From: Candidatus Aegiribacteria sp.
GTDB lineage: Bacteria > Fermentibacterota > Fermentibacteria > Fermentibacterales > JCC-6
Assembly (NCBI GenBank): GCA_023138735.1
Contig: JAGLOY010000103.1
Span: 1 to 32,443 of the forward strand
DNA: 32,443 nt
Reading direction: 5' to 3'
Within the stretch, counting starts at the first letter, position 1. Each line of letters starts with the position of its first letter. Shown here piece by piece: positions 1 through 32,443 of the stretch. The position numbers and the translations under genes were made by a program. A model generated the notes under the pieces. That model was given only the letters and a program-made list of their open reading frames with translations. It was not told where the DNA came from and made no database searches.

Positions 1-830
1 CCTGCAGCATACCCGAACTGATCATCTGTAAGGTACTGTATATTCTCCTTATTAAAGGCGTCCGCTCTGCCGGCCTGAAGGTAACCCTCCTTGACCACTT
101 CCTGGGCAACACTCATGACAACACTTCTACAAGTCGGGACAAGCAGTGGAGATCCGTACTCGGCGGTTTTTCGTGCGACTCTTCCGAGAATAACAATACT
201 CGCGATCGTCTGGATATTATCCATATCCATTATGCCCGGTATATAAAGTACAGGTCTTCCCATTTCGGTTGCCCTGCCGACAGCTTCATCAACAGCCTCC
301 AGTCCAGCTATTTCGCGAATGTAGAGTTCTTTTCCCCGTTTTCCTGCTTCGATATAGTAGAAAATAACTCCGGTGATCAGGGCAAGAATGATAAGCATTC
401 CAATGCGGCCTTTGTAGATCCACTGGGCGGAGGGCACTGCTACAGCCATTTCGGAACTGGCCTCTACGTATCCCCCAAGATAGGAGACTATCCAGTAGCT
501 GTATTCGATGCCGTTACTCACCGATTGATCATTGTACATAAGAATATTCACTGGCAATGTGGTAATAAGCTCTTCCCCTCCAGAGGGGTCGCTCCTCATC
601 ACTCCGAGTGAATCGGGCATGGTTCGGGCGGTCTCCACCAGCCATGTCAGGCTTACTGACCCGCCAGCATCTTCTGGTGTATCCGAAGCCTCCAAATTAA
701 CGGCCCTACATACTTCCAATTCTATAACCGCCTCTGTTACAGCACTTTGGGGCGGATCTACGTTATCGGCCAGAGCTGCTCCCGCTGCGAATAGCAGCAG
801 GATAATCATATAGGCCGAAAGGTTATTCAT
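1..830 (-). CDS. DUF6754 family membrane protein, 3' end cut by window edge
   Basis: Reading from ATG at 830 (AGGAGGGAG just upstream) the frame stays open to base 1, giving the first 276 residues. Visible in order: a signal peptide (about residues 1-21, ending AAGAALA), a secreted region of about 130 residues that may be FN3-like (it ends near NGIEYSYWIVSYLGGYVEAS), one transmembrane helix (IGMLIILALITGVIFYYIEA) and the start of a cytoplasmic domain with GKELYIREIAGLEAVDEA, VGRATEMGRPVLYIPG and YLTDDQFGYAA. I recognise these blocks as the conserved DUF6754 domain, whose function is unknown. It is the last visible gene of the long minus-strand operon, behind the barrel-sandwich/KOW and MutL-like genes. 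The family assignment comes from remembered motifs. The remaining C-terminal part lies outside the window. Confidence 0.82.
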   Translation of the reverse strand, partial: MNNLSAYMIILLLFAAGAALADNVDPPQSAVTEAVIELEVCRAVNLEASDTPEDAGGSVSLTWLVETARTMPDSLGVMRSDPSGGEELITTLPVNILMYNDQSVSNGIEYSYWIVSYLGGYVEASSEMAVAVPSAQWIYKGRIGMLIILALITGVIFYYIEAGKRGKELYIREIAGLEAVDEAVGRATEMGRPVLYIPGIMDMDNIQTIASIVILGRVARKTAEYGSPLLVPTCRSVVMSVAQEVVKEGYLQAGRADAFNKENIQYLTDDQFGYAA

Positions 831-856
831 ACTCCCTCCTTACCTGTGATAAGAAA

Positions 857-880
857 GTGCCCCGGGAGATCCCAGGGCAC
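857..880 (-). terminator. Strong intercistronic hairpin, possible terminator/attenuator
   Basis: GTGCCC pairs with GGGCAC, then one c/a mismatch, then GGGA pairs with TCCC around a 2-nt loop. On the minus strand it is followed by TTTCTTAT. It lies in the 85-nt gap between the KOW-like gene (stop at 916) and the DUF6754 start (830). Only about 26 nt remain between hairpin and start codon, so DUF6754 has little room for its own promoter; the hairpin probably tunes read-through or mRNA stability. A full rho-independent terminator would normally carry a longer T tract. Confidence 0.6.
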
Positions 881-915
881 ATCCTTCTTTCACTGATCTA
901 TTAATTCGTGCAATA

Positions 916-2037
916 TTATTCCTCAATAAGTTCCACGTTTGCCCGCGGAACGGTAACGATTTCTCCATTATCGAATTTTACATCAAGAACCCTTACCTTA
1001 GCTTCGGAATCAAGAACCTGCAGCTCGGCGGGAAGAGCTTCAACCGTACCGAGTTTTCCAAAGTAGGGTGCCCGGATACATCGGACGGGAGAGCCAATAT
1101 CCATAGCGCCTGCAGACTTATCTGAACTCTTTTCCGTTTCAGTTCCCTCAAGGGGAATAACAACCTCAGGACGCATGACACCGGCTCTTATCTGAGTGGC
1201 ACCATTTACACTTGCAAGCAGCCCTTCACGGGATTTCAGCAGCTGGAAAGTCTCGCTGGCCATGGTCATTCTTCCGAAACCTTCCGTCAGAACAAGGGTT
1301 ATCCCCTTCTTCTCATGACCGGTTATGGCAACTCCAAGCTCGTATCCGAGGAATTCTTTCAGGTCTTTATCATCAAAGCCGCCGACGATGATTGCTTTCA
1401 CCCCGGTTCTGATAGCCTTGTTGAGAGTAGTGTAGGATACGAAGGAACCACCAAGCAGGACTTTCCCTCTGCATGACTCATCGATAAGATCCTCCGTGAG
1501 CTCATCTTCCGGCCCGTCAGTAAGAACCTTGAGTTCTCCCCTGGTTTCACCGCCGACACCGAAGATTCCCTGAACGAAAGTTGCGTACGCTTCAACTATT
1601 ACACCTTCGTTTTCGAGGATCTCTGTAACGGTCCCCAGGAGATAGGCATCTATTGCTACCGGGACAGGAGGTTCGCGGAGAACAGCCTGACCGGTTATCT
1701 TATTGTAACTTTCAAATGTGCCCTCTATGGGTGATTTCACCGTATTCTTGAAAAGACCGAAGAAACCTTTCGTCTGTCCGAGAGTCTGGTTTTCCTCAAT
1801 ACTATCGCCTTCCTTTACGAAAAGCAGTTCAGGAATATCCCCAGGTGGAAGACCCATTACATTCGCTATATTGAGCATCTTAACATTACCCGGAAGATGT
1901 GTCTTTGCCACGATGGTATCAGCGGTAACGGAATCACCTGCGTTTACCAGTGTCTCTCCCGCGAGGGGCAGCCTTCTTTCCTTGCGCACCAAAGTGCAGT
2001 CAGCAACTCTCAGACCAGGTGTGTATGCAAATGCCAT
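916..2037 (-). CDS. Conserved hypothetical: barrel-sandwich-type N-terminus with C-terminal KOW-like domain
   Basis: The 373-residue protein starts at ATG 2037, sharing one base with the upstream TAA stop (TAATG), behind GGAGGGAGG. An in-frame ATG at 2097 would overlap the MutL-like gene by 61 nt and is less likely. The N-terminal half has repeated short glycine/valine blocks typical of a barrel-sandwich hybrid or RnfC-like fold (LPLAGETLVNAGDSVTADTI, LLFVKEGDSIEENQTLGQTK, VKSPIEGTFESYN). The middle resembles an alpha/beta domain (KAIRTGVKAIIVGGFDDKDL). The last 60 residues look like a KOW/SH3-like barrel (IGSPVRCIRAPYFGKLGTVE, ending TVPRANVELIEE). No catalytic motif is seen and no function is known to me. 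Tight coupling to the MutL-like ATPase suggests they act together. Confidence 0.75.
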   Translation of the reverse strand: MAFAYTPGLRVADCTLVRKERRLPLAGETLVNAGDSVTADTIVAKTHLPGNVKMLNIANVMGLPPGDIPELLFVKEGDSIEENQTLGQTKGFFGLFKNTVKSPIEGTFESYNKITGQAVLREPPVPVAIDAYLLGTVTEILENEGVIVEAYATFVQGIFGVGGETRGELKVLTDGPEDELTEDLIDESCRGKVLLGGSFVSYTTLNKAIRTGVKAIIVGGFDDKDLKEFLGYELGVAITGHEKKGITLVLTEGFGRMTMASETFQLLKSREGLLASVNGATQIRAGVMRPEVVIPLEGTETEKSSDKSAGAMDIGSPVRCIRAPYFGKLGTVEALPAELQVLDSEAKVRVLDVKFDNGEIVTVPRANVELIEE

Positions 2038-3911
2038 TATTCGCCTCCCTCCAGGTCCATGAATCTCTCGGGATAGATATCCAGTGCTTTTGACCATTCC
2101 TGCAGTTTCTCTATCCGCTGTGCATCATCTTTCGGAAGTACGAAGGGTCTTCCCCTTCCGTCGAAGATAAGACCGACAACACCGCCTTCAAGCTCACCAA
2201 TCCACTCGTTGCTTGGTCCGTTTCCAACGTCCAGATTCTTAGCGGGTTTGATAACTGCGTTTACTTTCTCGCCAACACCCAGTGGCTCAACGTGCATTTT
2301 CCCGAGCTCCATCTCAATATCAATGGATGAGCCGTCCTGCTTTGTGAGAGTGACTTCAGCCAGAACCGTGGCTTTTTTGTTTACTCCCGCAGGCGCTATG
2401 CATGTGCCAAGGCGGATCAGGCAATCCTTGTCGAATACCTCGGTTGCCGCTTCGGGAAGAACCTCCGAGAGCACTCCAAGCTGAGGCATCATGAAGATGG
2501 AATCCACCGCCAGCATTGTAATACCCTCGGGGAGGAAAGCGTCAATTACCATCAGGGCAGCCTGGCTTCGCCTCGGAGCGTGTGAGAGTACTCCACCCGA
2601 TCCTATGAGAAGATCAAGAGTCATCATGTTGACCAGGGTTGCACCGGTCTGGGTCTGCTCGAATGCGTCTCCGATGGTTCTCTCCTGAGCAACTCCCTTA
2701 AGACCTGTGGCCAGATCCTTATGCTGAACCAGTGCGAGCCTGAGAGCTTCTCTGGCTATCGCCTGCTCCACTATGAGTTCCTTTAGTAACTGTGGAATAG
2801 TAGTGGGGCGTATCATCTTGTTTCTTATTCTGTTCCGCAGGTCGGCCTCGTCCATATGAAACGGGACCCAACGCATAACATTGTCGTAACCTGCACTGAC
2901 AAATACGTTAGACACACTGTAACTCATACCCAGGTTCGCGGATACCGTTCGATTGAATACGGTTTCCTCTCCGCTGCTGAAAACGCTGAAGACATCGGTG
3001 GTGGCTCCGCCTATATCGACACCCATAACCTCGATGTTCTCTTTCTCTGCAACAGCTTCGATCAGTTTGCCAACTGCACCGGGGGTGGGCATTATTGGAA
3101 CCTGTTTCCATTCGCCATCCACGTAGTGGCCGGCCCATTTCATGAGCCTGGGATAGCCGGGTGCCTGAGCCATAACATGTTCCATAAAAAGCTCATGAAT
3201 AGTATCCCGGGCGGGGCCCAGATTCTCTCTCTCGAGAACAGGTCTGAGGTTATCCACTACCTTAAGTTCGACCTGTTCACCGAGTTCTTCCTTCACCAGT
3301 TCACGGGCGTTCTTATTACCGGCATATATAACCGGGAGCTTGTATCCAACGCCGAATCTCGGCTTCGGGTCGGCGGCCTTTATCACTTCCGCGAGTTCGA
3401 TCACATGATCGATCGTTCCGCCGTCAATACCGCCGGAAAGAAGGATCATATCCGGCCTGAGCCTTCTTATGTCGGCCACCTTCTCGTGGGGAAGTCTTCC
3501 GTCGTTAGAGGCAACTATATCCATAACGATGGCCCCGGCACCCAGTGCTGCCCGCTGGGCGCTTTCACCCGTCATGGATTTCACAACTCCTGCCACTGTC
3601 ATCTGCAGACCGCCTCCGGCAGAGGAAGTTGACATGTAAATATCCACTCCATCTGTACTGTCGGGGGAAACCTGTACGCCGTCTTCATCCGCTTTAAGGA
3701 ATTTGCGCCCTTCCAGATCCTCAATCTCCCCAACAGCATTCAGTACACCTTTTGTCACATCCTCGGCGGGGGCTTCGACTGTTGTCGGAGCTTCCCCCCT
3801 TCGAATGAGACGAAATTCGCCATCTTTCTTCTCGATAAGAATGGCCTTAGTGGTGGTACTGCCGCAGTCAGTCGCCATTATTCTGGTGATTTCTTTGCTG
3901 GCCACCGCCAT
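2037..3911 (-). CDS. GlmL/MutL-family ASKHA ATPase (glutamate-mutase-activator-like), long form
   Basis: A 624-residue protein starting at ATG 3911 behind GGAGG. It has the actin/Hsp70-type phosphate loop TDCGSTTTKAIL near residue 15, the family block STSSAGGGLQMTVAGVVKSM, LRPDMILLSGGIDGGT, and a second phosphate loop MGVDIGGATTDVFSVF near residue 300. These are hallmarks of the MutL/GlmL family, which in clostridia accompanies coenzyme-B12 glutamate mutase. It is unrelated to mismatch-repair MutL. Classical GlmL is about 460 residues; this one carries a C-terminal extension of roughly 150 residues with beta-rich character (GVVGLIFDGRGRPFVLPKD). No glmE or glmS is nearby, so glutamate mutase reactivation is not supported here. 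It is coupled by TAATG to the KOW-like gene. Confidence 0.85.
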   Translation of the reverse strand: MAVASKEITRIMATDCGSTTTKAILIEKKDGEFRLIRRGEAPTTVEAPAEDVTKGVLNAVGEIEDLEGRKFLKADEDGVQVSPDSTDGVDIYMSTSSAGGGLQMTVAGVVKSMTGESAQRAALGAGAIVMDIVASNDGRLPHEKVADIRRLRPDMILLSGGIDGGTIDHVIELAEVIKAADPKPRFGVGYKLPVIYAGNKNARELVKEELGEQVELKVVDNLRPVLERENLGPARDTIHELFMEHVMAQAPGYPRLMKWAGHYVDGEWKQVPIMPTPGAVGKLIEAVAEKENIEVMGVDIGGATTDVFSVFSSGEETVFNRTVSANLGMSYSVSNVFVSAGYDNVMRWVPFHMDEADLRNRIRNKMIRPTTIPQLLKELIVEQAIAREALRLALVQHKDLATGLKGVAQERTIGDAFEQTQTGATLVNMMTLDLLIGSGGVLSHAPRRSQAALMVIDAFLPEGITMLAVDSIFMMPQLGVLSEVLPEAATEVFDKDCLIRLGTCIAPAGVNKKATVLAEVTLTKQDGSSIDIEMELGKMHVEPLGVGEKVNAVIKPAKNLDVGNGPSNEWIGELEGGVVGLIFDGRGRPFVLPKDDAQRIEKLQEWSKALDIYPERFMDLEGGE

Positions 3912-3928
3912 CTACCTCCTTGTTCTTT

Positions 3929-4264
3929 TTAATCGCTCTTCCGTCTGAACCGGCTCCAGAAGGATTTTCTGTCCTTCTTCTCCTTCCGGTGGGCTAACTT
4001 CAGCTCTGACCGGCGCTGGACTTCGAGAGCGTTTTCCTCTTCTATTGCAATTGTAAGTTTCTCTACGTTTTCCCTGTCTTCAAGCATACGGACAAACTTG
4101 TAATAATTACCCGACTGTACAACAAGAGACACTATCGGGTTCGCGAATATAAGAACCTGGTTCCCAAGAAACGAAAGGGGCTTGATAGTTTCGAGGAATA
4201 TGATCGCGGGAACGGTCAGCTGTCGCTGGACGATTTCCTTCGCGATCTTACCCATGAATTCCGA
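3929..4264 (-). CDS. Small conserved hypothetical with hydrophobic core and basic tail
   Basis: The frame is open from 4423, but codons before 4302 overlap the preceding gene, so I take ATG 4264 (a GGA lies 6 nt upstream), giving 111 residues. Starts at CTG or ATT between 4264 and 4302 cannot be excluded. Residues 13-48 are hydrophobic (LTVPAIIFLETIKPLSFLG, NPIVSLVV) and could be a membrane-associated hairpin. A charged helical stretch follows (RMLEDRENVEKLTIAIEEEN), then a very basic tail ending WSRFRRKSD. The stop is 17 nt before the MutL-like start, so it belongs to that operon. Function unknown; the hydrophobic and basic parts suggest peripheral attachment to the inner face of the membrane. 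Confidence 0.6.
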   Translation of the reverse strand, partial: SEFMGKIAKEIVQRQLTVPAIIFLETIKPLSFLGNQVLIFANPIVSLVVQSGNYYKFVRMLEDRENVEKLTIAIEEENALEVQRRSELKLAHRKEKKDRKSFWSRFRRKSD

Positions 4265-4301
4265 GAAGTCTTCGGAGCCATCGATATCAATCAGATCCTG
4301 A

Positions 4302-4721
4302 CTACCCGGCTGTGTGTGCCCTGATAAACTCAAGTACTTCCTCTCTGTTTCCGGAGAACTGAACCGACAGTCCTCTGAATTTAGCCAGTCTGGTGGGCTG
4401 GGGGAAGGGGCTGAGAAGCACACCGTATTTGTCAGGTACGATGCTCTTCACCTGGCTCCACTTTTTTATCTCATTTCCGAACGGGGATTTCTTCTGCACA
4501 CCCCCGCTATCCATAATAAACTTAATCGGAAGAAAATACGTCCACCCCGATAGAAAAAGAACCGCTATGCCAACCATTCCCCACCAGGGATTGTTACCCA
4601 TGGCCATCGTGGCCAGCACACCGGAGAGAAGAATGATGAGAACATAGGCTACCGTTGCCCCCGGTCTCTCCTTCGCTGGATGGGATACCCATTCCAGAAT
4701 GTGATCGGTGGGCCCGTTCAT
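4302..4721 (-). CDS. Small two-TM membrane protein with PH-like C-terminal part
   Basis: ATG 4721 follows the gcvPB stop (4727) by 5 nt and gives 139 residues. An alternative ATG at 4766 would overlap gcvPB by 40 nt. Two transmembrane helices are evident: TVAYVLIILLSGVLATMAMG and WWGMVGIAVLFLSGWTYFL. The cytoplasmic tail (GGVQKKSPFGNEIKKWSQVK, then GVLLSPFPQPTRLAKFRGLS) resembles bacterial PH (bPH) domains, which commonly follow a pair of helices, as in YdbT-like proteins. That fold is inferred from pattern only. Position between gcvPB and the MutL-like module suggests it belongs with the latter. Confidence 0.62.
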   Translation of the reverse strand: MNGPTDHILEWVSHPAKERPGATVAYVLIILLSGVLATMAMGNNPWWGMVGIAVLFLSGWTYFLPIKFIMDSGGVQKKSPFGNEIKKWSQVKSIVPDKYGVLLSPFPQPTRLAKFRGLSVQFSGNREEVLEFIRAHTAG

Positions 4722-4726
4722 CTCAT

Positions 4727-6187
4727 CTATAGGCTCTCTCCCTCTTGGGAAGGCTCTACAATACAAAGATCTTTAACGGCCTTCACCTCATCGAGTCTTA
4801 GTACAGGTGTATTAACGGGAGCATCGGTTACGAGGTAAGGTTTTTCCTCTGCTTCCTCTGCAATGGATATCATGGCTTCAACGAAAGCATCCAGATCCTC
4901 AAGACTCTCCGTCTCGGTAGGTTCGATCATCAACGCTTCGTGTACTATCAGCGGGAAGTAAACAGTGGGCGCATGGTATCCATAATCCAGAAGCCTCTTG
5001 GCGATATCAAGTGTCTTAACTCCCTGTTTTGCCTGTCTGTCTCCCGAAAGAACGAATTCGTGCATGCATGGGCCGTTGTCGAAGGGATTATCAAAATACT
5101 CTGCGAGTTTTGCTTTCAGGTAATTCGCATTGATCAACGCAATCTCACTGACTTCCCTCAGTCCCTGGGCCCCGAGTGTTCTGATATAGGCGTAAGCCTT
5201 GTAAAGAACCCCGGTATTAGCATGGAAAGCAAGCAGCCTTCCAAAGGAATCCTGATTCCTGCAGAGCCGGTAGACGCCATCATCTTCAAGGATAACCACG
5301 GGATCCGGCAGAAAACGGGCAAGTTCTTCAGTGCAGGTTACAGGACCTGAGCCCGGTCCTCCTCCTCCGTGCGGGGTTGAGAAAGTTTTGTGGAGGTTAA
5401 GGTGGCATACATCGAATCCCATTTCTCCCGGTTTTGCGATACCGAGCAGGGCGTTCATATTGGCGCCATCCATGTAATTCAGTCCACCGGCTTCATGTAC
5501 AATGGAAGTCAGTTCTTCTATCCTGGATTCGAAGAGGCCGAGTGTATTGGGATTTGTAAGCATGAAAGCAGCAGTATTGGGGCCAACTTTCCGTCTGAGA
5601 TCCTCAGGGTCCACCAGACCGAATTCGTTGGACTCAACTCCTACAACAACGCAGTCAGCAAGAGTGGAAGTCGCGGGATTGGTTCCGTGAGCGGAATCCG
5701 GCATCAGGATTTCGTTCCTGTGCGATTCTCCCCTGCTCTTGTGGTAGCTCTTGATGAGCATTAAACCGCAGAATTCACCCTGAGCTCCAGCAGCGGGTTG
5801 AAGCGATACTCCTTTGAAACCTGTTATTTCACACAGGAATTCACCCAGCCTGTACATCAGTTCAAGGGAACCTGCAGCAAGCGAGTCCGGAACGAGGGGA
5901 TGGATTCCCGAAAGACCCCTGATCCTGGCCAGGTTCTCGTGTAGTTTCGGATTATATTTCATCGTGCAGGAACCCAGTGGATACATACCTTTATCAACAT
6001 GATGGTTCATCGAGCTGAGGTTTACATAATGCCTCAGGATCTGTCCTTCGGTTGCTTCGGGCAGACCCGTCTTACCACCGTTTTCACGCGGATTGCTTAT
6101 AAGTAGTTCAGAGGTTTCAGGTACATCAAGTTCAGGCAGTGATACACCCATCCTTCCAGGGCTGCTGAGCTCAAATATGGTCTTCAT
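4727..6187 (-). CDS. gcvPB: Glycine dehydrogenase (decarboxylating) subunit 2, P-protein beta
   Basis: This 486-residue PLP subunit of the split P-protein decarboxylates glycine and, together with gcvPA, passes the aminomethyl group to lipoyl-GcvH. Family blocks present: NHHVDKGMYPLGSCTMKYNP, LQPAAGAQGEF, LMPDSAHGTNPAT, and the PLP site LNLHKTFSTPHGGGGPGSGP with the Schiff-base lysine at K267. Length is normal for the subunit (about 480-500). Its ATG overlaps the gcvPA stop (ATGA), which implies translational coupling and 1:1 synthesis. It is the fourth gene of the gcv block, and the operon appears to continue into the MutL-like module. Confidence 0.97.
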   Translation of the reverse strand: MKTIFELSSPGRMGVSLPELDVPETSELLISNPRENGGKTGLPEATEGQILRHYVNLSSMNHHVDKGMYPLGSCTMKYNPKLHENLARIRGLSGIHPLVPDSLAAGSLELMYRLGEFLCEITGFKGVSLQPAAGAQGEFCGLMLIKSYHKSRGESHRNEILMPDSAHGTNPATSTLADCVVVGVESNEFGLVDPEDLRRKVGPNTAAFMLTNPNTLGLFESRIEELTSIVHEAGGLNYMDGANMNALLGIAKPGEMGFDVCHLNLHKTFSTPHGGGGPGSGPVTCTEELARFLPDPVVILEDDGVYRLCRNQDSFGRLLAFHANTGVLYKAYAYIRTLGAQGLREVSEIALINANYLKAKLAEYFDNPFDNGPCMHEFVLSGDRQAKQGVKTLDIAKRLLDYGYHAPTVYFPLIVHEALMIEPTETESLEDLDAFVEAMISIAEEAEEKPYLVTDAPVNTPVLRLDEVKAVKDLCIVEPSQEGESL

Positions 6188-7536
6188 GCTCTACCTCCCT
6201 TGCAGATCCCGGCCGCAGTGCTGACGTACCGATCGATCTCATCCCTGGTACGTTTTTCAGTCACGGTAACCAGCATGGCGCCATCTCCAAGCTCGACGAT
6301 CGGAAGTCCGGCAAGAAAACCGTGTTCGATCATTCTATCCCTTAGTTCAATCGAGGATATCGGGAACGAGATGACGAATTCTCTGAAGAACGGTGTGTTC
6401 CCGAAAACCCGGGAAACACCCGGGATCTCAAGCAGTTTTTTCTCGAGGTAATGGCTCTTGTGGTAACACTGGCTGGAAACTTCCCGGAATCCCCGGGAGC
6501 CCATCAGAGAAAGATAGACCACATTAGCGAGAGCCATAAGTGCCTGGTTAGAACAGATGTTGCTTGTGGCTTTGTCCCTTCTGATATGCTGCTCACGGGT
6601 TTGAAGGGTCAGAACGTAACCGGTCTGTCCTGCGCGATCAGTAGTTCTGCCGATTATCCTCCCGGGCATTTTCCTTGCAAGTTTTGTTCTCGCAGCCATG
6701 AAACCGATATATGGTCCTCCGTAGGACATGGATATTCCCATGCTCTGGCCTTCTCCTACAACTATATCAGCCCCGGCATCTCCGGGTGACCGGAGAAGGG
6801 GCAGAGCGACCGGGTCAGCGGCAACGATGAAAAGCCCTTTATGTTCATGAATCTGATCCGCAACAGACTGCAGGTCTTCTATGAGACCGAAATAGTTCGG
6901 GTACTGAACAAGTACCGCTGCAGTACCGCCCTCAATAAGTTTGCTCGCGGTGGCAAGATCGAGGGAACCATCCTCAAGGAAAGGGATCTCGTATATCTCG
7001 AAATCGTCCCGGCTCAGATAGGTCCTGATGACATCTAGCCATCTTGGATTTAGTGAACCCGCGATCAGGATCCTCTGCTTCCTTGTAGCCCGCATGGCCA
7101 TGAGACAGGCTTCAGCAGCTGCAGATGCACCGTCGTACATGGAGGCATTTGCCATATCCATTCCGGTAAGCCTGGCAATCATGGTCTGGTATTCAAAAAT
7201 CGCCTGAAGAGTGCCCTGGCTTACTTCAGCCTGATAAGGCGTATAAGCTGTATAGAATTCGCTCCTGAGAAGAATATGGTCTATAGCTGCGGGAATGAAA
7301 TGATCGTAGGCACCTGCTCCCATGAAACAGGCCAGTTCAGCTCCTTTGTTTCTGCGGGCAAATTCCTCGAATTCGCGGGTCAGTTCAATCTCCGAGAGCG
7401 GTTCGGGGAGCTGGAGTTTCTCCTTCAGCCTGAATTTCTCCGGAACCGGTTCAAGCAGATCCTCGAATTTTGCAGCGCCGATAGCATGAAGCATCTTCTC
7501 TCTCTGCTCGGGGCCGTTCGGTACGAATCTGCTCAT
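6184..7536 (-). CDS. gcvPA: Glycine dehydrogenase (decarboxylating) subunit 1, P-protein alpha
   Basis: The 450-residue partner of GcvPB; the two form the active P-protein of split-type organisms such as Bacillus and many anaerobes. Typical N-terminal blocks are present: FMGAGAYDHFIPAAIDHI, FYTAYTPYQAEVSQGTLQAI, YEYQTMI-like FEYQTMIARLTGMDMANASM, then YDGASAAAEA. Fold-type-I aminotransferase features follow, including SMSYGGPYIGFMA and the RTTDRAGQTGYVLTLQTREQ/HIRRDKATSNICSNQAL region. The start at 7536 is 3 nt after the gcvH stop. This subunit lacks the catalytic lysine, as is normal for the family. Confidence 0.97.
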   Translation of the reverse strand: MSRFVPNGPEQREKMLHAIGAAKFEDLLEPVPEKFRLKEKLQLPEPLSEIELTREFEEFARRNKGAELACFMGAGAYDHFIPAAIDHILLRSEFYTAYTPYQAEVSQGTLQAIFEYQTMIARLTGMDMANASMYDGASAAAEACLMAMRATRKQRILIAGSLNPRWLDVIRTYLSRDDFEIYEIPFLEDGSLDLATASKLIEGGTAAVLVQYPNYFGLIEDLQSVADQIHEHKGLFIVAADPVALPLLRSPGDAGADIVVGEGQSMGISMSYGGPYIGFMAARTKLARKMPGRIIGRTTDRAGQTGYVLTLQTREQHIRRDKATSNICSNQALMALANVVYLSLMGSRGFREVSSQCYHKSHYLEKKLLEIPGVSRVFGNTPFFREFVISFPISSIELRDRMIEHGFLAGLPIVELGDGAMLVTVTEKRTRDEIDRYVSTAAGICKGGRA

Positions 7537-7539
7537 TGA

Positions 7540-7923
7540 CTACTCACCGATGAATTCGGAGTACTCTTCAGCACTCTTGAGGCCGGCAAAGCCGGAGGGA
7601 TCAGCAGTTTTCACGACAACCAGCCAACCCTTTTCGTAAGAACTCTCGTTTATAAGAGCCGGTTCATCCTCAAGACCCTCGTTAACCCTAACAACTTTAC
7701 ATTCAAACGGAGCGTAGAAATCCTCTGCAGTCTTCACCGCTTCGAGGGTGCCCAGGATATCACCGGCATTAAAATCCAGCATACCGGGGAATTCAACCAT
7801 CACGATCTCGCCCATCTGTTCCTGAGCGTAGAATGTAAGACCCATCATGTATTCGCCGTTTCCAAGGTCTTTTATCCATTCGTGCGTTTCCGTATAACGA
7901 AGTCCTTCAGGAATATTAGACAT
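7540..7923 (-). CDS. gcvH: Glycine cleavage system H protein
   Basis: 127 residues, the usual GcvH length. The lipoyl attachment region reads LGTLEAVKTAEDFYAP, which puts the lipoylated lysine at K64. The protein carries the aminomethyl intermediate from P-protein to T-protein. THEWI near residues 13-17 and the C-terminal YEKGWLVVV block are also typical. ATG 7923 is preceded by AGGAGAAATGTC, with the RBS overlapping the 14-nt gap after gcvT. The substitution of LEAVK for the common LESVK is conservative. Confidence 0.97.
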   Translation of the reverse strand: MSNIPEGLRYTETHEWIKDLGNGEYMMGLTFYAQEQMGEIVMVEFPGMLDFNAGDILGTLEAVKTAEDFYAPFECKVVRVNEGLEDEPALINESSYEKGWLVVVKTADPSGFAGLKSAEEYSEFIGE

Positions 7924-7937
7924 TTCTCCTCCTAGCG

Positions 7938-9035
7938 TTACTTTCTGCTGCCGTCTTTGTAGAATGGCAGTTTGACGGTTTTAACCGGAATTCTTTTTCC
8001 TCTAACCTCGGCTTCAAGCTCTGTACCTTTCTTGTGAAAGCCCTTTTCAACAAACGCCAGGCAGACTCCATGTCCCAGGGCCGGCGCAAGGGAACCGCTT
8101 GTGACTACTCCAACTTTTCTGTTGCCCTCAAAGAGTTCAGCACCTTGCCTGGGAAATCCTTTTCCCAATACCTCAAGTCCAACGATATACCTGGCTGGCT
8201 TTTCCTTTTTCTGTCTGGCCATGACTTCGCGCCCTATGAATTCCTTATCGGTCTTGAGTTTTACAACCCACCCGAGCTTGGCTTCTATGGGAGTTGTTGT
8301 GTGGTCCATATCGTTTCCATATAGCAGGTATCCCACCTCAAGCCTTAAAGTATCCCTGGCGCCCAATCCCACCGGCTTAATCCCGAACTCTTCTCCGGCT
8401 TTCATGACAGCGTCCCATATGGCCTCTGCATCTTCATATTGTATGTATATTTCGAATCCGTCTTCACCCGTGTAGCCGGTTCTTGCTATCAGGGCATTCT
8501 TCCCGGCAAAGACACCAGATGTGTGGGAATAGTAACCTATCTCCTGGAGCTTTTCATCGGTAAGCTTCTGGGCTACTTTCTCGGCATCAGGACCCTGTAT
8601 GGCAACAAGAGCTGTTTCGTCACTCTCGTTTGTCAGATCAATACTGTAGCCTGCGGTATGATTGTTCACCCATGCCCAGTCCTTCTCGATGTTGGAAGCG
8701 TTGACAATGATCAGGTATTCATCGGAGCGGAGCCTGTACACGATAAGGTCATCAACAATACCGCCATCCGGGTAGCACATTGTTGAATAGTAGGCCTTTC
8801 CGGGTTCCACTTCCGAATCGTTGGTTAGAAGGTAATCCAGAAATTTTGAAGCGTCTTTCCCTATCACTCTGAATTCGCCCATGTGGGAAAGGTCGAAAAC
8901 ACCAACTCCGGAGCGGACTGCATTGTGTTCTTCCTTTACTGAAGTGTACTTGATAGGCATGATATAACCGGCAAAGGATTCCATCCTGGCACCGAGGTTG
9001 ACATGTTTGTCGTGCAGGGCTGTCTTTTTGTCCAT
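7938..9035 (-). CDS. gcvT: Aminomethyltransferase, glycine cleavage T protein
   Basis: Start chosen at ATG 9035 (AGGAG 7 nt upstream), giving 365 residues, the normal family length. The frame is open to 9158, but that would add 41 residues of low-quality sequence covering the promoter region. Family blocks: LGARMESFAGYIMPIKYTSV, VFDLSHMGEF, YLLTNDSEVEPGKAYYSTMC, GGIVDDLIVYR, ALVAIQGPDAEKV, ARTGYTGEDGFEIYI and GLGARDTLRLEVGYLLYGND. It transfers the methylene group to tetrahydrofolate and releases ammonia. It is the first gene of the operon; the leader upstream shows a palindrome and no glycine-riboswitch-like core. Confidence 0.97.
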   Translation of the reverse strand: MDKKTALHDKHVNLGARMESFAGYIMPIKYTSVKEEHNAVRSGVGVFDLSHMGEFRVIGKDASKFLDYLLTNDSEVEPGKAYYSTMCYPDGGIVDDLIVYRLRSDEYLIIVNASNIEKDWAWVNNHTAGYSIDLTNESDETALVAIQGPDAEKVAQKLTDEKLQEIGYYSHTSGVFAGKNALIARTGYTGEDGFEIYIQYEDAEAIWDAVMKAGEEFGIKPVGLGARDTLRLEVGYLLYGNDMDHTTTPIEAKLGWVVKLKTDKEFIGREVMARQKKEKPARYIVGLEVLGKGFPRQGAELFEGNRKVGVVTSGSLAPALGHGVCLAFVEKGFHKKGTELEAEVRGKRIPVKTVKLPFYKDGSRK

Positions 9036-9068
9036 TCGGTTTCTCCTGTACTTAACTTGTTCCCTGGA

Positions 9069-9084
9069 ATATTTCATGAAATAT
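9069..9084. promoter_or_regulatory. Perfect 16-bp palindrome upstream of gcvT, candidate operator
   Basis: ATATTTCATGAAATAT is its own reverse complement. It lies 34 nt upstream of the gcvT ATG and 78 nt upstream of the divergent gene at 9162. A weak minus-strand promoter can be drawn with TTGCAT (9117-9122), a 17-nt spacer and TAAATT (9094-9099), which would put the palindrome just downstream of the transcription start as a repressor site. It is AT-rich and short, so as an RNA hairpin it would be weak; a dimeric regulator site is the better reading. Confidence 0.5.
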
Positions 9085-9161
9085 ACGGGTATGAATTTAC
9101 CAAAAAAGGAGACGGAATGCAATGATGGCGCAGGGGCATATTTCAGAAAGAATATCATTCA

Positions 9162-9707
9162 ATGAATGCTGTTATTCCACCGCGTCTGCTTAAGAAACTT
9201 GCAAGGGAATCACGCGCGGCAGTCGCGCCGGATTTCCTTGATGTACTGCTTGCTGAAGCTGTAGCGAGAAGGTGGTTCCTGAACGAATATATCCCCTGCT
9301 GGAGAACACCTCAGCGCCCCCCCGACAAGGGCAGGTACAGCCTCCTGTTCGCAAGCGGAAGAAGAGCAATTGTGGTCCCTGCGGGAAGAAGACGTGTTTC
9401 CTTCGATATCATGGCAAATGCCAGGTGCGATTATCTACTGACGGTTGATATGCAGGATGCTTCTTCGGGCCATGTAAGCGGGTTCTTCTACCTGTTCGAT
9501 ATCCGTAAACCTGGAAACATCGAATGGAGACCGGATCTGGATATCCTGGACACCAGATCAATGGATGATTTCCCCGAACTCCAGAAAATACCTCGAAACT
9601 TCAGACTCAGCTATTTCCTTCAAAGTCTCAGGCTTCTGATAATGGGCGACAGAAAAGTCCCCCTTCCTATCCCTGACGGATTTCACAATAAATCAAGTGA
9701 ATATTAA
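9162..9707 (+). CDS. Hypothetical protein
   Basis: 181 residues from ATG 9162, divergent from gcvT. No signal peptide or transmembrane helix is visible. A basic N-terminal helix (LLKKLARESRAAVAP) leads into a mixed alpha/beta body with GRRAIVVPAGRRRVSFDIMA and SSGHVSGFFYLFDIRKPGNI, and an aromatic-rich C-terminus (FRLSYFLQSLRLLIMGDRKV). I do not recognise a family. The ribosome binding site is poor (AGAAAGA about 10 nt upstream), so an alternative start is possible. It lies 38 nt before ppnP and may be co-transcribed with it. Confidence 0.6.
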   Translation: MNAVIPPRLLKKLARESRAAVAPDFLDVLLAEAVARRWFLNEYIPCWRTPQRPPDKGRYSLLFASGRRAIVVPAGRRRVSFDIMANARCDYLLTVDMQDASSGHVSGFFYLFDIRKPGNIEWRPDLDILDTRSMDDFPELQKIPRNFRLSYFLQSLRLLIMGDRKVPLPIPDGFHNKSSEY

Positions 9708-9745
9708 TGCATATGGCGACTGCAAAATACAGGAGGAAAATGCGA

Positions 9746-10060
9746 ATGTCAGAGTTCTGTAACGTAACAGTGGTGAAAAAAGCGAACACATACTTCGGGG
9801 GTTCAGTAACCAGCAGGACTGTCAGATTCCAGGATGGCTCACAAAAAACTCTCGGAATCATGATGCCGGGAGAGTACGAGTTCAATACCGCCGATAAGGA
9901 ACTTATGGAAATCCTTGCAGGGGAGGCTCAAGTTCTTCTTCCCGAAGATGATAGCTGGAGTGTCTTCAGAGAAGGGGATGTATTTGAAGTGAGGGCGGAT
10001 TCATCTTTCAAAATACGCACGCAGGATATACTGGATTACTGTTGTTCGTACCTGACTTAG
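9746..10060 (+). CDS. ppnP: Pyrimidine/purine nucleoside phosphorylase (YaiE/PpnP family)
   Basis: 104 residues from ATG 9746, 9 nt after AGGAGG (9731-9736). The in-frame ATG at 9740 is too close to that RBS and the one at 9707 would add 13 residues. The sequence follows E. coli PpnP block by block: ANTYFGGSVTSRTV, LGIMMPGEYEFNTADKELME, AGEAQVLLPEDDSWSVFREG and a terminal YCCSYL, where the E. coli family has YLCRYL. The family is a single-domain cupin that cleaves several nucleosides with phosphate to free base and ribose-1-phosphate. Length matches the family (about 94-105). Confidence 0.9.
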   Translation: MSEFCNVTVVKKANTYFGGSVTSRTVRFQDGSQKTLGIMMPGEYEFNTADKELMEILAGEAQVLLPEDDSWSVFREGDVFEVRADSSFKIRTQDILDYCCSYLT

Positions 10061-10125
10061 ATTTCTCTGGCATGCATTAACCACCAGCTGCACTTAAAGC
10101 CGTTTCGATTCGAATGGAGGAGGAT

Positions 10126-10887
10126 ATGCATTATTTACTTATTGCTTTCATGATCTCGATCCCCCTGATACCTGTCGAGGTTATGGATTACCCATTCAGT
10201 GATGATCCGGTCTATCTTGTATATGAAGAGACAGAATCGGGATATCGGATATCACTTGGCACAGACTTTGAAGGATCGATCGATCCCATGACAGATTATG
10301 TCGATTACCCCGGTCTGTTCAATCCGACGAAAGCGGCTGCGGTCTTCGACGTAGAAAGCCGCGTATTATCCGTTTACTCCCAGTACCCTTTCAGTGCCAA
10401 TTACTACCTCGCAACCTACAGATTCGATGATGATGGTCATCTTCGTCTGCTGGAATCAGGCGGTCACGATTACTACTTCGAAACCCTTGAGATAATAGAA
10501 CAGAATGTCGACTGCCTTGAATATGATGAAGTCATCAACAGCACATGGTCGGTTATGTACCCGCATGCAAATCCGTATTCGAGCGAAATGTGCATTCTCC
10601 TCCTCAAAGCCGGCCTTCAGCACGCGGGAGCGATGATCGAAGCAGGAGAATCCGCTAACGCTGCAATCGAATGCTTTGATGAGATAAACGATGTGGCCTG
10701 GAATCTATCCGGTAACCTGGTTCATCTGTCCGTACAGACGCTTGATAACTACCCGGAAGAGCTGTCGATCAGTTCAGAGGAGTATCTTGAAATGCTGGAT
10801 GAGTACGCTGACTTTATTGAGGACGCCGGTAACTCCGAGGAAGCGGATAATGTTCGCCTGGTAAGAATGGATCTCTCAGACAATTAG
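10126..10887 (+). CDS. Hypothetical secreted protein
   Basis: Start taken at ATG 10126 behind GGAGGAGG; an ATG four codons upstream lies inside that RBS. The 253-residue product starts with a signal peptide (MHYLLIAFMISIPLIPVEV). The mature part is acidic: an N-terminal beta-rich half (VYLVYEETESGYRISLG, AAAVFDVESRVLSVYSQYPF) and a helical C-terminal half that may hold TPR-like hairpins (ILLLKAGLQHAGAMIEAGES, EYLEMLDEYADFIEDAGNSE). No lipobox and no known family seen. It ends 7 nt from the convergent membrane gene at 10895. Confidence 0.7.
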   Translation: MHYLLIAFMISIPLIPVEVMDYPFSDDPVYLVYEETESGYRISLGTDFEGSIDPMTDYVDYPGLFNPTKAAAVFDVESRVLSVYSQYPFSANYYLATYRFDDDGHLRLLESGGHDYYFETLEIIEQNVDCLEYDEVINSTWSVMYPHANPYSSEMCILLLKAGLQHAGAMIEAGESANAAIECFDEINDVAWNLSGNLVHLSVQTLDNYPEELSISSEEYLEMLDEYADFIEDAGNSEEADNVRLVRMDLSDN

Positions 10888-10894
10888 AAGCTGA

Positions 10895-11246
10895 CTACTC
10901 CTTGATGAAGTAGTACAATCCGAATCCGCCTCTTGAAATCAACGCAGAACTCCAAAGGGCATGAATCATACTTACATTTACTTTATCACTCATGAAAAGG
11001 TATGTAAGAAGCACGAGAACAAAGGATCCTGAGCGTGAGTATACTTTTAGAAGAAGATATTTCTCCCTTTCATCGTCCACTCTACCGTGATAGAACCATA
11101 TATTGAAAACAGCGAGAGATGGAAGACATATAGCTAGTATGGTGAGGAATTCGACTTTCCAGAATATCCAGAGTAGAGTGAACAGTATACCCGCAGCAAG
11201 ATGAACTGCGGACCATATAATGTAATTTCCCCTCTATTGATTTCAT
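10895..11246 (-). pseudogene. Small integral membrane protein partner of HTH regulator, frameshifted near its start
   Basis: A good coding frame with hydrophobic segments runs to the stop at 10895 (WSAVHLAAGILFTLLWIFW, FLTILAICLPSLAVF, then DDEREKYLLLKVYSRSGSFV and LVLLTYLFM). It is blocked at its 5' end by TAG at about 11233-11235. In the other frame an ATG at 11246 lies 1 nt after the regulator's TGA and reads MKSIEG. Removing one base in the GGGGAAA run (11226-11232) joins the two into a continuous protein of about 116 residues, beginning MKSIEGNYIIWSAVHL. The regulator + small multi-TM protein pair is a common bacterial arrangement. Either a real frameshift mutation, a slippage-prone site or a sequencing error explains this. 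Initiation at ATT is a less likely alternative. Confidence 0.65.
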
Positions 11247-11247
11247 A

Positions 11248-11454
11248 TCACTCTTCCCCTTCAAGCTTAAACACATCTTCGACAGGCACCTCAAAATAGT
11301 CTGCTATTTTCAATGCCGTAATGATCGAAGGGTTGAATTTTCCTCGTTCAATTGAATTTATCGTCTGCCTGCTGAGACCTACTTCTTCAGCAAGATCGTT
11401 CTGACTGATTTCCTTCTCCGCACGGAGGACCCGAAGCCTGTTCTTCAGTTTCAT
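11248..11454 (-). CDS. Cro/CI-type HTH regulator (YozG-like small regulator)
   Basis: 68 residues from ATG 11454 (AAGGGAG 5 nt upstream); the in-frame start at 11484 is preceded by a weaker site. The whole protein is one helix-turn-helix domain: MKLKNRLRVLRAEKEISQND, LAEEVGLSRQTINSIERGKF, NPSIITALKIADYFEVPVED. This is the short regulator family usually followed by a small membrane protein, as seen here. It probably represses its own operon through the repeats around the 11474-11502 promoter. Its TGA stop is one base from the partner's ATG. Confidence 0.9.
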   Translation of the reverse strand: MKLKNRLRVLRAEKEISQNDLAEEVGLSRQTINSIERGKFNPSIITALKIADYFEVPVEDVFKLEGEE

Positions 11455-11473
11455 TTCAACTCCCTTCTCCAGG

Positions 11474-11502
11474 AATGTAGTCAATCATAGACATTATGTC
11501 AA
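11474..11502 (-). promoter_or_regulatory. Promoter of the HTH/membrane operon with repeat-rich operator
   Basis: On the minus strand TTGACA (11497-11502), a 17-nt spacer, then TACATT (11474-11479), 19 nt upstream of the regulator ATG. The surrounding 45 bases contain GTCTATAAT and GTCTATGAT as near-direct repeats and the inverted pair GTCAAT / ATTGAC, consistent with autoregulation by the encoded Cro-type protein. Upstream, 11503-11660 shows no further gene. Confidence 0.7.
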
Positions 11503-11666
11503 GTATTATAGACTTATTGACTAGAATACACTACATCTCTATCCATTTATGGTAAACTCTCCCGCCTTGTGAACTCAGGATACTCACTTTAGAATAGAGC
11601 TGGATACAGTACGTCTATCTCACACTAAAACGGAGGTCAACAACTTACTATTGACTTTGACCGAAG

Positions 11667-11759
11667 TTGAAACAAGACGCAGCTCTTGATTCTGCTGGCA
11701 AGCTCTTCAACCACCTCGTCCAGCTTGGATTCAAGGTGACTTATAGATATCACATCTAG
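11667..11759 (+). other. Possible 3' remnant of an unidentified gene
   Basis: A short frame (TTG 11667 to TAG 11759) reads like a real protein C-terminus: DAALDSAGKLFNHLVQLGFK, then VTYRYHI. An in-frame TGA lies just upstream, so no complete gene is present. Next to the DUF4238 and ATPase fragments this fits debris of a larger accessory locus. I cannot name the family; low confidence. Confidence 0.25.
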
Positions 11760-11772
11760 AGAGAGTGATCCA

Positions 11773-11883
11773 GTGAAGAAAATTCATCACTTCGTCCCGC
11801 AGTTCTACCTCAAGCGCTTCTCGCATGAAGGAAATGAAAATGATGGTAGTACATTAGGAAAGAATCAGTATAGATTTTCGTAG
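11773..11883 (+). pseudogene. 5' fragment of a DUF4238 gene
   Basis: GTG 11773 to TAG 11883 encodes 36 residues beginning KKIHHFVPQFYLKRFSHEG, which is the diagnostic N-terminus of DUF4238 proteins (normally about 250-350 residues, often in defence or mobile regions). The rest of the family sequence is absent. The frame is the same as that of the following ATPase fragment, separated only by TAG 11881-11883, which suggests a deletion that joined two unrelated genes. Confidence 0.7.
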
Positions 11884-12840
11884 GTGGAATCTGCAAGCAT
11901 TTGGAAATGGTTGAAACTAAGGGAAGCATTTAAGTTCATTTCAGGCAGGTATGATTTCGACGTCACTGTTGGTGATAACAGCCAATGGACGCTACAATAC
12001 ACATCTCCGGGGGATGAGTATAATTGGTATAGAGCCTATGAATCAGGCAGAGGTCTTTCCTTTGTTCTATTTGCATTATGCTTCATTCTCTCTCCAGATT
12101 ATGCAGCCCTACTTATCGATGAACCGGAGATGCATCTGCATCCAGAAATGCAGAAACGTCTTTATCAGGTAATGATGGAATCTGGGAAACAATTCTTTCT
12201 ATCAACACATGCGAATACATTTATAGATCCATCCCAGCAGTCCAAGGTGTTCATGCTAACGAACAACGGTAGAATTGAAGCAACCCCGATAACAAGAAAA
12301 GCCATTGCTCTCTCTGATCTTGGATATTCAATAACAGATAACTTGGTTTGTGATTTGATTGTGCTTGTTGAGGGAAGTCATGACAAACCGGTGATAGAAT
12401 GGTTATTAGAACAGATGCTTGGCAAGGAATACTCCATCAAGGTCTGGCCACTTGGCGGCAATAATATGGAGCACGTGGATTTAGAGGTGTTCACTGAATC
12501 CTGTGAAGTGGTTGCAGTCATTGACAAAGACCCTGGCAGTGAAAAATCAAGATCTAGGTTTGAGAAAAAATGCAAGGATGCGGGAGTATGTTGCTACCGG
12601 TTAGAACGATATGCAGCTGAGAATTACTTAACTCTCTCGGCTTTAAGAGAAGTTTTGGAATCAGATATCCCGGGAAAGCTTACATCTATACCGCATGACA
12701 AGAAAATGAAAGAAATCCTCGGATTCCGAGTTAAGAGCAGAATACAGGAAATTCTTTCTCATATGACACTAGCTGATATTAAGGATACGGATCTGTACAA
12801 TGTTGCTCAGGATATCTCAGCAAGGATTCTAGCCGAATAG
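11884..12840 (+). pseudogene. OLD-like AAA ATPase/TOPRIM gene, 5' part missing
   Basis: The frame (318 codons, first possible start GTG 11884) contains the back half of an ABC-type AAA ATPase: signature-like YESGRGLSFVL, Walker B LLIDEPEMHLHPEMQ and the H-loop STHANTFID. A TOPRIM-like nuclease part follows (LIVLVEGSHDKPVIEWLLEQ, AVIDKDPGSEKSRSRF). This is the architecture of OLD-family and AAA_15/AAA_21 nucleases. The N-terminal Walker A segment (about 150-250 residues) is missing and nothing upstream supplies it, so ATP binding should be lost. No convincing RBS precedes GTG 11884, since it follows the DUF4238 stop directly. I call it a 5'-truncated gene; expression of the fragment is not excluded. 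Confidence 0.75.
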
Positions 12841-12868
12841 ATTAAGTACTTCGCATTCTTTAATTTCT

Positions 12869-13396
12869 TTATGTGCCAAACTGAATTTTGAACACGCTCG
12901 CTCGCTTAATCTTAACCTTCAGTGCTTCCTCAGAGAAATTCCGTCTTACGGATGCAGTATGACCACATCTTGCCAGGAGAGATTCAAGTGAAACAATCCT
13001 TTCTGAGAGATCAAGCCAGCACAAAGCTATTACTGCGGCAGTGTCACCGGTGCAGATTGCGGTTTCAGGAGTATTGTATCGAATTAGAACAGCCATGGCT
13101 TCCAGCTCACCAATATGCACATCGAAGTTCGCTTCAAATGTACTTCCAAGTTTTTCCTGTATTGATATGATCTCAGATTGATCAGCATGCTCGATCTGGA
13201 TTATACCTTTCTCAATGCAGCTCTGGATTGGGATTGTTTTATTGCAGCCGGTACCATCATCAAAATAATCTGCTTCCTGCATTGCCACAATTTCTGGTAG
13301 AATGATATCATAGCTTTCCAGGATTGCATCCCATTTCCCAATTTCATTCAGATGAATCACTACATCGGCATCAAGAATTACTAATCGAGGCTTCAT
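12869..13396 (-). CDS. PIN-like domain protein, candidate toxin/RNase
   Basis: ATG 13396 gives 175 residues; ATG 13423 is possible but lies further into the upstream gene. PIN-type acidic residues are visible: D9 and D11 in LVILDADVVIHL, E97 and E99 in HIGELEAMAVL, and D118 in ICTGDTAAVIAL. PIN domains are Mg-dependent ribonucleases, and many serve as VapC-type toxins. It overlaps the 3' end of the XRE-ImmA/IrrE gene by 26 nt in another frame, so translation is coupled, as in toxin-antitoxin operons where the antitoxin is upstream. It is longer than typical VapC (about 130). The role as toxin is inferred from gene order. Confidence 0.75.
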   Translation of the reverse strand: MKPRLVILDADVVIHLNEIGKWDAILESYDIILPEIVAMQEADYFDDGTGCNKTIPIQSCIEKGIIQIEHADQSEIISIQEKLGSTFEANFDVHIGELEAMAVLIRYNTPETAICTGDTAAVIALCWLDLSERIVSLESLLARCGHTASVRRNFSEEALKVKIKRASVFKIQFGT

Positions 13397-14474
13397 AGAA
13401 CTTCGCAAACGGTTCAATACCATAGGATATAAGGATTCTTTTCAGTTGACCGACTGTGGTTTCCAGATACTCCGCAAGTTTTCCTACTGATATTCTTCCC
13501 CGCAAGTATACTTTGTAGGCCAGAAATACTAGATCTGGAGGAAGTTCCGGTTCTTCTCTCACAATTGATCCATGAACTTCTTTGTCCAAAGCTTTTAGAT
13601 CGCTGTCTGATTGAAATCTGTCGATAATTTCTTTGGGAATGATTTCGAGAAAGAACATCCGCCAGAGAAGCGCTTCCGTACTAACCATGTATTCCCGAGA
13701 AAGCTGCATCAGATCAAAGTATTGAATTGATTCAGCTTTAGCTAATCTTCTCATATTTGCGTTTATTGTATCGCAGGGCATCATCAAATTACTGGCAAAG
13801 ATGTTTGCCAGTTGCTCAATTCTATGTTCGGAAATACCGGCAGTATCAGTGAACAGTAGATGGAACAGTTCGTGTCCAAGGCTGAAGTTCCGTCTCCACC
13901 ATGCATCATTTGAATTCAGTAGTACTGCGCTTATTCCCCGTTCTCGAATACAGGCCGCTGAACCTGAACTCAGTGGAACAGTGAATACTATCACATTCCA
14001 CTTTTTTCGAATAGTTTCAGCAAGTATCCTTGCAGGATACTCACCAAGATTGAGTGCACCAGCAACGGATTCAGCCGTTTCAGCGATTGATTCAAATGAG
14101 TCATCAGCAGCAAGGCTATATGAAGGCATTGAGGATTCCGATGACTCCCCTGCAAATTTCTCTAACTTAATATATCCCGCAAGTCTTGTTCGAAGGATAT
14201 TCTCCGCATGCTTATCTGGTTCACCCCTCCAGGAGATAGGTGCCTTTGCCGAAGACTCACCTGTTACTAGTTCTTCAGGCGTGATACCGAAGTAATGCGC
14301 TAGTTTAACTGCTTCGTAAGCTTTAAGATCTCTCTTCCCCTTCTCGAGATCGTAAACTAACTGCCGACTACTGAACTCTAAAAGACTTGCTACATTATCA
14401 GAAGAATAACCAAGCTCAACACGGATTTCCCTTATTCTCTTACCTTGGTGAACCAATCTATCAGCATTATCCAT
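13371..14474 (-). CDS. XRE-family HTH + ImmA/IrrE (M78) metallopeptidase, candidate antitoxin/regulator
   Basis: 367 residues from ATG 14474, 7 nt after AGGAGG (14482-14487); the adjacent ATG 14477 is closer (4 nt). Domains: HTH at about residues 10-65 (IREIRVELGYSSDNVASLLE, LVYDLEKGKRDLKAYE), a linker, then an M78 zinc-peptidase domain with HELFH at 201-205 and the following EQLANIFASNLMMP helix carrying the third-ligand glutamate. A C-terminal region with a winged-helix look completes it (GRISVGKLAEYLETTVGQLK). ImmA/IrrE-HTH fusions are found as regulators of mobile elements and as partners of PIN-like proteins (for example DUF4411). The motif is intact, so proteolytic activity is plausible. 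Confidence 0.88.
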   Translation of the reverse strand: MDNADRLVHQGKRIREIRVELGYSSDNVASLLEFSSRQLVYDLEKGKRDLKAYEAVKLAHYFGITPEELVTGESSAKAPISWRGEPDKHAENILRTRLAGYIKLEKFAGESSESSMPSYSLAADDSFESIAETAESVAGALNLGEYPARILAETIRKKWNVIVFTVPLSSGSAACIRERGISAVLLNSNDAWWRRNFSLGHELFHLLFTDTAGISEHRIEQLANIFASNLMMPCDTINANMRRLAKAESIQYFDLMQLSREYMVSTEALLWRMFFLEIIPKEIIDRFQSDSDLKALDKEVHGSIVREEPELPPDLVFLAYKVYLRGRISVGKLAEYLETTVGQLKRILISYGIEPFAKFYEASISNS

Positions 14475-14497
14475 CATTTTGCCTCCTGCTATTTTAG

Positions 14498-14539
14498 ATA
14501 ATGCATTAGCAGAAAGGATATGTCAAGGATTTCCCTTGA
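14498..14539 (-). promoter_or_regulatory. Promoter of the XRE-ImmA/PIN operon with an inverted repeat on the -35 box
   Basis: Minus strand: TTGACA (14521-14526), 17-nt spacer, CATTAT (14498-14503), then AGGAGG and the start codon. A 17-bp inverted repeat TCAAGG-ATTTC-CCTTGA (plus strand 14523-14539) overlaps the -35 box and is a natural operator for the encoded XRE protein. The remaining 14540-14628 shows no further feature. Confidence 0.68.
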
Positions 14540-14628
14540 AATGGAAGTGATCAAGTATTTACGGAATTAGTAAGCAATTCAATGGATAATCTAGAATTGA
14601 AGTAATAGCTGGTTCTTATCCTGATCAG

Positions 14629-15567
14629 CTACCAGCTGATGCAGCCATCGTCTATGAATCCATGCCCTGGGTCCCAGGGCAGTGGACATTGAATCACGTA
14701 GGTTGAGTCTATGGAATATAAATAGTATGAGTACAATTCCCCGCAGTCGGGGCATACAAGATCCCAGTTCTCCATAACACCCGATATGCCCAGTTCTTTG
14801 AGATGCACAGGATACCTGTTCTCAGAACCATAGAACATTGCACATCCGGACCCCAGACTCATCATGTTGCTGCGGCATGCCTCAACACCTCCTCCGGGAT
14901 CGGGAGGCCAGTAACACACACCATCGATTACGTACCCGTGAGTAGGATCAGTTGGCATCGGGCAGTAGATTGAATAAGTATCACCGACGGAATTTGTGCT
15001 GTACTCATACAGTTTCCCGCAAGCTGGGCATGGATTATCCCAGAATTGATAAATTCCAGATGTTCCAAGTTCACTGAGCTCTTCAGGGTATCGATTCTCC
15101 ATTCCGTAGAACATCGCGCAGGCGCTTGCGAGGCTGGTCATGTTACTGTGACATATTCCTGGCCATGCAGGGGGATCGGGAGGCCAGCTGGTCTGACCAT
15201 TTACCACGAATCCATGATTGGGATCATCAGGGAGAGGGCAGGTGAGCGTATAAACATCACCGGATCCGCCGAGTTCGTATATGTACGGCATACTGCATGA
15301 AGGGCAGGTTAGACTGGAGATTCCCGGTACAATTATCTCAAGTTCGCTGAGACTATCGGGATACCTGTTCATGCTAGCATAAAACATGCTCATTGCAGTG
15401 CTTAATTCTTCCATATTGTCGTGGCAGATTTCGGCATGTCCGGGATCATCCAGAGGGGCAGGAAGTGTATTAATGCCATCCGGCTCCACCATGCTGACCG
15501 GCGAGTCTCCGCAGGACAGAAGTATAAGAAGGAAGAAAAGTGGTGAGGATACAAATAACTTGTTCAA
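14629..15567 (-). CDS. Lipoprotein with three four-cysteine repeats (pseudopilin-like C-terminal motif)
   Basis: 312 residues from TTG 15567, 7 nt after GGAGGGAG; no in-frame ATG gives a signal peptide. Lipobox LLILLSC puts the lipidated cysteine at C19. The mature protein is three repeats (residues about 48-128, 139-220, 231-312). Each has the plan C-x2-NM...MFY...NRYP..L.EL, then CPxC...Y.Y, then CP.P.DP.HG....W, so four cysteines each (C48/C88/C91/C110 in the first). The MFY..NRYP..L.EL segment resembles the C-terminal part of GspG/type IV pilin-like proteins, without the pilin helix. Four conserved cysteines could form disulfides or bind a metal. Function unknown; probably anchored to a membrane facing the periplasm or surface. 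Confidence 0.85.
   Translation of the reverse strand: MNKLFVSSPLFFLLILLSCGDSPVSMVEPDGINTLPAPLDDPGHAEICHDNMEELSTAMSMFYASMNRYPDSLSELEIIVPGISSLTCPSCSMPYIYELGGSGDVYTLTCPLPDDPNHGFVVNGQTSWPPDPPAWPGICHSNMTSLASACAMFYGMENRYPEELSELGTSGIYQFWDNPCPACGKLYEYSTNSVGDTYSIYCPMPTDPTHGYVIDGVCYWPPDPGGGVEACRSNMMSLGSGCAMFYGSENRYPVHLKELGISGVMENWDLVCPDCGELYSYYLYSIDSTYVIQCPLPWDPGHGFIDDGCISW
14632..15426 (-). repeat. Three tandem coding repeats of about 82 codons
   Basis: The units map to about 15426-15184, 15153-14908 and 14877-14632, with start-to-start spacing of 91-92 codons. The cysteine and aromatic positions are conserved while the rest has diverged. This shows an old internal triplication rather than recent slippage. 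Confidence 0.85.
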
Positions 15568-15658
15568 TTCGAAACTCCCTCCGATTACCTGTTAATAGAA
15601 GTGTATCCTCTTTTTAATGGAATGTCAAACAGCGGGATTAACATTGACTACCCTCCGG

Positions 15659-15687
15659 TTTTCAGCAGGAGAAATTAATTGTATACT
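15659..15687 (+). promoter_or_regulatory. Promoter of first duplicated lipoprotein gene
   Basis: TTTTCA (15659-15664), 17-nt spacer, TATACT (15682-15687), about 50 nt before ATG 15737. The flanks CCGGTTTTC and ATTGTATACTAT recur upstream of the second copy with the same spacing, so the promoter was duplicated with the gene. Confidence 0.65.
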
Positions 15688-15736
15688 ATTCCAGTTCCAA
15701 GGGGATTATAAACGATCCTGTCACAGGAAAGGCAGA

Positions 15737-16348
15737 ATGTTTAAGATGACTAGACCACTTTCGATAATAGCGACCGCTGCTGTTGTCCTCTTGTTTTCAA
15801 GCTGTATGGGTACATTCGAAACAGCCAGGGTGGTACCTTTAAAGGTAGGTGCCACATATTTTACAACAGTTAATGCCGACGAACAGGAATCCTTCACTAT
15901 CCCTGGTATGGTCCTTGAAAATGGATGGCCTGCGGACCAGTCGCGGTTCGGGGTGGGGCTTCATCTCAGAGTGGGTGCGTTCATTCACAACGATCCGGAA
16001 GATGACAATGGTTTAATGTTTGTCTGGGGAGGCAAGGTCCAGATACCTCAGAACAGCATTGTGGATATTGCATTCGGATTGGATATCTGGGGTTACGTCC
16101 CCGGTGAAATTAAACTGTTGGTTTCCAGAAGGCTCGGCATCATCGAACCTTACGCCATTTTATCCATTGCTGATCTCATTGACTTTCACGACAGTGATGT
16201 TTTGAATGCAGACGGCTTAATGAGTTATACCCTTGGAACGATGGTAAGACTTGGAAATAGGTCGAACTGGATGCTTGCAGCGGAGTTCGAAGGCGGAAAC
16301 GTATGGGTCTCTCAGGGAGTGGGCTTTGGTCTGATCAGGGAATTCTGA
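15737..16348 (+). CDS. Lipoprotein, copy 1 of a tandem duplicate
   Basis: 203 residues from ATG 15737 behind AGGAAAGG; the frame is open upstream to 15617, but that would code the promoter. Lipobox VVLLFSSC is followed by MGTFETARVVPLKVGATYFT. The mature protein is beta-rich with alternating hydrophobic segments (RFGVGLHLRVGAFIH, GLMFVWGGKVQIPQNS, FGLDIWGYVPGEIKLLVSRR) and ends in SQGVGFGLIREF. The pattern resembles a small outer-membrane-associated beta-barrel or beta-sandwich protein, but I know no family. The next gene is a clear paralogue. Confidence 0.8.
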   Translation: MFKMTRPLSIIATAAVVLLFSSCMGTFETARVVPLKVGATYFTTVNADEQESFTIPGMVLENGWPADQSRFGVGLHLRVGAFIHNDPEDDNGLMFVWGGKVQIPQNSIVDIAFGLDIWGYVPGEIKLLVSRRLGIIEPYAILSIADLIDFHDSDVLNADGLMSYTLGTMVRLGNRSNWMLAAEFEGGNVWVSQGVGFGLIREF

Positions 16349-16367
16349 TACACTGACAGCCTGCCGG

Positions 16368-16396
16368 TTTTCGCGGGAATGATGCGATTGTATACT
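16368..16396 (+). promoter_or_regulatory. Promoter of second duplicated lipoprotein gene
   Basis: TTTTCG (16368-16373), 17-nt spacer, TATACT (16391-16396). It has the same CCGGTTTTC and ATTGTATACTAT flanks as the first copy. Transcripts from here may continue into the isochorismatase-like gene 10 nt after the second copy. Confidence 0.6.
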
Positions 16397-16449
16397 ATCT
16401 TGGTTTCATGTATCACTACTGCAGAAGACCCCAATCACAGAAAGGTACA

Positions 16450-17082
16450 ATGTTAACAATGAATAAACTGCTTTTAATAATCACAGCTGCTGCAGTTCTC
16501 CTTCTCTTTGCAGGCTGCATGGGTACTTTCGAGACGGCCAGGGTTGTACCTCTCAAGATAGGCGCTACCTATTTTACGACAATTGATTCGGATGATGATG
16601 ATTCTGGTGATGACGATTCTTTCGGTATGCCGGGAATAATAGTTGAAACAGGATGGCCCGCCGGTCCCTCTCGGTTCGGAATAGGGCTTCACCTCAGAGC
16701 TGCTGCGGTTATTGAAACCGATAATGACGGCTTTATGCTGGTCTGGGGAGGTAAGCTGCAGCTGCCTCAGAACAGCTTTGCCGATATTGCCCTGGGCGTG
16801 GACATATGGGGATACTATCCGGGTGAGATCAAACTTTTTGTCTCCAGACAATTGGGCATTATAGAGCCTTACGCCTGTCTGGGCGTAGTAGGTTTTCTTG
16901 ATACCGATGATGACGACGACGATGACACAATTGATATCTTCGGGAACGGCATGATGACCTACACACTGGGCACGATGGTGGAATTCGGCAGCGGGTCGGG
17001 CTGGATGCTGGCTGCGGAGATCGAGGGCGGGGATGTATGGGTCTCCCCTGGTGTCGGTGTGGGTCTGATCAAGGAATTCTGA
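16450..17082 (+). CDS. Lipoprotein, copy 2 of a tandem duplicate with Asp-rich insertions
   Basis: 210 residues from ATG 16450 (AAAGG 4 nt upstream). It repeats copy 1 almost end to end: lipobox LLLFAGC, MGTFETARVVPLKIGATYFT, RFGIGLHLRAAAVI, MLVWGGKLQLPQNSFADIAL, DIWGYYPGEIKLFVSRQLGI, ending SPGVGVGLIKEF. It differs by two acidic insertions, one near residues 43-55 and one near 147-156 (TDDDDDDDTIDIFG). Both lie in what would be loops, so they may bind Ca2+ or reflect GAT/GAC codon slippage. No family known to me. Confidence 0.8.
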   Translation: MLTMNKLLLIITAAAVLLLFAGCMGTFETARVVPLKIGATYFTTIDSDDDDSGDDDSFGMPGIIVETGWPAGPSRFGIGLHLRAAAVIETDNDGFMLVWGGKLQLPQNSFADIALGVDIWGYYPGEIKLFVSRQLGIIEPYACLGVVGFLDTDDDDDDDTIDIFGNGMMTYTLGTMVEFGSGSGWMLAAEIEGGDVWVSPGVGVGLIKEF

Positions 17083-17092
17083 TCCATCGATC

Positions 17093-17758
17093 ATGTACAC
17101 TGAACCGTTTGTAACACACGATAATATCGATGATAAACTAACGGAGTGGCTGGCTCGGATAGACAGGTATACTCATCCCAGACCGAATCTCACACTGAAA
17201 CCGGAAAAGTGTGCGCTTCTGGTTGTGGATATGCTGCATTATTTTGCCGATCCCGGTGGAAGGGTATATCTGCCTTCTACAGAAGCTATCATTCCGCGAA
17301 TAGCCACGCTTCTGAAACACTGGAGAAAGATCGGCGGAACCGTTGTTTACACACAGCACTGCCACAGAGGTTCTGAGGACCTTGGAATGCTGGGAAAATT
17401 CTTCAGTGATTTTATCAGGTGCGGGAAGAAGGAATCCGAGATCATCCCTGAACTGTCCCCACTGCCGGGTGAGAAGATATTCAGGAAAAACACGTACGAT
17501 GCATTCTACAGAACCAAACTTGATGGATTTCTGAGGAGCAGATCTGTTGAACAGGTTCTTGTTACGGGGGTACTGACGCAGATGTGCTGTGAGACAACTG
17601 CAAGGTCAGCATTCGTAAGGGGGTACGAAGTGTACATCCCGGCGGACGCACAGACGACAAGCTCGGAGGAGCTTCACATTGGCAGCCTTCAGAACCTCGC
17701 AAGCGGCTTTGCAGTTATCACCGGCACTTATTCTATCTGCAGCGGTGGACAGGAGTAA
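17093..17758 (+). CDS. Isochorismatase-like cysteine hydrolase
   Basis: 221 residues from ATG 17093, 10 nt after the preceding stop. The catalytic triad of the superfamily is present: D46 in ALLVVDMLHYF, K132 in IFRKNTYDAFY, and C165 in GVLTQMCCETTARSAF. Members hydrolyse isochorismate, nicotinamide, carbamoylated or other amide substrates; the substrate here cannot be read from sequence. No metal-site triad of classical nicotinamidases (DxHxxxH) is seen, so pncA is unlikely. It sits 2 nt before the flavoprotein gene and forms an operon with it and a radical SAM gene. Confidence 0.88.
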   Translation: MYTEPFVTHDNIDDKLTEWLARIDRYTHPRPNLTLKPEKCALLVVDMLHYFADPGGRVYLPSTEAIIPRIATLLKHWRKIGGTVVYTQHCHRGSEDLGMLGKFFSDFIRCGKKESEIIPELSPLPGEKIFRKNTYDAFYRTKLDGFLRSRSVEQVLVTGVLTQMCCETTARSAFVRGYEVYIPADAQTTSSEELHIGSLQNLASGFAVITGTYSICSGGQE

Positions 17759-17760
17759 CA

Positions 17761-18648
17761 TTGCATGACGTAGCTGTTATCGGAACCGGGCCTGCAGGAT
17801 GCGCGGCAGCTGTGCAGTGCAGAAGGCTTGGATTGGATGTTGCTCTTGTCGATACACTCGGCAAAGCCGGAGGACTTATTCGCGAGGCAAGGCTCATCGA
17901 AAACTATCCAGGCCTCGAAAAACCTCTTGCAGGGCCTGCGTTCGCAGACAGACTTATTTCCATCCTTTCGGCAAATGACCTGGAAATACGTTGTTATCAT
18001 GCAGACTCGATCGCCCTGCGCGGTGGAATATTCGAAATATCCGGAAACGGTGAATCTATCAGATCACAGTCAGTGATAGTCGCTGTGGGAACGGTTCCGA
18101 AGGATTTCAGTATTCAAGTCAGTGGAAATGTTAAAATACACCGGTCTATCCTGGAGCTGAAACAGCAGCTTCCGGGAAGAACGGTAATAGTTGGCGGCGG
18201 TGAGGCCGCAGTGGACTACGCGCTGAACCTTTCAGATTCAGGGTCATCTGTCAGCTTGCTTGTAAGAGGCTCCCGTCTCAAGGCGGTCGGCAAACTCAGG
18301 GATAAAATCGAAAGACGCAAAGCTGTTAAAATTCTTTATAATACCGGTTCCGTAACAGCAACCGCTTCGGAGGGTGTAATCCAGCTTGAGGCCGAGTCAT
18401 CCGGCAGGAAAATAATCCTGGAAACGGATGCTTTACTGGCGGCCGTGGGCAGAGAACCCCGGCTGCCCCGGATAATGAATGGCTTCGTTCATGAAAGAGG
18501 AAATGTCAGGACATCGATTCAGGGACTGTATGTTTCAGGAGACGCTTCACTGGGCAGCCTGGGGCAGGCTGCCATGGCATCAGGTCAGGGTCTTCAGGCA
18601 GCACTGTACGCATTTGAATTACTGAAGGCAGGGAACGGTAAATCGTGA
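17761..18648 (+). CDS. Thioredoxin-reductase-fold FAD/NAD(P) flavoprotein lacking the redox CxxC
   Basis: 295 residues from TTG 17761 (AGGAG 5 nt upstream). FAD-binding DVAVIGTGPAGCAAAVQCRR at the N-terminus, the TrxR-type GGLIREARLIENYPG, NAD(P)-binding TVIVGGGEAAVDYALNL, and the C-terminal FAD motif GLYVSGDASLGSLGQAAMAS are clear. The CATC-type redox pair expected near residue 135 of thioredoxin reductase is absent, so it should not reduce thioredoxin directly. It more resembles ferredoxin/flavodoxin:NADP reductase-type or other TrxR-like proteins. Its stop overlaps the next start (GTGA). It could supply electrons to the adjacent radical SAM enzyme; that is inference. Confidence 0.85.
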   Translation: MHDVAVIGTGPAGCAAAVQCRRLGLDVALVDTLGKAGGLIREARLIENYPGLEKPLAGPAFADRLISILSANDLEIRCYHADSIALRGGIFEISGNGESIRSQSVIVAVGTVPKDFSIQVSGNVKIHRSILELKQQLPGRTVIVGGGEAAVDYALNLSDSGSSVSLLVRGSRLKAVGKLRDKIERRKAVKILYNTGSVTATASEGVIQLEAESSGRKIILETDALLAAVGREPRLPRIMNGFVHERGNVRTSIQGLYVSGDASLGSLGQAAMASGQGLQAALYAFELLKAGNGKS

Positions 18649-19625
18649 AAATCGTAGGACAGCGGGGAGAATCTGATCTCGCAACCGTCTACATAGGCGA
18701 GCTTTCTGATGGCGAACTCATTGAGTTCGTCGAGGCGGTGCAGCCCCCAATACCGCAGAATGAGAAATGGGTTCTCATCGTATCCACCCTGAAAGGCTGC
18801 CCTGTGAATTGTCCGATATGCGATGCCGGGATATCCTACTCGGGGAAACTCTCATTCGGGGAAATAATCGGCCAGATAGACTACATGGTGCGGAATAGAT
18901 ACAGTGATGGTAAAATACCTGTTTCAAAATTCAAAATTCAATTCGCAAGAATGGGTGATCCTGCTTTCAATCCCGCCGTTCTGGATGTTCTTTCTGAGCT
19001 ACCCTTCGTTTACGATGCTCCCGGACTCCTGCCGAGTATATCTACCATCGCGCCTGAGGGCTGCGATGAATTCTGGGAAAAACTGACAGATGTCAAGAAC
19101 AGAACATACAGCAACGGAAAATTCCAGATGCAGTTTTCCATCCACACATCGTCCGAGAAAGCCAGACACGATCTTGTTCCCTGCAGTACCTGGAGTTTCG
19201 CACAAATAAGCGAATGGGGTGAGGGATTCTTCAGTTCCGGTGACAGGAAAATTTCCCTGAATTTCGCTGCTGTCAGGGGATACCCGATAGATCCTGATGT
19301 AATCGCTGATCTATTTTCACCGAAGTATTTCATGATAAAACTGACTCCCGTTAATCCGACACATTCTTCCAGAAGCAGCGGGTTTGAGGGTATCATAGAT
19401 CCTGATCATCCGGAAACGGCTGATGAACTTGTTAAAGGTTTTCAGAATGCAGGATTCGATACTATCCTGAGTATAGGCGAAACAAGGGAAAACCGCATAG
19501 GTTCAAACTGCGGAATGTACGTTGGGCATTTATCCAGTATCCGGGAGGGGAAAGCACCGCAAAACCGCGCTCTCCAGATTCTGCCCCGCGAGCTCCCTGA
19601 TAGACATCGTAGGGAGAGAAACTGA
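18645..19625 (+). CDS. RlmN-like radical SAM protein without the first catalytic cysteine
   Basis: 326 residues from GTG 18645, overlapping the flavoprotein TGA. The [4Fe-4S] motif is C-x3-C-x2-C (C52, C56, C59; KGCPVNCPICDAG). Downstream blocks follow RlmN order: KLSFGEIIGQI, ARMGDPAFNPAV (usual MGMGEP), SISTIAP, FSIHTSSEKARHDLVP, IKLTPVNPTH and the C-terminal SNCGMYVGHL with C289 matching the methyl-carrying cysteine of RlmN (C355 in E. coli). The second RlmN cysteine (C118, in TLCVSSQ) is replaced within WVLIVSTLKG, and the N-terminal HhH-like domain is short. It is thus probably not a standard 23S rRNA A2503 methylase. The last 30 or so residues are arginine-rich and lie antisense to the DUF1566 gene, so the natural end may have drifted. 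Confidence 0.82.
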   Translation: MKIVGQRGESDLATVYIGELSDGELIEFVEAVQPPIPQNEKWVLIVSTLKGCPVNCPICDAGISYSGKLSFGEIIGQIDYMVRNRYSDGKIPVSKFKIQFARMGDPAFNPAVLDVLSELPFVYDAPGLLPSISTIAPEGCDEFWEKLTDVKNRTYSNGKFQMQFSIHTSSEKARHDLVPCSTWSFAQISEWGEGFFSSGDRKISLNFAAVRGYPIDPDVIADLFSPKYFMIKLTPVNPTHSSRSSGFEGIIDPDHPETADELVKGFQNAGFDTILSIGETRENRIGSNCGMYVGHLSSIREGKAPQNRALQILPRELPDRHRRERN

Positions 19626-19992
19626 ACCGGTGGGACATATTCCTGCGTGTGAAATCCACTGACCAGACAAGCCATCCGGTATTATCAAAGGGACCCCAGG
19701 TCAGCGTTGTAATATTGGCATCATAAAGCTCTTCAAGCTCGTAATGGTAGGGCAGTCTCCAGTTGCCGCCAAGACTTGCAACCCATATTCTGGCCTCGTA
19801 CCAGTCGAGATCACGGTTCGGGCCGACTATCCACTGCAGACCGGTCACCATATCCGTGATGATATTTTCCTCCGACACCAGAAAGCGATCGTGAATACTG
19901 ATACGTGAGGTCGAAAGCATGCAGCCGGAAAGGATAAGCGAAAACAGTGTAAAGGTTATTAATGCTGTCCTAAAAAATCCTTTGACTGTCAT
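19462..19992 (-). CDS. DUF1566-type lipoprotein
   Basis: 176 residues from ATG 19992 behind GGAACGG. Signal peptide with lipobox LILSGC (C24). The mature part has the DUF1566 pattern DMVTGLQWIVGPNRDLDWYE, ARIWVASLGGNWRLPYHYEL, LWSV-like LVWSVDFTRR and GERGFAVL near residue 145. DUF1566 domains occur in secreted or lipid-anchored proteins of unknown role. The final 54 codons overlap the 3' end of the convergent radical SAM gene by 164 nt. The residues after GFAVLS do not look like the family and are probably a run-on through the other gene. Confidence 0.78.
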   Translation of the reverse strand: MTVKGFFRTALITFTLFSLILSGCMLSTSRISIHDRFLVSEENIITDMVTGLQWIVGPNRDLDWYEARIWVASLGGNWRLPYHYELEELYDANITTLTWGPFDNTGWLVWSVDFTRRNMSHRFSFSPYDVYQGARGAESGERGFAVLSPPGYWINAQRTFRSLNLCGFPLFRLYSG

Positions 19993-20018
19993 TTCATCCG
20001 TTCCAAGGTGATCATTGA

Positions 20019-22106
20019 TCAGGAATTATCGTTCGGTGCAAACTGAAGAAGGTAGAGATTGTAGTAGATACCTCTTCTGGAAAGCAGTTCCTGATGATTG
20101 CCCCTTTCAAGTATTCTTCCATCGTCTATGACAAGTATCTGATCAGCTTTCTGTATTGTGCTGAGCCTGTGGGCTACCACGATACTGGTACGATTCTTCA
20201 TAAGCACATCTATGGCATTCTGGATCAGTTGTTCGGTTGCAGGATCAACGTTGCTTGTGGCTTCATCAAGTACGAGAATTCTCGGATTGTGAGCCAGGGC
20301 TCTGGCGAAACAGATAAGTTGTTTCTGTCCGGTTGAAAGGGTGGCTCCCCGCTCAGCCATTACGGTATCAAAACCCTCCGGCAGTTTCTCTATGAAAGGT
20401 GTGACCTGAACCATGTCCGCCGCTTCCTGCACTTCTTCTCTGGAAAGGTTCTGTCCCAGACGTATGTTGTCCTCAATACTCCTGCTGAAGATGAATGCGT
20501 CCTGCAGGACAATGGAAATACTTTCCCTCAGCGTCTGTACGGGCAGATCCCGGAGATCAATGCCATCAAGGAGTATCCTGCCGGAATCAACATCGTAGAA
20601 TCTGCAGAGAAGGCTTATTATGGAAGTCTTCCCTGCTCCCGTAGGGCCAACCAGCGCAACACTCTTCCCTGATTCAACCTTGAAGCTGATATGACGGAGT
20701 ACCTTCTTGTCAGTTTCGTAGGAGAAGGTCACGTTATCGAATTCGATAGCGCCTGTCATGGCTGTTTCCCTTGCGGAGGATTTATCGGCTATCTCGGGCT
20801 CGGTATCGAGTATTCCGAATATCCTTTCCCCTGCAGCCATGGCGCTCTGCATAATGTTGTATTTCTGGCTTATGTCCGCAAGTGGCTGGAACATCTGTCT
20901 CACGTAGCTTATGAAGGCAACAAGTGCGCCTATTGTAAGACCGCCTTTGAGAACACTGCCTCCACCGTAAACCAGTACAAGAGCAATTCCGACGGACGCA
21001 GTTATCTCGATCAGCGGTCTGAAAATGCCGAAGATGACCATCTGCTTCATGTTAGCCTTGAAGTAGCTTCTGTTGGTCTCCTGGTATTCGTCCCTCCGCC
21101 TCTTCTCCTGCCTGAAAACCTGAACGATCTTAATCCCGCTGAGATCCTCGGACAGCCGGGAGTTAAGTCTGGCAAGGAATTTCCTTACAGCCCTGTAAGC
21201 ACCCCTTGCTTTTATACGAAAGATCACTGTAACGATTATGAAAACCGGAGTAACGGCAAGGGAAACCAGAGCGAGTCTCCAGTTCAGCAGAAAGAGGATA
21301 ATGGCAGTACCGACGATCAGAATAACATCCTTGACAAGGTTTACAAGGACGGCGGTGAACATCTCGTTAAGGGCCTCTATATCGTTTGTTACCCGGGTAA
21401 CAAGCCTGCCTATGGGATTCTGAGAATAGAAATTGAGTGATAACCGCTGTATATGCCTGAAAAGCTCCGTTCTGACGTCGAACATGGATCTCTGCCCCGC
21501 AATAACCAGGGTCATTACATGACCGTATCCGGCTGCGAGGCTTATGAGTATAAGTATACCCAGTAACCATGCGAGCCTGCTCACACCGGCGATATCATCA
21601 CCTCTGACATCCACTATCACCGAGAGAGGAACACTGGAGAGTTCCGTCTCTGGGACAAGCCAGTATCCATTAATGACGGAGCCCGTAATGCCGTTGTACC
21701 TGTCCTCCGGAAAGAGGTAGTAAGTCTCCCTTGAGAGGTTGCCTTCCTCTTCCATCTCAACCCGCTCTGCGGGGTCCATCCTGTCGAGCGCTGACTTCCG
21801 CACAAGCAGAAGTGTGTCTGCTGAAACGGGAATGAAGTCGGTTGTATCCACAGATGATTCAACAAATTCTGTACATACTGAAGCGGGAGCAGAATAAATC
21901 TGATAGAGCTTCGCCAGGTAATTATCAATTCCCACTTTTGTTATGTATGGAATGAGCAGCTCGATACCTGCAGTTACGATCATGAAGAACATGGCAAGGA
22001 AGATCAGGCGCCGATGCGGTTTCACATAGCGAAGCAGCCTTCTTATCAGGTCGCGGTCGTACAGCTTCCCTCCAGCAGCGTCTTCTACAAATGGACTACC
22101 GTGCAT
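20019..22106 (-). CDS. ABC exporter half-transporter (subunit B) with large TM1-TM2 periplasmic insert
   Basis: 695 residues from ATG 22106, sharing one base with the upstream TGA (TGATG). TM domain then NBD with Walker A GPTGAGKT (487-494), Q-loop VLQDAF, signature LSTGQ (590-594; consensus LSGGQ), Walker B ILVLDE with catalytic E615, and H-loop VAHRLST. The altered signature and intact glutamate match the BmrD/YheH or TM288 side of heterodimeric type IV exporters. Unusual is an insert of about 100 residues (about 70-175) between TM1 and TM2 that must lie outside the membrane (SAPASVCTEFVESSVDTTDF to SVIVDVRGDD). Total length exceeds the usual 580-600 by that amount. Substrate not predictable; multidrug or lipid export are possible. 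Confidence 0.92.
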   Translation of the reverse strand: MHGSPFVEDAAGGKLYDRDLIRRLLRYVKPHRRLIFLAMFFMIVTAGIELLIPYITKVGIDNYLAKLYQIYSAPASVCTEFVESSVDTTDFIPVSADTLLLVRKSALDRMDPAERVEMEEEGNLSRETYYLFPEDRYNGITGSVINGYWLVPETELSSVPLSVIVDVRGDDIAGVSRLAWLLGILILISLAAGYGHVMTLVIAGQRSMFDVRTELFRHIQRLSLNFYSQNPIGRLVTRVTNDIEALNEMFTAVLVNLVKDVILIVGTAIILFLLNWRLALVSLAVTPVFIIVTVIFRIKARGAYRAVRKFLARLNSRLSEDLSGIKIVQVFRQEKRRRDEYQETNRSYFKANMKQMVIFGIFRPLIEITASVGIALVLVYGGGSVLKGGLTIGALVAFISYVRQMFQPLADISQKYNIMQSAMAAGERIFGILDTEPEIADKSSARETAMTGAIEFDNVTFSYETDKKVLRHISFKVESGKSVALVGPTGAGKTSIISLLCRFYDVDSGRILLDGIDLRDLPVQTLRESISIVLQDAFIFSRSIEDNIRLGQNLSREEVQEAADMVQVTPFIEKLPEGFDTVMAERGATLSTGQKQLICFARALAHNPRILVLDEATSNVDPATEQLIQNAIDVLMKNRTSIVVAHRLSTIQKADQILVIDDGRILERGNHQELLSRRGIYYNLYLLQFAPNDNS

Positions 22107-23905
22107 CAGTCCTCACCTCCTTCAGTATCAGAGGTTTCTTCCTTCTTTGCTTCTTCCTCCAGCTGCTGCATTCTGAAAAGCTCAGCATAGAATCCGTCAT
22201 GTTCCAGGAGTTCGTTGTGGGTTCCATGCTCGACTACCCTGCCATCATCCATTACGATGATGTTATCTGCATTCTGGATGGTGCTTATTCTGTGGGCGAT
22301 AAGAATGCTTGTAAGATCGCTTATGTCTTTATTAAGCCGCTTTAGAATTGCGGCTTCAGTTTCGGTATCGACACTGGAGAGAGAATCATCCAGAACGAGT
22401 ATCCTGGGTTTGACAGCAAGTGCCCGGGCAATCGCTACCCTCTGCTTCTGACCTCCCGAGAGTGTAACTCCCCTTTCTCCAACAGTTGTGTCGTATCCAT
22501 CGGTAAAGCCCTGGATCTCTTTGTCTATGTCAACGACGGAAGACAATTCCTCAATCCCATCGCGAGAAATATCATTGTTACCGAAGGCAATGTTGTCAGC
22601 AATGGACATGGCGAACAGGAATGTCTCCTGGGGAACGTAACCGAACATTCCCCTTATTCTTGCCAGTTTCATTTCATGAACGTCTACTCCCCCTAGAAAA
22701 ACCGTACCTTCGGGAGGATCGTACAGCCTCATCAGAAGTTCAACAAGCGTTGTTTTGCCCGATCCGGTGCGTCCGACAATGCCCAGGGTTCCACCTGCCG
22801 GCAGCTGGAATGATATATCCTTGAGAACCTCAACCTCAGTACCGGAATAGGTGAAGGAAAGATTTTTCACCGTTATGGCTGGATCAGGCTTGATATCATT
22901 TGCACCATCCATGATGTCAGGCAAGGTCTTGAAAATCTTCTGGAGCCTGTCCATACTTGCAGCACCTCTCTGAAGCAGATTGACTACCCATCCAATCGCT
23001 ATCATCGGCCATATAAGCATCATCAGGTAACTGGAAAAAGCGACAAATTCACCAAGAGAGATGATTCCCTTCACGACCATAGAGCCGCCAGCACCAAGCA
23101 GTATTGCCATGCTTGCCATTGCAAGGGCACCGATCATAGGCTGGAACATTCCCCATATCCGGGCGAGTTTAACATTCTGCAGGACGCACTCCTCCGCCTT
23201 CTCAGAGAAGTATCTGTCCTCAGAAGCCTCGTCTCCATAGGCTTTAATAACTCTCACTCCCGAAAGGGATTCCTGGGCTTTCTCGGTAAGGGTGGAGAAA
23301 GCCTTCTGAACGGATTCGAACCTTTTATGTATCAAAGCGCCGAACTTCAGCATCATTAAGGCAATAAGTGGAAGTGGTATCATGGTAATAAGCGTAAGTT
23401 TCCAGTTCATGATCAGCATGATGGTGATACTGGACAATGAAAGAAAAATGGCATCGAACGAAGCTATTGTAGCAATACCTGTGGCCATTCGTACTGCACT
23501 GATATCGTTGGTTGCATGGGCCATGATATCACCCACCTTGGTCTGATCGTAATACTGCGGGGACAGTGTCTGAAGATGATCGTAGAGTTCCTGCCTGATG
23601 TTCCTGTCGATCCTGTGGGCAGAACCGATAACAAGATATCTCCAGAAGAACCTGAAGATACCCATGACAAGATAAAGTCCGAGTATTAATAATCCCAGGT
23701 TAAGCAGAAGAGAGTTGGTCGCCATTCCACTGGCCAGGCTGTCGATGACCTTTTCAAAGACCTTAGGTACAATGAGCTGCATTGCATCCACTATTACAAG
23801 GGTGCAAAGCCCAAGGCCGATAGCTTTCTTATGATTGAGAATCCTCTTGATAAGAAGCTTCAGGCTGGACTTGCTCATGCCTTTCTTATTTGATCCTGAC
23901 TTCAA
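22106..23905 (-). CDS. ABC exporter half-transporter (subunit A) with degenerate catalytic site
   Basis: 599 residues from TTG 23905 (AAGGG 6 nt upstream); ATG at 23878 is an alternative with poorer spacing. Six-TM domain, then NBD with Walker A GRTGSGKT (378-385), canonical signature LSGGQ (482-486), Walker B ILVLDDS with Asp507 in place of the catalytic glutamate, and H-loop IAHRIST. Asp at that place with a degenerate partner signature is the signature of asymmetric heterodimers such as BmrC/BmrD and TM287/TM288, where one ATP site is non-hydrolytic. Here Walker A/B of A plus LSTGQ of B make the weak site, and B Walker A/B plus A LSGGQ the active site. Confidence 0.92.
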   Translation of the reverse strand: MKSGSNKKGMSKSSLKLLIKRILNHKKAIGLGLCTLVIVDAMQLIVPKVFEKVIDSLASGMATNSLLLNLGLLILGLYLVMGIFRFFWRYLVIGSAHRIDRNIRQELYDHLQTLSPQYYDQTKVGDIMAHATNDISAVRMATGIATIASFDAIFLSLSSITIMLIMNWKLTLITMIPLPLIALMMLKFGALIHKRFESVQKAFSTLTEKAQESLSGVRVIKAYGDEASEDRYFSEKAEECVLQNVKLARIWGMFQPMIGALAMASMAILLGAGGSMVVKGIISLGEFVAFSSYLMMLIWPMIAIGWVVNLLQRGAASMDRLQKIFKTLPDIMDGANDIKPDPAITVKNLSFTYSGTEVEVLKDISFQLPAGGTLGIVGRTGSGKTTLVELLMRLYDPPEGTVFLGGVDVHEMKLARIRGMFGYVPQETFLFAMSIADNIAFGNNDISRDGIEELSSVVDIDKEIQGFTDGYDTTVGERGVTLSGGQKQRVAIARALAVKPRILVLDDSLSSVDTETEAAILKRLNKDISDLTSILIAHRISTIQNADNIIVMDDGRVVEHGTHNELLEHDGFYAELFRMQQLEEEAKKEETSDTEGGED

Positions 23906-23970
23906 AAGTTTCCCTTCAACTGAGGCGTTCAGAATTTTCGGTTAATCAGCAGATCATCCGGCTGGTATGA

Positions 23971-24300
23971 TCACTCGTATATGCCCACCTCTGATCCAAT
24001 CATAACGTACTCTATCAACTCGAGTTTCTGAAGATCAGGATCCATCGACCAGCCTTCCTCAGTGGGGATGACAGTAATGACAACTGGAAGGCCGTACTGC
24101 GGAACCAGTTCACGTGCGAGGTCACCCACCAGGGCGAAGCGTTCCCCGGTCTCAAAATCCTCAAATACCACCGTTTCAGAACGTGTTCCGACTGCCATAA
24201 CCTGAGTCGATCCTGTATACTGAAGGTAGTCATCCTGAATATGCTGCGTTGTACCGCACGCAGCGAAAAGAACAATGAAAATCGTTAAGCAATATTTCAT
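23971..24300 (-). CDS. Small hypothetical lipoprotein
   Basis: 109 residues from ATG 24300, with AGGGAG overlapping the preceding gene's TAG; the frame is open to 24366, but that part lies in the M16 gene. Lipobox IVLFAAC puts the lipid cysteine at C15. The mature part is small, acidic and probably a single beta-rich domain (STQVMAVGTRSETVVFEDFE, TGERFALVGDLARELVPQYG, LPVVITVIPTEEGW). No family recognised. It lies 10 nt after the inactive M16 gene and 65 nt before the exporter, so it may be expressed with the peptidase pair. Confidence 0.72.
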   Translation of the reverse strand: MKYCLTIFIVLFAACGTTQHIQDDYLQYTGSTQVMAVGTRSETVVFEDFETGERFALVGDLARELVPQYGLPVVITVIPTEEGWSMDPDLQKLELIEYVMIGSEVGIYE

Positions 24301-24310
24301 AGTAATCTCC

Positions 24311-25615
24311 CTATTTAAGCGGCCAGGGCTGAAGCTGCTCAATCGGAACAACTGTTGTGTCAGCAATAATACCCCAACCGCCGAATACTACCCATCTATC
24401 CAGTACTGCGCTGAGGTCTGCGGATGATAATTCCGAAATATTATCGAACATCGTGTATGCGTTTCTCCAGTCTCCTGTGCAAATCTCGAAATTCCCCATC
24501 ATCCAGCACTGATTGTCCTTGCTGGTTGCCCTTAGGTTCTCAAGTGTTCTGCTCTTCTCTATCGTTCCCCTGAAAATATCTTCTTCAACCGGGTTATCGA
24601 TCACGCCTGAAAGTACTCCTGCCATAAGCGAGCATGCAAGCACAGGCTGCGGAGAGCTGACATACATGTAACCCCAATTTTCTCTATAATTAGTTGCGCC
24701 GGAAAAGGTTGCGTATGTTAAAGCGTTATCGGTTCTAAGCACCTGCCAGAGGAGATCGTTAACAACTGTCATGGCGGTGCGGAAGGGAATGAGATCCTCA
24801 TGGCCCTGGGGCGGAGCGTTGAATTTAACAACGGCATAGGCTGTAGGGACTTCTCTATGCTGAACAGCAATCGTATCTCTGTCTACCGTAAATGGTTCAA
24901 CCTGCAGGAACTCCTGTCCGCCTTCCGGAATCTCTCCGAAGGCCTGCTCAAGTATAGTACGCAACTCTTCTGGTTGTGTTGGTCCGGCATGCGTTATAAG
25001 CAGATTCCCGGAACGTATCCTGTCCTCAAGCATATTCGAGACATCTTCTGTGGTGAAACTGGAAACAGTCTCAACAGTGCCATCTGGAAGCCGTCTGTAC
25101 GTGTGTCCGGGCATGAAAGCGTCGTTAGCCACGAACCATATCCAGCTGTCAGGATCGTTGTACTTCTCCTGCAGGTCCTGAATTGTACTTGTACGTACCT
25201 GTTCAAATGCCTGCTCCTCAAGCTCAGGATTCAATAGAGAGTTCCCGAATGCGGCAAGGAGGATCGGCAGGTCCTCTCTTATACATCTGAGGTGATACCT
25301 GCTGTAATCGTAGTTAAAACTGCTGGTCCATTCAGCCTGTGTTCTATCCATCAGTTCCCGCCATTGCAGCCCTGGAAAATCCTCTGAACCCATCATGGCA
25401 CATTCAAGCGAAAATCTTTCAAGACCCTGCGTTTCTTCCGTCAAAGCGCTGGATCCGCCGATTATGAAAAAAGAAACACCCTCAATATCGTTATTGTCAA
25501 TGGTTCTGGTTATGACAGGGATGCCGTTGGATAAAGTGAACTCCTCGACGTTCTCGGGAACCGACGCATACAGTGAGCCAAGCAGAACAGCAATCACTAG
25601 ATAAATATTCTTCAT
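24311..25615 (-). CDS. M16 peptidase-like protein, inactive partner subunit
   Basis: 434 residues from ATG 25615, sharing a base with the upstream TAA (TAATG). A signal peptide is present (MKNIYLVIAVLLGSLYAS). The M16 N-terminal fold is recognisable (FTLSNGIPVITRTIDNNDIE, IGGSSALTEE). Where the zinc motif HxxEH should be, GLERFSLECAMMGS reads R67-F-S-L-E71, so no zinc site exists. Many bacterial M16B enzymes work as a heterodimer of one zinc-bearing and one zinc-less subunit, like mitochondrial processing peptidase. The zinc-bearing partner is directly upstream. Likely periplasmic. Confidence 0.88.
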   Translation of the reverse strand: MKNIYLVIAVLLGSLYASVPENVEEFTLSNGIPVITRTIDNNDIEGVSFFIIGGSSALTEETQGLERFSLECAMMGSEDFPGLQWRELMDRTQAEWTSSFNYDYSRYHLRCIREDLPILLAAFGNSLLNPELEEQAFEQVRTSTIQDLQEKYNDPDSWIWFVANDAFMPGHTYRRLPDGTVETVSSFTTEDVSNMLEDRIRSGNLLITHAGPTQPEELRTILEQAFGEIPEGGQEFLQVEPFTVDRDTIAVQHREVPTAYAVVKFNAPPQGHEDLIPFRTAMTVVNDLLWQVLRTDNALTYATFSGATNYRENWGYMYVSSPQPVLACSLMAGVLSGVIDNPVEEDIFRGTIEKSRTLENLRATSKDNQCWMMGNFEICTGDWRNAYTMFDNISELSSADLSAVLDRWVVFGGWGIIADTTVVPIEQLQPWPLK

Positions 25616-26928
25616 TACCGGTTCTCCTCTCCATCAAGAGGCATCAGCACAAAAGCGGCGCGGGGTTTGTTAACTATCCAGGTTTCGAGAAACTCGCTGA
25701 TATCCTCCGGTTCTACAACATCAAGACTGTCCTGGTAGGTAACGTAATAATCCAGGCTGCCCGCAACTACCCACCAGAAGGGCATGGATTCCACGGCAAC
25801 ATCTCTTGAAGTTTCCTCTGCCAGAATCCTGTGACGGTAAAGATCCTCCTTCGCCAGCAGAATGCCCTCTTCATCGTAATAATCGGGAGACTGAAGCTGC
25901 TGAATTTCCTCAAGAAGAAGGGCCAGCGCTTCCTCAGCTCTGTCCGGAGGTACCATTCCAGCAAAAGTTATCGAAGGTGAAAAGCGCTGCGTATAGTACG
26001 AACCATATATATTGATGAAGGGTCCGTTTGTAACCAGGTCAGTATAGAATTCCCTGCTCATGAGGGAAAGGTACGAACCCCATACGTCTGCCGGATAACT
26101 GTCTCCGGGGTCCGTGGATATCGATGGACCTTCGTACACCACCGACACGTATCCCGCACCTGATGGGCTGTCCACAAAGACGGTAGTGTCTCTTTCTATT
26201 CTGATAAGCCCCGGAAGACTGTCGTAATTGCTCAAGCCTCCGTACTCCCAGCCCTCGAACTGCCTTTCCGCCAGTCTGAAAGCCTCTTCATAACCGATAT
26301 CCCCGGTAATTATCAGAGCTGAATTATCAGGAGTATAATAATGCTCCTGAAAAGCATGCATGGCTGGTGGGGCTGCAGCCTGGATAACTTCAGGGACACC
26401 GATGGGGCTTTGCCTCCAGGGGGCATCGGGGTAGATAACTTCTTCCATCGCAAGCCACAGATTATGAAAGGGATGTGTCAATCCCCTGTCGTACTCGTTC
26501 ATTATGACATCTCGCTCTCGCTCCATCTCAACATTGTTAAAGAGCGGGGAAGTAATGGCATCGAACATGAACTGCAATCCCTCTTCGAAATTATCGCTGC
26601 CGAGAGTTATGTGGTACCAGACCCTCTCAGTAGAGGTTGCACCATTCTGAATAATCCCAAGCTCTCCCATTCTGCGGTTATAGGCTGTCTGATCCGGCAG
26701 AGCTTCATTCCCCTTGAAGAACATATGTTCGTAAAAGTGTGCCAACCCGTTTGTTTCCGGAGTCTCACATGTTGCTCCAGTCTTCACAGCAATACAGATC
26801 GTTACAACAGGGGATGTATCATCCAGACTGACAATAACAGTCAAACCGTTTTCAAGCTGTCTCGTTTCAAAGTCAGCTGCAGAAACCACAAGAACAACTG
26901 GCATTAACAGTAAAATGAAGGCTTTCAT
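25615..26928 (-). CDS. M16 zinc peptidase, active subunit
   Basis: 437 residues from ATG 26928. Signal peptide MKAFILLLMPVVLVVSAA, then the M16 fold (RQLENGLTVIVSLDDTSPVV). Zinc motif H64-F-Y-E67-H68 in GLAHFYEHMFFKG, with the third ligand E145 in ERDVIMNEYDRGL, at the exact HxxEH-76-E spacing of the family. Predicted to cleave peptides or misfolded proteins in the periplasm as a heterodimer with the next gene, to which it is translationally coupled. The RBS (GCAGG) is weak. The 58-nt gap upstream holds a divergent promoter region that I cannot resolve into clear -35/-10 boxes. Confidence 0.93.
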   Translation of the reverse strand: MKAFILLLMPVVLVVSAADFETRQLENGLTVIVSLDDTSPVVTICIAVKTGATCETPETNGLAHFYEHMFFKGNEALPDQTAYNRRMGELGIIQNGATSTERVWYHITLGSDNFEEGLQFMFDAITSPLFNNVEMERERDVIMNEYDRGLTHPFHNLWLAMEEVIYPDAPWRQSPIGVPEVIQAAAPPAMHAFQEHYYTPDNSALIITGDIGYEEAFRLAERQFEGWEYGGLSNYDSLPGLIRIERDTTVFVDSPSGAGYVSVVYEGPSISTDPGDSYPADVWGSYLSLMSREFYTDLVTNGPFINIYGSYYTQRFSPSITFAGMVPPDRAEEALALLLEEIQQLQSPDYYDEEGILLAKEDLYRHRILAEETSRDVAVESMPFWWVVAGSLDYYVTYQDSLDVVEPEDISEFLETWIVNKPRAAFVLMPLDGEENR

Positions 26929-27034
26929 GACAACCTGCTTCCGGCAAAACCTCTAAATGAGCGTTGTTGATTATTCGATTAATTAAATGAATCTAATAAG
27001 ATTTTCTGAAGGTGTCCCGAAATTAACGCTGTGC

Positions 27035-27064
27035 TTTTCAAGCAGTATGAGAATGGTGCATAAT
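27035..27064 (+). promoter_or_regulatory. Candidate promoter giving a near-leaderless amidohydrolase mRNA
   Basis: TTTTCA (27035-27040), 18-nt spacer, CATAAT (27059-27064). The expected transcription start falls at about 27071, the ATG of the amidohydrolase, and no RBS precedes that ATG. The TTTTCA box is also used at 15659. Evidence is positional only. Confidence 0.35.
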
Positions 27065-27070
27065 ACTGCT

Positions 27071-28369
27071 ATGGAAAAAATACTTGATGTAGCTGGAATC
27101 ATCGATAGCGGGAAATTCATCCCTGGTGGGTTTTCCATTGAACTGAAGAACGGTTTGATTAAATCCATCACCAGGCAGAATCCCTCCGGAAAATGGAAAA
27201 ACTGTATCGCGGTGCCTGGTCTGATACAGTCACATATTCATCTGGGACAGACACTTTTTCGAGGTATGGCAGAAGAAAAAGCTCTTCTCCCCTGGCTTGA
27301 AAACAGGATCTGGCCCTACGAAGCCTCACATACACCCGACACGCTTGCAGTATCGGTGATTCAGTCTTTGAGGGAGTTATTCTCCTCAGGATGTACCGGA
27401 CTTCTCGATATGGGAGTACTAAGGCATTCAGAAGTTACGGTGGATATTCTCAGGAGGTCCGGTGCACGGGCTCTTATCGGGAATTCTCTTATGGATGTGG
27501 GGCCCGGCTGGATAACGGAGGAACTCTCCTGGTTGAAAGAGGAAGCCGAAAGGGTGTCAGATTCCTGTGGGGGCCTTGTTACTTACGCATATGTGCCCAG
27601 ATTCGCCCTTTCCTGCTCGGATGCTATCTGGGAGTGGATGGCTGAGATTCCAGAAGGAATCAAAAGGACAACACATGCTTCCGAATCTCAGGATGAGATC
27701 AGTCATCCGACCATCCAGGATAGTCGGGGTAACATACATTTTCTCCAGAGCAAGGGATTCACCGGTCCGGATACTCTGCTTGCTCACTGCATACATCTGC
27801 AGGAGGGAGAATTGAAAATACTGCAGGAATCCGGAACAACTGCGGTACACTGTCCGTGGGCCAATCTCAGGCTCGGGAGCGGTATTGCAGATATTCCTGC
27901 CATGAAGTCCTCAAACATCAGCGTAACAGTTGCAAGCGATGGAGCTGCATGTAACAACAGGCTTGACCTGGCAGGCGACCTGCGTCTTGCAATGAGCCTT
28001 GCGTCGATTAAGCAATCACCTGGCGCCATAAGCTCAGAGTTCTGGTTCAACAGTGCATCGCGATTGGCTGCTCTGGCACTCGGATGGAAGAATACGGGAA
28101 GAATAACCGAGAATTACTCAGCGGATATTTCTCTCATCGAACCCTCCAATCAGGAATGGGAGGAACTTGAACTGGCAGAAGACAAGGTGAGATACATACT
28201 TGAGCTTCCATGGCCGGAGCGAATCCTACTAACAATCGCGGCAGGCAGAACCGTATATCTGAACGGGGAATTTCCGACATTACCGTCGCTTCCCGTGAAG
28301 GTCAGTCAGGCAAGGCAGCTGATTCTGGATAGAGCCAGCCAAATCCCGGGAAATCCACTTTCCAAGTGA
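27071..28369 (+). CDS. Amidohydrolase of the chlorohydrolase/SsnA/MTA-SAH deaminase group
   Basis: ATG 27071 gives 432 residues and a family-like N-terminus (MEKILDVAGIIDSGKFIPGG); starts back to 26987 exist but lack both an RBS and similarity. Metal and catalytic residues of the TIM-barrel family: HxH in QSHIHLGQTLFRG (H55, H57), H and E in TTHASESQDE, H in LLAHCIHL, and D in VASDGAACNN. Such enzymes deaminate adenosine derivatives, guanine or triazines through a single metal. Which substrate is used cannot be decided. The stop overlaps the priA start (GTGA), so the two are translationally coupled. Confidence 0.85.
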   Translation: MEKILDVAGIIDSGKFIPGGFSIELKNGLIKSITRQNPSGKWKNCIAVPGLIQSHIHLGQTLFRGMAEEKALLPWLENRIWPYEASHTPDTLAVSVIQSLRELFSSGCTGLLDMGVLRHSEVTVDILRRSGARALIGNSLMDVGPGWITEELSWLKEEAERVSDSCGGLVTYAYVPRFALSCSDAIWEWMAEIPEGIKRTTHASESQDEISHPTIQDSRGNIHFLQSKGFTGPDTLLAHCIHLQEGELKILQESGTTAVHCPWANLRLGSGIADIPAMKSSNISVTVASDGAACNNRLDLAGDLRLAMSLASIKQSPGAISSEFWFNSASRLAALALGWKNTGRITENYSADISLIEPSNQEWEELELAEDKVRYILELPWPERILLTIAAGRTVYLNGEFPTLPSLPVKVSQARQLILDRASQIPGNPLSK

Positions 28370-30774
28370 CAAGAGAAAAAAATATCAAACTGATTGAAGT
28401 CGTAGTCAACAGGCCGCTCTGGCAGTCCTTCACATACTCAATACCTGCAAGACTGGCAGGCGGTAATCTTGCAGGATGCAGAGTAGCGGTACCGTTCGGG
28501 ACTGGCAGGCTCATCGGTTACGTATGGGGATTCACTACCGGAGATCGGGCGACAACACTGGAAGTAAAAGATGTTCTGGACAGGCTTGATGCCAATCCTC
28601 TACTTCCTCAATCCATCCTGAAACTCGTAAGATGGGCAGCTGATTATTATCAGGCACCCCCTGGAATGATGATGGCGGCCGCTCACTCTCCTGGAATCTC
28701 GGGTAAAGCGGAAAGGGTGGTATCCCTGACCGGGAAGATCGATCCTGAACATCCATTGTGCAGCCTTCTTCCAACCCGCAGGAGTGTTTCCGTGAAGCTT
28801 CTGGGGGACAGTATGAACAGTGATTATCCCTTGGAGAAGGAGTTATCTGAACTCGAGAAGATGGGAATTCTAAGGACGATATGGAAGCCTGTCTCCGGTC
28901 CGCAGCCGGTCATGGAAAGGATTATTGAAGCTGCTGCCACGGATTCAACGCTAACCAGGAGAGCTGAAGCCATGAAACGTACAGCTCCCCGTCAGGCTGA
29001 AATCCTTCTTTACATGGCTACCTCCGAAGGTCCGGTTACAAGCAGGCATTTAACAAGAGCTGCAGGCGCTGCAGCATCTTCCCTTAAAGGTCTTATAAAA
29101 AAGGGACTTCTGAAGGAATCATATCGAAGACGGTACAGGGAATCTCTTTTAAGATCGGACATTGAGGTGGAAAAGGACATTCCTGTACTTTCCGAACCTC
29201 AGGAACATGCCCTCAAAGCAGTAATTGATAGCCTCGATCGTACCGAGGTGTTCCTAATGCACGGTGTTACGGGAAGCGGTAAAACTGAAGTTTATCTCAG
29301 AGCAATATCCGAAGTTATTTCCAGGGGTCGAACAGCCCTCGTTCTGGTTCCTGAAATTTCCCTCACTCCCCTGACAGTTTCCCGTTTCAGCAGAAGGTTT
29401 CCGGGACTTGTAACCGTTCTCCACAGCGGAATGACCGGTGGTGAACGACTGGACAGCTGGAATCTGGCAAAACTTGGGGAACGAAGAATTGTTATAGGTC
29501 CCAGAAGCGCTGTCTTCGCACCGCTCCCCGACCTGGGAATTATCGTTGTGGATGAGGAACATGACGGCAGCTATAAGCAGAACGAACTGCCGAGATACAA
29601 TTCAAGGGATGTAGCGGTCGTAAGAGGAACAATGGAAGGAATCCCAGTTATTCTGGGCTCCGCCAGCCCTTCAATGGAATCCTACGGAAACGCTGTGAAC
29701 GGGAGATATCACCTTCTTGAACTTGACAGCAGGATAGATGGTATACCGATGCCTTCAACAATCCTGGTTGAAGAAGGGAGCATGCATCACCCTTTAATTT
29801 CGGATGAACTGCTCAGTGGTATAGGGCGTAGAACCGCAAATGGAGAACAGAGCATAATACTCATAAACCGGAGGGGTTTCTCACCAACTCAGATGTGCAG
29901 AAACTGCGGACACCGCGAGCAATGCCCGAACTGCGGAGTTACTCTTACTTATCACAGGAAAGGGCAGGTTCTGCGGTGCCATTACTGTAATCACTGGAAA
30001 GCTGCAATGGTCAGATGCCCCCAATGCGGGTTCGATGAGTTCTCTCATATGGGGCCGGGCATACAGAAAGTCGCGGAGTACCTGAGAAAACTGCTGCCCG
30101 AAACCAGGGTGATCCGGATGGATGCCGACACGACCAGGGGCAAGGATGCACACTGGGATATACTTAGCAGGTTCGCGCAGGGAAAGGGTGATGTGCTTCT
30201 GGGTACACAAATGGTTGCAAAGGGTCATGATTTTCCAGGCGTTACGCTTGTTGGAGTTATTGCAGCTGACATGGGTCTGGCGTTCCCGGATTTCAGGGCA
30301 GCAGAAAGGACTTTTCAGCTGATTCTCCAGGTTGCCGGCAGAGCCGGTAGAGGCAGGTTGCCAGGGGAAGTTATCATTCAGACGAAGGATCCAAACAGCC
30401 CTGTGATAAAAGCAGCGGCAACCCATGATTTTGCGGATTTCTGGAAAAGGGAAAGCAGAGTACGGGAAATGTTCGGCTATCCTCCCTTCGGTTATCTCGT
30501 GAGATTCGTCTGGAGCGGGTTCGATAAACGCAGGGTTCACAAAGCGGCATGCACCTCTGTAAAAGGTATCGGCCAGGCTGATACTTCTATATCGGACGTA
30601 CTTGAAGCGGCATTCCCGCGAATCAACAGAAGATGGAGATGGAGTGTTATAGCTAAATCACCCTCAAGGAAGAGTCTTGCCCGGATTTCGCGAGAGGTAA
30701 GGAAGCAGTTCGATAAAGTCCCCCATAAAGGTGTCCGCCTTGAGATCGATGTAGACCCATACCACCTCCTTTAG
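28366..30774 (+). CDS. priA: Primosomal protein N' (replication restart helicase PriA)
   Basis: 802 residues from GTG 28366, overlapping the upstream TGA. The N-terminal 3'-DNA-binding domain is present (VNRPLWQSFTYSIPARLAGG, GCRVAVPFGTGRLIGYVWGF). The helicase core has Walker A GVTGSGKTEVY (K306), DEEH box VVDEEHDGSYKQ (D396-H399), HSGMTGGERLDSW and LGSASPSMES. The zinc-binding insert begins at C511 (CRNCGHREQCPNCG, then CHYC and CPQCG). Motifs V/VI are GTQMVAKGHDFPGV and LQVAGRAGRG. Length is slightly above E. coli PriA (732). It reloads the replicative helicase at stalled forks. Its coupling to an amidohydrolase is unusual but probably a matter of gene packing. Confidence 0.97.
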   Translation: MTREKNIKLIEVVVNRPLWQSFTYSIPARLAGGNLAGCRVAVPFGTGRLIGYVWGFTTGDRATTLEVKDVLDRLDANPLLPQSILKLVRWAADYYQAPPGMMMAAAHSPGISGKAERVVSLTGKIDPEHPLCSLLPTRRSVSVKLLGDSMNSDYPLEKELSELEKMGILRTIWKPVSGPQPVMERIIEAAATDSTLTRRAEAMKRTAPRQAEILLYMATSEGPVTSRHLTRAAGAAASSLKGLIKKGLLKESYRRRYRESLLRSDIEVEKDIPVLSEPQEHALKAVIDSLDRTEVFLMHGVTGSGKTEVYLRAISEVISRGRTALVLVPEISLTPLTVSRFSRRFPGLVTVLHSGMTGGERLDSWNLAKLGERRIVIGPRSAVFAPLPDLGIIVVDEEHDGSYKQNELPRYNSRDVAVVRGTMEGIPVILGSASPSMESYGNAVNGRYHLLELDSRIDGIPMPSTILVEEGSMHHPLISDELLSGIGRRTANGEQSIILINRRGFSPTQMCRNCGHREQCPNCGVTLTYHRKGQVLRCHYCNHWKAAMVRCPQCGFDEFSHMGPGIQKVAEYLRKLLPETRVIRMDADTTRGKDAHWDILSRFAQGKGDVLLGTQMVAKGHDFPGVTLVGVIAADMGLAFPDFRAAERTFQLILQVAGRAGRGRLPGEVIIQTKDPNSPVIKAAATHDFADFWKRESRVREMFGYPPFGYLVRFVWSGFDKRRVHKAACTSVKGIGQADTSISDVLEAAFPRINRRWRWSVIAKSPSRKSLARISREVRKQFDKVPHKGVRLEIDVDPYHLL

Positions 30775-30973
30775 CCTGAATTCGGCCATAGAATCTTAAT
30801 CCGAAACCCTTTCCGAACCGGACCATCACTTCATCTGGAGTCCTGCAAACTGCGGCCCGCTCTGAGCAGTTGCTATTGGATCCGTATATTAATAAAATAA
30901 TATTTGTCTGAAGTTGTGCACATTACTTTCGGGGGGTTCTGAATGAAGCAAATAGACAGCACCAACGGATCGG

Positions 30974-32110
30974 ATGCAGAGACTGGAGGGGCTTGGAACA
31001 ATTGCCGGCGGCATTGCGCATGATTTCAACAACCTTCTGACAGGCATCTTTACCAATATAGAAATGGCGAAGCTGGATCTGACTGAGAACTCTTCGTCCA
31101 GTTCATATCTCAAGGATGCCTGCGACGCCATCCATTCTGCAAGGCAGCTGACTGGACAGCTCCTCACCTTTGCAAAGGGGAGCGCTCCAGTGCTGGATAC
31201 GGTTGAGACATCAGTGCTTGTTCGGGATACAGTGGATTTCAACCTTCACGGCAGCAATATCATACCGGAGTTCATACTGCAGGACGGTCTGTGGCCTATC
31301 AAAGCGGACAAGGGACAGATCGGGCAGGTGCTGGCGAACCTGATCATCAACGCAAAACAGGTCATGCCGTGTGGCGGAACACTTCATATTGAAGGCAGGA
31401 ACGTACTCGGGGAAGAATCAATTGACTCCCCTGACCCGGCTGCCCGGTACGTTTGTCTTACTATCCGTGACGAGGGAACCGGAATTCCATCTAAGATTAT
31501 CGAGCATATATTCGATCCGTATTTCAGCACCAAGGATGCTGGACCCGGCCTGGGGCTGGCAATCGCACACAGCATCGTTGAACAGCATAGCGGCAGTATC
31601 AGTGTTAGTTCATTGCCCAATGTCAGTGCCACGTTCACCATCATCCTGCCAGCGATCCCCCTGTCCGAGTTAGAGGGGGTTGAAAAAACTTCCCGGAAAA
31701 ATACCGCTTCGAAAGATGTGCCCTCGCTGCATGTTCTACTGATGGATGATGAAGAGATCCTCAGAAAAGTAGGAAAGCAAATGATTGAGCATCTGGGCCA
31801 TACTGTCGATACAGCTGCTGACGGTGATGAAGCGCTTCACAAATACAAAGCGGCTATGGAAAGCGGCAAACCCTTTGACCTTGTGGTCATGGACCTGACC
31901 ATTCGCGGCGGCAAGGGCGGGGAGGCCACCATCAGCGAGCTGTTGGAAATCGACTCCCTGGCCAGGGTTATCGTCTCCAGCGGTTTCACCTCCGGTCCGG
32001 TCATGGCTGACTACAGCTCCTACGGTTTTTCCGGAAAACTAGCCAAGCCATTCATGATGAAGGACCTGAAACAGGAAATCAACCGTATAATGGAGAAGAA
32101 ATTCAACTAA
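30974..32110 (+). CDS. Hybrid histidine kinase (HisKA-HATPase-REC) without a sensor region
   Basis: 378 residues from ATG 30974. HisKA begins immediately: MQRLEGLGTIAGGIAHDFNN with phospho-acceptor H16. HATPase follows with N-box QVLANLIINAKQVM, G1 RDEGTGIPSKIIEHIFDPYF and G2 GPGLGLAIAHSIV. A REC domain has acidic pair D258/D259, phospho-acceptor D307 in VVMDLTIRGG and K358 in KLAKPF. In the usual PAS-linked family the LEGLGTIAGGIAHDFNN block follows hundreds of residues of PAS/GAF sensor; none is encoded here. An ATG at 30943 behind GGGGGG is in another frame (31 nt offset) and stops at about 31023, so a frameshift near a CGGATCGGAT repeat (30968-30976) may have cut off a short N-terminus. 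RBS for 30974 is weak. Confidence 0.85.
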   Translation: MQRLEGLGTIAGGIAHDFNNLLTGIFTNIEMAKLDLTENSSSSSYLKDACDAIHSARQLTGQLLTFAKGSAPVLDTVETSVLVRDTVDFNLHGSNIIPEFILQDGLWPIKADKGQIGQVLANLIINAKQVMPCGGTLHIEGRNVLGEESIDSPDPAARYVCLTIRDEGTGIPSKIIEHIFDPYFSTKDAGPGLGLAIAHSIVEQHSGSISVSSLPNVSATFTIILPAIPLSELEGVEKTSRKNTASKDVPSLHVLLMDDEEILRKVGKQMIEHLGHTVDTAADGDEALHKYKAAMESGKPFDLVVMDLTIRGGKGGEATISELLEIDSLARVIVSSGFTSGPVMADYSSYGFSGKLAKPFMMKDLKQEINRIMEKKFN

Positions 32111-32206
32111 GCGGATTCTCCTTCGAGAAGCCGGATGCATGAGAATCAGATATGAAGAATTTCCAGACAGCTGATCTCAGTTTGTGAAAACAACTATACT
32201 TTGGAA

Positions 32207-32443
32207 CTATATAAAATCTGACAAGTACATAATCGAGTTGAATAATACTGCATTCGGCTTGTGGCCTGCTATAGTCTCTGCCTGTTCGATCAAAGTCCTG
32301 GCCTGAAAACCAAGGTCCCTTGTCTCATTCCTGTCTTCGCTGTATTCAGCTTTCCTCACAAGGAACTTTGCCCGTCCTGCAAGAACCCCTATCTGCGCCG
32401 CATCATCAAGCATCATATCCGATGCCCCTGCGAGAAGCGCCCC
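32207..32443 (-). CDS. Hypothetical protein, 5' end beyond window
   Basis: The frame is open from base 32443 to the TGA/TAG-type stop at 32207 and gives the last 78 residues. They look helical and mixed-charge (GVLAGRAKFLVRKAEYSEDR, FQARTLIEQAETIAGHKPNA), with small-residue-rich start ALLAGASDMM. No family recognised. It converges with the histidine kinase; the 96-nt gap holds an imperfect inverted repeat only. Confidence 0.5.
   Translation of the reverse strand, partial: GALLAGASDMMLDDAAQIGVLAGRAKFLVRKAEYSEDRNETRDLGFQARTLIEQAETIAGHKPNAVLFNSIMYLSDFI

Follow-up and report, generated by a model that had tools for sequence, protein, structure and literature searches.

An eight-gene module joining a MutL-like ATPase and a barrel-sandwich/KOW protein to a DUF6754 membrane cassette in Candidatus Aegiribacteria and other bacteria

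A module of eight genes (g1, g2, MutL, KOW, DUF6754, TMA, TMB and TMC), the last three on a second contig, lies behind the glycine cleavage (gcv) operon of a Candidatus Aegiribacteria MAG. Its interpretation as a conserved, undescribed system is supported by co-occurrence across lineages and by a natural MutL-KOW fusion following a cassette. The original prediction placed five genes on the minus strand directly behind gcvPB in the window (the whole 32,443-nucleotide stretch of DNA that was analysed), and the coordinates of the open reading frames confirm all of them, from g1 to DUF6754 (Table 1). The KOW start codon (ATG) overlaps the MutL stop codon by one base. The size of five genes proved to be a limit imposed by the contig end: the window starts at this end, where DUF6754 runs off, and an exact 25-nt end overlap joins contigs C5 and C6, DUF6754 continuing on C5. 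The gcv operon is a linked neighbour outside the module proper. The MAG contains three DUF6754 genes, one of them split over C5/C6, and also a fused MutL-KOW gene on contig C51.

Table 1. Features of the module locus and its neighbourhood
Feature	Position	Strand	Description
g1	4302..4721	-	139 aa counted from ATG; two TM helices, soluble C-terminal part
g2	3929..4333 or 4423	-	Start uncertain; small, conserved hydrophobic stretch, basic tail
MutL-like ASKHA ATPase	2037..3911	-	624 aa; PF13941
Barrel-sandwich/KOW protein	916..2037	-	373 aa; no TM helix predicted
Hairpin	857..880	-	10 pairs and T-rich tail; between KOW and DUF6754
DUF6754 protein, 5' part	3..830	-	Signal-like helix, FN3-like domain, TM helix, beginning of DUF6754 domain
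DUF6754 protein, remainder	C5 (locus L005), 3-401
TMA	C5 (locus L005), 411-1034
TMB	C5 (locus L005), 1034-1873
TMC	C5 (locus L005), 1870-2523
gcv operon	4727..9158	-	gcvPB 4727-6187, gcvPA 6184-7536, gcvH 7540-7923, gcvT ORF 7938-9158

Among 150 genomes of other families, DUF6754 was found in 36, KOW in 33 (both at E 0.001) and MutL in 40 (at the Pfam cut-off). KOW occurred only alongside DUF6754 (33/33; Fisher 4e-30), MutL was present in 32 of the 33 KOW genomes, and TMC in all 36 genomes with DUF6754. Three of these 36 lacked KOW (G071, G099, G118) and three lacked a MutL over the cut-off (G048, G099, G118); TMC without DUF6754 was seen in two genomes (G128, G134). The neighbourhood survey suggested with the original prediction thus shows MutL and KOW co-occurring with DUF6754 in unrelated lineages that have no glmE. 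Neither of the two outcomes named there as refuting occurred, namely DUF6754 and KOW mostly without MutL, or glmE encoded beyond the window, since none was found in the MAG. Within the order itself (n=42), DUF6754 was detected in 42 genomes, TMC in 41, MutL in 39 (that of G046 falling below the cut-off) and KOW in 38; three of the four genomes without KOW are 67-77% complete. DUF6754 was found in none of 14 well-known control genomes. MutL directly precedes KOW at 17 of 29 other-family KOW loci, examined in all KOW genomes except G075, G143, G155 and G189, and all eight genes stand in order at 7 of them, while the parts are unlinked in several genomes (for example G050, G027 and G166). The 33 KOW genomes contain 75 DUF6754 matches but one stand-alone full-length KOW each. 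As most carriers have one MutL-KOW pair and often several cassettes, the pair appears to be shared among cassettes.

The predicted membership of the fifth protein in DUF6754 (PF20539) was borne out by 194.6 bits in the window, covering only profile positions 2-144 of 257 because of the contig end, and by 203.5 bits for the part on C5. TMA has six TM helices, TMB an alpha/beta domain between two TM helices, and TMC five to six TM helices. The order DUF6754-TMA-TMB-TMC is kept in 83 of 88 testable copies at named loci, which come from the best 80 of 575 matches and so lean to close relatives; cassettes often stand in tandem. TMB and TMC belong to no named family. Pfam matches of TMA were weak (TMD0_ABC in 6/32 members, best E 8.7e-5; DUF998, DUF4149 and others in one or two) and TMC gave two single weak matches, all of which are taken as generic membrane-helix matches. 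Sequence searches against known structures returned nothing under E 0.08 for the profiles of DUF6754, TMA, TMB, TMC and KOW or for the window MutL sequence. A search with the DUF6754 model (Foldseek and VIA-align) recovered its FN3 domain and barely covered the alpha/beta domain. The DUF6754 and TMB models have a like order of elements (a TM helix, six strands alternating with helices, a TM helix). Homology between module proteins was rejected: the profile pairs DUF6754-TMB, TMA-TMC, KOW-DUF6754 and KOW-TMB gave nothing, and larger trimmed DUF6754 and TMB alignments matched in a TM helix only, so the likeness of the two models is a resemblance only. The alpha/beta domain of DUF6754 would be cytosolic and that of TMB would lie outside, the latter placement resting on small charge differences.

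Taken by itself, the window protein gave the barrel-sandwich/KOW assignment little support (Biotin_lipoyl E 0.015, RnfC_N E 0.08, neither reaching its cut-off), but the assignment is backed by the 21 relatives scanned at E <=1, of which 17 matched Biotin_lipoyl, 13 RnfC_N and 4 KOW (best E 6.9e-5, 1.2e-5 and 0.0022, respectively); no named family was assigned. At locus L174 of a relative, a MutL-KOW fusion starts 76 bases after TMC of the second cassette and scores 26.2 bits against RnfC_N, just above the cut-off of 25.6.

We tentatively favour, at slightly less than an even chance, a reading drawn from sequence data in which MutL and KOW would pair as ATPase and adaptor and would power or remodel several membrane complexes that are paralogous to one another. 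DUF6754, TMA, TMB and TMC would assemble into a single complex, to which DUF6754 would contribute an alpha/beta domain on the cytosolic side and an FN3 domain on the outer side, and TMB an alpha/beta domain on the outer side. Soluble MutL and KOW would constitute a single unit that binds the cytosolic face of this complex and spends ATP on energising or remodelling it, although MutL could be a scaffold instead of a motor. The activation, assembly or repair process that the original prediction has the ATPase drive is one possible role. The weakest step concerns the job, which may lie in the envelope (transport or assembly, for instance) and in some diderms may be shared with a neighbouring TonB-ExbBD-receptor set. 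It is somewhat doubtful, yet conceivable, that the module represents a new class of machine, in which several paralogous four-subunit complexes would be powered not by an ABC, AAA or rotary ATPase but by an ASKHA (MutL-type) one acting with a barrel-sandwich/KOW adaptor; two of the four subunits would have six-stranded alpha/beta domains, placed on opposite membrane faces.

The MutL-like protein of the window contains a MutL domain (PF13941; 410.3 bits, cut-off 27) and keeps the motifs DCGSTTTK, DIGGATTD and GSGG, which we take to be the phosphate and adenosine motifs of an ASKHA ATPase; fold family and ATP motifs are common to it and to the MutL/GlmL family. The domain of the predicted GlmL-type ATPase was therefore recovered, but the GlmL type was not: the protein scores 218.6 bits against the GlmL equivalog NF040745 (cut-off 475), 205.7 against NF040744 (Or-4, ornithine degradation; cut-off 600) and 159.2 against the broader subfamily TIGR01319 (cut-off 204.05). 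Module MutL proteins are also longer (about 600-640 aa) than the GlmL/Or-4 equivalogs (449-491 aa) and form a separate clade in a midpoint-rooted tree whose branches are very long where GlmL splits off. The predicted lack of glutamate mutase holds across the whole MAG (91% complete; no PF06368 match). Full-length glmE was found in 3 of 192 genomes and in one of the 36 DUF6754 genomes (G159), where it has its own adjacent MutL. That MutL simply assists a B12-dependent mutase in the ordinary GlmL manner and merely lies beside the membrane genes is in keeping with PF13941 membership but, given the scores, the clade and the missing partner, scarcely credible. Another possibility, also improbable, is that the module serves glycine cleavage or another lipoyl enzyme, with KOW and MutL loading, repairing or anchoring lipoyl/H proteins at the membrane. 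KOW is a barrel-sandwich relative, a lipoate ligase is the next gene at L135 and L137 and stands one or two genes further at L134 and L124, and gcvPB lies upstream at all seven own-order loci (L041-L043, L045-L048). As a linkage of genes, the predicted glycine/one-carbon connection holds in Fermentibacterota, but elsewhere gcvPB lies upstream at only 4 of 29 KOW loci (G107, G110, G170, G175), and the other 25 have no gcv gene in the stretch examined, some stretches ending at contig ends. Were the lineages independent, which they are not, the rough binomial chance of the link would be 1e-8 to 2e-5, and other cassettes of the same genome sit away from gcv; the link is real but optional.

It is unlikely, though less so than a lipoyl-related role, that MutL is a PilM-like scaffold and that the module forms, at the inner membrane, the base of a machine that spans the envelope, runs on the proton motive force and serves secretion, motility or surface assembly. 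By analogy, the type IV pilus inner platform with PilM unites an actin-fold cytosolic protein with membrane partners, as the module combines such a protein with several membrane proteins. The FN3 domain of DUF6754 points the same way, as do the ExbB, ExbD, TonB and TonB-dependent receptor genes found downstream both in Fermentibacterota and in WOR-3 (L135, too, has a receptor). However, MutL keeps its ATP motifs, Pfam scans gave no PilM, PilN or PilO match (distant relatives could be missed), and the ExbB family is present at only 16 of 89 loci, some counted twice, most loci showing no TonB set over the stretch available. If KOW took the place of RnfC/NqrA in a redox-driven ion pump of the Rnf or Nqr kind, this would explain the RnfC_N and NQRA_N barrel-sandwich matches of KOW relatives and of the L174 fusion, and both pumps likewise set a soluble barrel-sandwich protein next to several membrane proteins. 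The module differs in its ASKHA ATPase, and no flavoprotein family was found. No Cys stands at an invariant or near-invariant position of TMA, TMB, TMC or KOW, and only one (C331) does so in DUF6754; with conserved Cys nearly absent, no conserved Fe-S site is evident, and a pump of this kind is very unlikely.

The proposed sharing of one ATPase-adaptor pair resembles, by analogy only, ECF-type transporters, in which several membrane partners may draw on a single energising unit. The module has an ASKHA rather than an ABC ATPase, no ABC domain occurs in its window genes, and scans gave no sequence relation apart from the weak TMD0_ABC matches of TMA. The Pfam entry for DUF6754 gives no function; the present analysis adds the membrane cassette and the ATPase pair that surround it. 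A literature search found no paper mentioning DUF6754, and the titles and abstract openings of papers on GlmL/MutL, ASKHA, Fermentibacteria, unknown genes and PilM described no such system. The eight-gene set is probably an envelope system of importance, because DUF6754 occurs in 36 of 150 other-family genomes, the gene order is shared and the ATPase and adaptor are naturally fused. Should an ASKHA ATPase prove to drive a membrane complex, work at the membrane would be powered in a new way. Many uncultured bacterial phyla contain the module, and locus L112 comes from a MAG labelled Caldithrix abyssi. The module ties the unnamed families KOW, TMA, TMB, TMC and g2 to one testable set of partners.

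Neither a DUF6754 query against viral contigs nor a KOW query against plasmids returned a relative that would indicate a mobile origin. The small proteins have weak profiles, which makes their counts lower bounds: g2 matched no Pfam family at E 0.01 in 17 of 17 relatives, and the soluble part of g1 gave a PH-like match in one relative only (bPH_6, E 0.011, below cut-off). No RNA family reached its gathering score in the window, and a promoter and terminator scan of positions 1-10000 gave numbers near chance. The hairpin between KOW and DUF6754 is also present in all three close relatives examined and is possibly an attenuator or processing site.

The window is one (C6) of the 192 contigs of the source MAG, which spans 3.22 Mb and is 91% complete. 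ORF and domain reading confirmed the five minus-strand genes that the original prediction had placed behind gcvPB; as an account of the module, it was right about all five (g1, g2, MutL, KOW and DUF6754) and incomplete, since these are only five of eight genes. The DUF6754 gene is cut by the window end and split over two contigs, with profile positions 2-144 on C6 and 138-249 at the opening of contig C5, and the ends of C5 and C6 overlap exactly by 25 nt. The DUF6754 remainder on C5 is followed by TMA, TMB and TMC, the other members of the membrane cassette. On the minus strand, the operon is ordered gcvT-gcvH-gcvPA-gcvPB, with five bases between the gcvPB stop and the g1 start. A hairpin similar to that between KOW and DUF6754 occurs in all three close relatives folded (L052, L053 and L054), and the window hairpin may, by attenuation, keep expression of the membrane genes below that of MutL-KOW.

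Table. Membrane genes on contig C5 and the hairpin in the window
Feature	Location	Strand	Properties
TMA	C5		207 aa; six TM helices predicted
TMB	C5		279 aa; 219-residue loop flanked by one TM helix per side
TMC	C5		217 aa; five TM helices (threshold used here)
Hairpin	window 857-880	-	strong; 10 pairs; z -3.7; T-rich tail; within 85-nt KOW-DUF6754 gap

KOW, DUF6754, MutL, glmE and TMC were queried against 192 genomes, 42 from the own order, Fermentibacterales (source MAG included), and 150 from other families. Among the latter, DUF6754 was found in 36, KOW in 33, MutL above cut-off in 40 and TMC in 38. All 33 KOW genomes contained DUF6754 (Fisher 4e-30) and 32 contained MutL; MutL was present in 33 and TMC in all of the 36 DUF6754 genomes. 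The co-occurrence of MutL and KOW with DUF6754, set beforehand as a test, was thus borne out. DUF6754 occurred without KOW in G071, G099 and G118 and without MutL in G048, G099 and G118, and TMC by itself in G134. Seven genomes carried MutL without DUF6754 (G072, G091, G119, G120, G128, G147 and G185): a full-length glmE adjoins MutL in G119 and G147; the MutL of G128 (85% complete) is a long one, and this genome also has g2 and TMC. DUF6754 was found in none of 14 control genomes.

At 29 KOW loci from other families, MutL directly precedes KOW in 17. The full set of eight genes keeps a single order in seven of the loci (L040, L135, L136, L137, L144, L146, where MutL is interrupted by a stop, and L151), and seven genes, with g1 missing, in three (L134, L153 and L154). 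Module parts are dispersed or reordered at L143 and L156, and KOW is alone at L132, L138, L140, L147, L148, L155, L157 and L158.

The 80 named DUF6754 loci, those ranking best among 575 confirmed, contain 120 DUF6754 ORFs, of which 32 lie too close to a locus end and 88 are testable. TMA, TMB and TMC follow in the same order and strand in 83 of the 88, the exceptions being at L086, L092, L108, L111 and L112. Lineages named among these loci are Fermentibacteria, Zixibacteria, WOR-3/Stahlbacteria, Coatesbacteria, Latescibacteria, Cloacimonadota, Eisenbacteria, Edwardsbacteria, Poribacteria, Riflebacteria, Gemmatimonadota, Planctomycetes, Armatimonadetes, a Caldithrix MAG and a 'Deltaproteobacteria' MAG; 27 of the 80 loci hold two to four DUF6754 ORFs, and among the 39 of at least 16 kb, MutL is present in 18, KOW in 16 and both in 16. 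DUF6754 genes without adjoining TMA, TMB or TMC were seen at L174 (12692-13948) and in the source MAG (L007 on C143, 1786-2952; neighbour GNAT-like by eye). Two DUF6754 proteins have very long N-terminal parts (L040 9627-12434, 935 aa; L136 5904-8735, 943 aa), and the outer part of this subunit therefore appears highly variable. In the 33 genomes with KOW, DUF6754 gave 75 matches, fragments counted, with more than one match in 20 genomes, as against one stand-alone KOW per genome (fusions and short pieces set aside), so that several cassettes may share a single MutL-KOW pair.

That MutL and KOW probably act together and with the cassette is best supported by fusion. MutL-KOW fusions of 916-925 aa were found within the family; at L174 (G033) the fusion begins 76 bases past TMC of a second cassette, and at L172, L173 and L175 a DUF6754 gene stands on either side of it, with further genes in between. 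The source MAG encodes a 957-aa fusion on C51 lacking the KOW-type end; its opposite-strand neighbour (L013, 3165-4781) resembles a histidine/aromatic amino-acid ammonia-lyase by eye. Assignment of the module MutL to GlmL or Or-4, known MutL-family types, was rejected, with scores far below both cut-offs. In a 61-row tree (long branches, midpoint root), a 100/100 branch splits 55 module-type rows from six short ones, three of which adjoin glmE, and the closest relatives of the window protein are from same-genus genomes. Judged by sequence, the module MutL is distinct from GlmL.

The DUF6754 family has no named function, and none of the papers searched mentions it. No Pfam family matched the window KOW and g2, or TMA and TMC of L052, above cut-off or at E 0.01, and TMB gave scattered weak matches only. 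No system of such make-up came up in these database and literature searches, and none is known to us.

Beyond the observed parts, co-occurrence, order and fusion, the membrane proteins of the cassette would form one complex, with MutL-KOW as an ATPase-adaptor common to several cassettes. The activity we tentatively favor, at slightly less than even chances, is ATPase-driven energising or remodelling; a redox pump is improbable, and a B12 helper even more so. A role in serving glycine cleavage or lipoyl enzymes would touch on the upstream genes: gcvPB is directly upstream in all seven own-order loci (L041-L043 and L045-L048), in four of the 29 other-family loci (L135, L137, L144 and, with one gene intervening, L134) and in the named L124, which is closely related to L134, and lipoate ligase directly follows the cassette in L135 and L137 and comes one or two genes later in L134 and L124. 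A scaffold of a proton-driven envelope machine would touch on the downstream ones: ExbB, ExbD, TonB and a TonB-dependent receptor in Fermentibacterota and WOR-3, a receptor likewise in L135, and the ExbB family in 16 of a set of 89 loci that includes some loci twice. These gcv, lipoate ligase and TonB-set links recur and are not universal; we regard the scaffold as unlikely and the glycine cleavage or lipoyl service as a little less likely still.

The gcv-module link was found again outside Fermentibacterota (L134, L135, L137, L144 and L124). In WOR-3 (L064, L067 and L073) and in L124/L134, the cassette is followed by a DUF4388 gene and by one that is weakly roadblock/LC7-like.
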